Shown: one piece after another, positions 1 to 50,391 of the stretch
How positions within the stretch are numbered: the first letter of the stretch is position 1
How the letters are laid out: each line of letters begins with the position of its first letter
IMG/VR virus record: IMGVR_UViG_3300035698_005926
Coordinates: 1 to 50,391 of that record
Strand: one strand, 5' to 3'
DNA from: a virus
Length of the DNA stretch: 50,391 nt
The notes under the pieces: model-generated
Database searches by the model: none
What the model saw: only the letters and a program-made list of their open reading frames with translations
Told to the model about the DNA's origin: nothing
Translations under genes and position numbers: made by a program

Positions 1-123
1 GAATCCCAGTTCGATTCAATACATGTTGAAGCCGAAAATGCAAAAAAGGCGAAAAGCCGAAATGATTTTGTATATGGGCACTTTAAAAAAGAACGGCATA
101 ACCAAAAGAAAAATAGCCGATGA
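1..123 (+). CDS. hypothetical protein, 3' end only
   Basis: The first reading frame is open from base 1 to a TGA at 121-123, giving the last 40 residues of a protein whose start lies outside the window. The tail is hydrophilic and rich in Lys, Arg and Asn, ending KKNSR. Its stop overlaps the ATG of the next gene (ATGA at 120-123), a normal phage coupling arrangement, which supports it as a real gene. I do not recognise the family. It does not join in frame to the truncated gene at the right end of the window. Confidence 0.6.
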   Translation, partial: ESQFDSIHVEAENAKKAKSRNDFVYGHFKKERHNQKKNSR

Positions 124-308
124 AAGACCGAACTAAAATGAAACTGAATGATGCCGTAAAAATCATAGACAATGAAAGGGTCTTGCGCGGTATATACTTC
201 AGAAACCCCGATCAAAGGGATGCTTTCTTTACCATCCTGAACCACGCGAAGAAAATCACGGGGCGTAAAGATAAGATTGATAATGTTTTGAAATTTAAAG
301 GAAGATGA
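120..308 (+). CDS. small hypothetical protein (62 aa)
   Basis: A 62-residue basic protein beginning MKDRTKMKLNDAV. The ATG at 120 overlaps the preceding stop; a second in-frame ATG at 138 is an alternative start. It contains no Cys, no membrane segment and no motif I recognise. Position in a tightly packed + strand run, with only 4 nt before the next gene, indicates an early accessory gene. Function unknown. Confidence 0.6.
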   Translation: MKDRTKMKLNDAVKIIDNERVLRGIYFRNPDQRDAFFTILNHAKKITGRKDKIDNVLKFKGR

Positions 309-312
309 AGAA

Positions 313-816
313 ATGGAAGATGCAAAATTAAAATGCACACAAACTGATAACGCTCTTGTTTGGGCAAAGGACTTTGTGGATACAATTGAGAAAAACAAAT
401 GGTCTATTGAGGATATTGATGTTGATTTAATGTTATGTTGGTTTGCCAATGCCATTGAACGCACAACAGATATAAGGGGGACACAACTAACCGATGATGA
501 TGCGGTTGTATGTGATAAGGAAACGGAGAAATTATTCTACGTACAGGATAATCGCTCTATTGTCGGTAATTCACTGATGTGGTGGGCTAAAGATAGCCGA
601 GGATACACTTGCGATATCAAAAAAGCCCATGTTTTCAAAGAGAATGAGATTTCTAACTTTAGAGATACGGATATTGCTTGGCCAAAAGACTATATCGATG
701 GGCGATTGCAGCACCACGTAGATTGCCAAGGGGTCAAAAGGGATATTGAGCAATGGAAGATCAAAGAAAAAAACGAAGAGGGAGAGCAGGCGAATGAAAA
801 CAGGACAATGCCCTAA
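313..816 (+). CDS. hypothetical early protein (167 aa)
   Basis: Soluble acidic protein of 167 residues, start MEDAKLKC, 4 nt after the previous stop. It has several Trp residues and no predicted membrane segment. The C-terminus is charged (KIKEKNEEGEQANEN), as in many small phage accessory proteins. The gene ends at 816 exactly where the opposing late operon ends at 817, so two convergent genes abut with no intergenic terminator; read-through from either side would produce antisense RNA. No family recognised. Confidence 0.65.
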   Translation: MEDAKLKCTQTDNALVWAKDFVDTIEKNKWSIEDIDVDLMLCWFANAIERTTDIRGTQLTDDDAVVCDKETEKLFYVQDNRSIVGNSLMWWAKDSRGYTCDIKKAHVFKENEISNFRDTDIAWPKDYIDGRLQHHVDCQGVKRDIEQWKIKEKNEEGEQANENRTMP

Positions 817-1764
817 TTATGTGGACACACCCTCGTAATATTCAGGATTATACCCTACACCGATATCATCAGGTGAGAACCTTTCGCCACTCCAACGCTT
901 AACAGAGCCAATTATTTCAGGGAAATTGTGACTCCATGAAACTGCACCATTTTCATATTTACAGCCGTTCTCCAGCTCCGCATGAGGAAAAACACTATAA
1001 AGCTCAAACAATTTTTCTTGTGGCCTTCCTCCGGGATTGTATTCACGCTCACCAACGTAAACATTCCATAGCATTATTGTAGGCCTGTCGCTCTCGTTTA
1101 CATCACGGAGGAATAACGCATATCCGTTTGCCGTGGCTGGATCTGTATAAGCTATTGACACGCTACGCATTTCTATACAGCCTATACGATGCCACTGAGG
1201 GGCTAGAAAAGCCCCCTGTGTGTTTGTGCGTATATCCACGTTTGATAGGCGCAGATTGTTCACAGAGCCGTAGAATTGGACACCATCCGCGTGATAAGTA
1301 TTGCCAGATGTGTTTTCCATGTTTTCAAGCAATGAATCTTGCAAGTAACAGTCGGGTGTCTCAACTTGCCCAGACCAACACCCAAACAAAACAGCGTCCA
1401 TCCCGTCTTTTTTACGGCAATCAATATGCACACCACAAACAAACGCAGACTTAACTTGATCGTTAATCCTTAAAACAGCACGTAACTGTGAATCCGCTGG
1501 TTTTATCGCATTTAGTTTTGCACCAATAATACGTAGATTCCGACCTCCATTGATACGAATGCCAGCCAAGTTTAGCTCTTCGGGGAAGCGTACTATAGTA
1601 TCAACCGTTTGAGGTATTGTGAGAGTAATCAAATCATAGCTATCAAAGATACGATCAGATATGTTGGGATCGTCACACTCAAGCAATATATCATTGCCAT
1701 CATCAAGGTGTGTGAAGGTGTAAGTTCTCTCATTATATAGCTTGGGTGGTGCATATACAGTCAT
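817..1764 (-). CDS. beta-helix-like tail appendage protein
   Basis: A 315-residue protein, start MTVYAPPKLY, preceded by AGGATTTGAA. Residues about 50-230 show short strands ending in I/V-R-I-x-G or L-R-L-S-N turns (for example GIRINGGRNLRIIGAKL and NNLRLSNVDIR), the pattern of a right-handed parallel beta-helix seen in tailspikes and polysaccharide lyases. It is the last gene of the late block and follows the esterase fibre by 11 nt, so it is probably a receptor-binding or depolymerase component. I cannot point to catalytic residues. It could also be a non-enzymatic fibre tip. Confidence 0.6.
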   Translation of the reverse strand: MTVYAPPKLYNERTYTFTHLDDGNDILLECDDPNISDRIFDSYDLITLTIPQTVDTIVRFPEELNLAGIRINGGRNLRIIGAKLNAIKPADSQLRAVLRINDQVKSAFVCGVHIDCRKKDGMDAVLFGCWSGQVETPDCYLQDSLLENMENTSGNTYHADGVQFYGSVNNLRLSNVDIRTNTQGAFLAPQWHRIGCIEMRSVSIAYTDPATANGYALFLRDVNESDRPTIMLWNVYVGEREYNPGGRPQEKLFELYSVFPHAELENGCKYENGAVSWSHNFPEIIGSVKRWSGERFSPDDIGVGYNPEYYEGVST

Positions 1765-1775
1765 TTCAAATCCTG

Positions 1776-3992
1776 TTATAAAATAGTTAAAAGGGAGGAT
1801 GCAATATCAGCACCCAGAGTTGTGTATCCTGCCGTTGTAAAATGCAGCTCATCCCCTTGTAACGCATTCCCTTCACTATCAATATTCACTGAGTTAGAAA
1901 CAGTGTAAGCTGATTCGGCAGTCTGTATTTCATTCCATGTGTTTTCAGGGAATGTACCGTCCATAAATGATGGTTTATCATGCAATATAACACGAGCAAT
2001 AGGGAAATCAGTTCCAGCAAAACCCCTTAACCGTGATGCCAGTGCCACACTTGCCGTTGAGAATAACGATGAAGAATTACCTTCCACACCATCGGTAGCC
2101 CCTTGATTCCAGATCATTGCGCGTATTGTGCCTATGGATAGCGCCTGTTTTACCCTTTGAATTAAGCAGTAAACAGACTCGTGTGTCGCTATCTTGTTGT
2201 TTCCTATATCCTGATCCATGTACCATCCCTCACGTGGGACAATAATACCATTAGCCACGGCACTTCCTGTTACGCTATCTGTGATGGTTTCATCATCTTC
2301 AAATACACCGCTTATATTTGATAGCCATAAACTTCCAGTCGTTCCACCATCGGTATCTTCTACTATGATAGCAGTAGCACCAGAAGTTCCACCAGTTAAA
2401 GTTGCTCCGGCTGTGAAGTTAGCAGATTGAGCATCATATAATAGATTTGCAGAGTATATCATACCAGTACCGCCCTTATTCACAGGGACAGCAACCCATG
2501 TGCCGCCTTCACTGTCAATAATATCATCGAGAACCGTACCGACATAACCATTACCCGCAGATGAATCAGAAAGAAAACCAAACTGCTCACTTGTGACATC
2601 ATCATATGGCTCAGAGAATGCCTTCAATACAGCATCGTTTGCCAATAATTTTATAGATGCAGCGTTGGTTAATGTAGGATCTGCGTCAGCACCAAGCCCA
2701 ACAGAATTAGACTGTAGACCCGCAAGTACCATATTATTATTGGCATCATAAGAACCAGAAACGGGAGGTACATTTTCTGAATCTCTTTCAAATATAGATC
2801 TTCCGGGATGCTTTGAATAATATTTCACTGACCTTATCCAGCCATTAAACGGAAGTACACCAGAGGCGAAAGAACCGAAAACAACACCATACGAAACATC
2901 TGCCGGCATAGTTGCAAGAGTTAATTTCAACACTTCAATGCCATTGATAGATATATTACAGAGGTTTTCTCCCCAAGAGATAGATATCTTCTGAATCCCG
3001 CCACCAACAGCAATCGCGTCACTATCGAATGTGTAATCCATATACTCAGTTCCGCCAGACGTAACCCTGAACAACAAATCCCCATTAGTATTTTTAAATA
3101 CGGCGATGCGATTGTTAGAGTCGGAAGCGCCGAACTGGAATAAAGTTTGAAGAGCGGGTGCGCTACGTGGGTACAGATCCTCATACTCTATAAGTATAGC
3201 CCCTGAATTGGCAGATAGTATAGCTGGCGTACTATCTTTTAGCTCAGGAGCAGAACGTGTCGCACCTGTAGATCCTGTTGTTATTATAGGACTGGATACA
3301 ATATTGCCCTCTTCAAATTGAACAGCAGCAATGTGAACAGTGTTACTTGCTGTAACGTACAGAGACATATAACGAGCCGTATTATTAACTGCAAAATCTT
3401 CTTCTGTTATTTCTTCCCACGCCCCACTTACCGCCGTGAAATTATTCAGTGCAGGCCCATTGCTTAACTTAACATTCCCTTGATATCCAGTGGATTGAGG
3501 GGAAGCCAAAATACGGTAAGAATGATTATTTAGATTTCCTGTATTTACGGAAATTCGATATTGAGTTCCCGCAGTCCCCCCCGTGAGGGCTATAACATCG
3601 CCATTCTGAAGATCAGAGAACAGCGCCCCCGTCAGTGTCGCTGTGCTGATACTGGAATCCGTGACCACACTAGCAGAGCCATCGCCCGAAGTCGGAACTA
3701 TACCCCCTATTCCAGTCGGGGCAAAGTTCGCATGATTGGATTTATTAACAGACGTTTCTTCAATTCTTATGCCCCGCGCAACACCAGATGAAGTGTGATC
3801 TATAAGCTCCTCATTTGTGGTTGCTTCTTGCATAAGGCCACCATCGTCTATGTAAGTAGCAACCGCATCTGCGCGTGTATAAGTGATATCAGCATCCAAA
3901 GCAGACAAAAATGAGTAGTCTTTCGTTGTGACTCCTGATCTTAATCCCCTAGATACAGAAGATAGCCGCGCTCTTTCTCCTGATCTTAACAT
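1776..3992 (-). CDS. tail fibre with SGNH/SASA-type carbohydrate esterase domain
   Basis: A 738-residue fibre protein. Residues about 265-395 resemble a concanavalin-like (LamG) beta-sandwich (ILIEYEDLYPR, NGWIRSVKYYS). The C-terminal half carries blocks of the sialate O-acetylesterase (SASA) type of SGNH hydrolase: LAGLQSNSVG with candidate nucleophile Ser428, WNQGATD at 628-634, and DELHF with Asp714 and His717. Between blocks I and III sits a roughly 68-residue beta-rich module (516-583) also found in the tailspike near 22446. The likely role is deacetylating host surface sugars during adsorption. The ATG overlaps the upstream stop (TAATG). The blocks are clear; substrate is unknown. Confidence 0.75.
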   Translation of the reverse strand: MLRSGERARLSSVSRGLRSGVTTKDYSFLSALDADITYTRADAVATYIDDGGLMQEATTNEELIDHTSSGVARGIRIEETSVNKSNHANFAPTGIGGIVPTSGDGSASVVTDSSISTATLTGALFSDLQNGDVIALTGGTAGTQYRISVNTGNLNNHSYRILASPQSTGYQGNVKLSNGPALNNFTAVSGAWEEITEEDFAVNNTARYMSLYVTASNTVHIAAVQFEEGNIVSSPIITTGSTGATRSAPELKDSTPAILSANSGAILIEYEDLYPRSAPALQTLFQFGASDSNNRIAVFKNTNGDLLFRVTSGGTEYMDYTFDSDAIAVGGGIQKISISWGENLCNISINGIEVLKLTLATMPADVSYGVVFGSFASGVLPFNGWIRSVKYYSKHPGRSIFERDSENVPPVSGSYDANNNMVLAGLQSNSVGLGADADPTLTNAASIKLLANDAVLKAFSEPYDDVTSEQFGFLSDSSAGNGYVGTVLDDIIDSEGGTWVAVPVNKGGTGMIYSANLLYDAQSANFTAGATLTGGTSGATAIIVEDTDGGTTGSLWLSNISGVFEDDETITDSVTGSAVANGIIVPREGWYMDQDIGNNKIATHESVYCLIQRVKQALSIGTIRAMIWNQGATDGVEGNSSSLFSTASVALASRLRGFAGTDFPIARVILHDKPSFMDGTFPENTWNEIQTAESAYTVSNSVNIDSEGNALQGDELHFTTAGYTTLGADIASSLLTIL

Positions 3993-4312
3993 TACACACC
4001 CTCACCAATAGAGATATAAAGATCACCAGTTCCCGCTGATAACTGTATGGCACATATAGACACGGCATCATCTGGAAGAACATAGCTTTGTGTTGATTTT
4101 GAAGCAATCATTTTTCCGTCTTTGGGTACGGATGTTGTCGGTGCTACCGCAGATCCTCCCGATACTGTTGCTGTGACAAATACAGATTCGGTGCTGTCAT
4201 TATACAAAATTACCTTAGAATTTGACGGTATAGAAGCCGGCAAAACCTTCTCTGCTGTTGTCGCACTAATCGCTAATCTAAGGCATGATGTGTTTAAATC
4301 TTGTGGCTTCAT
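3992..4312 (-). CDS. small beta-rich virion protein
   Basis: A 106-residue protein, start MKPQDLNTS, Ser/Thr/Val-rich with alternating hydrophobic strands (KVILYNDSTESVFVTATV, GDLYISIGEGV) typical of small phage tail or decoration beta-barrels. The start has a strong site, AAAGGAGAATTACC then ATG; the same leader precedes the gene starting at 43162. Its stop overlaps the start of the esterase fibre (TAATG), so it may be a fibre adaptor or chaperone. No specific family recognised. Confidence 0.6.
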   Translation of the reverse strand: MKPQDLNTSCLRLAISATTAEKVLPASIPSNSKVILYNDSTESVFVTATVSGGSAVAPTTSVPKDGKMIASKSTQSYVLPDDAVSICAIQLSAGTGDLYISIGEGV

Positions 4313-4353
4313 GGTAATTCTCCTTTGGTTATCTTATGTTTATTCAATGAATT

Positions 4354-7300
4354 TTACAATCCATATATTTTTTTTATCTCTTCACTTCTTGGCCTCGCTT
4401 GCTTCCTTACGCGTTTTGCATCCGACCCTTGCATTTCTTCACGAAATTTCATTTTCAATGTGTGAGGCCTGATAATTATACGCTTGTGAAGCGGTGCTGT
4501 TTGATTATGGCGATTTATTTCATCCATAATTGATTGATAAACAGCTTGCATTGCCCTTGATTCTTCTTTTTTTCCTTCGGAAGAAAGCCTATTTCTTTCA
4601 GAAAGTGCTTTGGCAAGCCTTTTGTAATAGCGTGAACGAAGTTCATTAACCGCAGACGAAGCCCGATTTATTGCATACCCAGCCTGTCTTTCTTTAGATA
4701 TTTTAGCAGAAGTAAACCCAAAGAATTTAAGCGTGGCATCTGTGTTCGTTACTTTGTCAGAATCAATAACTTTTTTGCCCTTTCGTGTTCTTACACCATC
4801 GGTAGACCATTGATATGCCTGCATTGGATTACGCATAAATGCAGGTGCTATTTCGGATACTGCCCTCATAACATCACCCTCGTTCGCATACCCAGCAGCA
4901 CGAACTGGGCGCTCATAAAGCATATCATACCATACGCCAAGGAAATCAGATGTATTGTCAGGCGCAACATTACCGAACCCCAAACGACCAGATAAATCAA
5001 CATTCATCATTGAAGCAGGAATACCCCTGATTAGAGTTTCTGCCACCATCGGATTTGTTTTACTTGCAATAAAGTCGTGAACATCTGTTTCTATGTCAAA
5101 GTCTTTTCCTGTGGCGAATTTGTAAAGCCCCTCTATCAAGTCCTGTAAATCATCCTCAAACGGCAACCCTTTTAGTCCTGCAACCGCCACAACAGCGATA
5201 ATCATTGAGGCTAGAGCAGCTTTATTCTTACCACCGTTTACTTTTCCAAGGCGATACATAAGCTCAAGAGTTTGCATTTGGAATGACAAGAACTGGAATA
5301 CCAATGTTCCATACCCACGGGCAAGCTGTGGCCTGTTATTTTTACCAAGACGGTACTGTGTCGAGATAACAGAAAATTCAGCAAACGCAAAGGCGAAATC
5401 TTCGTTTGTCTGTTTTCCGCGTATCATTGACTGACCAAACTCGTCATTTTTCATGAATGCCTCAATCGACTTCTTATTTTTAGGATCAAGAGCAAGTCTG
5501 TATGCCGATATGAATGTAACAACACGGTTCATTTTTTCAGGAACAGAGAACGTTAGGGCTATGGTTTCTGCCGCCAACCTCTTTTTCTTGGAAAGCCCAC
5601 GCAAAGCCTGTGTGTTGCTATTTGAAATCGCCATAGCATCATTCGTTGCCAAAGATAAGAAGTCACCTTCGTTATATGCCTTTTCAAGAGCATCGCGCAC
5701 ATCTAATGGTGCTTTGTCAAAAGAAAGCATTTCAAGCCCGTTTTTGAAAGTGAATACTCCCGCAGAGTCTTTATATGCTTTCGTCATTTCTGTGGCTATC
5801 TTAGCATGGGAAAACATCCCTTTGAAAAATGGCGCTGTTACCAACAATGGCTGTGATAGGTTCATGACACCAGACGATACATTACCTGCAAGATACCAGA
5901 AAAATCCCATCATACGGATTGTTGCCATTTCTTCCTTCGGATCATTCACATAGTCATGATACTTAACGGCGTATTGGTGCAAGCCTTTCTTTCCGCTATC
6001 AGCAACAGAACTCACCGCAGATTCAATGTTCTTTTCATGTAACCTGCGTGATATATATGATGAAACGGACACAACATAATCATTTATTCCACGTTCAAAG
6101 TCAGGGCTATATCCTGAAACATTACGCGATTGAAAGAAGTGGGATCTAAACCCTTTCTTTTGCATTTCGCTCTGTATGAGAGAACGGAATTTATTAATGT
6201 CAGCAGTTGGTATATTGCTCCCAGAAACAAGCATATCAAACTCATGTAAATCAATAAATGCTGCAGACTCGCTAAACTTATTCATTTCAAAAAAGTTTAT
6301 GTCATAGCCATTTTTATCGTAGTCCTTTAAGAGCCTGTCCAGCGCATCTGCCTTGGCTTTGCTAACAGCTTTATTTTTGTTTAATGACTTAGGCACTTCT
6401 ATTCTCTCAAAATGAACAACCTCACCGTCAACGTCCTTGACAGATACCCCTATTTCTCCCCAACGCTTGAATGGGATATAGCCCGTCCGTTTTGCATCAA
6501 GAACATCATTTATTTTTTCTAAGATGCCTTTGATGTCCCGAACATCGTGGATGTTGTTTGTTTTCTTTGCTTTTTCAAGGGATATTTCAATATCTTCTAT
6601 GCTTTTCGCATCGTCACCAAGAATGTATTTGTTTTCTTCTATGATGGTTTCGATATATTTATCGAGAGCGTTGTCCATAGATGTTCGCACGCCCAAGTAT
6701 GCAGCGGTTTCCGCAGGTGACAACATAATGCTATCACCGTTACTCGAATGAACCGTCTTTTCATCAAGGTCATTCTCAGCAAAAATATTACCAGCATCGT
6801 CTTTTGAATATGTAACACCCTTCAATCTTCCAATCTCAAGAACAGCATTCACGCTTCTCTTGGATTCCGCATCAAGGTTGTTGTAGGGATCAACAAACTT
6901 ACCTAGTTGGTGAACGAGTATTTCACGCGCTTTAAATCTTTCAACAACGGCGCGGTAAACAGGTGTAAATTCCTTAAATAAAGAAGCTATGTGATGCGGG
7001 TGAAGGATCGCAGCCGAAGCCCCGTTCAAATCCTTCATTACACCTTGATCAAGGCCGCGCACATTTGCGAGTAACTCTGTGGCTTCTGTCAACGCTTTAT
7101 TCTTATTCTTTCCAAGCTTATATTTAGGGAAATTAGTTTGGCTGTTTTCTTCTTGTGATGGCTTCTTTGCTCTTTCCGCAATATAGCCACTCTCAACCGC
7201 TTCAAGAACTGTTTTGGCATCATCAAAATTGTAAGGTTTTCCACGTAAAATATCAGAAACATCGCGGATAAACTTCATTGCCCTATTCGCTATTCTTCGG

Positions 7301-10300
7301 ATAATACCTTTGTTGGCCATGTCTTGAAACGCAAATGCAATAGCTTCTTCGTTAAGCATAGACTCAAGGCGAACAGGATCGGTAATGCCCTGCTCTTTAA
7401 TCATTATTTCTTTGTATTTATCATCAATCTTGTACTGCTCTCTCCACTTGGAAACGGCTCTATCTTCAAGGATCTCCCATTCATTTTTAGTGAATGCTCC
7501 GGCGGCTTTTAAGGCGTGGATTAGCTCATGATCGAATGTTCTAAGAACATCTTTCGTATCCATTGCAACATTAATAATGCCCTTCCAGTAGAAACCTTCA
7601 ACAAGATCATTGAATCCCGGCAAGTGCGACATATCCTTATTATCAAAGAAATTAAAATTTGCTTCATCCCATCCGCGCTTTTTCATTCGTTCCGATAGTT
7701 GATCAAGGATTTCCTCACTCTTATTTTCGCTATACGAATATTCTTGCTCATCATCACGAATATAAAATGATGGATTGTTAATATCCTGCTTATTAGTAGC
7801 CCAATACTCCAATGGATAATCATCATAGAATATCTCAACTGGTGCGTTCTTGCGTAAATCTCCTTCAATCTCCACAAGCTCATTACGCTTTCTTTTAAGT
7901 TCATCGGATTTCAGGAATTCGTCATTAATCTGACTTTTCAGAACAGTTATTTCACGCTCTGACTTCTGTATAGAGAATTCCGCATTTGATTTTGCTTCTT
8001 CCAATTTGTTTATAGCGTTATTCAGCCTTGTTATAACCCCAGAACCATGAAAAGAAGCGTTCTGTATTGACCACGATAAAATAGGGTTTCTGAATGCTGG
8101 ATTTTTTATAAATATCTCATAAGAGCTTTCAATATTGCTAACACTAGCAAACATATTGACATCAAATCCACGGTACTCGGCTATTTTAACACCGTCTGTA
8201 GGCGTTGACTCGTTTTTACTTATCAGCACACCAACGGAATCTTGCAAAGCCTCACCAGCATCAGAACGCTCCGCATGTGCCTTGTTACTTACAGTCATTA
8301 GGAATTCATCTTCTTTGAAGCCCTTCTTTGTCTTTAATGCAGAATTAATGTCTTTTATGTATTGGGTCTTATCTAAAATACTATTACCGTTCCGTGAAAT
8401 AGACGTTTTGACTTGAACCTGCTCGTTGACAAAGTTTTTAGCCTGTCTTGCAAGCTTATCAACATCTGACTGTAATTCAGCTTGTTTCAAAACACGCGCA
8501 TCACCAGATGTCATTGCCTTTGCCATGCGGAAGTGATCCGTTTCCTCAATATCTCGCATAGATGTTAAGTCGGTATCACCTTTTAAGAATTGTATGATTG
8601 CCTTTGCCTTAGTCTCAAGCATCCCCCACATAGTTGAATCGTATGATCCTTCTGTACCATACCCATATATTTCTACTTCGCCATACTGGTTTCCTTGGCG
8701 CAATGCACGCCCTGTTCTTTGCTCAAGGTCAGCGGGTAGCCACGGCGCGTCCAAATTGTGAATGGCTTTAAGTCTATTCTGCACATTAAGTCCTGTACCC
8801 ATTTTTGATGTCGATCCGATAAGAATCCGCACTTCACCATTTCTTACTTTGTTTTGTAACCGGCGCTTTTCTTCCGTGGTGTCAAAATCAGATATAAAAA
8901 CAATTTCTTCGGCCTTAACGCCCATACGAATTAATTTCCTGCGAATATGTTCATAAGCTGAAAATGATTGCCCGTCTTTAGTACGCGAACGAATACCAAG
9001 ATCAGAGAACACAAGCTGTGCACCACCTTTGACTTTTGATTTGCGATCATCGCCCCTGTACTGGTTTTTAAAGGTATCATTTGCTGTGTCTTTGTATATT
9101 TTATATATACCAGAAATCATATCTTCAAGCTTGGACGGTGTTTCAGGAAGAGAAGGATCAATAAGTCGCATATCAATGGCTGCGTGCCTACCCTCATTAA
9201 TGATAGCCAATATATTATCAGAGCCTTTTTGATTTGAACGCTGATTGGCAATTTCATTTGTTCTATCAGCTAAGTATTTTTGAAACGCCAAATACTCTGT
9301 AGATGGAGGCGTGGTTTTAATAATCATTGTTCCTGATTTCATCGTTGGACGATCCACCAGTGTCCCAAGTTCATCATTTGTCACAACATCCATAAACTGA
9401 CGTACCATTTGCGATAAAGAGTTCAAATTTCTAAACTCTGCCAATCTCGTAACATTTTTATAATTACCTGAAGGTTGGCGTTCTGCGTTTGTAACACTCG
9501 CCGCATAAACAGACGACCATGCATCAAAAGTGGCTATACCTCTTGTTTCAAGATCATCCTCATTCATAAATCTTTGGATGGTGTAAACTTCTGCAAGCGT
9601 GTTGGTAAGTGGCGTACCGCTTGCCAACACGAGGTTATTGTTGTGATGGATGGTATTAAGGTACTTTGTTTTCATGTAAAGATCCCACGCAGCCTTAGAG
9701 CCTGTGGGTGTAACGCCTTTAACATTACCCTGCATAGTACCGAATGAAAGCTTTCTGAAACCATGTGCCTCATCAACAAGAATTGAATCCACTCCAAGCT
9801 GGTCAAAAGAGAATCCCTGGTCTTTGCTTTTTGCTTTAAGGCCACTGATTTTTTGCTCCATTTTCTCAATCTGCTTTTCAATTCTTGCCGCAGTTGAACC
9901 GCGCCCAACTGATCCAGAGTTATTGGCTACAATCAATGCTGTTTTATATTTAGCAACTTCTGAAGCTGTCATTTCAACTTCAAATTCCGCAGAAACATCA
10001 ATCCTAGAGAATGACGAGTATGTCATAATTACAGCATCCCAGTCACCTTTAGCAACATTAGCTACAAAGCGTTGGCGCTTATCTGCGTGGAAGTTTTTTT
10101 CATCCGCAACAAATATCTGTGCCTGTGGGTACGCCGCACGAAACTCCCCTGCGAACTGTGCCAACATATGATTCGGAACTACATATAATGGTTTCTTCCA
10201 CACACCAAGTCGGCGCATTTCCATTCCAGCAGATACCATAGCAAGTGTTTTACCTGCGCCAACGGCATGTGCCATGTAGGTGTTACCAGTTTGTAGAACG

Positions 10301-13300
10301 CGCCATACTGCGTTCTTTTGGTGAGGCCTAAGATCAATAGTTGACGCAACAGTTATATGTTTTCCGTCAATTTTTCTTGGAACAATATTGTTGTACTCTT
10401 TGTTATAACGCTGGTGAACTGTTTCGGCATGGCTTGATTTCCATATCCAATCGTCAAACTTAGATTGCATTTCTAAGGCTTTATCATGCGCCGCTTGTGT
10501 GGCGTTTATATCAACAACATTCTTTTCACTTTCATTTTCAATTATGGTTTTTGTGACTTTTATTTCCTTACGCATAAGAAGGCTAGTCAATATATCATCA
10601 GCGTTCTTCTTGTCCGTACCAAATTGTGTCGTGTTCTCAGTGGAAGATTTATCAGAAACTCTTACTTCCCAGTTATTAACAATGGCAGAATATGACACTT
10701 TCGCACTCATATTAAGCTCTTCTTTTATGAAGTCAGTTATGACCGCTGGCTTAAAATAAGGAGATCCAAGTTGAGTGTTGATATCACTTGCTGGAATATC
10801 ACTAGGCTGCACAGCTTCTAATGAATCAACATTCTTTTGGTACTTCCTGTCTATTGATACCAGTTTTCTCGCATATTCAAGTTTTGACTGGACATCACCA
10901 CTTAAATATTCCTCTGCATATACATACAGCTCACCACCTTCATAGCTTGGTATAGCGAACACAAGGTCAAGATCTTCAAGATCTTGTGCTATGCTGTCTT
11001 TGTCCCTGCCGAGTTCTTTAGACATTAGATCAAAATCAAGGCCGTTTGTGTGCGCTAAAGAATAATTCATAGAATCAACGGCTGTTTCTATCTTTGGCTT
11101 GATAACTTGAGCAACAATATTCTTCTCAAATACATCAGTTTTTCTCGCGGTATCCGTGTCTGCATCATAATTCTCAAGAACAATGAAATTGTAATACTCT
11201 GGATCAGCTTTAAAAGCGTCCATGTTAGGATATGTTATTGTCACATTATCAGGAACAGATGATGGATCAAAATCACCTTCGTCAACTATTCCCCCCGCAT
11301 TTTCTATTTTTTGCTTCTTATCTTTTCTAATTTTTCCGATTTGAGCAGATGTGTATCTCTTGCCTGTATCGGGATTTAAACGCCCAATAATATTGGTTAA
11401 ATCAATATCACCTTCGTTGAAATCTTCATCAGCAGCCATAAAGTCATTACGCATGGCATCACGATATTGTTCCATGAGTGATCCAGACGGAGGGCGTGAT
11501 TTTGTTTCTGATTTTGTTACTGGGCCATACTTCTTTACGAAGGAATTATAGCTTTTTTTGAGCTTATCTTGCTCTTCTTTCATTTTGGATGTGTTCTTCG
11601 ATACCATAGCATTCAATGAATTTCTTAATGAATCTCTGATAGGAACGAGAAGTTTTGCTTTTTCTGCTTCTGTTCTTGTTAATCCGCCAGTGGCTTTCCC
11701 ACGCATAGGGGCAGGTTGCCCTATGCCATTCTCAACCTGCATTAACTCACCATCTTTAATATAGTAAGATCCGTCTTTTTCTTCCACGGGTGTAAAGTCA
11801 AGACCAACAGATGATTCCTTCTTTATTTCGCCAATAACATTCTTCGGAAGATTGTTTACAACATCGGATAACTGCTTTTCTAGGGTTTCGTTATTTGATG
11901 GATTGACGGTAAGCGCCTTTTTAGAGCTATACCCTGTACTTGTTGTTCCGTAATCACCAAGAACCATTTCGGGATTGTTAATGAAATACTCGTTAATACT
12001 TATGCCTTTTCCATCATCATCCGTAATATCACTTTCTTTTGTGTTCACCCACTCAACGCCATTGCTTTTTTCATCACCAATGCGCTTTCTTAAAAATATA
12101 ATATCGGTAACAACATCAGTGTGAGCATTGGCTTTGAATGCGGTGTTAGGCAACCGTATAGCACCAATAAGGTCAACTTTTTCAGACATAGCTTGACGCG
12201 CTTCCACGCCCAAGGAATCCATAGAAAAACGACTTGTGACAAATCCAATTAAGCCACCTTCAGCAACCATATCTATGCTTTTTGCGAAAAAGTAATTATG
12301 AAGAGATAGGTTTTTGTAGTCCTTATCTCCCTTTACTTTGGAATCACTGAATGGAGGGTTTCCAATGGCGGCATCAAACATACCGTCTGCATATTTTGCA
12401 GATATAAAGTCAGCATTGCGAACACTGGTTTTTGGATAAAGAAGAGCCGCAATACGAACACTCATAGGATCAACTTCAAGGCCAGAATACTGCATATTCA
12501 TGCTTGATGGAATCATACCGGCAAAATTGCCAATACCCATGCCCGGCTCAAATACAGATCCTTTTTTAAGGCCAAACACTTCAAATGCTTTCCACATAGA
12601 CCTTGTTATGGTTTCAGATGTATAATGAGCGTACTGAATGGTTTTATTTGACTGCCTGTATTCCTCTGGCGATAGAATATCTTTGATTTCAGATACAATA
12701 TTTCCCCAACCGTCTTTTGCATTGCCCTTGCCATCTGGGAATGAATTTTTAATACTTCCCCATCCTGTGAATGTAGCAAGCAAAGATTGTTCCTCTGGTG
12801 TCGCAAGCCTTCCCTCTTCCTCAATTTTTTTAACGAGCTTAATAATCTCAATATTATCTTGCGCTTTTTTCTTTTGAGAACGGGATTCGGACAAGTCACC
12901 AGCCGCAATAACATGGTTTCCACCAAACTCCTTGAACGGCTCTACTCTGGCGGGAACTGTATCATTGTTGCGAACACTATCTCCGTTGCTATCGTTTCCG
13001 CTTGATTTCGCTGCATCTTCTTTGGCATCACTAATAGATAGTCCACCTGCGCTAAATAGCTCTCCTGTGCCTCCTGCGTCACGCTTTTTAGGTGATTTTT
13101 TAGCGACTTTTCTTTTATCATCCTTCGGTATAGTTTCGGTGCTTTTTCCGACATCGATTTTTGGTACGCTTGTTGAAACCTTTGATTGTTGAACACTTCC
13201 ATCGGAGTCCTCCTTTTTCACTAAGTCTTTTAAAATAATAGATGGTAGGTTTTTAAACACAAAGTCACCATCAAACAAATAATACTCGGCACTATCAAGC

Positions 13301-16128
13301 GTTGCTTGAGGATATTCCTTTGTCTTTGCGTCTATCTCTTGTTGAAACTGTAATGCGTTAAAATCATCGCCACGAGACTTAGCCTCTGCGAGAGCATTGG
13401 AGAGCAACCAATCTTGGATACGGCGAACAGTAAGCGTTACTTTGCGCGATGATCCCATACCCACACGCGGGAATGGCGTTGTCGCGCGTCCCGTGGACGT
13501 GAGGACAACTTCACCTTCAGCAAGCTTAATTCCAACCTCACCTTGATTAACAGAACTCACCTCTGTTTTATTTAAATCAGTATTTCTTGCCGCTTCAATC
13601 GCTTCTTCTTCTGTCGAGAATGTCTGCACTCTTAAAACATGTTCTCCATTTCTAATTGCTCCGTATCTGCCTTCGGATATTTTTTCAGCACTATATTTCA
13701 CAGCACCAGTTTTATCTTGTTTGTCAGCCTTGCTAGGGTTCTTAGGTTCAGTAGGTGTTTTTACAGCAGTAGTATCCTGTTTCTTTTCAGGTACTTGCTG
13801 TATGTTGGCGAAATCTGTTTCGTTGACATCAAAGGCTTTGATCTCGACATTCGTGTCGTCAGCAGGTTCTTTGGCAACTTCTTCACTCCCGCTTTGGACA
13901 GGATCAATAGCAACTGATTCCGCACTCGGTTGTTGTGCGTTGACGGGTTCGGCAATATCGCGTTGAACAGGGCTAGGATTAACATCTTCATCTGTAACCT
14001 CTTTCTTGATTTCTGCTTTTGGCTTTTTATAATGAATAGCATTTTTTGTGTCACCATTTTTAAGCCAATCTTTAAATTCTGACGCACTCATTACAGCAAC
14101 CATGCCATAACGATCTGCTGCTCTACCATCAGAGAATGCGGCATTATAAGCTCTTGAAGCCTCGCGCACATAATTAAACCCTATAAAAACTTTGTGCTCA
14201 TCGAACTCTTTGGTATCAGCGTCAATCTGATCTACGATAAACACTTTATCAGAAGATGGGTTATCACCGATATAAACATCGACATGATCGCCATCTGCGC
14301 CCTCTGTACGCTTGATATATCCGTAATGCGCTGGCATTTGCACCGACCACTTTTGTCCATTACTATCAACACCATTACGCTCTGAACCTTTGGGGTTTTC
14401 AATCGTAATAGGTAAGCCTAGAACGGAAACATGGCCTTTCTTATACGTGCCACTTTCCTTTTGTGCTTCTGTGGGCTGTGTGTTCACATCCTGTGCTGCA
14501 GACTCGATATCAACTTTCGCAGGGATATCCCATTCAGGGAAACGCGCATTAAGCTGATCTTTTATTTTCTTCTTTTGTGCCCTAATAAACTTATTTGCAC
14601 CGCCCGATTTCGCCTGATCGTTGGCAACGGCAAGAGATTTCGTGAGCTTCTCAAGAGACATTTGTTCATATTCATCTTCATCATCCACTGGCTTTTGTGG
14701 ACGCGGCTGCATCTGTGGTTGCTGCACATCGAACATTTGTTCATCAGGTGCGACTGGTGTTGTTTCAGTGGGAATCTCTTGCACCGCATTTGCGGTATCA
14801 TCCACCGCACTTGCGGTAGGAATATTTGACACGATATTGCCATCAGTGGTGCTTAAAGTTTTCAGTCCACCATCTTCATCAAGGATAGTAACTTCAATTC
14901 CATTATCTGTTATTCCTGCATCTGTGACCGTTCCCGATACAACTTCACCATCTTTGGTATTTACCTGTTCAACCTGCGCTCCAACAACATATCCTTGACT
15001 CGTTAATAACGGATCAATATCAACCTGTGGTAATTCAATAGACTTGCTTTTGGCAATCGGTGTTTCGTCATTAATCGCCGCCGCAAGATCATCTTTGTTC
15101 GTTGGCACTTCTACCTGTGATACTGGCTGCGGAACATCTTCTGGCGCAGTGTTTGAGCCATGCACTGCCTTATTTAAGGTATGCATCGCACCAGTCTGCA
15201 TACCAACTGCCAATACAGTCGTCCCAAGCGTCATTGCCTGATCAAACGGGATAGAGTCGATGTACTCACCAAATGTTAAGTCACCTTCATTGATATATGA
15301 GTAATTAGCAAATCCCTGCACCAAGGAAGCAACTTGCTCACCCGGAACTTCTGCTAAAATCTGGTGTCCCAAGGTTTTAAACAGTGAAGAGCCAGCTTTC
15401 AAGTCAAATAGCAACTTTGCAGTTGGGATTGCCTCTGTAGCTGCCTCTGTACCGCCTTGTATCAAGCCATAAATAAGAGACACTGAATTTGAGTTACCTG
15501 CCTTTTTTGATTCCGCCGCGCCTAGTCCACCAGAAACAACACCCATCTGCCCCAAAGCAAAACTAGGGTTTCTTGTGAGAACGGATGCAACAGTCCCAGC
15601 AAGACTCATCCCTATTGATCTTGATGCAGCGCTTAAAAGTTTCTGATCAAGTGTTGCGCCTTCGTTAATTTCTTTTGACGCTTCATCAGAAAGGCGTTGG
15701 TTTACAATTTGACCACGATGCGCGAAATTTTCAAGAACGCGAACAGGGTTCATATTATTGTATTCAGATGTGGCTGTGACAAATTCAAGGCCTTGGTCAA
15801 CTTTATCTGCTGCGTTGGCTGCTAGAATTTCCGCTGCGCCATAAACGCCCCCAAAAGTGTCTGTGGTTAAACCAGTAGTGAATGACTTACCCATTCTATT
15901 TACGGTATCAATACTATGATCGACATAATCACTCGCCCGACCTAATAATCCTTGGCTTGGCTCTGTCTTTACTTGTTCAGGATTAATCTCAATGGCATTC
16001 GCTTCCCAACCACCACTGTTTTCAGGTTGTTCAATACCAATGCCCGTATTACGCTCTGGAATAGGCGCAGAGGTTTCAAGACTCGAAGAATCTTTCTTAA
16101 TCTCAATAGCGTTATCTTCCCATGCCAT
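4354..16128 (-). CDS. giant polyvalent protein: InPase-like, DNA methyltransferase, SNF2 helicase, metallopeptidase
   Basis: One uninterrupted 3924-residue frame, start MAWEDNAIEI. Domains in order: Gly/Ala-rich, partly hydrophobic N-terminus (1-330); inorganic-pyrophosphatase-like polyvalent domain near 560-680 (HYGYIKRTEGADGDHVDVY); adenine methyltransferase near 1130-1320 (FEPGMGIGNF at about 1196, NPPF at about 1257); SNF2-type helicase near 1940-2510 (VGAGKT, DEAH, QRTGRALRQG); zincin-like metallopeptidase near 2830-2950 (HELIH at about 2866 with a downstream EEAIAF); polyvalent-associated C-terminal region with YGTLVFQFLSF and a hydrophobic stretch near 3640. Such proteins are known to travel with injected DNA and shield it (compare P1 DarB). 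Its place at the end of the ejection-protein block fits that role. Confidence 0.85.
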   Translation of the reverse strand: MAWEDNAIEIKKDSSSLETSAPIPERNTGIGIEQPENSGGWEANAIEINPEQVKTEPSQGLLGRASDYVDHSIDTVNRMGKSFTTGLTTDTFGGVYGAAEILAANAADKVDQGLEFVTATSEYNNMNPVRVLENFAHRGQIVNQRLSDEASKEINEGATLDQKLLSAASRSIGMSLAGTVASVLTRNPSFALGQMGVVSGGLGAAESKKAGNSNSVSLIYGLIQGGTEAATEAIPTAKLLFDLKAGSSLFKTLGHQILAEVPGEQVASLVQGFANYSYINEGDLTFGEYIDSIPFDQAMTLGTTVLAVGMQTGAMHTLNKAVHGSNTAPEDVPQPVSQVEVPTNKDDLAAAINDETPIAKSKSIELPQVDIDPLLTSQGYVVGAQVEQVNTKDGEVVSGTVTDAGITDNGIEVTILDEDGGLKTLSTTDGNIVSNIPTASAVDDTANAVQEIPTETTPVAPDEQMFDVQQPQMQPRPQKPVDDEDEYEQMSLEKLTKSLAVANDQAKSGGANKFIRAQKKKIKDQLNARFPEWDIPAKVDIESAAQDVNTQPTEAQKESGTYKKGHVSVLGLPITIENPKGSERNGVDSNGQKWSVQMPAHYGYIKRTEGADGDHVDVYIGDNPSSDKVFIVDQIDADTKEFDEHKVFIGFNYVREASRAYNAAFSDGRAADRYGMVAVMSASEFKDWLKNGDTKNAIHYKKPKAEIKKEVTDEDVNPSPVQRDIAEPVNAQQPSAESVAIDPVQSGSEEVAKEPADDTNVEIKAFDVNETDFANIQQVPEKKQDTTAVKTPTEPKNPSKADKQDKTGAVKYSAEKISEGRYGAIRNGEHVLRVQTFSTEEEAIEAARNTDLNKTEVSSVNQGEVGIKLAEGEVVLTSTGRATTPFPRVGMGSSRKVTLTVRRIQDWLLSNALAEAKSRGDDFNALQFQQEIDAKTKEYPQATLDSAEYYLFDGDFVFKNLPSIILKDLVKKEDSDGSVQQSKVSTSVPKIDVGKSTETIPKDDKRKVAKKSPKKRDAGGTGELFSAGGLSISDAKEDAAKSSGNDSNGDSVRNNDTVPARVEPFKEFGGNHVIAAGDLSESRSQKKKAQDNIEIIKLVKKIEEEGRLATPEEQSLLATFTGWGSIKNSFPDGKGNAKDGWGNIVSEIKDILSPEEYRQSNKTIQYAHYTSETITRSMWKAFEVFGLKKGSVFEPGMGIGNFAGMIPSSMNMQYSGLEVDPMSVRIAALLYPKTSVRNADFISAKYADGMFDAAIGNPPFSDSKVKGDKDYKNLSLHNYFFAKSIDMVAEGGLIGFVTSRFSMDSLGVEARQAMSEKVDLIGAIRLPNTAFKANAHTDVVTDIIFLRKRIGDEKSNGVEWVNTKESDITDDDGKGISINEYFINNPEMVLGDYGTTSTGYSSKKALTVNPSNNETLEKQLSDVVNNLPKNVIGEIKKESSVGLDFTPVEEKDGSYYIKDGELMQVENGIGQPAPMRGKATGGLTRTEAEKAKLLVPIRDSLRNSLNAMVSKNTSKMKEEQDKLKKSYNSFVKKYGPVTKSETKSRPPSGSLMEQYRDAMRNDFMAADEDFNEGDIDLTNIIGRLNPDTGKRYTSAQIGKIRKDKKQKIENAGGIVDEGDFDPSSVPDNVTITYPNMDAFKADPEYYNFIVLENYDADTDTARKTDVFEKNIVAQVIKPKIETAVDSMNYSLAHTNGLDFDLMSKELGRDKDSIAQDLEDLDLVFAIPSYEGGELYVYAEEYLSGDVQSKLEYARKLVSIDRKYQKNVDSLEAVQPSDIPASDINTQLGSPYFKPAVITDFIKEELNMSAKVSYSAIVNNWEVRVSDKSSTENTTQFGTDKKNADDILTSLLMRKEIKVTKTIIENESEKNVVDINATQAAHDKALEMQSKFDDWIWKSSHAETVHQRYNKEYNNIVPRKIDGKHITVASTIDLRPHQKNAVWRVLQTGNTYMAHAVGAGKTLAMVSAGMEMRRLGVWKKPLYVVPNHMLAQFAGEFRAAYPQAQIFVADEKNFHADKRQRFVANVAKGDWDAVIMTYSSFSRIDVSAEFEVEMTASEVAKYKTALIVANNSGSVGRGSTAARIEKQIEKMEQKISGLKAKSKDQGFSFDQLGVDSILVDEAHGFRKLSFGTMQGNVKGVTPTGSKAAWDLYMKTKYLNTIHHNNNLVLASGTPLTNTLAEVYTIQRFMNEDDLETRGIATFDAWSSVYAASVTNAERQPSGNYKNVTRLAEFRNLNSLSQMVRQFMDVVTNDELGTLVDRPTMKSGTMIIKTTPPSTEYLAFQKYLADRTNEIANQRSNQKGSDNILAIINEGRHAAIDMRLIDPSLPETPSKLEDMISGIYKIYKDTANDTFKNQYRGDDRKSKVKGGAQLVFSDLGIRSRTKDGQSFSAYEHIRRKLIRMGVKAEEIVFISDFDTTEEKRRLQNKVRNGEVRILIGSTSKMGTGLNVQNRLKAIHNLDAPWLPADLEQRTGRALRQGNQYGEVEIYGYGTEGSYDSTMWGMLETKAKAIIQFLKGDTDLTSMRDIEETDHFRMAKAMTSGDARVLKQAELQSDVDKLARQAKNFVNEQVQVKTSISRNGNSILDKTQYIKDINSALKTKKGFKEDEFLMTVSNKAHAERSDAGEALQDSVGVLISKNESTPTDGVKIAEYRGFDVNMFASVSNIESSYEIFIKNPAFRNPILSWSIQNASFHGSGVITRLNNAINKLEEAKSNAEFSIQKSEREITVLKSQINDEFLKSDELKRKRNELVEIEGDLRKNAPVEIFYDDYPLEYWATNKQDINNPSFYIRDDEQEYSYSENKSEEILDQLSERMKKRGWDEANFNFFDNKDMSHLPGFNDLVEGFYWKGIINVAMDTKDVLRTFDHELIHALKAAGAFTKNEWEILEDRAVSKWREQYKIDDKYKEIMIKEQGITDPVRLESMLNEEAIAFAFQDMANKGIIRRIANRAMKFIRDVSDILRGKPYNFDDAKTVLEAVESGYIAERAKKPSQEENSQTNFPKYKLGKNKNKALTEATELLANVRGLDQGVMKDLNGASAAILHPHHIASLFKEFTPVYRAVVERFKAREILVHQLGKFVDPYNNLDAESKRSVNAVLEIGRLKGVTYSKDDAGNIFAENDLDEKTVHSSNGDSIMLSPAETAAYLGVRTSMDNALDKYIETIIEENKYILGDDAKSIEDIEISLEKAKKTNNIHDVRDIKGILEKINDVLDAKRTGYIPFKRWGEIGVSVKDVDGEVVHFERIEVPKSLNKNKAVSKAKADALDRLLKDYDKNGYDINFFEMNKFSESAAFIDLHEFDMLVSGSNIPTADINKFRSLIQSEMQKKGFRSHFFQSRNVSGYSPDFERGINDYVVSVSSYISRRLHEKNIESAVSSVADSGKKGLHQYAVKYHDYVNDPKEEMATIRMMGFFWYLAGNVSSGVMNLSQPLLVTAPFFKGMFSHAKIATEMTKAYKDSAGVFTFKNGLEMLSFDKAPLDVRDALEKAYNEGDFLSLATNDAMAISNSNTQALRGLSKKKRLAAETIALTFSVPEKMNRVVTFISAYRLALDPKNKKSIEAFMKNDEFGQSMIRGKQTNEDFAFAFAEFSVISTQYRLGKNNRPQLARGYGTLVFQFLSFQMQTLELMYRLGKVNGGKNKAALASMIIAVVAVAGLKGLPFEDDLQDLIEGLYKFATGKDFDIETDVHDFIASKTNPMVAETLIRGIPASMMNVDLSGRLGFGNVAPDNTSDFLGVWYDMLYERPVRAAGYANEGDVMRAVSEIAPAFMRNPMQAYQWSTDGVRTRKGKKVIDSDKVTNTDATLKFFGFTSAKISKERQAGYAINRASSAVNELRSRYYKRLAKALSERNRLSSEGKKEESRAMQAVYQSIMDEINRHNQTAPLHKRIIIRPHTLKMKFREEMQGSDAKRVRKQARPRSEEIKKIYGL

Positions 16129-16140
16129 AAAATATTCTTT

Positions 16141-17520
16141 CTATAATCCAATTGGTGCTGACAATAGAATCTGCTCTTGTGGGCTTGGATTTAATTCCCT
16201 GTATCCTTGAGCTAAAGCAGCATTCAGATTGCCTTTTGGTATTTGACCCCGCCTACCATCTGGGCTTATGACTTCAACATAAGGCGATTCATTGAGCCAC
16301 TGTTGCGCCCCCTGCACATCCCTACCAACTTTATCATAAGAAAACTGCCCTATGTTCTGAGCCGTATCAGCCAATCCTGTAACCCCTGATCTAAGCATAT
16401 CACCACCTGTACGAATATGTGCGCCAATATCCGTTAAATTAGCAGCACCCTTTGCAATGGTATCCATTCGTGTATCGCTTGGATCGGATTGATACATATA
16501 GCGAGAATTTTGATTATCGCCATACGGTGTGAAGCTAATACCTTGCTGCTGTGGTTGTACGGCGGAACTTTGTCCACCTCCATTGACAGGATGCATTCCT
16601 TTTTGAACAGCGTCTTGTAAATCTGTCTGTGGAATAGAAAACATACGTCCTGTGGATGGATCGCTAACAGTGACACGAGAGGGATCATCCACTGGTGATG
16701 GTTGCCCTTGCTGTGTCGCCGGGTTCATGTTTTCTTGTGTTTGATAAGGATTCGCACCTATCTCACCCTGACGCTTCTGTATTGCATCCTGTGAAGCGGC
16801 AAGAGGGTCACTGGTATCTGTTAGCCCTGTACCGCCGCCGTATGGCGTGGGTTGTGCCTGACCGCCATATGCTGCGTCCCAAGAGGCTTGAGCTTGCTCC
16901 ATAGCCGCTTGTGCTGCACCTTCTTGAGCAAGCCCACTGGAATTAACTTGATTATATGCTTTCATCCCCGCTTCATACCTCGATATAGGAGGTTGACCAA
17001 TCTTGTCTCTTTCAAGGTCAATAGATGCTTGTTGATACGGAGTCATTGCAGCAGGTTTAGCATTGTCCATCTTCCATTTTTCAAGACGTATCATGTTCTG
17101 ATAACGCCTATCTTCTGGGTTAATGGGCTTTCCCGCAGCTTGCTGTGATGCCAAGAGGCGCTTGTCAAAATCTGTGTTACCGTTCTGCATCCAAGCTGTA
17201 GTGAATTTCTGCGCGGCCTCTGGATCATCACCGTAAATCTTGCCAGACAAAGACAAGCCTTTTGAAAATTCAGCATTACTGTAAATTTGATCTGGAACTT
17301 CTAGCCCCTTTTGTTGAGCAAAAAAACGGGCTTCGTCCGATTTGCCATCGCCAGCAAATTCAAAAACTTTCAGCATGTCATTATCACGCTGTGTCTGTGC
17401 CGCCGCATTCTTTGCTTCATCCCTCGCGTGCACCTGATCCAATTTATTCGTTCTGGATTCATATGCAGAAGCCATCGTATTAACTGGATTTGCAATACTG
17501 TCGACTAATCCTCGTTCCAT
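16141..17520 (-). CDS. putative internal virion / ejection protein
   Basis: A 459-residue, Gln/Gly/Pro-rich, low-hydrophobicity protein, start MERGLVDSIANP overlapping the upstream stop (TAATG). Residues 1-210 are helical and charged, 220-350 low complexity. Two related segments, VTVSDPSTGRMFSIP near 281 and VEVISPDGRRGQIP near 421, each lead into an Ala/Gly helix (DAVQKGM, NAALAQGY); this V-x-V-x-x-P-x-G-x-x-x-x-IP module recurs in phage ejection and polyvalent proteins. It lies between another ejection-type protein and the polyvalent protein and probably is released with the DNA. Exact role unknown. Confidence 0.6.
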   Translation of the reverse strand: MERGLVDSIANPVNTMASAYESRTNKLDQVHARDEAKNAAAQTQRDNDMLKVFEFAGDGKSDEARFFAQQKGLEVPDQIYSNAEFSKGLSLSGKIYGDDPEAAQKFTTAWMQNGNTDFDKRLLASQQAAGKPINPEDRRYQNMIRLEKWKMDNAKPAAMTPYQQASIDLERDKIGQPPISRYEAGMKAYNQVNSSGLAQEGAAQAAMEQAQASWDAAYGGQAQPTPYGGGTGLTDTSDPLAASQDAIQKRQGEIGANPYQTQENMNPATQQGQPSPVDDPSRVTVSDPSTGRMFSIPQTDLQDAVQKGMHPVNGGGQSSAVQPQQQGISFTPYGDNQNSRYMYQSDPSDTRMDTIAKGAANLTDIGAHIRTGGDMLRSGVTGLADTAQNIGQFSYDKVGRDVQGAQQWLNESPYVEVISPDGRRGQIPKGNLNAALAQGYRELNPSPQEQILLSAPIGL

Positions 17521-18182
17521 TATCCCACCTTCTTATAATTTGAATCTTTTTCTTCTTTCATACCATTCTTAATTTGATCGGCAATAATCGCACCAAGATC
17601 ACCGATTGTAGATGATTTTAAATTACTTTGGCCTTTGATGTTTGCAGCCGTGACATTACCCGTATCAGTAAGTCCACGAGAAGAAACTGCTCCACTCTGC
17701 ACATTGTTTGTAGCCAAATTTTGGCCTGATGCGAAGTATTGCCCTGAGAGGCCACGCGCCGCCGTATCGGATCGATTCTGGTTTTGCTGCATAAAATTAT
17801 TACGCACGCGCTCATCTGCATCACTAACCACCGCTGCCGTAGCACGAGCAGAACCACGCAAAGACGAACCGCGCAAAGAAGCCACGGCCTCTTTCCTCGT
17901 ATCATCTACCGCCATTTTCTGATGTGGTGTCAGTTTAGAGCCACGAGCAATCACCTCTTGCGTTGCTGTCAGTCCGGGCGATGCCGCACTTCTGTTCATC
18001 CGCAAGCTTTCTTCTGCACGCTTAACTCCAGCAAGCTGCGCCGCTGTAGCTTGCTTGTTTGATTCTATAAGCTGCTGCGTAGCTTGGTTGTTGGCTTTTG
18101 ACTCTTGCTGTGCGCCATACACTTTTGTACCGACATCAATCACTGTCGGTAGCAATTTAGGTATAAAACTCCAAAAGCTCAT
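17520..18182 (-). CDS. putative internal virion protein (220 aa)
   Basis: A 220-residue Ala/Ser/Asn/Gln-rich protein. The N-terminus MSFWSFIPKLLPTVIDVG is amphipathic, followed by a long helical segment rich in Gln, Ala and Asn (QQESKANNQATQQL). This layout is common in podovirus ejection proteins that line the capsid core and cross the host envelope. The stop overlaps the next gene (TAATG). No catalytic motif is visible. The assignment rests on composition and position rather than on a recognised family. Confidence 0.55.
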   Translation of the reverse strand: MSFWSFIPKLLPTVIDVGTKVYGAQQESKANNQATQQLIESNKQATAAQLAGVKRAEESLRMNRSAASPGLTATQEVIARGSKLTPHQKMAVDDTRKEAVASLRGSSLRGSARATAAVVSDADERVRNNFMQQNQNRSDTAARGLSGQYFASGQNLATNNVQSGAVSSRGLTDTGNVTAANIKGQSNLKSSTIGDLGAIIADQIKNGMKEEKDSNYKKVG

Positions 18183-18201
18183 ATCTTCACCTATTCCTTA
18201 T

Positions 18202-18627
18202 TTATCCAACAAGCCCACGAGAAGGGCCTCCACTCATTTTTGACAATGGATCAATAGCGCCATCCATGCTTTCATCGTTTTGAGACTGTGGCATTTGCGG
18301 AGGACGTATTGCTCCTTGTTGCTGCTGATTATTCAATAACCCCATAGATTCAAAAACAGGGACAAGCTCTGGAACAACGAGAGCTAATTCTGCCGCCGCT
18401 TGTGGGCTGACACCGTTATCAACCGCGTTACCAAAATCAGGGTTTTTTTCACCTTGTTCTTGAATACGGCTCAAAAGAACATTTTGTATCTGCTGATTAA
18501 ACTCGGTGTTAGATACCCTAGCAATACCGCTACGCTCTTGTGGTTGTGCGCCCTGTGGTGCGGGATTCTGTGGCATTGGCGCTTGTGGTACGCCTTTCTG
18601 CGGCATTCCTTGACCCATATTGTCCAT
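18202..18627 (-). CDS. Pro/Gln-rich virion-associated protein
   Basis: A 141-residue protein with Gln/Pro-rich ends (residues 6-32 and 102-120) around a short helical core (EFNQQIQNVLLSRIQEQ, AAAELALVVPELVPVF). Start MDNMGQGMPQ follows AGGAGAGAATC. Such flexible low-complexity proteins commonly lie beside ejection proteins in podovirus late operons. Function not known; possibly a structural linker or an assembly chaperone for its neighbours. Confidence 0.55.
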   Translation of the reverse strand: MDNMGQGMPQKGVPQAPMPQNPAPQGAQPQERSGIARVSNTEFNQQIQNVLLSRIQEQGEKNPDFGNAVDNGVSPQAAAELALVVPELVPVFESMGLLNNQQQQGAIRPPQMPQSQNDESMDGAIDPLSKMSGGPSRGLVG

Positions 18628-18636
18628 GATTCTCTC

Positions 18637-19071
18637 CTACTTCAAAAATTCTATATCTTTATTGCTTTTACTATACGCGAAACAATCGCCCTCGCCAAGA
18701 CAATCAAAACCACGATCTTTATATGATCTAGCCACAACAGCATGATCGGTTAATGACCAAATAACAGCATCTTCACCGATGATAGATTGCGCCTTTTTAA
18801 TTCCCGAATCTATGACCATTCTAAGAAACTTTACGCGCCGACCTGCTCCGATATCAGGATCAACCATGCAAAAATCCATATGGCACAATTTACTATCGTT
18901 TATAAAAAGCAAACATGCTGCGACTGGTTTGTTTTTGAAAATAATCATTGCGCCATGTTTAGGAATGCAATCTTTTGGTAAAGCCTCACCATTATAATAT
19001 AAACCCCACCACTTACTTATGAGTGGGTAATGATCTTCTTTGTTGAAGTCTATGACTTGTGTATTAAGCAC
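18637..19071 (-). CDS. GNAT-like N-acetyltransferase
   Basis: A 144-residue protein with a GNAT-like layout: central strands (HGAMIIFKNKPVAACLLF, LCHMDFCMVDPDI), then IGAGRRVKFLRMVI, matching the acetyl-CoA pyrophosphate-binding loop R/Q-x-x-G-x-G/A, and a C-terminal ARSYKDRGFDCLGEG strand. It probably transfers an acetyl group to a protein or small molecule. Start is GTG at 19071, overlapping the Hint-domain gene by 8 nt. Acetyltransferase-like genes embedded in virion operons are known in other podoviruses, where the target is usually unknown. Confidence in the fold is moderate. Confidence 0.6.
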   Translation of the reverse strand: MLNTQVIDFNKEDHYPLISKWWGLYYNGEALPKDCIPKHGAMIIFKNKPVAACLLFINDSKLCHMDFCMVDPDIGAGRRVKFLRMVIDSGIKKAQSIIGEDAVIWSLTDHAVVARSYKDRGFDCLGEGDCFAYSKSNKDIEFLK

Positions 19072-20260
19072 TAGAACAATACTCCTTTTGAATTTCTTTT
19101 AACTGAACATTTCTTGGTGTATTATCGTTTAAAATCTTGATCCTGTCATTATCATTTAATCGTGATTCATCATCTTCCGGCACTTCCATCATGTCGGATG
19201 ATATGAACCACGGCGTAACAATAATATTGTGCTCAGTCGCCATAGGGTAGACAACCTCAAAATCTCCTTGAGTATCAACTTCTCTTGAATATTCGGAGTC
19301 CTCAACACGAATCCATTTGCCATTTTCAAAAACAGCGTGCCCCTCTGAAATCTTTGTGTTTTTGTACTCATAAATAGAAAGGCTATACGCTTGTCCTATT
19401 CCGTGGATTATTCCCCCACCAAGAATAATATCACCAAGAACAAGAGATTCTATCTCAATAACACTACCATCACTAAGAACAATAGGTGTCCCCTTGGTGA
19501 AGCAAAATAGACCCCCGATTATCCCACCAATGAATGATCCAATAGCAGTGCCTATGCCGGGTAAAATAGCAGTTCCAATAATAGCCCCCGATTGTGCACC
19601 GATAGCAGTTCCAGCCCCAGTTGCCACTGCCTGTGTTCCAGACCCCGTTTCTAGGTATGAAACAGCCGCAGCCGCGAATCCTGCCCCAACAGCCGCGCCT
19701 GTGCTACCTGCGCCAAGGCTCGCCGCAGACGATGCCCCTGAAGATGCACTGGCTGTTGGGGCAAGGCTCGCCCCTGACGATGCACCGGCTGTCGCGCCTG
19801 TGCTAACACCAGAAACCGCAGTCGCACCAACGCCTTGAGTGGGCGCAGATAATAACATTGACGTTGTTGGCGCAGAAGAACCGATAAGACCACCACTGGC
19901 CTCACTAGCGAAATTAGAAACCCCGTACTTCAATGATTCACCAACACCAGAACCGGCGCTCAACGCCTCTGCAACACCAGACCCAATTCCTTTGGCTGCA
20001 TACGGAACGGCCATATTAACCAAGGATTCACCTATTCCGGGCTGTTCAACGTCCGTAAGTCCCTCAGATGGTTGTGTAGGTTCTGCTTGTGGGGCTATTG
20101 GTTTTGGAACAGGATCTCCTTGTCCAGATAAGTTTTTTTGGTTCTGAACCCCTGCGCTTGAAGCATTCCCCTGATCATCAACGCCACCACCAGCAAAGTT
20201 AGCATAGCGTGAACCCCTATAAGAGTTTCCCTGTAGTTCTAAAAAGTCATTCTCAGCCAT
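19064..20260 (-). CDS. Gly/Ala-rich ejection-type protein with C-terminal Hint domain
   Basis: A 398-residue protein in three parts. Residues 1-150 are soluble and Gly/Ser-rich. Residues 150-252 are Ala/Gly/Ser low complexity ending in a glycine-zipper-like hydrophobic stretch (GIGTAIGSFIGGIIGG). From Cys253 a Hedgehog/intein (Hint) domain follows: CFTKGTPIVLSDGS, IESLVLGDII, SEGHAVF, and a terminal EHNIIVTPWFISSD strand. Hint domains begin with a Cys that makes an N-to-S acyl shift, so the chain could cleave before Cys253 and free the membrane-active part. No C-extein is evident, so splicing is unlikely. It sits among virion genes. Confidence 0.75.
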   Translation of the reverse strand: MAENDFLELQGNSYRGSRYANFAGGGVDDQGNASSAGVQNQKNLSGQGDPVPKPIAPQAEPTQPSEGLTDVEQPGIGESLVNMAVPYAAKGIGSGVAEALSAGSGVGESLKYGVSNFASEASGGLIGSSAPTTSMLLSAPTQGVGATAVSGVSTGATAGASSGASLAPTASASSGASSAASLGAGSTGAAVGAGFAAAAVSYLETGSGTQAVATGAGTAIGAQSGAIIGTAILPGIGTAIGSFIGGIIGGLFCFTKGTPIVLSDGSVIEIESLVLGDIILGGGIIHGIGQAYSLSIYEYKNTKISEGHAVFENGKWIRVEDSEYSREVDTQGDFEVVYPMATEHNIIVTPWFISSDMMEVPEDDESRLNDNDRIKILNDNTPRNVQLKEIQKEYCSSA

Positions 20261-20269
20261 AATATATAC

Positions 20270-20797
20270 CTAATCGTTCCTTATAAGTTGCCATTCAAAT
20301 GTGATGGTGTTTCCTGAACCGGGCGCTGCAAGCATTATAACAGTAAACTTGTCTACTGCGTAGGTTTTTGTCTTTGGAATGTACGCGCTATTGGAAGGTG
20401 AACCAGTCGTTGATACCGCTTGAACAATTATACGATAATTAGTATCGGCCTGTTCATCAGTAAAAACAAGTTCAAAACCAATATCTGAACCTGATATATC
20501 AAATGTTCCCGATACAAGTCCGTCAAGTATATTTTTATTGGCGCTTGCTAAATTGTATGCTTCATTTGCTGTCTGTTGCGCTTGTGCCAAGGTTGTATCT
20601 GACGGATCAGGCAGACTGGCAACCGTAAAATCAGTTGTGTTTACTTGACCGTTGATGTATGAAACTGAATCCGTAATGACAAGGTATGCTTTCCAAAACC
20701 AATCAATGAGGATGGGCAAGTCTGTTGCCGCATTACCAGTGGTGCGCGGAGGGGATTCAAGAGGCTGTGGTGCTGGTACAAGGGAGCTTTCGGGCAT
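20270..20797 (-). CDS. hypothetical tail-associated protein (175 aa)
   Basis: A 175-residue protein whose ATG overlaps the stop of the gp10-like gene (TAATG). Pro-rich N-terminus (residues 1-20), a helical middle (LAQAQQTANEAYNLASANK) and a C-terminal beta-rich part (YRIIVQAVSTT, NTITFEWQLIRND) that resembles small phage fibre-tip or neck domains. It probably accompanies the tail-hub protein. No defined family recognised. Confidence 0.55.
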   Translation of the reverse strand: MPESSLVPAPQPLESPPRTTGNAATDLPILIDWFWKAYLVITDSVSYINGQVNTTDFTVASLPDPSDTTLAQAQQTANEAYNLASANKNILDGLVSGTFDISGSDIGFELVFTDEQADTNYRIIVQAVSTTGSPSNSAYIPKTKTYAVDKFTVIMLAAPGSGNTITFEWQLIRND

Positions 20798-22215
20798 TAT
20801 CTCAACACCTTCTTAATATCCACCTGCATACGGCGTAGTTCAAATGGCGCATCATCGGTCATAGATATTTCAAACTGCCATGTATCCGCTGTGCCTTGCG
20901 CTCCAAATTCAACAAAAAGAAGGTCAGAACCAGTCTCACCTAATTCTCGAACTTGAATATTATTCCATCCTTTATTATCAGGATTTGCTCTAAACATAAT
21001 TTTAGGCGATGTTTCATATGTTCCAACACCACGCTTAATTGTAAGGCGAACACGATCACAGCGCATCGTTCCTGCTGTGTCGTAATGTGCTGTCCGGCAA
21101 TATGCCCTCTGAACTTGCGAGTCATTACTATGCGTGCCTGAATCAAGCTCATAGACCTTACCTTGACCACCAACGAAGGTTTTACCCCATAGGCTAAATA
21201 TAGAGCGACCCTGCCATAATGACGGAACACCATTATTTGCGTCCCATCCGAAAATCTCAAACCACTGCCCACGGCGTATATCAAGAACAAATGTAAATCC
21301 CTTTGTCCCGTATGAGTTTGACGATTCGGGCGACTGGAATATTATAAACTTCTGCCCCTTAATATAGCATGGAGCAGCCCACGCCTTGTTTAGACTGCCG
21401 ATATTTTCGGGCAAGGCGTACCTATCTTCAATTTCCTTTTGTATATCATCACCCACTGACTGCGATGTTTGTCCCGATAGCCTAACAAACTCTCTGCGTG
21501 CATTCAGTCCCCACGCAGAATTATCAGCGAAACATAATGTCGATGGTTCATTTATGCCATCGCCAATAGACCACCTTTTATAAAACGGAACTGTTCCAGA
21601 CCGTCTTTCGTATTGCTCCAAGCTTTCCTCACCCGCAAACAAAATTTCATTAAATGGCGTTATGAGCATGGCATTAATGTTATCTGGCGACCCATCAACA
21701 GCAAAAGTATCGAGAGGATTCCAAACGCCAAAATCATCTACAGTGGCATGTTGAAAACGACCAGAATCCTTCTCAACCGCCAAAACATAGCCATCAACAA
21801 AGCCAACGTAGGACGAAAGTGGTGCGTCCTTCGATAAGACTTTATTTTTATTACCATCATATTTTATTATTTGAGAACCAGCAGCCATCATAAGGCCATC
21901 ACGAGTTTTAGCGAATGAACATCGTTCACCACCAAGAACTCTTGGCCCTTCAATCTTTGTCGCGTTTCCGCTTGAATCCATACGGAATACTTGCCCATCT
22001 GTACCAACACCGATCAAGTCGTTTTGAAATCTTCCAAGATGAATATCACTGCCACTATCAAGATTTACAAATTCCTTTAATCCGGGGAATCTTGATAAGC
22101 CATTGCTCTCCGTGACAAAACAATTCTCTAAAGCCCCAAACGTGCTTGTAAGAGCCTCTTCATCAAGGTTTTTGAACAATTTTTTATTTAATGGTAAGTC
22201 TGTCCACTGTGACAT
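20797..22215 (-). CDS. P22 gp10-like packaged-DNA stabilisation / tail hub protein
   Basis: A 472-residue protein, start MSQWTDLPLNKK; an upstream in-frame extension to 22248 is less likely because the ATG at 22215 overlaps a TAA of the preceding frame (TAATG). Signatures of the phage stabilisation family include an early NGLSRFPGLKEF, a mid-protein FAGEESLEQYERRSG, NEPSTLCFADNSAWGL and SGQTSQSVGDDIQKEI, and repeated beta-propeller-like strands. In P22, gp10 forms the tail hub below gp4 and stops DNA leaking from the portal. Position next to tailspike and ejection genes agrees. Confidence 0.75.
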   Translation of the reverse strand: MSQWTDLPLNKKLFKNLDEEALTSTFGALENCFVTESNGLSRFPGLKEFVNLDSGSDIHLGRFQNDLIGVGTDGQVFRMDSSGNATKIEGPRVLGGERCSFAKTRDGLMMAAGSQIIKYDGNKNKVLSKDAPLSSYVGFVDGYVLAVEKDSGRFQHATVDDFGVWNPLDTFAVDGSPDNINAMLITPFNEILFAGEESLEQYERRSGTVPFYKRWSIGDGINEPSTLCFADNSAWGLNARREFVRLSGQTSQSVGDDIQKEIEDRYALPENIGSLNKAWAAPCYIKGQKFIIFQSPESSNSYGTKGFTFVLDIRRGQWFEIFGWDANNGVPSLWQGRSIFSLWGKTFVGGQGKVYELDSGTHSNDSQVQRAYCRTAHYDTAGTMRCDRVRLTIKRGVGTYETSPKIMFRANPDNKGWNNIQVRELGETGSDLLFVEFGAQGTADTWQFEISMTDDAPFELRRMQVDIKKVLR

Positions 22216-22445
22216 TATGTGCTCACCACATCCACATGAACAGTCCATTCTAATGTATGGCTTGCTGCGCCAGTCACCTGAACCTCTATTTCATTACCAT
22301 TCGCCACAAATGCAGCAGCATAACCCGATGTTGTTTCATATACCGCACGAATATTCACATTTCCAGTGGTATCAAGGGATGCCCCTGTAGGTGTAAGTGT
22401 TCCATTCACTGTCGCACTTCCGGGCGTTCCATTGTCGTCTGTTAT
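22215..22445 (-). other. in-frame coding continuation of tailspike beyond the amber codon
   Basis: After TAG at 22448-22446 the same frame stays open for 76 residues, beginning ITDDNGTPGSATVNG. This continues the module seen in the esterase fibre (FEDDETITDSVTGSAV there, FLDNE-stop-ITDDNG here). The extension ends at TAA 22217-22215, which overlaps the ATG of the gp10-like gene. It may be made by amber read-through, started separately at GTG 22409 (GGAAG lies just upstream), or have been lost through a recent nonsense mutation. The alignment of the module across the stop is direct evidence that it was once one protein. Confidence 0.65.
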
Positions 22446-24071
22446 CTATTCATTGTCCAAAAAGTTACCCTGAATGTCTGTGAGCGTTAATGTCCCTGTC
22501 GATCCACTATCGCTGTCTGCTTGAATACGCGCAGTAGCCCCAGACGATGCCCCCGTCACAATAGCACCTGCTGTAAAGTTCGATGTCTGCGTGTCGTAAG
22601 CAAGAGCCGAACCCACACGATAAGCACCGCACCCTATATGATACATGGCGCGTTGTGCAACATTCCTACCTTTGCCGATAACCTTTGCTTCAAGATAAAC
22701 TTGCTGACCGGGCAAAAGCGGTATAGACCACGCCTTTGTTGACACTGCCGCCGTGGTTAATCCTGTTGATTCCCCGTCCCTTGAGGTTGTTCTGCGTATA
22801 AGCTTCGCAGATTCACCCGAAATAGTTACCCCGCTATCTTCAAAACAGTTTTCAATAATAACAAAGTTATCAAGCGGTGTTGTCATTATAAATTCAATGT
22901 CAGATAGTATCATATCTTTTATGATAACATTCTGGGCTGTTCCGGTGACTTCAAACTCGCCACCATCTATCCGACCACCAGAAATTGTAATATTTATAAC
23001 GTCATTGTTTTTTTGCGTTGACGGGGTTAATGCCGCTGTATCATCCTGAATACTTATTGTTTTGGTGTTGCTTTTCCACCAGCATCCAAGGAAGCTAACA
23101 TTTCTCGCTCCATTGATATTTATAGGATGCTCGGCGCACGATTCAAACCCAACACCAATAAAGGCAATATTTTGACATATCTGATCTTCATAGGACATAT
23201 TAATACCAAGCGTAGTCGCCGTTGATACAAGGCCACCAATCCATACGGCATCCTCAAAAACGGCATCTTCACCAAATAACTTTGCGGCATTGACTGTATT
23301 TATAATGGACAAATCATGCCAAAGGAAGTTACGACCACCGTACAGATACATGCCAGTTTCAAATCTTGTAATCTTCACATTGTCAAAAATAATGTTATTT
23401 ATATTTTCAGATTTAACACCAATAGAACCACTTGATAAACTATTACCATCAAGCGTGATATTGCTAAACCCTCCACCTGTTCCAACAATCGTGAAGCTTT
23501 CAGACCCAATAACACTTTCAAGCGTTGTGGCATCAATACCATGCCCTTTAATTACGATATTTTGAGGCACTTCAAGAGTGTTCACTTTATACAAGCCGGA
23601 CGGGATATTTACAACACCACCATCAGGAAGCGCAGCAATAGACAAACCCATCGTTGTTGTATTTGTTGCTGCTACACCACTTGCGCCTTCGGTAAATACA
23701 CCGAAATTTGACACGTTTACTTCACGTCCAATAGCCGCAGACAAGGTGACTGGATAAGATGAATTTGTTGCGATTACAGTCGCACTGGAAGCGTCCTCTG
23801 CATCAAGAGAAGATATATAAGGGCGATGAATACCGCCGTTATCTATGCCATTTATAGAAAAGTAATACGATTTATTACAGTAAATGGGTGACGTGAATTT
23901 TCCGTACCGAACGCCGCCTTCTGCTTCCATAGATTCTAAAGTTTGAGGATTGGGCGCTGATACTGATAGAGCTTCATCTGTATAAATACTAGCAGGTGTG
24001 GTTGTCCCCGCAAGATATATATAAACCTTTGCTCCGCCGTACCCCGGCCTCCATAGATCAAATTCTGGTAT
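22446..24071 (-). CDS. tailspike, beta-helix, with no canonical start codon and an in-frame amber end
   Basis: From the first ATG at 23930 the frame gives 494 residues, but coding-like sequence continues 47 codons further upstream (WRPGYGGAKVYIYLAGTT, NPQTLES), matching the head-binding module of neighbouring appendage genes. That extension contains no ATG, GTG, TTG or CTG. The best initiation point is ATA at 24071-24069, just after AAGGAGTAGA. Residues about 120-420 carry beta-helix turns (NITLDGNSLS, NIIFDNVKITRF, NVSFLGCWW). The chain ends at TAG 22448-22446 inside a beta-rich module shared with the esterase fibre. Role: host receptor binding or surface-polymer cleavage. Confidence 0.65.
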   Translation of the reverse strand: MPEFDLWRPGYGGAKVYIYLAGTTTPASIYTDEALSVSAPNPQTLESMEAEGGVRYGKFTSPIYCNKSYYFSINGIDNGGIHRPYISSLDAEDASSATVIATNSSYPVTLSAAIGREVNVSNFGVFTEGASGVAATNTTTMGLSIAALPDGGVVNIPSGLYKVNTLEVPQNIVIKGHGIDATTLESVIGSESFTIVGTGGGFSNITLDGNSLSSGSIGVKSENINNIIFDNVKITRFETGMYLYGGRNFLWHDLSIINTVNAAKLFGEDAVFEDAVWIGGLVSTATTLGINMSYEDQICQNIAFIGVGFESCAEHPININGARNVSFLGCWWKSNTKTISIQDDTAALTPSTQKNNDVINITISGGRIDGGEFEVTGTAQNVIIKDMILSDIEFIMTTPLDNFVIIENCFEDSGVTISGESAKLIRRTTSRDGESTGLTTAAVSTKAWSIPLLPGQQVYLEAKVIGKGRNVAQRAMYHIGCGAYRVGSALAYDTQTSNFTAGAIVTGASSGATARIQADSDSGSTGTLTLTDIQGNFLDNE

Positions 24072-24079
24072 TCTACTCC

Positions 24080-24589
24080 TTATTTAGCACTCCAACCTGT
24101 TGAACCTGATCCAGCCTCTTTGACGTACATCGTTGTACCTGAACCACCATCTTTTCTAATAAATATAGTCCCAACATCCGCAGTAACGACACCTTCTGGT
24201 GTTCCAAGACCCGATATTGTAGGGGACAGACCAACAATTCCACTATCATGATCAGGCGTGTTACCAAGTCCTGTTACCGTTAAAATCAAAGGCTGCTGGT
24301 GATAAATGGGCTGTTTAAACTTGCCGTATGAATCCAAAGTTTGAGGATTAGCCAGTAATGCAGATCCAGAAATAGAAGAATACAAGGTTGCCTTGGTGCT
24401 TGATTTTATACCGCTCTGAACTAGATATGCTGTAACAATAGCGTTCGCATATATTGGATTTGCTGTGGCAAAATCATCGAGTGACGTTCTAGCTGATGTC
24501 ATAATATCCCATCCTATAATTGATTGGTTAGCGTCTACCGTCCATGAAGAACCCCAAGAACTACCCCAACTCCCATTCCATACATCCAT
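24080..24589 (-). CDS. appendage/fibre protein (169 aa)
   Basis: Start chosen at MDVWNGSWGSSW (24589) because it lies 4 nt after the stop of the upstream gene with GGAGG 13 nt ahead; the longer frame to 24649 would overlap that gene. Residues 45-95 include the ALLANPQTLDSYGKFKQPIY module shared with the tailspike and the 27953 fibre. The C-terminal GTPEGVVTADVGTIFIRKDG segment and terminal TGW-SAK are typical of phage fibre proteins. Likely a tailspike or fibre adaptor on the virion surface. Confidence 0.6.
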   Translation of the reverse strand: MDVWNGSWGSSWGSSWTVDANQSIIGWDIMTSARTSLDDFATANPIYANAIVTAYLVQSGIKSSTKATLYSSISGSALLANPQTLDSYGKFKQPIYHQQPLILTVTGLGNTPDHDSGIVGLSPTISGLGTPEGVVTADVGTIFIRKDGGSGTTMYVKEAGSGSTGWSAK

Positions 24590-24593
24590 AGCA

Positions 24594-25817
24594 CTACACT
24601 GGCCTCCATGCATCACCATCTTCGCCAGTACCGACAACTTGAACGTCATTCACATACTGATTGTTGGCATCAACATTTCCGGCAACTGTGAAATTTAAGC
24701 TGTCTGTTTTGGCTTTAATGGCATCAATTAGAGTATCCACTGCTGCAAGTTCTGTCCCTGTAGCTGCGTCATAATCAGTGAGCGCAGTATCGCATTGCGC
24801 GTTAATTTGAATAATATCAATCCTCGCATTATCCGAAAGAGTAATGTTAGTAACGCCAGATGTCGTGAAATTACCTCTTATAGAGGCAGATCCACCCGTA
24901 CACGTTCCTTCAATAAATTGTCCATTACCTTCAAGGCTCATTGTATCCGTACCAACATCGCCCATGTTCTCAACTTGAATACCGCCAGAATAATGCGACA
25001 TCATCAAATTAACATTACCAATAGCGCCACCAAAATCAAAGGTTGGTGTTCCCGTAGAATAACAAGATTCCATGAAGTATGCTTCTGCCGCTGTAGATGT
25101 TATCGTTCCTGAAATACCGCAGTTTATCGCGTGGATGCCCGGTACATTTATATTGCTTATATAACACTCGACGAACAACGGCTTTACCCCAGATGATGAT
25201 GCAGAGCCAGATATGTGAGCGCCTTTTATATAAGAAGAATCTATACTTTGACCATTCAATACAAGATCATAATCTTCGCCTAATATACTGTAATTATCTG
25301 AATTAGCCGTGAGCGTAATTGCCGAAGCTGTAGCAATTATGAATTTTTTAATTCCGAGTGATGCGCTTAATGTTAAGGCATCTGCCCAAGTGTCTACTGG
25401 ATTGGAAACAACGCCATTTGTATAGTCCTGTGCACCTGAGCTACCGTTTATGGTATCAACCCATATAGCACCATCTTGATACCCTGTATTCGTGGCATTA
25501 CCGCCATATATAGCATTATGAACAGCTTCTTCAATGACCTGATACTCATGACGAACAGGACGCGCCCCCGCTGTCGCAGATACCGTCACGACCAAAGTTC
25601 CTACTGTATTCGTGTCTGTCGCATCAAGTTCACAGTTATAATACCCGTCTGCATCAGATACGGGCGTTGTAGCGTCATTCTTTGCCCCAAGTGTTTGACC
25701 GTTTTTAGAGAGCTTTACCGCAGGGCTTTCGCCAGTTTCAGAGGTATAGCCATCCGTGAGATCAACGAAAGGCCCTATTAAAATGTCTACTGCTGTTGAT
25801 TGTTTTAGAATATTCAT
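24594..25817 (-). CDS. phage appendage protein with beta-solenoid-like region
   Basis: A 407-residue protein, start MNILKQSTAVDIL; a GTG two codons upstream is an alternative. Residues 5-100 form a beta-sandwich-like domain (FVDLTDGYTSETGESPAVKL) common at the N-terminus of marine and alphaproteobacterial phage structural proteins. Residues 150-330 resemble an irregular beta-solenoid (ECYISNINVPGIHAINCGI). The C-terminus ends GEDGDAWRPV. It lies between the lysis genes and the spike genes and probably forms part of the tail appendage. No enzyme motif seen. Confidence 0.6.
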   Translation of the reverse strand: MNILKQSTAVDILIGPFVDLTDGYTSETGESPAVKLSKNGQTLGAKNDATTPVSDADGYYNCELDATDTNTVGTLVVTVSATAGARPVRHEYQVIEEAVHNAIYGGNATNTGYQDGAIWVDTINGSSGAQDYTNGVVSNPVDTWADALTLSASLGIKKFIIATASAITLTANSDNYSILGEDYDLVLNGQSIDSSYIKGAHISGSASSSGVKPLFVECYISNINVPGIHAINCGISGTITSTAAEAYFMESCYSTGTPTFDFGGAIGNVNLMMSHYSGGIQVENMGDVGTDTMSLEGNGQFIEGTCTGGSASIRGNFTTSGVTNITLSDNARIDIIQINAQCDTALTDYDAATGTELAAVDTLIDAIKAKTDSLNFTVAGNVDANNQYVNDVQVVGTGEDGDAWRPV

Positions 25818-25872
25818 GTTCACATACCGTTCTTTAATTTAACTTTGCCCTATAAATAAGATTTTGTCCATA

Positions 25873-26295
25873 TCAACGGGATTCCCATACCTTATTTACA
25901 AAATCTTTACACGCATTACGCTCAAGCCTTAACTGCTCGGCATCTGCTCCGTACTCGAAAAGCCATTGACTGCTGATTCCATTGTTTTGAGCATGTCCTG
26001 CCCTTGGCTTTCTTTTAGGATAAATGACGGACGACTTGGTAACGGGGATACATTTTGAGGGTTGCAAGCGCAGCCGCCTAATATCGTCATTAAGCTTATC
26101 AATATTATTCTGGTATTCATGCGTTGCCCTTTCATTAAGCTCTATGTTTTGTGTATAGGTTTCTATGGTTTTTGAAGCCATAATGAGATCACTTGAAGTT
26201 TGCCTATGGCTGAGGGTTTCGTATCTCCAAAGGCCAAAGAAGAAGCTTGTTGATATAAAAAGAACTAATGCAGATACGCCAAGAACTTTAATCAC
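25873..26295 (-). CDS. i-spanin (Rz-like)
   Basis: A 140-residue protein with one N-terminal membrane segment (residues about 4-22, VLGVSALVLFISTSFFFGL) followed by a periplasmic coiled-coil-like region (IETYTQNIELNERATHEY, NNIDKLNDDIRRLRL), the layout of lambda Rz. Spanins fuse inner and outer membrane in the last step of lysis. GTG start at 26295 with GGAGG 6 nt upstream; it overlaps the endolysin gene by 8 nt. A second lysis gene is nested inside it in another frame. Confidence 0.8.
   Translation of the reverse strand: MIKVLGVSALVLFISTSFFFGLWRYETLSHRQTSSDLIMASKTIETYTQNIELNERATHEYQNNIDKLNDDIRRLRLQPSKCIPVTKSSVIYPKRKPRAGHAQNNGISSQWLFEYGADAEQLRLERNACKDFVNKVWESR
25929..26120 (-). CDS. o-spanin lipoprotein (Rz1-like), nested in i-spanin gene
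   Basis: A 63-residue reading frame lying wholly inside the Rz-like gene in a different frame. The start MNTRIILISLMTILGGCACN gives a short lipoprotein signal with lipobox LGGC, followed by a Pro/Ser-containing chain (PLPSRPS). Nested outer-membrane spanin lipoproteins are the classical lambda Rz/Rz1 arrangement. The upstream in-frame ATG at 26135 is less likely because it would put five extra residues before the signal. Confidence 0.75.
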   Translation of the reverse strand: MNTRIILISLMTILGGCACNPQNVSPLPSRPSFILKESQGQDMLKTMESAVNGFSSTEQMPSS

Positions 26296-26869
26296 CTATG
26301 TCCTCCTGTCCCAATCCATCATAAGGCAATTCTCTTGCCTCTTTTAAGCACGCTGGCAATAGCTTTATTCGTCTATCCCAGACACCATAACATCCATTTG
26401 ACCTTATGGAGCAATCCTTATTATTTGCACGCTTATATTTTAACGTATACTTACACGCTGCGACTGGCCTACCTGCCGCTATATTTCTCATCATTCCCGT
26501 TCTACATTTTGCGCCTGTATTATAATAAACATCCGTAAAAGCAACGTGCATTGCAGGGGTAATGTATCTTTTCATTTTATCACTATAACAAGAATATAGT
26601 TGTGCCGAATACTCCGCATACTGCACCGAGAAGAGTTGGCGGCAATATTCCTCGGTGTAGCCATCATCAAGCCGCCCCGCCATTGTCTCGCCTACACACC
26701 ACGTCTCAACACCCACAACATCAATATAATTCTCAAGAACCATTCCTTCAAATTTTTCAGTCATTGGCGCACCCACATTCGTTGAGAATGAAATAAATGC
26801 AAATACTGATACCATAGCTGCGGTTATAATACCGCCACCCGCTGCAACTGATTTTTTTCTAAATGACAT
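26288..26869 (-). CDS. SAR endolysin, GH24 lysozyme
   Basis: A 193-residue lysozyme. Residues about 8-30 form a weakly hydrophobic, Gly/Ala-rich signal-anchor-release segment (VAAGGGIITAAMVSVFAFIS). The GH24 catalytic triad E-x8-D-x5-T is present as Glu41, Asp50 and Thr56 (KFEGMVLENYIDVVGVET), with a C-terminal GVWDRRIKLLPACL. SAR endolysins reach the periplasm through the Sec system and are activated when they leave the membrane, so they often pair with pinholins. Start ATG 26869 overlaps the PAS gene stop (TGATG). Confidence 0.85.
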   Translation of the reverse strand: MSFRKKSVAAGGGIITAAMVSVFAFISFSTNVGAPMTEKFEGMVLENYIDVVGVETWCVGETMAGRLDDGYTEEYCRQLFSVQYAEYSAQLYSCYSDKMKRYITPAMHVAFTDVYYNTGAKCRTGMMRNIAAGRPVAACKYTLKYKRANNKDCSIRSNGCYGVWDRRIKLLPACLKEARELPYDGLGQEDIGD

Positions 26870-27429
26870 CAAATTAATCCTGTGTTAAAAAATTCTTTAA
26901 ACGCGCCAACAAAAAACCCGCCCATTGAGGCTGATGCTACGGCGATAACAACCCAATATTTAACCAAAAAATCCACGGCCTTTATCGTCCACGTCTGGGA
27001 GGATAGTTCCGATCCTAATATTTTTGCGTTCTGCGCCGAAAGCAATGCCCCTTTCTCGTCCAACATAATCCTCGATACAAAAAACTGAAATTCTCCCTCG
27101 TGAGATAGTGGCGCTCTTGAAACCAAAAGCACGACATCTGCTTTTCTTCCGTTCGAGAAATCGTATTTCTTCGGTAAAAGATAGAAGTCGATCAAGCCAT
27201 CTATGACCATTTGTGCATTTTTTTCGTCCAATTCCCTTAGTCCGGGAGGCGTTATATCTTGAAATCTTTTTCCAATCAAATCCGCAGGGGTGACACCCAA
27301 TAATTTGCAAAACTGTGGGTTTGCAGAACGAAATGTAAAGTCTTGATTTACTATCGCCATACCTGCAAAACTCGGATGCCAAGATGCCTTCCATGCTAAT
27401 GCCCTCTCACTGTTCGTAAGTCTATCCAA
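26869..27429 (-). CDS. PAS-domain protein with C-terminal membrane segment, in holin position
   Basis: A 186-residue protein. Residues about 18-130 read as a PAS/S-box sensor domain: FAGMAIVNQDFTFRSANPQF, LLGVTPADLIGKRFQDIT, then a YDFSNGRKADV strand and FQFFVSRIMLDEKG. Residues 158-177 form a single hydrophobic segment (KYWVVIAVASASMGGFFVGAF). No kinase, GGDEF or helix-turn-helix output domain is present. It is the first gene of the lysis cassette, coupled to the SAR endolysin by TGATG, where a holin or antiholin normally sits. Start is TTG at 27429 after a GGGGGGGA stretch. Function as a sensory holin or antiholin is an inference. Confidence 0.7.
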   Translation of the reverse strand: MDRLTNSERALAWKASWHPSFAGMAIVNQDFTFRSANPQFCKLLGVTPADLIGKRFQDITPPGLRELDEKNAQMVIDGLIDFYLLPKKYDFSNGRKADVVLLVSRAPLSHEGEFQFFVSRIMLDEKGALLSAQNAKILGSELSSQTWTIKAVDFLVKYWVVIAVASASMGGFFVGAFKEFFNTGLI

Positions 27430-27515
27430 TGCACAATCCCCCCCATCGTGCTGTTATAAAAATTAAAACGCCGATATCTAGCAAACAACGATATCAATGT
27501 TTTTTGATAATCACG
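27430..27515 (-). promoter_or_regulatory. short intergenic region upstream of lysis cassette with paired GATATC sites
   Basis: These 86 bases separate the lysis genes from the preceding gene. Two copies of CGATATC lie at about 27471 and 27489, and each contains the palindrome GATATC; the region is AT-rich. This could be an operator or promoter controlling lysis. No convincing -35/-10 pair with 17-nt spacing was found, so the call is tentative. Confidence 0.3.
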
Positions 27516-27950
27516 TTAATCAATAATAATCTTAGCAAGATCCTTAATATTATCAATATTACTCATATCAATGTTTTCAGGAAGGTTTCTTAGCCTGTCC
27601 CGTTCAGAATTAAAATCTTCACCATATTTCCGTTTATCAAGCTCTTTTAATCTGTTGTCTCTTGCCCGACGAATATTATTCATTTGTATTTCTTTTGCTC
27701 GATCTATATCAACTTCGACAACGCCATTCTTGAGAGTCAAGGCATCCCTAAACCCCATAAGGTCAGGTAAAGAATCAACGATCACCCATTCAACGCATTT
27801 TGTTTTTTGAGCCTTCTCGCCTTTAGAGAATACTTTGGGTGCATCTTCCCACTTCTTAATAAGATCCAATGTATCTTTCTCACGCCATCTATCATTAATA
27901 TTTACAATAGAAATACCATTATCTTCTCTTTTTAAAATTAAGTGCTTCAT
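27516..27950 (-). CDS. hypothetical protein (144 aa)
   Basis: A 144-residue charged protein, start MKHLILKREDNG. The C-terminal half is helical and basic/acidic (AKEIQMNNIRRARDNRLKEL), resembling the segment found in phage tail-fibre assembly or fibre-end proteins that read R-x-x-R-x-x-x-L-x-x-x-D. It lies 2 nt after the fibre gene at 27953 and probably belongs to it functionally, as a chaperone or tip. No firm family. Confidence 0.5.
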   Translation of the reverse strand: MKHLILKREDNGISIVNINDRWREKDTLDLIKKWEDAPKVFSKGEKAQKTKCVEWVIVDSLPDLMGFRDALTLKNGVVEVDIDRAKEIQMNNIRRARDNRLKELDKRKYGEDFNSERDRLRNLPENIDMSNIDNIKDLAKIIID

Positions 27951-27952
27951 AT

Positions 27953-29092
27953 TTATTGCTCCCCAAAAGCTGCTATCATTACAGGATCATAATCCAAAAC
28001 TGACACGGCATTATTAACATCGACACATTGGAACTGCGCTGACCCAACGGCGCGACTCTCTGGAACAAGAGTGACAACGCCATAATCTGTACCAGATGTG
28101 CTGGTCATTCCAACACAAACGTAGTTGGTGTTAGCGAAATCAGTGCCCCATGTCAAAGTAAATAGCCCTGTCCCATCATCAACCAATCCTGAGACATTGA
28201 AGTTATTATCAAGAGCCGCCGTTCCTGTCATATCGACATCTGCCCATGCCCTCGCCCCAACAACGGACTCTGATATTTTAGCATCGACTTGAACATAAGT
28301 ATAATAATCTGCGGAATCTTCTGTTGCTATCGTTCCAAGTGTGTCAAGCGTGGTATCAATCTCGTCTACCGCACCCTGAACTTCTGTTGCTGAAAGCCCA
28401 GAAGTTGTATTGCTATATGAAATGGCTGTGGCTGCCGGTGCTGCTGCTGTGGTCATATCTTGAAACGCTGCACCATCCCAATATCTCCATACGGATGATG
28501 TTGTGTTAAAATAAATAGCGCCCTGAGAAAGAGCATCGCCATCATTATCTGTCGCTGGATCAGATGCCTTAACGCCCAAATGCCTATCGTCAAACGTATC
28601 ATACACAACCGACACCGCCGCTTCCGAAGCCGCTGCGTTTGTTTCGGACACACCTGCCGATACATTTGAATTGAACGCTGATACATTTGAATTGAACGCT
28701 GATACAGAATACGCCAATGCAGACGCATCATAAATCTTACAGTTTGCCTCTGCTGAAATACTGTTCAGGTAGTAAAAATTACCGTTTGTATTCGGCAAAG
28801 AAAATTCAATAGGGCTTTGTTTTATTTTCCGAATAGAACGCTCTGTGCGATCTGTAATTCCTGAAATCGTTGCAACAGTATCATCTTCAACCCAACAGGC
28901 AGACGATAGCTTACCATCAGTATCTAATGTTTGCGGATTTTCGCGCTCAAGAGATCCGCTCGACGCTTGATATACAGTCGTTTTAACGCCCGTATTCCCC
29001 CCATTTTCACTCGCTTGATAAAATGTGACGACTGCGCTCGCAAGTGGTTTTTGTATAATACCAAACTCAGATATTTTAACTCTAGTAGCCAT
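27953..29092 (-). CDS. tail fibre protein
   Basis: Start chosen at MATRVKISEFG (29092), preceded by AAAGGATACAGACGAA; the longer frame to 29131 would overlap the adaptor gene further. 379 residues. The N-terminal segment ends in RENPQTLDTDGKLSSACW, the attachment module shared with two other appendage genes. Residues about 145-165 carry the short repeat SAFNSNV twice plus a third partial copy, a typical fibre-shaft feature. The C-terminal part is beta-rich. Probably a fibre anchored to the tail hub. Confidence 0.65.
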   Translation of the reverse strand: MATRVKISEFGIIQKPLASAVVTFYQASENGGNTGVKTTVYQASSGSLERENPQTLDTDGKLSSACWVEDDTVATISGITDRTERSIRKIKQSPIEFSLPNTNGNFYYLNSISAEANCKIYDASALAYSVSAFNSNVSAFNSNVSAGVSETNAAASEAAVSVVYDTFDDRHLGVKASDPATDNDGDALSQGAIYFNTTSSVWRYWDGAAFQDMTTAAAPAATAISYSNTTSGLSATEVQGAVDEIDTTLDTLGTIATEDSADYYTYVQVDAKISESVVGARAWADVDMTGTAALDNNFNVSGLVDDGTGLFTLTWGTDFANTNYVCVGMTSTSGTDYGVVTLVPESRAVGSAQFQCVDVNNAVSVLDYDPVMIAAFGEQ

Positions 29093-29849
29093 TTCGTCTG
29101 TATCCTTTACGTGTAGTATAGTTTCCGTCATAAGAACCTACGCTCATGTCCACTGGCTCGGTCACTGGTGGCTGTGGTGATGTACCTTTACCATCATATG
29201 CCAGTAAACAATCTTCAAGTTTCGTCGCATCGTCCTCAAGGCGTTTTAATTCACCTTCTGACAATCTTCTAACAGGCCCACACCCAATCTCATAGGATAG
29301 GCGTTTTGTAATCCAGAGATACCAAGGTGGACGAAGAAGAATATCTTCATCACCGATACCTCCTTTATCAATATTATTGTGATAAGTTTGGACACGAACA
29401 CGAAGAACTAAGCCAGCATCTTCTTCCGTTGAGGTCGGTGTTGGGTAAACTTTCAAGACCATATCACGATCTTTGGTGCAGGTTGCACGAGTTGGCTTTC
29501 CTGTATCCGTAAGATTTTCATACATTGCTTGGTTTTCGTACTGGAAGTCTAAAGGATCGACACTTCCATTTGCATCAACAATGAAAGCAGAAAACACATG
29601 AGATACGCCGCGCTCTTCGGAATAATCAGGTAAAGGATAATCTCCTATTCCAGCTTCAAGAGGTATTTCAAATATTTGCCAAAACCCAGCCAAAGGACTC
29701 ACCCCTGACTTATAGTTCAAAATCATTTCCAACCATTGCATGGAATCTTTAAGCTCGCCCGGATCAGGCTGTGATTGAGAAGCAGGAAACGCCCCGATAG
29801 TTTTCAGGGCATTTTCTGCAATAACTTTAGCCGTTTGTATTGTTGGCAT
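29082..29849 (-). CDS. head-to-tail adaptor, P22 gp4-like
   Basis: A 255-residue protein. The N-terminal helices (AENALKTIGAFPA, LKDSMQWLEMIL) match the start of P22 gp4-type tail accessory factors and related adaptors that bind beneath the portal. A beta-rich middle (FEIPLEAGIGDYPLP) and a second helical stretch (WYLWITKRLSYEIGCG) follow, and the tail is Gly/Tyr-rich. The order capsid, adaptor, fibre is consistent. It overlaps the fibre start by 11 nt. The adaptor role is likely; equivalence with gp4 is moderate. Confidence 0.55.
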   Translation of the reverse strand: MPTIQTAKVIAENALKTIGAFPASQSQPDPGELKDSMQWLEMILNYKSGVSPLAGFWQIFEIPLEAGIGDYPLPDYSEERGVSHVFSAFIVDANGSVDPLDFQYENQAMYENLTDTGKPTRATCTKDRDMVLKVYPTPTSTEEDAGLVLRVRVQTYHNNIDKGGIGDEDILLRPPWYLWITKRLSYEIGCGPVRRLSEGELKRLEDDATKLEDCLLAYDGKGTSPQPPVTEPVDMSVGSYDGNYTTRKGYRRNGY

Positions 29850-29859
29850 TTATTATTCT

Positions 29860-30666
29860 CTATTTTAGAGGGTTCTGGTCAATATATCTTTGAACGTCAC
29901 CTTTTTTGATATTACCTTTAACACCTGTTCCGACAACATCATTGAGATTGACACCGTTCCCAACAGCAAGCGCCATGGCTTCATCGGTTGCACTCTTTAC
30001 TTCTTTTAGTGTGAATGTCTCAACTTCACCAGACAACGCCTCTGTGCCCTCTGAAACTTCCGCAGCCACATCAACAGCAAGCGCCATGGCTTCTGCATCA
30101 GTCTGTGGCTCTATATGATTAACATTGACACTTTTGGTTTGTGGCTGCGTTTCAGGATCTATTTCAATCGTGCTTTTAAACTCAGGAATACCATTTGACA
30201 ATTTCTTTGGCTCTTGAACGGCAACAACAGGTTGCTCTCCCTCATCTTCGAACTCATCATCAACCAAAACTGGTGGCTTGCCGATAAGGAATGATACAAC
30301 AAGGCCACGCTCATCTTCAGCCGCATCAAGATAAATCTCACCGCCAGTACGCTGCGCTGCACGAATCCTTAATGACGATGTTGTAAGCTCTGTGTACTTC
30401 GCAATACACTGGTCAGAATCAATACTTGAAGAAATGTTAAGGTCAACAGGCTTCTGAACTTCTATTTCAACACCTCTAGAATCAGATACCGTAAATCCTT
30501 CTTTCATAAATTTAAGGGCAATTCTCAGTGGAAGGATTGTTTCTTTCCCGTATTCAAACGGGATAACTTGCAACAATCCATCAATCATAACTTCATGACT
30601 GCGAACACCGCCACCGTCAATAGCGCTACTATCTACGACTAACATCATTTTCTCTGTACTATTCAT
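29860..30666 (-). CDS. virion-region protein with C-terminal E3-binding-like (PSBD) domain
   Basis: A 268-residue protein, start MNSTEKMMLVV after AAAGGAAAATACA. Residues 1-140 are mixed alpha/beta, 140-220 acidic and Pro-rich. The last roughly 45 residues match the peripheral subunit-binding (E3-binding) fold of 2-oxoacid dehydrogenase E2 enzymes: ATDEAMALAVGNGVNL, VVGTGVKGNIKKGDVQRYI. In those enzymes the domain docks E1 or E3. Here it may act as a small protein-docking tag. A second EAMALAV lies about 35 residues earlier and reflects a 22-bp direct DNA repeat (29961-29982 and 30072-30093). Confidence 0.6.
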   Translation of the reverse strand: MNSTEKMMLVVDSSAIDGGGVRSHEVMIDGLLQVIPFEYGKETILPLRIALKFMKEGFTVSDSRGVEIEVQKPVDLNISSSIDSDQCIAKYTELTTSSLRIRAAQRTGGEIYLDAAEDERGLVVSFLIGKPPVLVDDEFEDEGEQPVVAVQEPKKLSNGIPEFKSTIEIDPETQPQTKSVNVNHIEPQTDAEAMALAVDVAAEVSEGTEALSGEVETFTLKEVKSATDEAMALAVGNGVNLNDVVGTGVKGNIKKGDVQRYIDQNPLK

Positions 30667-30695
30667 TGTATTTTCCTTTTGCAAAAGAGTTCTTT

Positions 30696-30725
30696 AAAAG
30701 CAAGCCGAGACATTCCCAGCTTGCT
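30696..30725 (-). terminator. intrinsic terminator-like hairpin
   Basis: On the - strand AGCAAGCTGGGA and TCTCGGCTTGCT can pair over 12 positions (including G-U pairs) around a 3-nt loop, followed by TTT. It lies between the 30742 gene and the PSBD gene, so it can reduce transcription past the capsid segment. Confidence 0.6.
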
Positions 30726-30741
30726 CATGAATAACTCTATA

Positions 30742-31512
30742 TTAAAGGCTAGATACTGGCAACTGAACAGGAATGCGAATAAAACCTGTCGCCGTGTCTG
30801 AACCCGCTGTCAACGTGTATGAGATAGACTTTGCAGTACCATTACACACATGAACACGCTCAAGCGATGTACCAACGTCTGTCGCTGCATCTGTTCCCGC
30901 TACAAAGGCATTCAAAAGAACCCCAAGAGTAGTTGAAGATAGATATGCCTCATTGTCTCCAACAGTCACCGCATTTGCAGCAATAACAAGACCCAACACT
31001 CCAACCGAACCAACGGCAATGAACCCGTCAGCATCACCACCACTTTCAGATGATAAAATACCAACACCAATGGTTTCTGTTGCGTCAATCGCTACCACTT
31101 CAAGACCCATCCCTTGATACAGAACGCCCATATTTTCAAAAAGATCAATACCAGTCTCGGTTTCAGTCGCAGCAGTCGTGTCGGCAATGTCAAAAGGAAT
31201 TATCATTGTGGTATATGCGGGTGACGTATCAATTAAGATACTTGAGTCACCTGAAGCACTGACATTTTTCACTATGGCGAAATGACCTGTTGGTGACTGA
31301 ATGTATAAATCCAATGCGCCTACGCTGTCACCGACATAAAATTCAAAATGTCCGTTGGTTAATGCTAATGGGTTGGACAATGCCGCACCATCTACATCTG
31401 TTAAAGTCGCTTTTGCAGTACCGCCGTTGGCTGTCACATAGACAACACCACCAGCACTTGCAATCATCGCTCCGGTATTGAAGCTTTTTAGTTGGCTATT
31501 AAACTTTCTCAT
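30742..31512 (-). CDS. putative capsid decoration / beta-sandwich virion protein
   Basis: A 256-residue protein, start MRKFNSQLKSFNTGAM, rich in Gly, Ala, Thr and Val with a strongly beta pattern (GGVVYVTANGGTAKATL, NPLALTNGHFEFYVGDS). It is directly downstream of the major capsid gene and is flanked by terminator-like hairpins on both sides, the usual place and abundance class for decoration or head-fibre proteins. No enzymatic motif seen. The decoration role is inferred from position and composition. Confidence 0.55.
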   Translation of the reverse strand: MRKFNSQLKSFNTGAMIASAGGVVYVTANGGTAKATLTDVDGAALSNPLALTNGHFEFYVGDSVGALDLYIQSPTGHFAIVKNVSASGDSSILIDTSPAYTTMIIPFDIADTTAATETETGIDLFENMGVLYQGMGLEVVAIDATETIGVGILSSESGGDADGFIAVGSVGVLGLVIAANAVTVGDNEAYLSSTTLGVLLNAFVAGTDAATDVGTSLERVHVCNGTAKSISYTLTAGSDTATGFIRIPVQLPVSSL

Positions 31513-31529
31513 AGCTATTTTCTCCTAAT

Positions 31530-31567
31530 AAAAGAATTAAAGGGATAGCCGTGTCTCTACGGCTATC
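31530..31567 (-). terminator. intrinsic terminator after major capsid gene
   Basis: GATAGCCGT and ACGGCTATC (31544-31567) form a perfect 9-bp stem with a 6-nt loop. On the - strand it is followed by CCCTTTAATTCTTTT. It lies 18 nt past the capsid stop. Confidence 0.75.
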
Positions 31568-31585
31568 TAGTTATTTACACAAAGA

Positions 31586-32695
31586 TTACTGTGCCGCCGC
31601 TGTTTTCACAGCAACAGTGCCATAATCTTGTGACGCTGCCGCAGAAGCAGTTGGCTTGAACTGTGGCTTCAATAGACCAAACATTTGCTGATAACCGATG
31701 CCGGGCTTACGTCCGTAATCGTTGATATCACCTTCTAGCCATTCACCGCCGCCAAGGGTAGATATACCCATAGCACCAGCACCCATCAAGATCGCTTGTG
31801 CGCCCTCAACAGTCTGACCAGAACCCCACTTGTCAGTACCAGAAATCAAGCCAGTTGTATTGATAACCTTGCGGTGCTCGTACAAAATAAGCCCATCGAC
31901 TGTAGCAAGAGAGTTGTTGAACAGCTTGTTCTTTGATCCACGCTCACCTGCGCCCTGTAAAGCAGCCTTGTACTCGGTATCTTGAACCAAGTCACGGCGT
32001 TGCTCGGTTGAGATAACCATCGCGTAATACTCTTTACCACCTTGACGGATCGGACGAATACCTTGGCGTGACGCATATGCCTTCGCATTTACGCAAACTG
32101 CCCAAGACATTTTGTCAGATGCCGTAAGTGTAGCTTCGGATGTCGCACTTCCCGCATATTTAATACGGTTAGATGAAGGTGCAGCTACATCAGAAGCGAA
32201 AGCCAATGCCGGTAACTGTGATGTACCACGGGTTGAAAGGTCGGTTTTAAGCGTATAAGCACGACCTGAAACAGTGAGGAACATAAGTTCGTCAATCTTA
32301 TCAGGAAGCCAGAAACCAAGCTTGTTTTTAGCTTGCTCACGGAAACGAATTACCGTTGCCTGTTCAGCCATTGTACCCTTTGATTTAACAGCATGTGCCA
32401 AGCAATCAATAACGATCTCTTGAGAGTCGTTGACCATTTGCTCTTCTTCACCATTCAAATCATTGTCACCAGCTACACCATCTCCTTCAAGATCGTTCAC
32501 AAGCTGCATGATACAACGATCACCTCGGGTTGTTTTTGTTAATTCAGTAACACGATGTACTGGTGTATTTCCGTTATTTCCAACGAATCCGTTGCTCATC
32601 CAAAAACTTTCGTCACGGAATTGCAACCAGATTTTCGTAGACCAAACTTTTTTTCTTGAGGCACTAAGGCCACCAAAGTCAGTTAATGCAGTCAT
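31586..32695 (-). CDS. major capsid protein, N4 gp56 family
   Basis: A 369-residue protein with the signature of the N4 gp56 capsid family: SRKKVWSTKIWLQFRDESFW near the N-terminus, TRGDRCIMQLVNDLEGDGV, GDNDLNGEEEQMV, and an alpha segment KSKGTMAEQATVIRFREQAK followed by KLGFWLPDKIDELMF. This is an HK97-fold capsid subunit. It follows the scaffold gene and precedes a strong terminator, in keeping with high expression. The start has AGTAGGAGAAGATCTT upstream. Confidence 0.85.
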   Translation of the reverse strand: MTALTDFGGLSASRKKVWSTKIWLQFRDESFWMSNGFVGNNGNTPVHRVTELTKTTRGDRCIMQLVNDLEGDGVAGDNDLNGEEEQMVNDSQEIVIDCLAHAVKSKGTMAEQATVIRFREQAKNKLGFWLPDKIDELMFLTVSGRAYTLKTDLSTRGTSQLPALAFASDVAAPSSNRIKYAGSATSEATLTASDKMSWAVCVNAKAYASRQGIRPIRQGGKEYYAMVISTEQRRDLVQDTEYKAALQGAGERGSKNKLFNNSLATVDGLILYEHRKVINTTGLISGTDKWGSGQTVEGAQAILMGAGAMGISTLGGGEWLEGDINDYGRKPGIGYQQMFGLLKPQFKPTASAAASQDYGTVAVKTAAAQ

Positions 32696-32711
32696 AAGAT
32701 CTTCTCCTACT

Positions 32712-32725
32712 GAAGCTTTCGCTTC
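32712..32725 (-). promoter_or_regulatory. small GAAA-tetraloop hairpin upstream of capsid start
   Basis: On the - strand GAAGC-GAAA-GCTTC forms a 5-bp stem with a GNRA tetraloop in the 41-nt gap between scaffold and capsid genes, just ahead of the ribosome site AGGAGAAG. It may stabilise or tune the capsid message. Confidence 0.4.
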
Positions 32726-32736
32726 GGGTTGATGTT

Positions 32737-33870
32737 TTAACCCAATGCTCTCTGAACAAGTTGTGGTGCTTTTTCTATAAGGTCTGCGAGTGCATCATCA
32801 TCCATACTTAGGATATCAGCTTCGGTTAGCTCATTTGTAGTACCAGTTCCCATACCAGAGATAGAGGGCGGTTGAGATTCGGCTAAATCAAGTTTACGTC
32901 CACGTTCTATTGCCGCTTCCGTAGCTGTCTTTTTGCCTATGTTAGTTTGACTTTCACTCGCCTTCTGACTTGGGGCTTGATAGCCTTCAGGGAATGCACC
33001 GTACAGATTTTGTATTGTATCTGCCGTGTACTTATCCGATAAAAAAGCCTTTTCGTTAATTATCGCCATTCGAGTTTGTGCAGAATTATCTTTCAAATCC
33101 ACACCCCTCTTGGAAAGATTAGCTAAAGCCTGATTTTTAATGCTATCCCATATCAAAGTTGAATCTGGGTGAGCATCAATGACCTGTACGTTAGGATGAG
33201 ACTTTGCTAGCTCGATTGCCTGATTATCAATGTACTCCGCTTGCTGTTGAGCATTTAGAGCCTGATCGGTATCATTCTTGCTTTCTTCTCTGATCTGTTG
33301 AAATCTCTTGTTTTCAAGCTGATCGGATAAAGCTCGAATAGCTCTGTCAATTTCGATTTGTGCCCTAGTCATTTCAACTGAGGAAAGTTCACCATCATCA
33401 TACTTTTCAGCAAGTTCGAGTTTCTTTGCCTCTGCTTCTTCGATTTCAGCACCAATCTTATCGACTTCAGTTTCTTCCTGACCTGTATCCTTCGGGGCTT
33501 CTTGATCATCTTTGGGCTGTGATGTTTTATTCATCATAGATTCAAGAGTTTCAATCCGTCCTTGTTGATAACCAAGTTGGTCACGTAACAAATCACGTTC
33601 GGATAAAACTTCATCAAACCTTGGCTTCGGAATCATTTTGGATTCTTGCGCTTCTGGCTTGTCCCCGTTGTTTTCCGGCTCTGATTTCTCTTTGCCTTCT
33701 ACTTTCAGGGCATCTTCTTCTTGATTTGAGGCATCTTCTTCATCTATGATTTTTTGGAGTTCGTCCAAATTTTCAAGCATGTCGTCATACCCTTCAATGA
33801 TTTCATCTGCTTCATTACCAATAATAAGATCTTCGTTCTTACCTTCGTCAGTTTTTGTCGTGTCAGTCAT
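32737..33870 (-). CDS. capsid scaffold protein
   Basis: A 377-residue, very acidic, helical protein, start MTDTTKTDEGKNEDL. Coiled-coil-like stretches (EEAEAKKLELAEKYDDGELS, IEIDRAIRALSDQLENKRF) and the absence of Cys and hydrophobic cores are typical of podovirus scaffolds. It is encoded immediately upstream of the gp56-like capsid gene, the standard scaffold-capsid order. The first part (residues 1-90) is almost purely Glu/Asp/Lys/Asn. Function assigned from composition and context. Confidence 0.75.
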   Translation of the reverse strand: MTDTTKTDEGKNEDLIIGNEADEIIEGYDDMLENLDELQKIIDEEDASNQEEDALKVEGKEKSEPENNGDKPEAQESKMIPKPRFDEVLSERDLLRDQLGYQQGRIETLESMMNKTSQPKDDQEAPKDTGQEETEVDKIGAEIEEAEAKKLELAEKYDDGELSSVEMTRAQIEIDRAIRALSDQLENKRFQQIREESKNDTDQALNAQQQAEYIDNQAIELAKSHPNVQVIDAHPDSTLIWDSIKNQALANLSKRGVDLKDNSAQTRMAIINEKAFLSDKYTADTIQNLYGAFPEGYQAPSQKASESQTNIGKKTATEAAIERGRKLDLAESQPPSISGMGTGTTNELTEADILSMDDDALADLIEKAPQLVQRALG

Positions 33871-33989
33871 TCTATGTCTCTCTTTCGCGTGACGTTGCGG
33901 ATACGCCCGAACCCCGGCGGCGGGTGCATGTGTATCGCCACATACAGCGGAATCGTTTTTAGCCTGTACGACAGGAGGGAACTGGACGC
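33871..33989 (-). promoter_or_regulatory. GC-rich structured leader of scaffold-capsid operon
   Basis: No gene is seen here. The - strand leader is distinctly GC-richer than its surroundings and holds several inverted repeats: CCTGT-CGT-ACAGG, TGTATGTG-GCGATA-CACATGCA (8 bp, one G-U) and a CCCGCCGCCGGGG stretch, before GAAAGAGAGACATAGA and the scaffold ATG. A TTGCGT...TACAGG pair with 17-nt spacing is a weak promoter candidate. It could be a translational control element or a processed 5' leader. Confidence 0.4.
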
Positions 33990-34023
33990 AAAAAAAGCCG
34001 CAGATGAGATCTCTCTCACTTGC
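33990..34023 (-). terminator. intrinsic terminator between portal segment and scaffold
   Basis: On the - strand an imperfect stem forms between GCAAGTGAGA and TCTCATCTGC around GAGA, followed by GGC and seven T (33990-33996). It ends the terminase-portal transcription unit and implies a separate start for the scaffold and capsid genes. Confidence 0.65.
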
Positions 34024-34066
34024 AGCTTGGTTATTCCAATACCGTTAATTTAATATTGCTTGTTTT

Positions 34067-34234
34067 TTATGGTGTTGTCAAATGGCTTGAGTCTTGATCT
34101 TCGTACTTATCGGATATTTCCATTTTAATGTGGCTACACTTCCCAGCCTGAAAAGTGATGGTAAAGCTGCCATAAAACTTAGGATTAAGCCTTTCGAGTA
34201 TCTTTGATATAGCCCATTGAAGCCGTTTATCCAT
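34067..34234 (-). CDS. small protein resembling DUF2292-type proteins
   Basis: A 55-residue frame starting MDKRLQWAISKILERLN, only 2 nt after the preceding stop. The middle, FYGSFTITFQAGKCSHIKME, fits the pattern of DUF2292-like small proteins (F/Y-G-S-x-T-I-x-x-Q-x-G-K). Such proteins are found in phages and bacteria and are of unknown function. Operon spacing and a clear protein-like pattern support it as real. Confidence 0.6.
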   Translation of the reverse strand: MDKRLQWAISKILERLNPKFYGSFTITFQAGKCSHIKMEISDKYEDQDSSHLTTP

Positions 34235-34236
34235 AC

Positions 34237-34791
34237 TTATTTCAGCGCCGATAGCGCAGCCTTTGTTTGATCTTCTTCTTTGAGAAGCATATCCTTCTTC
34301 ATCCGTTCAGGAGAATACACCTCTTTCCACTTGTCGTATGAATTATTGGCCATTTCCATGTAATACTCAACTCCGTTACCTAATTGAGTCTTAATATCCA
34401 TGTCAGACTCCATGGTGAAGTGCGGATCACCATCTTCATCAAGCCAAAGCATAAATAGACGATACCAGCAATTACCTTCGCCCGTGAGGGCTTCATAGGT
34501 TGTCGGGGGATGCGTAAAGCCAACAATCCATAATCCATCAAAACCGCACTCTTTTTGCAATCTTGTCTGAATATCCTTTGCAAAGTTTTTCTGAACATCA
34601 TGTGGATCAACGTCCATTATGCCTGTGACGTAGTTCTTGAGTTCAACAACATCGATCTTGGTATCGGCTTGAGGCACTAAAGCCCAATACAAAGGCTTTT
34701 GAGAAACGCCATGTCCGCACTCAAATTCAGCTTCAATATTAAGGCGTTCTTTGATTACGGGTGATTCCCATAGGTTATTTGGTAGCTCCAT
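34237..34791 (-). CDS. hypothetical protein in portal-scaffold interval (184 aa)
   Basis: A 184-residue soluble protein, start MELPNNLWESPVIKERLN, with AGAAGGATTTAAC upstream. It is rich in aromatic and acidic residues (GNCWYRLFMLWLDEDGDPHF) and ends in a charged helix. It lies between the portal and scaffold genes, where phages often encode proteases or head-assembly accessories, but no protease motif is visible. Function unknown. Confidence 0.6.
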   Translation of the reverse strand: MELPNNLWESPVIKERLNIEAEFECGHGVSQKPLYWALVPQADTKIDVVELKNYVTGIMDVDPHDVQKNFAKDIQTRLQKECGFDGLWIVGFTHPPTTYEALTGEGNCWYRLFMLWLDEDGDPHFTMESDMDIKTQLGNGVEYYMEMANNSYDKWKEVYSPERMKKDMLLKEEDQTKAALSALK

Positions 34792-34831
34792 GTTAAATCC
34801 TTCTATCGTTAATAAATATCACCAAGTCTTG

Positions 34832-34872
34832 AAAACATTAAGGGGCTGCTTAAATAAGATTAAAGCTGCCCC
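34832..34872 (-). terminator. terminator or attenuator hairpin after portal segment
   Basis: On the - strand GGGGCAGCTTTAAT and ATTTAAGCAGCCCC pair with two internal mismatches around CTT, giving about 12 paired positions, followed by TTAATGTTTT. The upstream arm lies within a 24-codon open frame (34850-34924), so ribosome position could influence the hairpin. Confidence 0.6.
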
Positions 34873-34924
34873 TGATAGGTGATTTTAAGATTGTTGTTGA
34901 AAGTAAGAAGTCCATATAGGTCAT
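34850..34924 (-). CDS. possible 24-residue leader peptide
   Basis: A 24-residue frame, MTYMDFLLSTTILKSP then IRGSFNLI, with an ACTGGAGAAAATTCAA ribosome site. Its last third is within the terminator-like hairpin. No protein family can be claimed at this length; it may be a leader peptide or chance. Confidence 0.35.
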   Translation of the reverse strand: MTYMDFLLSTTILKSPIRGSFNLI

Positions 34925-35035
34925 TTGAATTTTCTCCAGTTGTTCTGATTTCACTAGGATGCCAAAACTTTAGGATTTATGCAAGTGACTTGATTATTCT
35001 ACAATGCACTCCATAGCTACTAGAGCATGACCAAA

Positions 35036-35146
35036 CTACATATTGCCGCTATGCTGGTACGCGTTCTCAAACTGTTCTTTGGGCGACCATGAGATATACC
35101 CTTTAAAATCACCTATCGGCATGATGTGCCAGTTATCATCGCTCAT
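35036..35146 (-). CDS. small protein coupled to portal (36 aa)
   Basis: A 36-residue frame, MSDDNWHIMPIGDFKGYI then SWSPKEQFENAYQHSGNM. Its ATG overlaps the portal stop (TAATG), the same coupling used throughout the late operon. The sequence is protein-like, with Trp, Pro and Tyr in place. Similar very small proteins of unknown function follow portal genes in other podoviruses. Confidence 0.55.
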   Translation of the reverse strand: MSDDNWHIMPIGDFKGYISWSPKEQFENAYQHSGNM

Positions 35147-37086
35147 TACGAGGGCATCATTTCAGGCGTACCGTTCTGCACAGGTGGCGCACCTTCCATA
35201 CCAGCCTGTTGCTGCATGGCAGGATCAACCTGCTGCTGTGCCTCTTCCAACGCTTTTTTCCAGTCGTTTTTGCGCGGCAAGGATGATTGGTCAATGATAA
35301 GACCGGGATTAGTCTGCGCCAATGCCATACCGATAGGGCCTAACTTCTCGATAATCATCATCGTCTCTTCAAACTGCCCTTGCTTGAAAGTGGCAGAGAT
35401 TGGCACTTCATCAACGTGAACGCTGTATTTCCCAACGGTAATATCATTCATCCTCGTCATTGAGTTCTCTCCAAGCTGCTGCTTTTTGTTAACTTCATAC
35501 GTGGCAATCTCTGAATCCTCACCAAGAACACGGTATATACGATGCTCTGTGTAGAATTTCTGGAATATATCAAGCGTATTCTTGCCCTTATACTTCTGTG
35601 AACGTGAGAAGTTGTCAGAATACATCTGAATTGAGAGAACTGCCTGACGCTGCTTTGCTTCGATTGCGCGGCCTGACTGAACATTATCAAGCTGTCCCAT
35701 TGCAGATTGGTTGATACCAGATATTTCAAACATATCCTGCCCTGCTTTTTCTTCAAGACGGTCAAGTCCCTGCGGATATCCACCGGGTTCAATTCTTCGT
35801 GGCTGATCACCTTTAGCACCATCGTACTCAACATTGATACCGGGAGCAGAACCGTACAGACGTATATTCTCTTTTTGCTCTGGATCAAGAACATGCTTGT
35901 CGTACATCCAGCCACTATTAGCGTTCCTGTTAAGAATATCGGTCATAACAGAGCGTTTCTTGTTCTTCTCGCGGCTAGGATCAATCAAGTCCTCAATCAT
36001 GCCTCGTGTCTTTCCTCTGCGGAAATAAGGGAAATAACCTATCGTGGTGTAGTTTTTATAAATAGACCAGCGATCATAGATCAAAACATCACCACAGGTC
36101 ACGGTGCGGCGCACTCTTGGCATTGGACGATTCACAATCTTTAAAGGATTGCCGCGCATTTCTGCGTATTCCATGATTTTTGATATTACATCAGGCTTAT
36201 TGACCCACTCATCGGGAACGGCTTCCATATCACCTGTTTCCTCGTCATAAAAACAGGGCACAATACCCTTCACCTTGTATTGAGAGTCAATAATCCTGAC
36301 TTGCTTTGCTGAGTGATCAACGAAATCTGTGTGATATACATCTGCCCAATTCCCAAAGTCCTTTTCATCAGCGTACATCCCGAAGAACCGATCAGGTGAA
36401 ATCTCAGAGTCTCCCATGAACGATAGCATATTACTGCTGTATCCATTACCCATGATGTTCTGCACAGCCAGTGCAGCGTTAGAGCCATATTTCTCATTTA
36501 TGCTATCAATATTCGTCCAAACGGAATCCTGAATAAATGCCGCGCCATTACGATTGCATCCCAAGTCATACGACTTACAGTCAGGATCAATGTATTTCGA
36601 GAACGGATCAGCGGCGAAGCACCCAAGCTCACCCATGCCATTTTCACTAAAATCAAGCTCTAAGTCCCAATATCCACGCCCTGCTGATATACCATCGGCA
36701 AAAACGTCTGTATCTGTGTATTTCATGTCAACGCGGTTTGCCTCTGATATGTAAATGTTATTCAGAACGTCTGCCAAATCCTCTGACGTGCGGGAGTCTG
36801 ACGTTGGCAGGAATGAAACATCGACACGGTTCGTTGACTGGTATCCCATGACCAGTCGAAATAATGGCGCAATATTGTTAATCGTAAGCGCAGTCCTACG
36901 CATAGCCTGAAGAGCCGCCTTTTCTTCCTGCGTCCATTGGTTTCCTTCAAGAAATTCAATACACGTCTTCGCAGTCTTTGCCCATTCGTTATGGGGTTGA
37001 ACCGCTCGCATCCATCTATAGCCCATCTTCCGAACAAGATCATCGTCCTGCTCTGGTAGTTCCATACCGTTCAAACCGTAAGCCAT
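35146..37086 (-). CDS. portal protein, P22-like
   Basis: A 646-residue protein, start MAYGLNGMELPEQDD after AAAAGGAAGATAACTC. It shows the order and motifs of P22-type portals: CIEFLEGNQWTQEEKAAL and ALTINNIAPLFRLVMGYQST near residues 42-85, a DPDCKSYDLGC segment, an SREKNKKRSVMTDILNRNAN helix, and a Gln/Met-rich C-terminus (QQQVDPAMQQQAGMEG). The dodecameric portal forms the DNA channel and docks terminase. It overlaps terL by 16 nt. Confidence 0.85.
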   Translation of the reverse strand: MAYGLNGMELPEQDDDLVRKMGYRWMRAVQPHNEWAKTAKTCIEFLEGNQWTQEEKAALQAMRRTALTINNIAPLFRLVMGYQSTNRVDVSFLPTSDSRTSEDLADVLNNIYISEANRVDMKYTDTDVFADGISAGRGYWDLELDFSENGMGELGCFAADPFSKYIDPDCKSYDLGCNRNGAAFIQDSVWTNIDSINEKYGSNAALAVQNIMGNGYSSNMLSFMGDSEISPDRFFGMYADEKDFGNWADVYHTDFVDHSAKQVRIIDSQYKVKGIVPCFYDEETGDMEAVPDEWVNKPDVISKIMEYAEMRGNPLKIVNRPMPRVRRTVTCGDVLIYDRWSIYKNYTTIGYFPYFRRGKTRGMIEDLIDPSREKNKKRSVMTDILNRNANSGWMYDKHVLDPEQKENIRLYGSAPGINVEYDGAKGDQPRRIEPGGYPQGLDRLEEKAGQDMFEISGINQSAMGQLDNVQSGRAIEAKQRQAVLSIQMYSDNFSRSQKYKGKNTLDIFQKFYTEHRIYRVLGEDSEIATYEVNKKQQLGENSMTRMNDITVGKYSVHVDEVPISATFKQGQFEETMMIIEKLGPIGMALAQTNPGLIIDQSSLPRKNDWKKALEEAQQQVDPAMQQQAGMEGAPPVQNGTPEMMPS

Positions 37087-38690
37087 GAGTTATCTTCCTT
37101 TTGTTGTCCAATGCGCCGTAAACCTGAGCCTAATCTGTCTGGATTAGGTTTTTTTATATTAATATTTGGCTTCTGAATCAGCCCTGCCTTCTCCAGATCA
37201 ACGATACGGGCGAGGCAGTCCATCATATCATCGTGCTTTAAAACTGGAAAGGCAATGTATTCTTCCTGAATAAAATCACTTACCAAGTCGTGCATCGCGT
37301 CTTGATAATCTTTCTGTAACATCTTTGTTGGGAATATAATACGGCTCATAGGCGATCCATCCCCACCATGCGCCACTGATTTATACCCATTCTCAAATAG
37401 AGGTACGAGTCGCAATATCCTCAAAGGCTTTGGCATAGATCCACCGAGCGGCGTTATGTGGAAATCGTAAAGCTTTTCGTCCTGAACATATTCGATATGC
37501 TCGATGTCTGCTTGCATCCCGTATTCTTCATAGGACACGAGTTCGGGTTTCCAACGCCGGTGCAGCTCAAAGAGTGTATTAGTTCGTCCAGACAAGCTCA
37601 TACGGTCACGGCGCATATCCAAAACGCGGTAATTACCATCCAATCCGAAGCCAATCACAAACATGGTCGTGTAATCGTTATTTTTGCGCTGCTTTCCGCC
37701 TGCCGGATCAACGATAATAAAGCGCCAGAGCGATGCCATGGCCTTTTCATATTCGATATCTGCGAACCTCATCCACTCTTTCATAAAGCCCATGGCCTTA
37801 TCTGCTGTTGGGTTTAAGAGCTGCTGTGATGCGAAGATATATGGCCCGTCTTTTCTTTTTTCGTTTAAGTCCTCCTGAGATAGCAATACTGGCTTCCCAA
37901 ACTCTGTGCCATCATCCGTGGCGGGGTGTATGCGCGGTATAGCTATTTCGTGCTCAATAATATCGCTATAATCATCAAACAGGTGGTAGCGTGTACCGAT
38001 ACGCCTCTTCTTTGCATCGGCAGAGCCAAGATTAGAGGCCATGCGCCGCGCATTGGTCGTCTTTTCCATCTGATCGGTGGTATGTACGCCATCCATAGTA
38101 ACAACATCATCAAACACAAGGACGTTGAAGTGCTTTCCTGTCGGCATTCCATCGACAAGGCCGTGTCCTTCAAGCGTTTCCTCTTTTGGATTCCCGACAC
38201 GCTTTACTCTGATCGCGTCCTCTGACCATTTTTTTGACTTTGACGAAGGGTTTTCGTAGAAGATATCGGGCCATAGGCGGGGCAAGTCTCTGTTAAGCTC
38301 CATTTCAGTCTTGATCTGCTTCACAAAGTCTTTCGCAAGCGCCTTGGTGTGCGAAAATATGCCGATTGTGATTTCAGGGTTGTTGATAATATCGAAAAGC
38401 GTCATGCCGAAGGTGATAACAGTCGATTTGTAATGGTTTCTCGCCCATAAATCTAAGTAGCCATCAGGGTTTAGCTGCACTTCTCGGCAACGGTCAAAAA
38501 GCCATTCCCGATTGATATCAGGGCGCTTGCAGATAAAAACAAGCAAAAAGAATAGATCGGTCTGCCCTAGATCGCGCATAACATCGTCCAAAGCTTCGGC
38601 GCTCTGCGCTCCTGCCTTCTTCATCGCCATGGCGTAGTAGTGCAGTGTCGTAACGTAGTCGTATTTAAAATGATTAGGCGTTGCGCTCAC
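37071..38690 (-). CDS. terminase large subunit
   Basis: A 539-residue packaging ATPase and nuclease. The Walker A-like motif RNHYKST is at 84-90, Walker B VLVFDD at 190-195, and a coupling region GTRYHLFDDY follows near 233. The nuclease part shows FIIVDPAGG (Asp329), SYEEYGM and a terminal KHDDMMDCLARI, the acidic triad of RNase H-like terminase nucleases. The start is GTG at 38690, overlapping the stop of a 23-codon frame (TAGTG). It cuts and translocates concatemeric DNA into the prohead with TerS. Confidence 0.9.
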   Translation of the reverse strand: MSATPNHFKYDYVTTLHYYAMAMKKAGAQSAEALDDVMRDLGQTDLFFLLVFICKRPDINREWLFDRCREVQLNPDGYLDLWARNHYKSTVITFGMTLFDIINNPEITIGIFSHTKALAKDFVKQIKTEMELNRDLPRLWPDIFYENPSSKSKKWSEDAIRVKRVGNPKEETLEGHGLVDGMPTGKHFNVLVFDDVVTMDGVHTTDQMEKTTNARRMASNLGSADAKKRRIGTRYHLFDDYSDIIEHEIAIPRIHPATDDGTEFGKPVLLSQEDLNEKRKDGPYIFASQQLLNPTADKAMGFMKEWMRFADIEYEKAMASLWRFIIVDPAGGKQRKNNDYTTMFVIGFGLDGNYRVLDMRRDRMSLSGRTNTLFELHRRWKPELVSYEEYGMQADIEHIEYVQDEKLYDFHITPLGGSMPKPLRILRLVPLFENGYKSVAHGGDGSPMSRIIFPTKMLQKDYQDAMHDLVSDFIQEEYIAFPVLKHDDMMDCLARIVDLEKAGLIQKPNINIKKPNPDRLGSGLRRIGQQKEDNSWLTV

Positions 38691-38761
38691 TATTCAAAAA
38701 CCTCGTCATGCACAAATTCCCCGAAAATAGGCACAACATTGCTATTATCGTTACTCGTCAT
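38690..38761 (-). CDS. 23-residue micro-ORF bridging terS and terL
   Basis: The frame MTSNDNSNVVPIFGEFVHDE-VFE begins inside the last codons of terS (ATGACGAGTAA) and ends with TAG sharing its G with the GTG of terL. Both junctions overlap, so translation can pass from terS to terL without a gap. It is either a coupling device or a tiny protein; no family recognised. Confidence 0.4.
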   Translation of the reverse strand: MTSNDNSNVVPIFGEFVHDEVFE

Positions 38762-39323
38762 CCTTGGCCTCTTGTTGCGCTAGAACTTTATCAAGCTCGG
38801 CTTGTACCGCTGCGGCGATGTCCTGTGCGTTCGTATTAGACACGGGGGCAGTCGCCTCGCCCTTCTCATCAAGCTGCTGGTGCTCAATCTTACGGGATTC
38901 GCCATACCGTTTCGGGGCCATTTTCGATAAATACCATTTGCGATTTTCGGTGCGAAGTCTCGAACGATTTACGTGCTCATGGTCAACAACAGTAACAACA
39001 TTACCTTTTTCAGTTTCACGCTTCATCCAATCGTTGCTACCATCATCGGAGATTTCTATAATCTCATCGGCAATAACGTCCAGTCCTATATCCCTTGCAC
39101 GCGTGTAGTGGTAAAAGAACCCCTGCGTTACAATCGCTCCATCTATAACCTCTTCGCCTGTGTTTTCATAACACCATTTAGCTACTGTAGGTCTGGATGG
39201 CATGTCTTCGTCTCGGCAAATTGATCTGAGTGTTTCCCCTTCCGCGAGCCGGGCGCAGATTTCATCTCTGAAGTCTTTTGAGTATATGGGAGGTCTGTGC
39301 GGTGGTTTTTTCGCTTCGCTCAT
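38751..39323 (-). CDS. terminase small subunit
   Basis: A 190-residue protein, start MSEAKKPPHRPPIYS with AAGGACG upstream. Residues 20-55 hold a helix-turn-helix (ICARLAEGETLRSICRDEDM, PSRPTVAKWCYE), followed by an oligomerisation region with SRLRTENRKWYLSKMAPKRY, as in Sf6 and related small terminases. It binds the packaging site and recruits TerL. An 11-bp tandem repeat array lies about 90 nt upstream of its start and is a candidate binding site. Confidence 0.85.
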   Translation of the reverse strand: MSEAKKPPHRPPIYSKDFRDEICARLAEGETLRSICRDEDMPSRPTVAKWCYENTGEEVIDGAIVTQGFFYHYTRARDIGLDVIADEIIEISDDGSNDWMKRETEKGNVVTVVDHEHVNRSRLRTENRKWYLSKMAPKRYGESRKIEHQQLDEKGEATAPVSNTNAQDIAAAVQAELDKVLAQQEAKDDE

Positions 39324-39357
39324 GTTTAGATCGTCCTTGAAGTATTTCGATAAGTCA

Positions 39358-39386
39358 AGGTTACGTTAAAATTTAAAATTTGTCTA
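39358..39386 (-). promoter_or_regulatory. candidate late promoter upstream of terS
   Basis: On the - strand TAGACA (39386-39381) and TAACCT (39363-39358) are separated by 17 nt, a sigma70-like arrangement, 34 nt ahead of the terS start. A second TTGACT further in lacks a good -10. It lies just inside the tandem array. Confidence 0.45.
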
Positions 39387-39411
39387 CTTAGAGGTTTCTG
39401 GCACGTATTCT

Positions 39412-39477
39412 GGCAGGATAAGGGCAGGATAAGGGCAGGATAAGGGCAGGATAAGAGCAGGATAAGAGCAGGATAAA
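39412..39477 (+). repeat. six tandem 11-bp repeats (GGCAGGATAAG), candidate pac or origin site
   Basis: Exactly six contiguous 11-bp units. The first four read GGCAGGATAAG; the fifth and sixth begin AGCAGGATAA. The period matches one DNA helical turn, so every unit presents the same face. The array is non-coding, lies between terS and the early promoter, and is followed on + by a run of A. Likely uses are TerS recognition (packaging initiation) or initiator iterons. Confidence 0.8.
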
Positions 39478-39502
39478 AAAAGGGGATGCACGAACCTATA
39501 AT

Positions 39503-39601
39503 TTATTCTTCCGCTCTCTCAATGGCAACGCGCATAAAGTTTGGAATAAAGCCCTGCGTCTCCATCATACCGTTCTCGATAGCCTTCAATGCGCTATACA
39601 T
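39503..39601 (-). pseudogene. remnant of small phage protein with LISAAPEM motif
   Basis: An open - strand frame reads QLISAAPEMYSALKAIENG and ends AIERAEE. The LI-x-AAPE-x-x-x-ALK pattern occurs in many phage accessory proteins, where it lies in the C-terminal part of a longer chain. Here an in-frame TAG stands just upstream of the motif and only an internal ATG (39601) remains. It is probably the 3' remnant of a larger gene, now beside the control region. Confidence 0.45.
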
Positions 39602-39622
39602 TTCAGGTGCGGCAGATATTAA

Positions 39623-39651
39623 TTGACTTGCCTACGTCAATACATTATATT
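39623..39651 (+). promoter_or_regulatory. early promoter with overlapping operator-like inverted repeat
   Basis: TTGACT (39623-39628), a 17-nt spacer and TATATT (39646-39651) form a near-consensus sigma70 promoter. The arms TTGAC and GTCAA (39623-39640, 8-nt spacer) make an inverted repeat covering the -35 box, a natural repressor site. It reads toward the small early genes that start at 39743. Confidence 0.75.
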
Positions 39652-39742
39652 GTTAATTAGCTTGGTTCTTTAAGAGAGACCCTCACACGGAACACACACT
39701 TTAGAGAGCCAAGCGAATTTTAAAGCGAAGAAGGAAAAGAAA

Positions 39743-39883
39743 ATGCTATTACAAATGCTATACGATCAATCGCGGTACTGCGCGATATGGGACGGACACG
39801 CTTATCACTTTGATGATTATCTATCAGCCAAAGAGTTCAACGATAATTTTTTATCTGTCGTTAAACTCGACACGATGCATTAG
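39743..39883 (+). CDS. small early protein (46 aa)
   Basis: The frame MLLQMLYDQSRYCAIWDGHA continues to a TAG at 39881-39883, with AGAAGGAAAAGAAA ahead of the ATG. It is rich in Tyr, Asp and His (AYHFDDYLSAKEFNDNF). It is the first gene behind the strong early promoter. Small first-expressed proteins often modify host functions or block defence. No family recognised. Confidence 0.55.
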   Translation: MLLQMLYDQSRYCAIWDGHAYHFDDYLSAKEFNDNFLSVVKLDTMH

Positions 39884-39894
39884 GGGGTTGCGCT

Positions 39895-40020
39895 ATGAAA
39901 CAATTTTTTAAGAAGTTTTTTTTAACCGATGATCGCATAGTGAACATTTGTCGCATATCAGTTGCCGCGCTCACCGCAGAACTACTGTTGGCTTTTATCA
40001 TGGTGATATCATGGATGTAG
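39895..40020 (+). CDS. small membrane protein (41 aa)
   Basis: MKQFFKKFFLTDDRI followed by one hydrophobic segment (SVAALTAELLLAFIMVIS). The start follows TAGGGGGTTGCGCT. It overlaps the next gene by 10 nt. A single-pass inner-membrane peptide; function unknown. Confidence 0.5.
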   Translation: MKQFFKKFFLTDDRIVNICRISVAALTAELLLAFIMVISWM

Positions 40021-40226
40021 ATATTTACACGGGTGTTCCGCACCAAGATGGATTTATTGATCCTGTACCGCGCTGCATCATGCCTCGCGCTCATTCTGAT
40101 TTTTTAATATCGCTCTGGTCAAATAGCCCACTGACGAAAAAGTTTAATATAGCCCACCGTCATTATGTTCATTGCTACCCGATTAATGCGGATACATCGT
40201 TTACTCAAAAGAAGGATTCGGAATGA
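40011..40226 (+). CDS. hypothetical early protein (71 aa)
   Basis: Start chosen at MDVDIYTGVPHQDGF (40011), because the longer frame to 39948 runs through the membrane-protein gene. The 71-residue chain is rich in His, Pro and Ile (RHYVHCYPINADTSF). Its stop overlaps the next ATG (ATGA). No family recognised. Confidence 0.5.
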   Translation: MDVDIYTGVPHQDGFIDPVPRCIMPRAHSDFLISLWSNSPLTKKFNIAHRHYVHCYPINADTSFTQKKDSE

Positions 40227-40330
40227 ATAATTATTATCCATGTAAAGGTTGTAGAGTTGCAGTAAACAACTTTAAGAACTGGATATACTTTAGAAACCGT
40301 GGTTTTTACAACCCCGCAAATGAAAGATAA
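40223..40330 (+). CDS. small protein (35 aa) with CxxC
   Basis: The frame MNNYYPCKGCRVAVNNFKNW ends FYNPANER. A Cys-x-x-Cys near the N-terminus could bind zinc or reflect a short knuckle. ATGA overlaps at both ends link it to its neighbours, which supports translation. Confidence 0.45.
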   Translation: MNNYYPCKGCRVAVNNFKNWIYFRNRGFYNPANER

Positions 40331-40448
40331 GATTGTGAATATTGGAGAGATTTTTGACTGCGTAGGTTTTGCTCTATTCATGGCGTTCATGCTTTTTGGA
40401 TTGCCATGGGCTTATTATTTTTTAACTGGCGAATACATGGAGTTTTGA
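40320..40448 (+). CDS. small membrane protein (42 aa)
   Basis: MKDKIVNIGEIFDCVG followed by a hydrophobic helix (FALFMAFMLFGLPWAYYF). It overlaps the previous gene by 11 nt. A second single-pass membrane peptide in the same early cluster. Function unknown. Confidence 0.5.
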   Translation: MKDKIVNIGEIFDCVGFALFMAFMLFGLPWAYYFLTGEYMEF

Positions 40449-40603
40449 TAGATGCGCCGGAAGCGGATCGTATCGCAATGTCAAATGGTGAGATTTATGC
40501 CGAGAGCCTCATAAAAAAATATGAAAACGGCACAACGCTCATCGTTGACAATCAGAACCGCGTTAAAAGAACTATCCCCCTAAACAAAACAGAAAGCGAA
40601 TAA
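40445..40603 (+). CDS. hypothetical early protein, start uncertain
   Basis: The frame is open from 40406. The TTG at 40445 overlaps the previous TGA and gives 52 residues (IDAPEADRIAMSNGEIYAES); ATG 40478 would give 41. The downstream part, LIVDNQNRVKRTIPLN, looks like a small soluble domain. It ends 1 nt before the next gene. Confidence 0.5.
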   Translation: MIDAPEADRIAMSNGEIYAESLIKKYENGTTLIVDNQNRVKRTIPLNKTESE

Positions 40604-40604
40604 A

Positions 40605-41060
40605 ATGAGAGTTATTGAAAAAGGCCATGTTTATCTACCGGCGATCCGCAAAGTAAAAATGGAAGGCGAGGTTGTTGTTCATGACACCGATGAAAAAATA
40701 ACCTTCATCAACAAGCAGCCGGGCGAAGAGCATGAAGGCACAACAACACAAGAAGTAATTAGGATTCTGATTGATCGAACTCGTCATTGCAATAACTGTA
40801 TGCCTCACCCGAACAATGAACGCGTAATATGGCATCTTCGCATGGCTTTGGTTTTACATGAAGCAAGAGCCTTAGAACGAAAAGTCGATAAGGGTGAATT
40901 TATGCCCGAATATATCAGCGTTGGTCGTGATGGGCATTTTTATGTAAGTGAAATTATGGCTGGGGAACTTGACACCACCGTTTTGAAGAAGCACAAGAAC
41001 GATTGGGACAGAGAATGCGATCATATTTATAACTCCGAACCCGAGAAAAGACGTTTTTAA
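40605..41060 (+). CDS. possible Acb2/Tad1-like anti-defence protein
   Basis: A 151-residue protein. Residues 7-38 are beta-rich (VYLPAIRKVKMEGEVVV, DEKITFINKQP). Residues 46-96 read as a helical hairpin of the kind shared by Acb2 and Tad1 nucleotide sponges: TTTQEVIRILIDRTRHCNN, then NNERVIWHLRMALVLHEARAL-ER. In that family the hairpin typically reads T-x-E-x-x-L-x-x-L-I-D-R and ends A-L-x-x-L-x-x-R-T-x-x-R; here the last pair reads EAR-x-x-ER. Family members sequester cyclic signals of CBASS or Thoeris immunity. It ends the early run and precedes a strong terminator. Assignment is by pattern only. Confidence 0.45.
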   Translation: MRVIEKGHVYLPAIRKVKMEGEVVVHDTDEKITFINKQPGEEHEGTTTQEVIRILIDRTRHCNNCMPHPNNERVIWHLRMALVLHEARALERKVDKGEFMPEYISVGRDGHFYVSEIMAGELDTTVLKKHKNDWDRECDHIYNSEPEKRRF

Positions 41061-41078
41061 GTCTTGTTTATTTTACAG

Positions 41079-41105
41079 AATAGCTCCTTTTTGGGGCTAT
41101 TTTTT
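41079..41105 (+). terminator. intrinsic terminator after early gene cluster
   Basis: AATAGCTCC and GGGGCTATT pair over 9 positions (one G-U) around TTTTT and run directly into a T tract (41101-41105). It lies 18 nt past the stop of the 40605 gene. Confidence 0.8.
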
Positions 41106-41271
41106 GCTTTCTGGAAACCTCCAGATATAATACACTTGAAAGCCGCAGTTTTCCTCACTTTTTTAAAATCAGTTTACCGTTTTCTGCGGGTTACAGCGGG
41201 GTGTTATATAACTTCGGACATTACACACCCTTTCCTGTATATAACTATAAATAACTAAGTCGTTGTTTTAC

Positions 41272-41331
41272 AAGCTGTATTATAACCTTGAAAGTGTTGC
41301 ATATAAGCTGTATTATACACCCATATACAGC
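41272..41331 (+). repeat. repeats upstream of serine recombinase, possible res/operator site
   Basis: AAGCTGTATTATA occurs at 41272-41284 and 41305-41317, spaced 33 bp (about three helical turns). The second copy is also the left arm of GCTGTAT...ATACAGC (41307-41331). Related AT-rich words (CTGTATATAA, GTGTTATATAA) precede them. Such arrays serve as crossover or repressor sites for small serine recombinases. Confidence 0.5.
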
Positions 41332-41349
41332 AATAATTGGAGTTTTTAC

Positions 41350-42039
41350 ATGGCTGAAAATAAGCGCGTTGCAATCGCGTATTTGAGAACATCTTCCGCA
41401 ACAAATGTTGGTGCTGAAAAAGATAGCGATAAACGCCAAAGGCAAGCCATAGAAATTTACGCAAAAGCGGCAGGATATGAAATAATAAGAGAATATTATG
41501 ATGCTGGCGTAAGCGGAACTCTTGTCATGGATGATAGGCCGCAAGGCTCTAAGATGATGGATTTTATGCGCTCGAACCATGTCGATGCCATGATCGTTGA
41601 AAATGCAGGGCGTTTTGCCCGTGACGAAAGAGCGCAAATTGAAGGTCGTGACTTCTTAAAAGAGCAGGGTATAGAGCTTATACCTGCCGATATGCCAGAC
41701 TGCTTCACAAATGAAAGCCCATCTAAAAAATTCATAAGGCGTATGATGGAAGCCTATGTGATCATGGAAAAAGAAACTCTCGTTGAAAAAATGAAAGTCG
41801 CCAGAGACAGAAAACGCAAAAAATACGGCAGGTGCGAAGGAAAACTAAGAGCGCCACCAGAAGCGGTCTCTCTTGCTGTTGAGTTAAAAACACAAGGATT
41901 ATCCTTACGGAAAATCAGCGCAGAGCTTGAAATACAAGGGTTCACTGTTATGCAAAAAACAGGAAGTACAGGGAAACCTTATTCAGCAGCATCTATTAAA
42001 TACATGATTGAAAATTTTGGAGAAGACAATGACGATTAA
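41350..42039 (+). CDS. serine recombinase (resolvase/invertase family)
   Basis: A 229-residue protein, start MAENKRVAIAYLRTSS after TTGGAGTTTTTAC; upstream in-frame codons to 41263 run through AT-rich repeats and are unlikely. The resolvase N-terminal domain shows AYLRTSS (catalytic Ser near 14-15), RQRQAIEIYAKAAGYEI, IVENAGRFARDERAQIEG and a GIELIPADMPD strand. The C-terminus has a helix-turn-helix-like region (LSLRKISAELEIQGFTV). Size fits a small resolvase or invertase rather than a large serine integrase. It could resolve dimers, invert DNA or integrate the phage. Confidence 0.8.
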   Translation: MAENKRVAIAYLRTSSATNVGAEKDSDKRQRQAIEIYAKAAGYEIIREYYDAGVSGTLVMDDRPQGSKMMDFMRSNHVDAMIVENAGRFARDERAQIEGRDFLKEQGIELIPADMPDCFTNESPSKKFIRRMMEAYVIMEKETLVEKMKVARDRKRKKYGRCEGKLRAPPEAVSLAVELKTQGLSLRKISAELEIQGFTVMQKTGSTGKPYSAASIKYMIENFGEDNDD

Positions 42040-42145
42040 TCGGGTCGATGATAAAATAATTATAGTCGCTACGATTACTTTTAGATAATAACAGAACTTT
42101 CGACACGTTGGAGCAATTACAGAAAATGCGGGATTTTTAAATATC

Positions 42146-42460
42146 ATGAAAGATCGTGTCCTAGAATTATCACAAGGCTTTGTTGCAATTATTAGCGGTG
42201 AAGATTGGCGGCGCGTATCTAGGCATTCTTGGCATATCCACAAGAGTCGTGGCAGTAAAAAGAAAATCGGGCAACCTTATGCCAGATCAAATGTGGGCGG
42301 TAAAAAAATATACCTTCACCGATTTATAACTGGTGCTGAATCTCCACTACACGTTGACCATAAAAACCACTGCACCCTTGATAATCGAAGGTGCAATCTT
42401 GAAATAGTTGATCACATTACGAACATGCACAGAAGGCGAGAAAAGCAAACGCCCCGATGA
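42146..42460 (+). CDS. HNH homing-type endonuclease
   Basis: A 104-residue protein with the HNH core YLHRFITGAESPLHVDHKNH, TLDNRRCNLEIV and terminal NMHRRRE, as in free-standing phage HNH endonucleases. The N-terminal half (VAIISGEDWRRVSRHSW) is the usual beta-rich DNA-binding lead. It stands alone between recombinase and a terminator, with no split gene beside it, so it is a mobile free-standing nuclease rather than an intron ORF. Confidence 0.8.
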   Translation: MKDRVLELSQGFVAIISGEDWRRVSRHSWHIHKSRGSKKKIGQPYARSNVGGKKIYLHRFITGAESPLHVDHKNHCTLDNRRCNLEIVDHITNMHRRREKQTPR

Positions 42461-42479
42461 AGCGAAGCATCGGAGCGTT
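42448..42479. terminator. bidirectional terminator between convergent genes
   Basis: AACGCCCCGATG and CATCGGAGCGTT form a 12-position stem with one mismatch and an 8-nt loop. It overlaps the end of the HNH gene and faces the end of the FtsK-gamma/GapR gene at 42527, so it can stop transcription from both sides. T tracts are short. Confidence 0.6.
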
Positions 42480-42526
42480 CTACGAGACAGCGGCGAAAAT
42501 GCTTAAACCGCGCTCAATTATTTACA

Positions 42527-43162
42527 CTATGTCATGCCTATAGCGCATTTGTAAAGATCCATAATAGACTCTTCTTCAAGGCGTTTTCCAACATCGACTT
42601 TCCGAAGGGCAATTATCTTTCTGATTATCTTAACGTCAAATCCAACACCTTTGGATTCCGCATAAACTTCTTTCACATCTTCCATGATATTCTTTTTTTC
42701 TTCTTCCAAACGCTCAATACGTTCAATGAATGAAATTAAACGCTGCCCTGAAAAACCACCAACATCTTTGGCATCATCTGAATTGTGTCCTAGTCCGGGC
42801 AGGTCAGGTTTTTTTTCTTTTTGATCTGCCACGCGGGATTCTTCTTGTTCAATTATTGTGTCGGATTCTGATTTTTGAACATCAAAATTACTAGGATCAC
42901 CAACCTCTAAATAAGGAACGCTCTCTTGTTTATTTTCCGATACTTCAACCAAATATGATTTATAGTTAAAATCGATAACTGCACGTTTTCCAACTTCATT
43001 GCATGGGGTAATAATCCCGTTTTTCTCCATATCGTCTATGATACGGGCTGCGCGGTTATAACCTACTGCAAGTTGCCTTTGGACGTAGCTTGTTGAACAC
43101 TTCCCGCCTGATCGTACGATTTTAACAGCTTTGTCGTATAGGTCATCTTTTTCTTCACTCAT
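42527..43162 (-). CDS. FtsK-gamma winged helix fused to GapR (DUF2312) domain
   Basis: A 211-residue protein; start MSEEKDDLYDK chosen at 43162 because it has AAAAGGAGAATTACC directly ahead, whereas the longer frame to 43264 overlaps the methyltransferase. Residues 6-62 match the FtsK gamma domain (LYDKAVKIVRSGGKCSTSYV, LAVGYNRAARIIDDMEKNGI). Residues about 138-211 match GapR (SFIERIERLEEEKKNIMEDV, KEVYAESKGVGFDVKIIRKI, then IALRKVD). GapR binds overtwisted DNA ahead of replication forks in alphaproteobacteria; FtsK-gamma reads oriented DNA sites. The linker (63-137) is acidic. The fusion suggests a DNA-topology-sensing phage replication factor. Confidence 0.8.
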   Translation of the reverse strand: MSEEKDDLYDKAVKIVRSGGKCSTSYVQRQLAVGYNRAARIIDDMEKNGIITPCNEVGKRAVIDFNYKSYLVEVSENKQESVPYLEVGDPSNFDVQKSESDTIIEQEESRVADQKEKKPDLPGLGHNSDDAKDVGGFSGQRLISFIERIERLEEEKKNIMEDVKEVYAESKGVGFDVKIIRKIIALRKVDVGKRLEEESIMDLYKCAIGMT

Positions 43163-43853
43163 GGTAATTCTCCTTTTGGTTTTTGTAATGTTTAGAAATT
43201 CTTTCACAAGCAATATCGAAATATTTTTCTGATTTCTCAATGCCTGTAAACTGTTTACCAGCATTCATTGCCGCTAAACCTGTTGTTCCAGTACCCATGA
43301 AAGGGTCAATAATATGGTTTCCATTGATATTAATCATAATTTTCTCCATGACATTCATAGGTTTTACGGTGGGATGGTCATATTTAGATTTACCGTTATT
43401 GGCTAGAATATATCGGTTTTTATGAGATAAATCCCCTAATGGATGCCCACCCTTATTCCATGCGTGGATATAAAATTCCGTATCTGGAATGTAATGCTTA
43501 TTTGCTACTGGCATAGGATTATTTTTATGCCAAGCGCAAAGTAAAGCTTGTCGTGTGAAACTTCCGCGCAAATATGGCAAAAGCGTATGTAATTGGTCAT
43601 TGTGGCAGAAAACAACAACGGAACGGTAAAGCAGGGTATTGATTATCGAATGTTCAAAACCTTTATCCAGTCCACTATCCTGAATATCTTCAAGACATCT
43701 TCTTTCTTTTCTCATTTTACCACCACCAGAAGTATTAAAAACATACGGCGGGTCAGTAACCATGCAATCGAACACGCCCAGTCTTGGCGCAATTTCGTAG
43801 GAATCGCCAAGATACAGCGTACAATAACCAATAATTTCTTTACGTTTTCCCAT
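43155..43853 (-). CDS. site-specific DNA methyltransferase (N6-adenine/N4-cytosine type)
   Basis: A 232-residue enzyme. Motif IV DPPY at 34-37, the target-recognition region in the middle, and motif I DPFMGTGTT at 182-190 followed by GLAAMNAGKQFTGIE at the C-terminal end give a beta-type order (IV before I). It methylates adenine (or N4-cytosine) with S-adenosylmethionine, protecting phage DNA from host nucleases or acting on regulation. The C-terminal end overlaps the next gene by 8 nt. Target sequence cannot be read from the protein. Confidence 0.85.
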   Translation of the reverse strand: MGKRKEIIGYCTLYLGDSYEIAPRLGVFDCMVTDPPYVFNTSGGGKMRKERRCLEDIQDSGLDKGFEHSIINTLLYRSVVVFCHNDQLHTLLPYLRGSFTRQALLCAWHKNNPMPVANKHYIPDTEFYIHAWNKGGHPLGDLSHKNRYILANNGKSKYDHPTVKPMNVMEKIMININGNHIIDPFMGTGTTGLAAMNAGKQFTGIEKSEKYFDIACERISKHYKNQKENYHE

Positions 43854-44121
43854 TATTCAAATCCAATCCAAACTTTTCATATAATTTTTCACGTTTTTTT
43901 ATTATCTCTTTTTTCTCTTTTTCTATCTTATTAATTAAATCCTTCAATTTTTTTTCGCAGCCGCTATTCATGGCAACGCCATTGCAATATTGGATATGGG
44001 TGTCTTTTTTTCTGCATCCACATCGGCACATTCTGCGCTTTCTTTTGTTAGGTTCATGATGTGGCAAAATGATCATATCATGCGCGTATAAATTGCCGCT
44101 TTTACCGTAACCATTAAACAT
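43840..44121 (-). CDS. small Cys-rich protein with coiled-coil tail
   Basis: A 93-residue protein, start MFNGYGKSGNLYAHD. The middle has CRCGCRKKDTHIQYC and GVAMNSGC, six candidate metal-ligand residues including His, suggesting a zinc-ribbon-like fold. The C-terminal third is a highly charged helix (LINKIEKEKKEIIKKREKL). It overlaps the methyltransferase start by 14 nt. No known family claimed. Confidence 0.55.
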   Translation of the reverse strand: MFNGYGKSGNLYAHDMIILPHHEPNKRKRRMCRCGCRKKDTHIQYCNGVAMNSGCEKKLKDLINKIEKEKKEIIKKREKLYEKFGLDLNNGKT

Positions 44122-44137
44122 GATTTTCCTTTCTGAT

Positions 44138-44359
44138 TTAATTTTCTATTATTTTCGTGGGCGTGCATCCCGCTTCTTCAAATCGCTCCTTAATTGCATT
44201 ATGCATAAAATCTGCAATTTTTTCAGCACAACTGTCTGAAAGGTCTTTTGGTATCGAGCCAAGCCTTACATAAGCATAGCGTTCGCCCCCGAATGTCTCG
44301 ACACCATGTTGAGACAGCATCATATCATCAATGGCCTCGTGTGCTTTCTCTTGCGTCAT
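44138..44359 (-). CDS. hypothetical protein (73 aa)
   Basis: A 73-residue soluble protein, start MTQEKAHEAIDDMML, helical and slightly acidic (DSCAEKIADFMHNAIKERF). An AAAGAAAGATTCAAAA stretch lies upstream. It is part of the replication operon. Function unknown. Confidence 0.5.
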   Translation of the reverse strand: MTQEKAHEAIDDMMLSQHGVETFGGERYAYVRLGSIPKDLSDSCAEKIADFMHNAIKERFEEAGCTPTKIIEN

Positions 44360-44394
44360 TTTTGAATCTTTCTTTTGTGTTAGATTTTGAGGGG

Positions 44395-44577
44395 TTATTC
44401 TTCCATAAGCTGCTTTGCGATAATGTGCGGAGGTACACCAGCTTGATTGGCGTAATCTCTAGCCAACCCAAGCATGAGTCCTGACATTATCAGATCTGAT
44501 AAACCCATGGTCTTTTGCAGAGCAACGATATCTTTTAAAAACTCATCTAGTTTCTCATCTTCAATTTCCATGCTCAT
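44395..44577 (-). CDS. hypothetical protein (60 aa)
   Basis: A 60-residue acidic helical protein, MSMEIEDEKLDEFLKDI to IIAKQLMEE; ATG at 44571 is an alternative start. It lies in the same operon, 35 nt upstream of the previous entry. No motif recognised. Confidence 0.45.
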   Translation of the reverse strand: MSMEIEDEKLDEFLKDIVALQKTMGLSDLIMSGLMLGLARDYANQAGVPPHIIAKQLMEE

Positions 44578-44662
44578 GATTTAACCTTTTCCAAAATAAG
44601 ACCCCGTGAGGCCGATTAAAATAATTTACGTGTAATCCCATGTTAAACTTGGTTCAATGCCC

Positions 44663-45253
44663 TCAGTCGTTATTATTTACGTTCTTAACTATGTTTTTAA
44701 GTGACGATATCCTTTCACTTTCTTTGTTTAGCCGCTCAATGGCGATTTTGTATGTTTGCGTTCTTGAAGTAATATCATCAAGTATTGAACCAGAAGGGGG
44801 CAACCACGGATTTTCTCTTGTTGCTTTGCGCCATTGATCTTCACAAATAATTGATACCGCGACGAGGCTGGCTTTTTTTTCTACGCAAGCACCTGCGATG
44901 TCTGATATTATAATACCGTCCTTTGTCGTTTCCCGTTGTGGGAAGTGAGCAAGCATTCTTGCAATCCAGTAAGCGGCTTCGTCATACGTGGCTTCAATCG
45001 TCGTCCAAGCCAAGACGTTTAAGGCATTCTTGCTGTCGATCTGGTCGTCTGCCCGTATCTTGTAGAGCTTTGTTGAGCGAATCTTCGAGATTATTGCGGG
45101 GATTTCGTCCACTTGAGGGCGTGTTTTTGGCAGGTAAGGCGTAATCGCGCTCGTAGCATTCATCCCTAAGCCATCGGAACATATCGCTGTTTTTTTCGTC
45201 TGTGCTTTCGCAGTAATTTCGGTATTTTGTAATACCCCGTCCAATTCCTTCAT
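44663..45253 (-). CDS. putative replication protein, P-like partner of initiator
   Basis: A 196-residue protein, start MKELDGVLQNTEIT with AAAGGAAAATCTT directly upstream. It overlaps the initiator gene by 260 nt in another frame. The C-terminal part (WTTIEATYDEAAYWIARMLA, ENPWLPPSGSILDDI) resembles small phage replication accessory proteins that sit after O-like initiators, such as helicase-loading partners, but I cannot name a family. A later start at 45163 would shorten the overlap to 170 nt. Its reading frame has no out-of-place stops and a protein-like pattern. Confidence 0.5.
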   Translation of the reverse strand: MKELDGVLQNTEITAKAQTKKTAICSDGLGMNATSAITPYLPKTRPQVDEIPAIISKIRSTKLYKIRADDQIDSKNALNVLAWTTIEATYDEAAYWIARMLAHFPQRETTKDGIIISDIAGACVEKKASLVAVSIICEDQWRKATRENPWLPPSGSILDDITSRTQTYKIAIERLNKESERISSLKNIVKNVNNND

Positions 45254-45962
45254 AAGATTTTCCTTTCTTCAAAAGTATATATAGCTGCTCTTTGGCCTTC
45301 CCCTTGTGTCCCTTGTCCCTCGTTTTTGGGTAGTTTTTCCAAAATCGTTCAAACAAAGATTCTTGATCCTCAAATGTACCGTCTGGCATTAAAAAAGATA
45401 AAGGCAACACACCATCCCCCCTTTTGGGGGTTAGGGGGGAATCTGTCTCTGTCTTAGTCTCTGTCTTAGTCTCTGTCTTAGTCTCTGTGTCGCCAAGTCG
45501 GGATACCGTATCGCATACCGTATCAGTTAATAGCGTTTTCATTTTCGATAATACGTTTTTTGTGTCCCAATCTTTTGTATTAATGAAATCTCTTAAGTCA
45601 TTGGCATTGTTTAACCTTAGTCTTGATTTGGGGACGTTTGAAAGTTCAGAAATAACCTTTAGGCAATGCTTTGGATTGTTTGGCGAATTAAATTCGTACC
45701 ATCTGTGTATGTAAAGAACGGACTCGTTCTTGTCATACCGTATCAATCCTGTATCGCATACCGTATCGCATACCGTATCTATTTTCTTTCTATCCCACTT
45801 TAAATCCTCTTCGATATACCCAATAGGCATACGATAACATCCGCATGAGTTTGATAGCGGTGATGAAAGGCAATATAAATAAAAAAGTTTTCCGGCATCA
45901 TTAAGTAAATTAAATCTTTTGGATGTCCATATACTCGGATTTATTTTTGAAAAGTCACGCAT
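44994..45962 (-). CDS. O-like replication initiator
   Basis: A 322-residue protein, start MRDFSKINPSIWTSKRF. Residues 1-110 form a winged-helix-like initiator domain (GKLFYLYCLSSPLSNSCGCY, GYIEEDLKWDRKKI, RWYEFNSPNNPKHCLKVI). A low-complexity linker (TETKTETKTETKTET) follows, then a C-terminal part with FWKNYPKTRDKGHKGKAKEQ, typical of phage primosome initiators. Five copies of ATACCGTATC lie in its coding sequence, recalling lambda O, whose gene contains the origin. It probably recruits host helicase to the phage origin. Confidence 0.7.
   Translation of the reverse strand: MRDFSKINPSIWTSKRFNLLNDAGKLFYLYCLSSPLSNSCGCYRMPIGYIEEDLKWDRKKIDTVCDTVCDTGLIRYDKNESVLYIHRWYEFNSPNNPKHCLKVISELSNVPKSRLRLNNANDLRDFINTKDWDTKNVLSKMKTLLTDTVCDTVSRLGDTETKTETKTETKTETDSPLTPKRGDGVLPLSFLMPDGTFEDQESLFERFWKNYPKTRDKGHKGKAKEQLYILLKKGKSYEGIGRGITKYRNYCESTDEKNSDMFRWLRDECYERDYALPAKNTPSSGRNPRNNLEDSLNKALQDTGRRPDRQQECLKRLGLDDD
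45445..45488 (-). repeat. 12-bp tandem repeat coding the TETK linker
   Basis: GTCTCTGTCTTA (+ strand) occurs three times in a row (45445-45480) and continues for 8 bases more. On the coding strand it gives (TETK)n. It is a microsatellite-like linker, likely to vary in copy number between relatives. Confidence 0.7.
45503..45524 (+). repeat. iteron pair in initiator gene
   Basis: ATACCGTATC occurs at 45503-45512 and 45515-45524 (12-bp period), within the O-like gene. Each unit is partly self-complementary (ATAC..GTAT). Together with the cluster at 45735 this suggests initiator-binding iterons of an origin. Confidence 0.6.
45735..45779 (+). repeat. iteron cluster in initiator gene, candidate replication origin
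   Basis: ATACCGTATC at 45735-45744, 45758-45767 and 45770-45779, plus the degenerate ATCCTGTATC at 45746-45755, give four units with 11- and 12-bp spacing. They encode the repeated DTVCDTVCDT peptide. Repeats conserved at DNA level within an initiator gene are the hallmark of lambda-type origins. Confidence 0.65.
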
Positions 45963-45965
45963 CTA

Positions 45966-46193
45966 TCAAACACCTTCTTTGCTAAAAGCATCTTCAAAAA
46001 GTTCTATAGTGTCTTGCTTTGGGATTTGCCTAAGATTTTTTAGTCTGTTGAAGAACCCACAGTCAATATAGTATTTAAGGCAGAACTGACGTTCTGTAAG
46101 AGGGTTTTCCAATCTTTCGGATAACTTTTTAATACGAGCGTCCCATGTACGGGCGATCTTAATTCTTTTTTCTATCGGGTTTAAATCTGTCAT
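45966..46193 (-). CDS. small possible DNA-binding regulator, first gene of replication operon
   Basis: A 75-residue basic protein, start MTDLNPIEKRIKIA. The middle (NPLTERQFCLKYYIDCGFFN, RLKNLRQIPKQDTIELF) has the shape of a short helix-turn-helix, as in repressor-like proteins with x-C/S-x-x-x-G turns. The ATG lies only 5 nt after a good -10 box, so the message would be essentially leaderless, as is lambda cI from its maintenance promoter. It could be a Cro- or CI-like switch protein. Family not certain. Confidence 0.5.
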   Translation of the reverse strand: MTDLNPIEKRIKIARTWDARIKKLSERLENPLTERQFCLKYYIDCGFFNRLKNLRQIPKQDTIELFEDAFSKEGV

Positions 46194-46198
46194 TTTTC

Positions 46199-46228
46199 AC
46201 ATTACTCGTATAAACTTGTTTGCGTCAA
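46199..46228 (-). promoter_or_regulatory. promoter for replication operon, probably leaderless transcript
   Basis: TTGACG (46228-46223) and TAATGT (46204-46199) separated by 18 nt on the - strand. Only 5 nt remain before the ATG at 46193, so transcription should begin at or next to the start codon. Confidence 0.65.
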
Positions 46229-46238
46229 TACTTTTTAC

Positions 46239-46267
46239 TTGCAATCGACATAGAAAAGCAATACCTT
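46239..46267 (+). promoter_or_regulatory. promoter for recombination module
   Basis: TTGCAA (46239-46244) and TACCTT (46262-46267) with a 17-nt spacer, 43 nt upstream of the gene at 46311. It is divergent to the replication promoter, the -35 boxes being only 10 bp apart, so one bound regulator could control both. Confidence 0.6.
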
Positions 46268-46310
46268 TCTTAAATAACTATTCAAAAAATGCTAACATAA
46301 GGAAAGCACA

Positions 46311-47591
46311 ATGAACCAAGCGACATTAAAATATGAGCCAGACGAAATTGAAAACATTGAGGCTGAGGCAACAAAAGTTACCTACCCCGATAAAGAAACG
46401 GTTATCATAACTTCTGATGGTGAAAGCCCTATTACGGCTGGAACGTCTCATGACGTTGTTATTGTGGATAGTAGCTTCAGGCCTCTTGTTGCTTTTTATA
46501 ATGAAAAAGGACTTGATCCCCTCATTGAACAGGTTAAGAAGAAAGCGGAATATGAAGAATACGATATCTCCACAAAAGAAGGTCGCACAAAAATGCGATC
46601 TTTTGCAAAGTTCGGTATCGCAGGATCAAAAACATTTATCAAAGAAATGTCCGATAAATTGCGCGAGGAAGGCCGATTGAAAGATATTGCCATACGTGAT
46701 GTGACAAAGCGTATGAGTGATGAGATTGACAAGATCCGCGATAAATTCCTTGCTCCACTTATTGAATTTGAAAACAAGGAAAAAGAGCGTGTTCAGTCTT
46801 TAAATGACAGAATAGAGCGCATGAGCATGGCAAGCTACTTCGGACATTTGAACCCATCGCCGACACAGGATGAAATTAAGAATCACCAAGCCCTCCTTGA
46901 TGAAGTTTACCAATATGAATGGAAAGAGTTTGAGTGCCGAGCCGATGCCGAATTTTTAAAGCAAAAAGAAATCCTTGGTGGAATGCTATCCAATCGGATT
47001 AAACAAGACAAAGAACGCGCAGAACTCGAACGCCTTCGCAAAGAAAATGAAGAACGTGAGCGCAAGGAGCGTGACGAACGTATTGCTAAGGAAGCCGCTG
47101 ACCGCGCCAAGCGTGAAGCAGAAGAAAAAGCAGCAAAGGAAAAAGAGCAAGCCGAAGCAAAAGCTAAAGCCGAGCAAATTGTACGTGATCGTATTGCCGC
47201 TGAAAAGGCTGAACAAGATAGACTTGCTCTTGAGAAAATTGAGAATGAGAAGAAAGAATCAGAAGAACGCGCAGCCAAGGCCGAAGCTGATAAAATTGCA
47301 ACCGAGAACAAAGCTAAACTTGACGCAATTGAAGCCGCAGAGCGTGCCGAAGCCGAAAAGATAGCCGCCATCGAAGCCGAGCGCAAGCGTCAAGCCGATG
47401 AAGCTGCTAAAGCCGAATCTGAACGTGCTAAACGTGAAGCTGATAAGACTCATCATGCGAAAATTCACCGTGAATCTCTTGAAGATTTACAAAAAGTTAT
47501 AGATGGTGGTGTACTCGGCGATGACCCAATGCGCGATATTGTCATTGCAATAGCTAAGGGTGAAATTCGCCACGTAAAGATCGAATATTAA
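46311..47591 (+). CDS. coiled-coil protein of recombination module
   Basis: A 426-residue protein, start MNQATLKYEPDEIEN after ATAAGGAAAGCACA. Residues 1-230 form a globular helical part (SFAKFGIAGSKTFIKEMSDK); 230-385 is a long Ala/Glu/Lys/Arg coiled coil (for example AAEKAEQDRLALEKIENEKK). The C-terminal end (DLQKVIDGGVLGDDPMRDIV) returns to a folded pattern. Proteins with this layout commonly precede phage exonuclease and annealing genes. Its role is probably structural or DNA-end handling; the precise activity is unknown. Confidence 0.7.
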   Translation: MNQATLKYEPDEIENIEAEATKVTYPDKETVIITSDGESPITAGTSHDVVIVDSSFRPLVAFYNEKGLDPLIEQVKKKAEYEEYDISTKEGRTKMRSFAKFGIAGSKTFIKEMSDKLREEGRLKDIAIRDVTKRMSDEIDKIRDKFLAPLIEFENKEKERVQSLNDRIERMSMASYFGHLNPSPTQDEIKNHQALLDEVYQYEWKEFECRADAEFLKQKEILGGMLSNRIKQDKERAELERLRKENEERERKERDERIAKEAADRAKREAEEKAAKEKEQAEAKAKAEQIVRDRIAAEKAEQDRLALEKIENEKKESEERAAKAEADKIATENKAKLDAIEAAERAEAEKIAAIEAERKRQADEAAKAESERAKREADKTHHAKIHRESLEDLQKVIDGGVLGDDPMRDIVIAIAKGEIRHVKIEY

Positions 47592-47634
47592 CATAGCTAA
47601 ATATTCCGAAGAAATACTAAATAACATAGCAGAC

Positions 47635-47763
47635 ATGTTTATGAATGATTTAACTGCCCCCCAGATCAGGGGGGCATTGACATTGCTTTTTGATACTACA
47701 AAGTACAAATTAACAGATGAATTAGTCCAAAAAGAAATAGATTTAATGGAATTTGATGAATAA
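47635..47763 (+). CDS. small protein (42 aa) in recombination module
   Basis: The frame MFMNDLTAPQIRGALTLLFD ends LMEFDE. Coding-like sequence extends 15 codons upstream (NIAKYSEEILNNIAD) to an ATT, but no ATG, GTG or TTG is available there, so either ATG 47635 or a rare start is used. Soluble, acidic, function unknown. It contains a strong GC hairpin. Confidence 0.5.
   Translation: MFMNDLTAPQIRGALTLLFDTTKYKLTDELVQKEIDLMEFDE
47655..47676 (+). other. strong GC hairpin inside coding sequence
   Basis: TGCCCCCC and GGGGGGCA pair perfectly (8 bp) around AGATCA. It is within the 42-residue gene, 11 nt before a CTTTTTG run, so it could attenuate transcription into the exonuclease or mask internal sites. 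Confidence 0.5.
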
Positions 47764-47769
47764 AAAGTG

Positions 47770-47799
47770 TTGACGTGTTTAAATCAATAGTGTTACTGT
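47770..47799 (+). promoter_or_regulatory. promoter upstream of exonuclease
   Basis: TTGACG (47770-47775), 18-nt spacer, TACTGT (47794-47799). The -35 hexamer and 18-nt spacing match the replication promoter at 46199-46228. It lies 31 nt ahead of the exonuclease ATG. Confidence 0.6.
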
Positions 47800-47830
47800 G
47801 ATTCTAACAAAGCGAACAAAGGAAGATAAA

Positions 47831-48799
47831 ATGCTTATAGATAAAAACTGCATCATAAATGCAATGCCAGAGGACGTTTATCATAACGATCCTACACCAA
47901 AATCAAGAGAAGGTTTTGCGGAATACACTTCATTCTCATCATCAACATTAAAATCTATTGTTGAGACAACAGAACTTGAAGCGCGTATGACTATAAAGCG
48001 CCTAAATCCTAATGGTGAAGAAAAATCAACAGCAGCCATGTCCATTGGTTCTTTAGCTCATGATGCTATCCTTCTTGGTGGTAGCTCACTGTATGAAATT
48101 GCCCCGTTTGATAATTGGAGAACCAAAGACTCTCAATCTATGAAAGCAGATATTGAGTCTAGGGGGAAAATTGCTCTCAATAATTCAACGTGTTCAATAA
48201 TTGATGATGTGAAAGCCATGAAAAACCGCCTTCATGAACAGTTATCAGAACACAAAGACTTTCACGGCATCATGCAAATAGGCGCAGGTGAACAGTCTGG
48301 GTTCGCGCTTGATGGTGAAGTATGGAACAGGGTGCGTTTTGACTGGCTTGAAACAACGCATGAAAACCTTATTGTTGATTATAAAACAACCGCCTTATCT
48401 TTTGATAATTGGGAAAAGAACTATCTTTGGAAAGAATCTTATATGCAAAACCCGCATTACCGAAGAACTCTAAACATTATCAATGGCGATGGCGCAAAAC
48501 CCGCAAGGTTTATAAATGTTGTGCAACAGATCACTGCACCATATTTAATTCAGATAATTGAAATTGATGAATCATGCCACGAACAGCTTGATGGAAGATA
48601 CATGCTTGCTCGTAAAAAGCTTACAAACTGCTTGAAAACTGGAAAATGGCGCGGTACAGCTCCTTATTTGGCCTCTTCATATCCACCGCCTTGGATAGAA
48701 AATAAGTGGGAGTCAGATGTCATGAACGAAGAGTTCATCGCAGAGCGTGAAAAGAATGAAGTTAAACAGGAATCCGTAGACGTTACGGCTGCTTGTTAG
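47831..48799 (+). CDS. PD-(D/E)XK exonuclease (RecE/exoVIII-like)
   Basis: A 322-residue protein, start MLIDKNCIINAMPED after AAAGGAAGATAAA; the GTG at 47798 overlaps the promoter and is rejected. The nuclease core shows SIGSLAHDAIL (His77), RVRFDWLE (Asp171) and LIVDYKTT (Asp183, Lys185), followed by a QITAPYLIQIIEI strand. This is the fold of phage exonuclease VIII and related enzymes that resect double-strand ends to make 3' single strands. The neighbouring RecA-like ATPase would then promote pairing. Confidence 0.75.
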   Translation: MLIDKNCIINAMPEDVYHNDPTPKSREGFAEYTSFSSSTLKSIVETTELEARMTIKRLNPNGEEKSTAAMSIGSLAHDAILLGGSSLYEIAPFDNWRTKDSQSMKADIESRGKIALNNSTCSIIDDVKAMKNRLHEQLSEHKDFHGIMQIGAGEQSGFALDGEVWNRVRFDWLETTHENLIVDYKTTALSFDNWEKNYLWKESYMQNPHYRRTLNIINGDGAKPARFINVVQQITAPYLIQIIEIDESCHEQLDGRYMLARKKLTNCLKTGKWRGTAPYLASSYPPPWIENKWESDVMNEEFIAEREKNEVKQESVDVTAAC

Positions 48800-49049
48800 G
48801 ATTGGGATTACCCGATAGAATTCCAAGCGAAAGCATGTGTTTTGATCCAAAGTCTATAAAAATTGGACGATGGGGAGTGCAGCAAGTAGGCTGAGTTGCA
48901 ACGGCGATTTGCATCGGGGGAACGCCACCTGAAATCAAGCGTGACTGTTGGAGAGACAACACAATGCGTAACTGCGTAAAATCCCCCGCCCTTGGGGATT
49001 CCAAACAAAAATGGGTTCTTCTTTCAAAGCGAAAATAAAGGAAATTAAA
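48800..49049 (+). ncRNA. gene-free structured region, candidate regulatory RNA
   Basis: About 250 nt with no + strand gene, the longest gene-free gap in this operon. It can form several helices: CGATG (near 48868) with CATCG (near 48914), GCAGC...GCTG with a following TTGC, TGTTG-GAGAGA-CAACA, and a terminal AATCCCC...GGGGATT. The ATPase start at 49050 follows AATAAAGGAAATTAAA. It may be a small RNA, a structured leader of the ATPase gene or a degenerate mobile remnant. No named RNA family is claimed. Confidence 0.4.
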
Positions 49050-50006
49050 ATGCCATATGTCATTAAACAGGCACAGCCAATCACTGACCGTCTTTTACTT
49101 GCGATTATAGGGCCACAAGCATCAGGAAAGACCACAAGCGCACTCAGGATAGCCACTGGCATCGTGCAAGCCACTGGCGGCAAGATATGTTTCATTGACA
49201 CGGAAAAGAAACGCGCACTTAGATATGCAGGATCGTTTAACTTCGATCACCTTGAATTAGACCCTCCATTCTCACCGACACGATACCAAGAGGCTGTGCG
49301 GTTCGCAGAACAGCAAGGGTATGGCGAAGGTGATGTCCTTGTAATTGACAGCGCTACTCATGAACATGATGGGCCGGGCGGCGTTCTTGAGCTTCATGAT
49401 GAGTATATGAAGTCAAAGAAATATAACCCAAAATTCAATATGCTTGGCTGGAATCATGCGAAAAAAGGAAGAAAGAGCTTTATCTACACTACTCTTCAAA
49501 GAACGCCCTGCCATGTCATATTGTGCTTTAGAGCCAAAGAGGATCTCAAAGAAGTCAAAGAGAATGGTAAAACTAAATACGTGAATAATGGATTGGCCGC
49601 AGTAGGGGCAGATGAATATTTTTACGAAATGGACATATCTATTGTTCTGCCTCTTGGAGCGATGGGGAAACCAGATTGGAGCGCAAAACAATCGCGTATC
49701 AATGAATACGGCAATGGCCCTCTGAAAAACCTCCTTTATAACACTGACCAGATCAGTGAGGATACGGGCAGGGGATTGGCTGAGATATCTTCTGTTTCAA
49801 GTAAGGTGGAAACACCAGAGCAAAGATCAAATTTTATCGCTAAATCTGTTTTATCTTGCATACAAAGTAGTTCTGATTCAACTGGCCTTTATTCAGTCAT
49901 GGAGGATAACCAAGATGTCCTTGATGAATTGAAGGATCTCTCACTTGCAGCTTATGGTTACGTTATTGGTGAATACGACAAGAAAAAAACGTCTTTAGGG
50001 GAATAA
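49050..50006 (+). CDS. RecA-like P-loop ATPase, probable Sak4-type recombinase
   Basis: A 318-residue protein; start MPYVIKQAQPITDR chosen because it has AAAGGAAATTAAA ahead, while the ATG at 49011 lies inside the structured gap. Walker A GPQASGKTT at 21-29, Walker B VLVID at 96-100, and a conserved HVILCFRAKEDLKE segment are as in phage AAA/RecA-like ATPases associated with single-strand annealing (Sak4 group). Partner genes are the exonuclease upstream and the coiled-coil protein. It probably drives phage recombination or repair. Confidence 0.7.
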   Translation: MPYVIKQAQPITDRLLLAIIGPQASGKTTSALRIATGIVQATGGKICFIDTEKKRALRYAGSFNFDHLELDPPFSPTRYQEAVRFAEQQGYGEGDVLVIDSATHEHDGPGGVLELHDEYMKSKKYNPKFNMLGWNHAKKGRKSFIYTTLQRTPCHVILCFRAKEDLKEVKENGKTKYVNNGLAAVGADEYFYEMDISIVLPLGAMGKPDWSAKQSRINEYGNGPLKNLLYNTDQISEDTGRGLAEISSVSSKVETPEQRSNFIAKSVLSCIQSSSDSTGLYSVMEDNQDVLDELKDLSLAAYGYVIGEYDKKKTSLGE

Positions 50007-50007
50007 A

Positions 50008-50118
50008 ATGAAATACGATAAAACACCATTTTTTGATGTAACACGAAACTATCAATTTCCAAACTTGGATGAATTGTACGAAGGTTTATTGACCGTAGAA
50101 ACAGAAGGAAACGCGTAA
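50008..50118 (+). CDS. small hypothetical protein (36 aa)
   Basis: The frame MKYDKTPFFDVTRNYQFP ends TVETEGNA. It begins 1 nt after the previous stop, with TAGGGGAATAAA ahead. It ends TAATG, overlapping the next start. Function unknown. Confidence 0.5.
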   Translation: MKYDKTPFFDVTRNYQFPNLDELYEGLLTVETEGNA

Positions 50119-50252
50119 TGTATAAAAAAAGAGCAATGATTGAAGATTCCTTAAAAGCCCACCACAACAGGCTTTTCATAAGCTATATGTTGCAGAATGC
50201 CGTGGTATTTGTGGGTTTCTTGGTGGGTATGGCTTGGTTGGTGGTATCATGA
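50118..50252 (+). CDS. small membrane protein (44 aa)
   Basis: MYKKRAMIEDSLKAHHN followed by a hydrophobic helix (AVVFVGFLVGMAWLVVS). Overlaps both neighbours (TAATG and ATGA). A single-pass membrane peptide of unknown role. Confidence 0.5.
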   Translation: MYKKRAMIEDSLKAHHNRLFISYMLQNAVVFVGFLVGMAWLVVS

Positions 50253-50391
50253 AAACCTTCGACCACATAACAAAACTAAAATACATTCAACGTGCAAAAG
50301 ACCTCCGCGCGCAAGATGAAATCGTGCAAGGGCAATACTGGCGTGATGGTAAAGGGTGTTGTATTGGGTGCTTGTCGCACACAGATGAAAA
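50249..50391 (+). CDS. phage protein with GKGCCIGC motif, 5' part only
   Basis: The frame MKTFDHITKLKYIQRAKDL runs to the window end. It includes QYWRDGKGCCIGCLSH, a pattern I associate with a widespread phage and alphaproteobacterial accessory family of about 200 residues whose function is not known. The Cys-Cys-x-x-Cys could bind metal. It does not join in frame to base 1 of the window. Confidence 0.55.
   Translation, partial: MKTFDHITKLKYIQRAKDLRAQDEIVQGQYWRDGKGCCIGCLSHTDE

Follow-up and report, generated by a model that had tools for sequence, protein, structure and literature searches.

The lysis cassette of the virus analysed here carries, directly upstream of its SAR endolysin gene, a gene for a PAS domain followed by a single C-terminal hydrophobic segment (hereafter PAS-TM), in a position that closely related cassettes fill with pinholin-like or other small membrane proteins. 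We see about an even chance that PAS-TM is a tail-anchored, PAS-controlled lysis-timing protein, which in this virus and in a kindred phage (L001) would act as the trigger itself, in the manner of a pinholin or a releasin. Lysis timing is usually viewed as an internal holin clock, and to our knowledge the known environmental inputs to it are few, namely superinfection in T4 and ICP1. PAS-TM may let the virus time host lysis by the state of the host. An earlier note on this DNA had proposed such a system as undescribed, and indeed the literature searched gave no description of a PAS protein among the lysis genes of a phage.

The window and its lysis cassette

The window, i.e. the whole stretch of DNA analysed, corresponds to an IMG/VR virus record of 50,391 bases, a single metagenomic contig that may be incomplete. 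Its gene set is podovirus-like (terminase phrog_38, portal phrog_156, capsid phrog_334), and the closest match to its major capsid protein is that of Acidovorax phage AP1 (40%), followed by the KPP25 phages (37%). The minus strand further holds an ORF of 3924 aa (4354-16128), parts of which are 46-57% similar to the L001 contig and which is comparable in size to the giant DarB-like gene of Bcep22-like phages, and a gene for a 738-aa tail protein (1776-3992), which is possibly a host-glycan esterase, its C-terminus giving a match of 5.5e-13 to SASA, a family of sialic acid-specific acetylesterases.

The features of the cassette are listed in Table 1. The coupling of PAS-TM to the endolysin through a TGATG stop/start overlap, pointed out in the earlier note, was confirmed, and the neighbouring gene has the hallmarks of a SAR endolysin: a weakly hydrophobic N-terminal segment, a muramidase domain and the E-8-D-5-T arrangement. 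Its N-terminus is SAR-like, with a basic MSFRKKS followed by VAAGGGIITAAMVSVFAFI (SAR segment, residues 8-26), and its catalytic triad is intact (E41-x8-D50-x5-T56) and invariant in the L001 endolysin, which is 57% identical. The spanins are nested, also as described before, with the Rz1-like gene lying inside the Rz-like one. A hydropathy scan of all window ORFs found no second plausible membrane-protein gene in the cassette region. A holin elsewhere is possible, for instance among the small ORFs with TM segments on the plus strand (39895, 40299 and 50118).

Table 1. Positions of the lysis cassette features in the window, with the basis for each assignment
Feature	Position	Strand	Basis
PAS-TM gene, 186 aa, TTG start	26869..27429	-	ORF; PAS above Pfam and NCBIfam cut-offs; two homologues
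Shine-Dalgarno-like stretch rich in G, 8 nt before the start of PAS-TM	27438..27444	-	Sequence
PAS domain, residues about 20-125	27055..27372	-	TIGR00229, Pfam PAS_9, PDB fold matches, conservation
Single weakly hydrophobic C-terminal helix, residues 159-177	26899..26955	-	Kyte-Doolittle scan
Overlapping +2-frame ORF inside the PAS-TM gene, putative	26960..27394	-	Codon-shuffle and control tests
TGATG stop/start overlap, PAS-TM to SAR endolysin	26867..26871	-	Sequence
SAR endolysin (Phage_lysozyme), 193 aa	26288..26869	-	Pfam 7.9e-13; phrog_7; hydropathy
Rz-like i-spanin, N-terminal TM	25873..26295	-	Hydropathy; weak phrog_739 match, E 0.034
Rz1-like o-spanin, lipobox ILGGC, nested in other frame of Rz	25929..26135	-	ORF and sequence

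The PAS domain

The identity of the PAS domain is certain. The PAS/S-box pattern previously read from the sequence scored above curated cut-offs in profile searches, in which NCBIfam TIGR00229 (sensory_box) matched residues 12-118 with 41.2 bits (cut-off 22.9), Pfam PAS_4 reached 32.7 bits (cut-off 23.1) and Pfam PAS_9 matched residues 23-108 with 30.3 bits (cut-off 27). The copies of the gene in L001 and in an unrelated phage (L002) also scored as PAS. Structure prediction agreed with this fold: when the PAS-TM model was compared to the PDB, Foldseek gave 402 matches at E <= 1e-3, those listed being PAS domains, and VIA-align gave a best Z of 9.1 over 92 residues (rmsd 2.8), here too with PAS domains throughout the matches listed, the models being of low confidence (mean pLDDT 51 and 59), because just three sequences were available, and read for the fold and not for the pocket. 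The PDB matches span residues 19-132. Among the top ones is ARNT PAS-B, a heterodimerisation PAS, and outside phages PAS-TM comes nearest to the PAS domains of bacterial sensors. The three copies are 73-81% identical in the PAS core, 44-50% in the TM segment and tail, and 25-40% in the linker.

With respect to cofactors, no LOV-type reactive Cys was found at the E-helix site, the predicted E helix (residues 56-59) being free of Cys, and the sole Cys conserved across the three copies, Cys41, lies in the predicted C helix. Similarly, no His that could correspond to the axial ligand of haem PAS domains (FixL/DosP type) is common to all three copies, H18 and H110 being present in the window and L001 copies only. 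Going by these residues, the domain is not of the LOV type and has no conserved haem histidine; non-covalently bound FAD or a metabolite is a possible ligand.

The C-terminal helix

The single TM segment claimed earlier was recovered as residues 159-177, the sole hydrophobic segment of the protein, with a Kyte-Doolittle value of 1.85 that is comparable to those of the adjoining SAR segment and of the L002 holin; about 9 residues follow it. Membrane insertion is likely but marginal because of weak Hessa sums (simple sum, best 19 residues), which are +1.7 in the window and especially weak in L001 (+4.8) and L002 (+6.2). Basic residues precede the helix, which would make N-in/C-out the likelier topology. 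The pattern Y-W-x2-I-A-x2-S-A-x3-G (Y158, W159, I162, A163, S166, A167 and G171) is identical in all three copies, read without an alignment gap, and these residues would give the helix a side of small residues like that of helices that pack together. Homology of the helix to holin TM segments was considered and rejected, as no holin matched significantly in profile searches with the C-terminus of PAS-TM. A shuffle comparison of the helix with 12 segments gave one weak lead, the TM segment of the 93-aa protein of L065, described below (P about 0.003), on which no claim is based; the L061 entry of this comparison, taken in a wrong frame, was disregarded.

Relatives of PAS-TM

Two relatives were found in IMG/VR, at 68% (L001) and about 64% (L002) identity (63-68%), and both lie in lysis cassettes; a search for PAS-TM proteins beside endolysins in other phages had been proposed in the earlier note. 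L001 shares structural genes with the window at roughly 40-73% identity, and its gene order is 4-TM gene, PAS-TM, SAR endolysin and Rz/Rz1, from PAS-TM onwards that of the window. For L002, PAS-TM is the sole gene detectably in common with the window. It lies there directly upstream of a separate holin gene, overlapping it by 8 nt; the holin is 77 aa long (phrog_14936, 1.6e-15; phrog_198, 3.6e-4) and is followed by a soluble lysozyme without a SAR segment and then by Rz. The nearest relatives of this holin in known phages are arranged as tail gene, holin and endolysin with nothing intervening, which indicates that PAS-TM is an insertion in L002. Since PAS-TM stands beside lysis genes both in the window and in the unrelated L002, its placement goes beyond chance, and by sequence comparison the gene has moved between unrelated phages while staying with the lysis genes.

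These relatives also bear on the earlier proposal of a signal-gated holin or antiholin, which a separate holin gene next to the endolysin was to refute. The window has no such gene and L001 no clear one, but L002 does have a separate holin. For the family as a whole, 'the holin' is too strong, while a membrane protein that triggers or regulates lysis is a description that suits all three members.

The 4-TM gene of L001 (175-786) belongs to a family of 192-203 aa that is found directly upstream of the trigger slot also in L064 (302-880) and L066 (1498-2100), the L001 protein being 47% and 67% identical to these copies, respectively, and having no match at threshold in phage records, PHROGs or Pfam. 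As a holin for L001 it is probably insufficient alone, since L064 carries the 4-TM gene plus a pinholin-like gene.

The family has at least three members. No further relative was found by tblastn in 50,697 phage records or by three profile-checked DNA-pattern scans, which need exact short words; a plasmid search returned general PAS proteins only, and a genome scan distant PAS pieces only. A candidate in L021 was rejected as a chance match in another frame.

At the level of fold, a Foldseek search against BFVD listed among its matches proteins of two Cellulophaga phages, one of 172 aa from phi18:3 and one of 240 aa from phi19:1, which were assigned by length to gp090 and gp108, respectively. 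The first (L052, 39102-39620) has an N-terminal TM segment and then a PAS-like region, and its gene lies two genes before the endolysin; the gene for a relative of it, phi38:2 gp11 (L057, 3411-4046), directly overlaps the endolysin gene. In phi19:1, the gene for gp108 (L055, 5203-5925) precedes a lysozyme gene by a few genes, and Ingeline_1 gp36 (L056, 3435-4037) has one TM segment and a PAS-like fold, with no endolysin annotated alongside. All four are annotated as hypothetical. The TM segment comes first in the Cellulophaga proteins, whereas it is C-terminal in PAS-TM, and homology at the sequence level was rejected for them, as they matched nothing in Pfam and profile comparison gave no significant score (hhalign P 0.09). 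From the structural matches, membrane-tethered PAS-like proteins beside endolysins may recur among phages.

Exchange of slot genes among related cassettes

A search with the SAR endolysins of the window and L001 gave six more phages, with endolysins 51-60% identical, none of which carries PAS-TM. The slot before the endolysin is filled in L061, L062 and L064 by a 2-TM protein of about 77 aa, labelled pinholin-like by size, hydropathy and position (tblastn with the L061 and L064 genes found no annotated relative), in L065 (93 aa) and L067 (106 aa) by a protein with one N-terminal TM segment and a charged helix, and in L066 by an 82-aa protein with a helix and a C-terminal TM segment, followed by a 5-TM protein. 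In BcepIL02, whose SAR endolysin is of the window's family, the gene in the same slot is annotated as a pinholin. The holin position ascribed to PAS-TM in the earlier note is thus borne out by all six cassettes and by BcepIL02. Before these closely related endolysins, small membrane proteins of four or more kinds replace one another (L061, 2666-2974; L064, 877-1113; L065, 2687-2968; L066, 2110-3008; L067, 2673-2993).

The comparison of L064 (4-TM, pinholin-like, SAR endolysin, Rz/Rz1) with L001 (4-TM, PAS-TM, SAR endolysin, Rz/Rz1) is the most direct, the flanks being matched, and judged from gene order it is a direct exchange of a pinholin-like gene against PAS-TM. The junctions are alike as well, with TAATG after the pinholin-like genes (L061 and L064) and TGATG after PAS-TM. 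The exchange indicates that PAS-TM replaces the lysis trigger, or the trigger's partner, in this slot, and it constitutes the strongest evidence that PAS-TM would do, or control, the trigger's job. The exchange of pinholin-like, one-TM and PAS-TM genes in L064, L065, L001 and the window also provides a set for comparing lysis triggers.

An open +2 frame within the PAS-TM gene

The +2 frame of the PAS-TM gene holds an ORF of 144-162 aa whose ATG is common to the three copies (Table 1; L001, 837-1325; L002, 6027-6515), the frame being open for 148, 167 and 167 codons. Under synonymous codon shuffling the mean open length was 44, 48 and 65 codons, respectively, and the observed length was attained in 0/3000, 0/3000 and 0.13% of the shuffles, the three copies being not fully independent, as their synonymous sites retain some shared ancestry. 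Control genes on the same contigs reached 77 codons at most and did not avoid stops (2331 observed, 2180 expected). At the 17 sites where a T would create a stop in all three copies, T occupies none of the 51 letters, even with 9 of the sites varying, as against 74/210 elsewhere. A conserved protein in this frame was rejected, the copies being no more similar than in the other frame. The putative ORF is possibly an embedded gene, as Rz1 is in Rz.

Role in lysis

If PAS-TM is a lysis-timing protein as proposed, its PAS domain would lie in the cytoplasm, held at the inner membrane by the single weak helix at the tail of the protein (N-in/C-out by prediction). In the window and L001 the protein occupies the place that kindred phages give to a pinholin or one-TM trigger protein, and it would be co-produced with the SAR endolysin via the stop/start coupling. 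The state of the PAS domain (ligand, redox or dimer state) would decide whether the helices assemble, and assembly could then either lower the membrane potential, as a pinholin does, or help the SAR anchor to exit the membrane, as with a releasin. In holin-bearing phages such as L002, PAS-TM would be an add-on made just before the holin. Membrane insertion, topology, oligomerisation, the effect on the endolysin and ligand sensing are what we infer, and slot position as evidence for the role is guilt by association. Only tentatively do we suggest that the domain senses a small molecule, redox or energy state and so directly gates a one-helix trigger (holin or releasin). If such signal gating is true, a lytic phage reads host physiology, as one of a recurring kind together with the Cellulophaga phages, and with a cytoplasmic sensor in the trigger slot the reading of host state before lysis becomes testable with one protein.

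A possible, if rather doubtful, alternative is that PAS-TM is an accessory regulator (an antiholin-like brake or a co-factor) that binds a holin or the SAR anchor through its helix and holds lysis back or brings it forward according to host state, the SAR endolysin of the window being freed slowly by itself or via an unrecognised holin. L002, where PAS-TM directly precedes, with its 8-nt overlap, a full holin and a soluble lysozyme, speaks for this and implies that PAS-TM is not always the hole-former; so do the fold-matched Cellulophaga proteins, whose genes have an endolysin gene and distinct multi-TM genes nearby, and the capability of SAR endolysins for spontaneous release (PMC9239132). 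In the window and L001, however, PAS-TM replaces the pinholin-like gene and is no addition to it.

That replacement in L001 also weighs against a passenger, placed in the lysis operon solely for the level of expression there, whose PAS domain would be a partner or decoy of a host PAS sensor and influence host signalling late in infection. PAS domains dimerise readily, passenger genes can occur in phage lysis regions, and the bacterial sensor PAS domains nearest to PAS-TM would suit such a role, but the same lysis-gene neighbourhood in two unrelated phages, the coupling to the next lysis gene and the position upstream, not downstream, of the lysis genes make it improbable. We also think it unlikely that the PAS fold is a ligand-free dimerisation scaffold in an ordinary timer, whose clock would be its own accumulation as in other holins: the lack of a recognisable cofactor motif (Cys41 alone in the predicted C helix, no fully conserved His) and the match to ARNT PAS-B are consistent with a scaffold, but the PAS core is conserved beyond the need of a mere spacer when set against the TM segment and tail.

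Comparison with known systems

The phage 21 pinholin S21 and BcepIL02 gp73 resemble PAS-TM in that their genes lie directly upstream of, and overlap, a SAR endolysin gene, and in having small-residue-rich helices and an expected action at the inner membrane. They differ in having two TM segments and no folded domain, as opposed to one TM segment and a 120-residue sensor domain, and share no significant sequence similarity with PAS-TM. PAS-TM accordingly has the class II pinholin position, upstream of a SAR endolysin, but not the class II anatomy (two TM, N-in/C-in), nor does it have the large periplasmic domain that accompanies the one TM segment in class III holins of the T4 T type. With T4 antiholin RI and holin T it would share the shifting of lysis time by an environmental signal via a membrane protein; RI, however, senses in the periplasm and has no PAS domain, and the domain of T is periplasmic, not cytoplasmic as predicted for PAS-TM.

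A type IIIb holin of phiKZ was reportedly presented by Manohar et al. in 2026, and we take phiKZ gp142 to be this protein; gp142 gave no match to the PAS-TM profile. As described in PMC13056207, the type IIIb holin has one TM segment, N-in/C-out topology and a globular cytoplasmic domain, an anatomy that PAS-TM would fit, its own topology being predicted from the charges around a weak helix; no PAS domain is reported for the phiKZ holin, in which the two differ. The Mu releasin gp25 (DUF2730) likewise has one TM segment and a cytoplasmic domain, and frees a SAR endolysin without a holin, in dependence on Lys6 and Lys7 of the endolysin N-terminus; its family is also found beside soluble endolysins (PMC9239132). 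Like PAS-TM, it goes with a SAR endolysin that has a basic N-terminus, and the MSFRKKS start of the window endolysin resembles the Mu case, a likeness that is suggestive only. In contrast to PAS-TM with its C-terminal TM segment, gp25 has an N-terminal one (N-out/C-in), no PAS domain and a gene downstream of the endolysin, and the DUF2730 profile did not match PAS-TM at E up to 1. Together, Mu gp25 and the phiKZ holin as so described lend plausibility to a trigger built of one helix and a cytoplasmic domain. Finally, PAS-TM lacks the HAMP, signalling and kinase output domains of Aer-type bacterial sensors, but it shares with them a cytoplasmic N-terminal PAS domain followed by a membrane anchor, and Aer responds to energy state.
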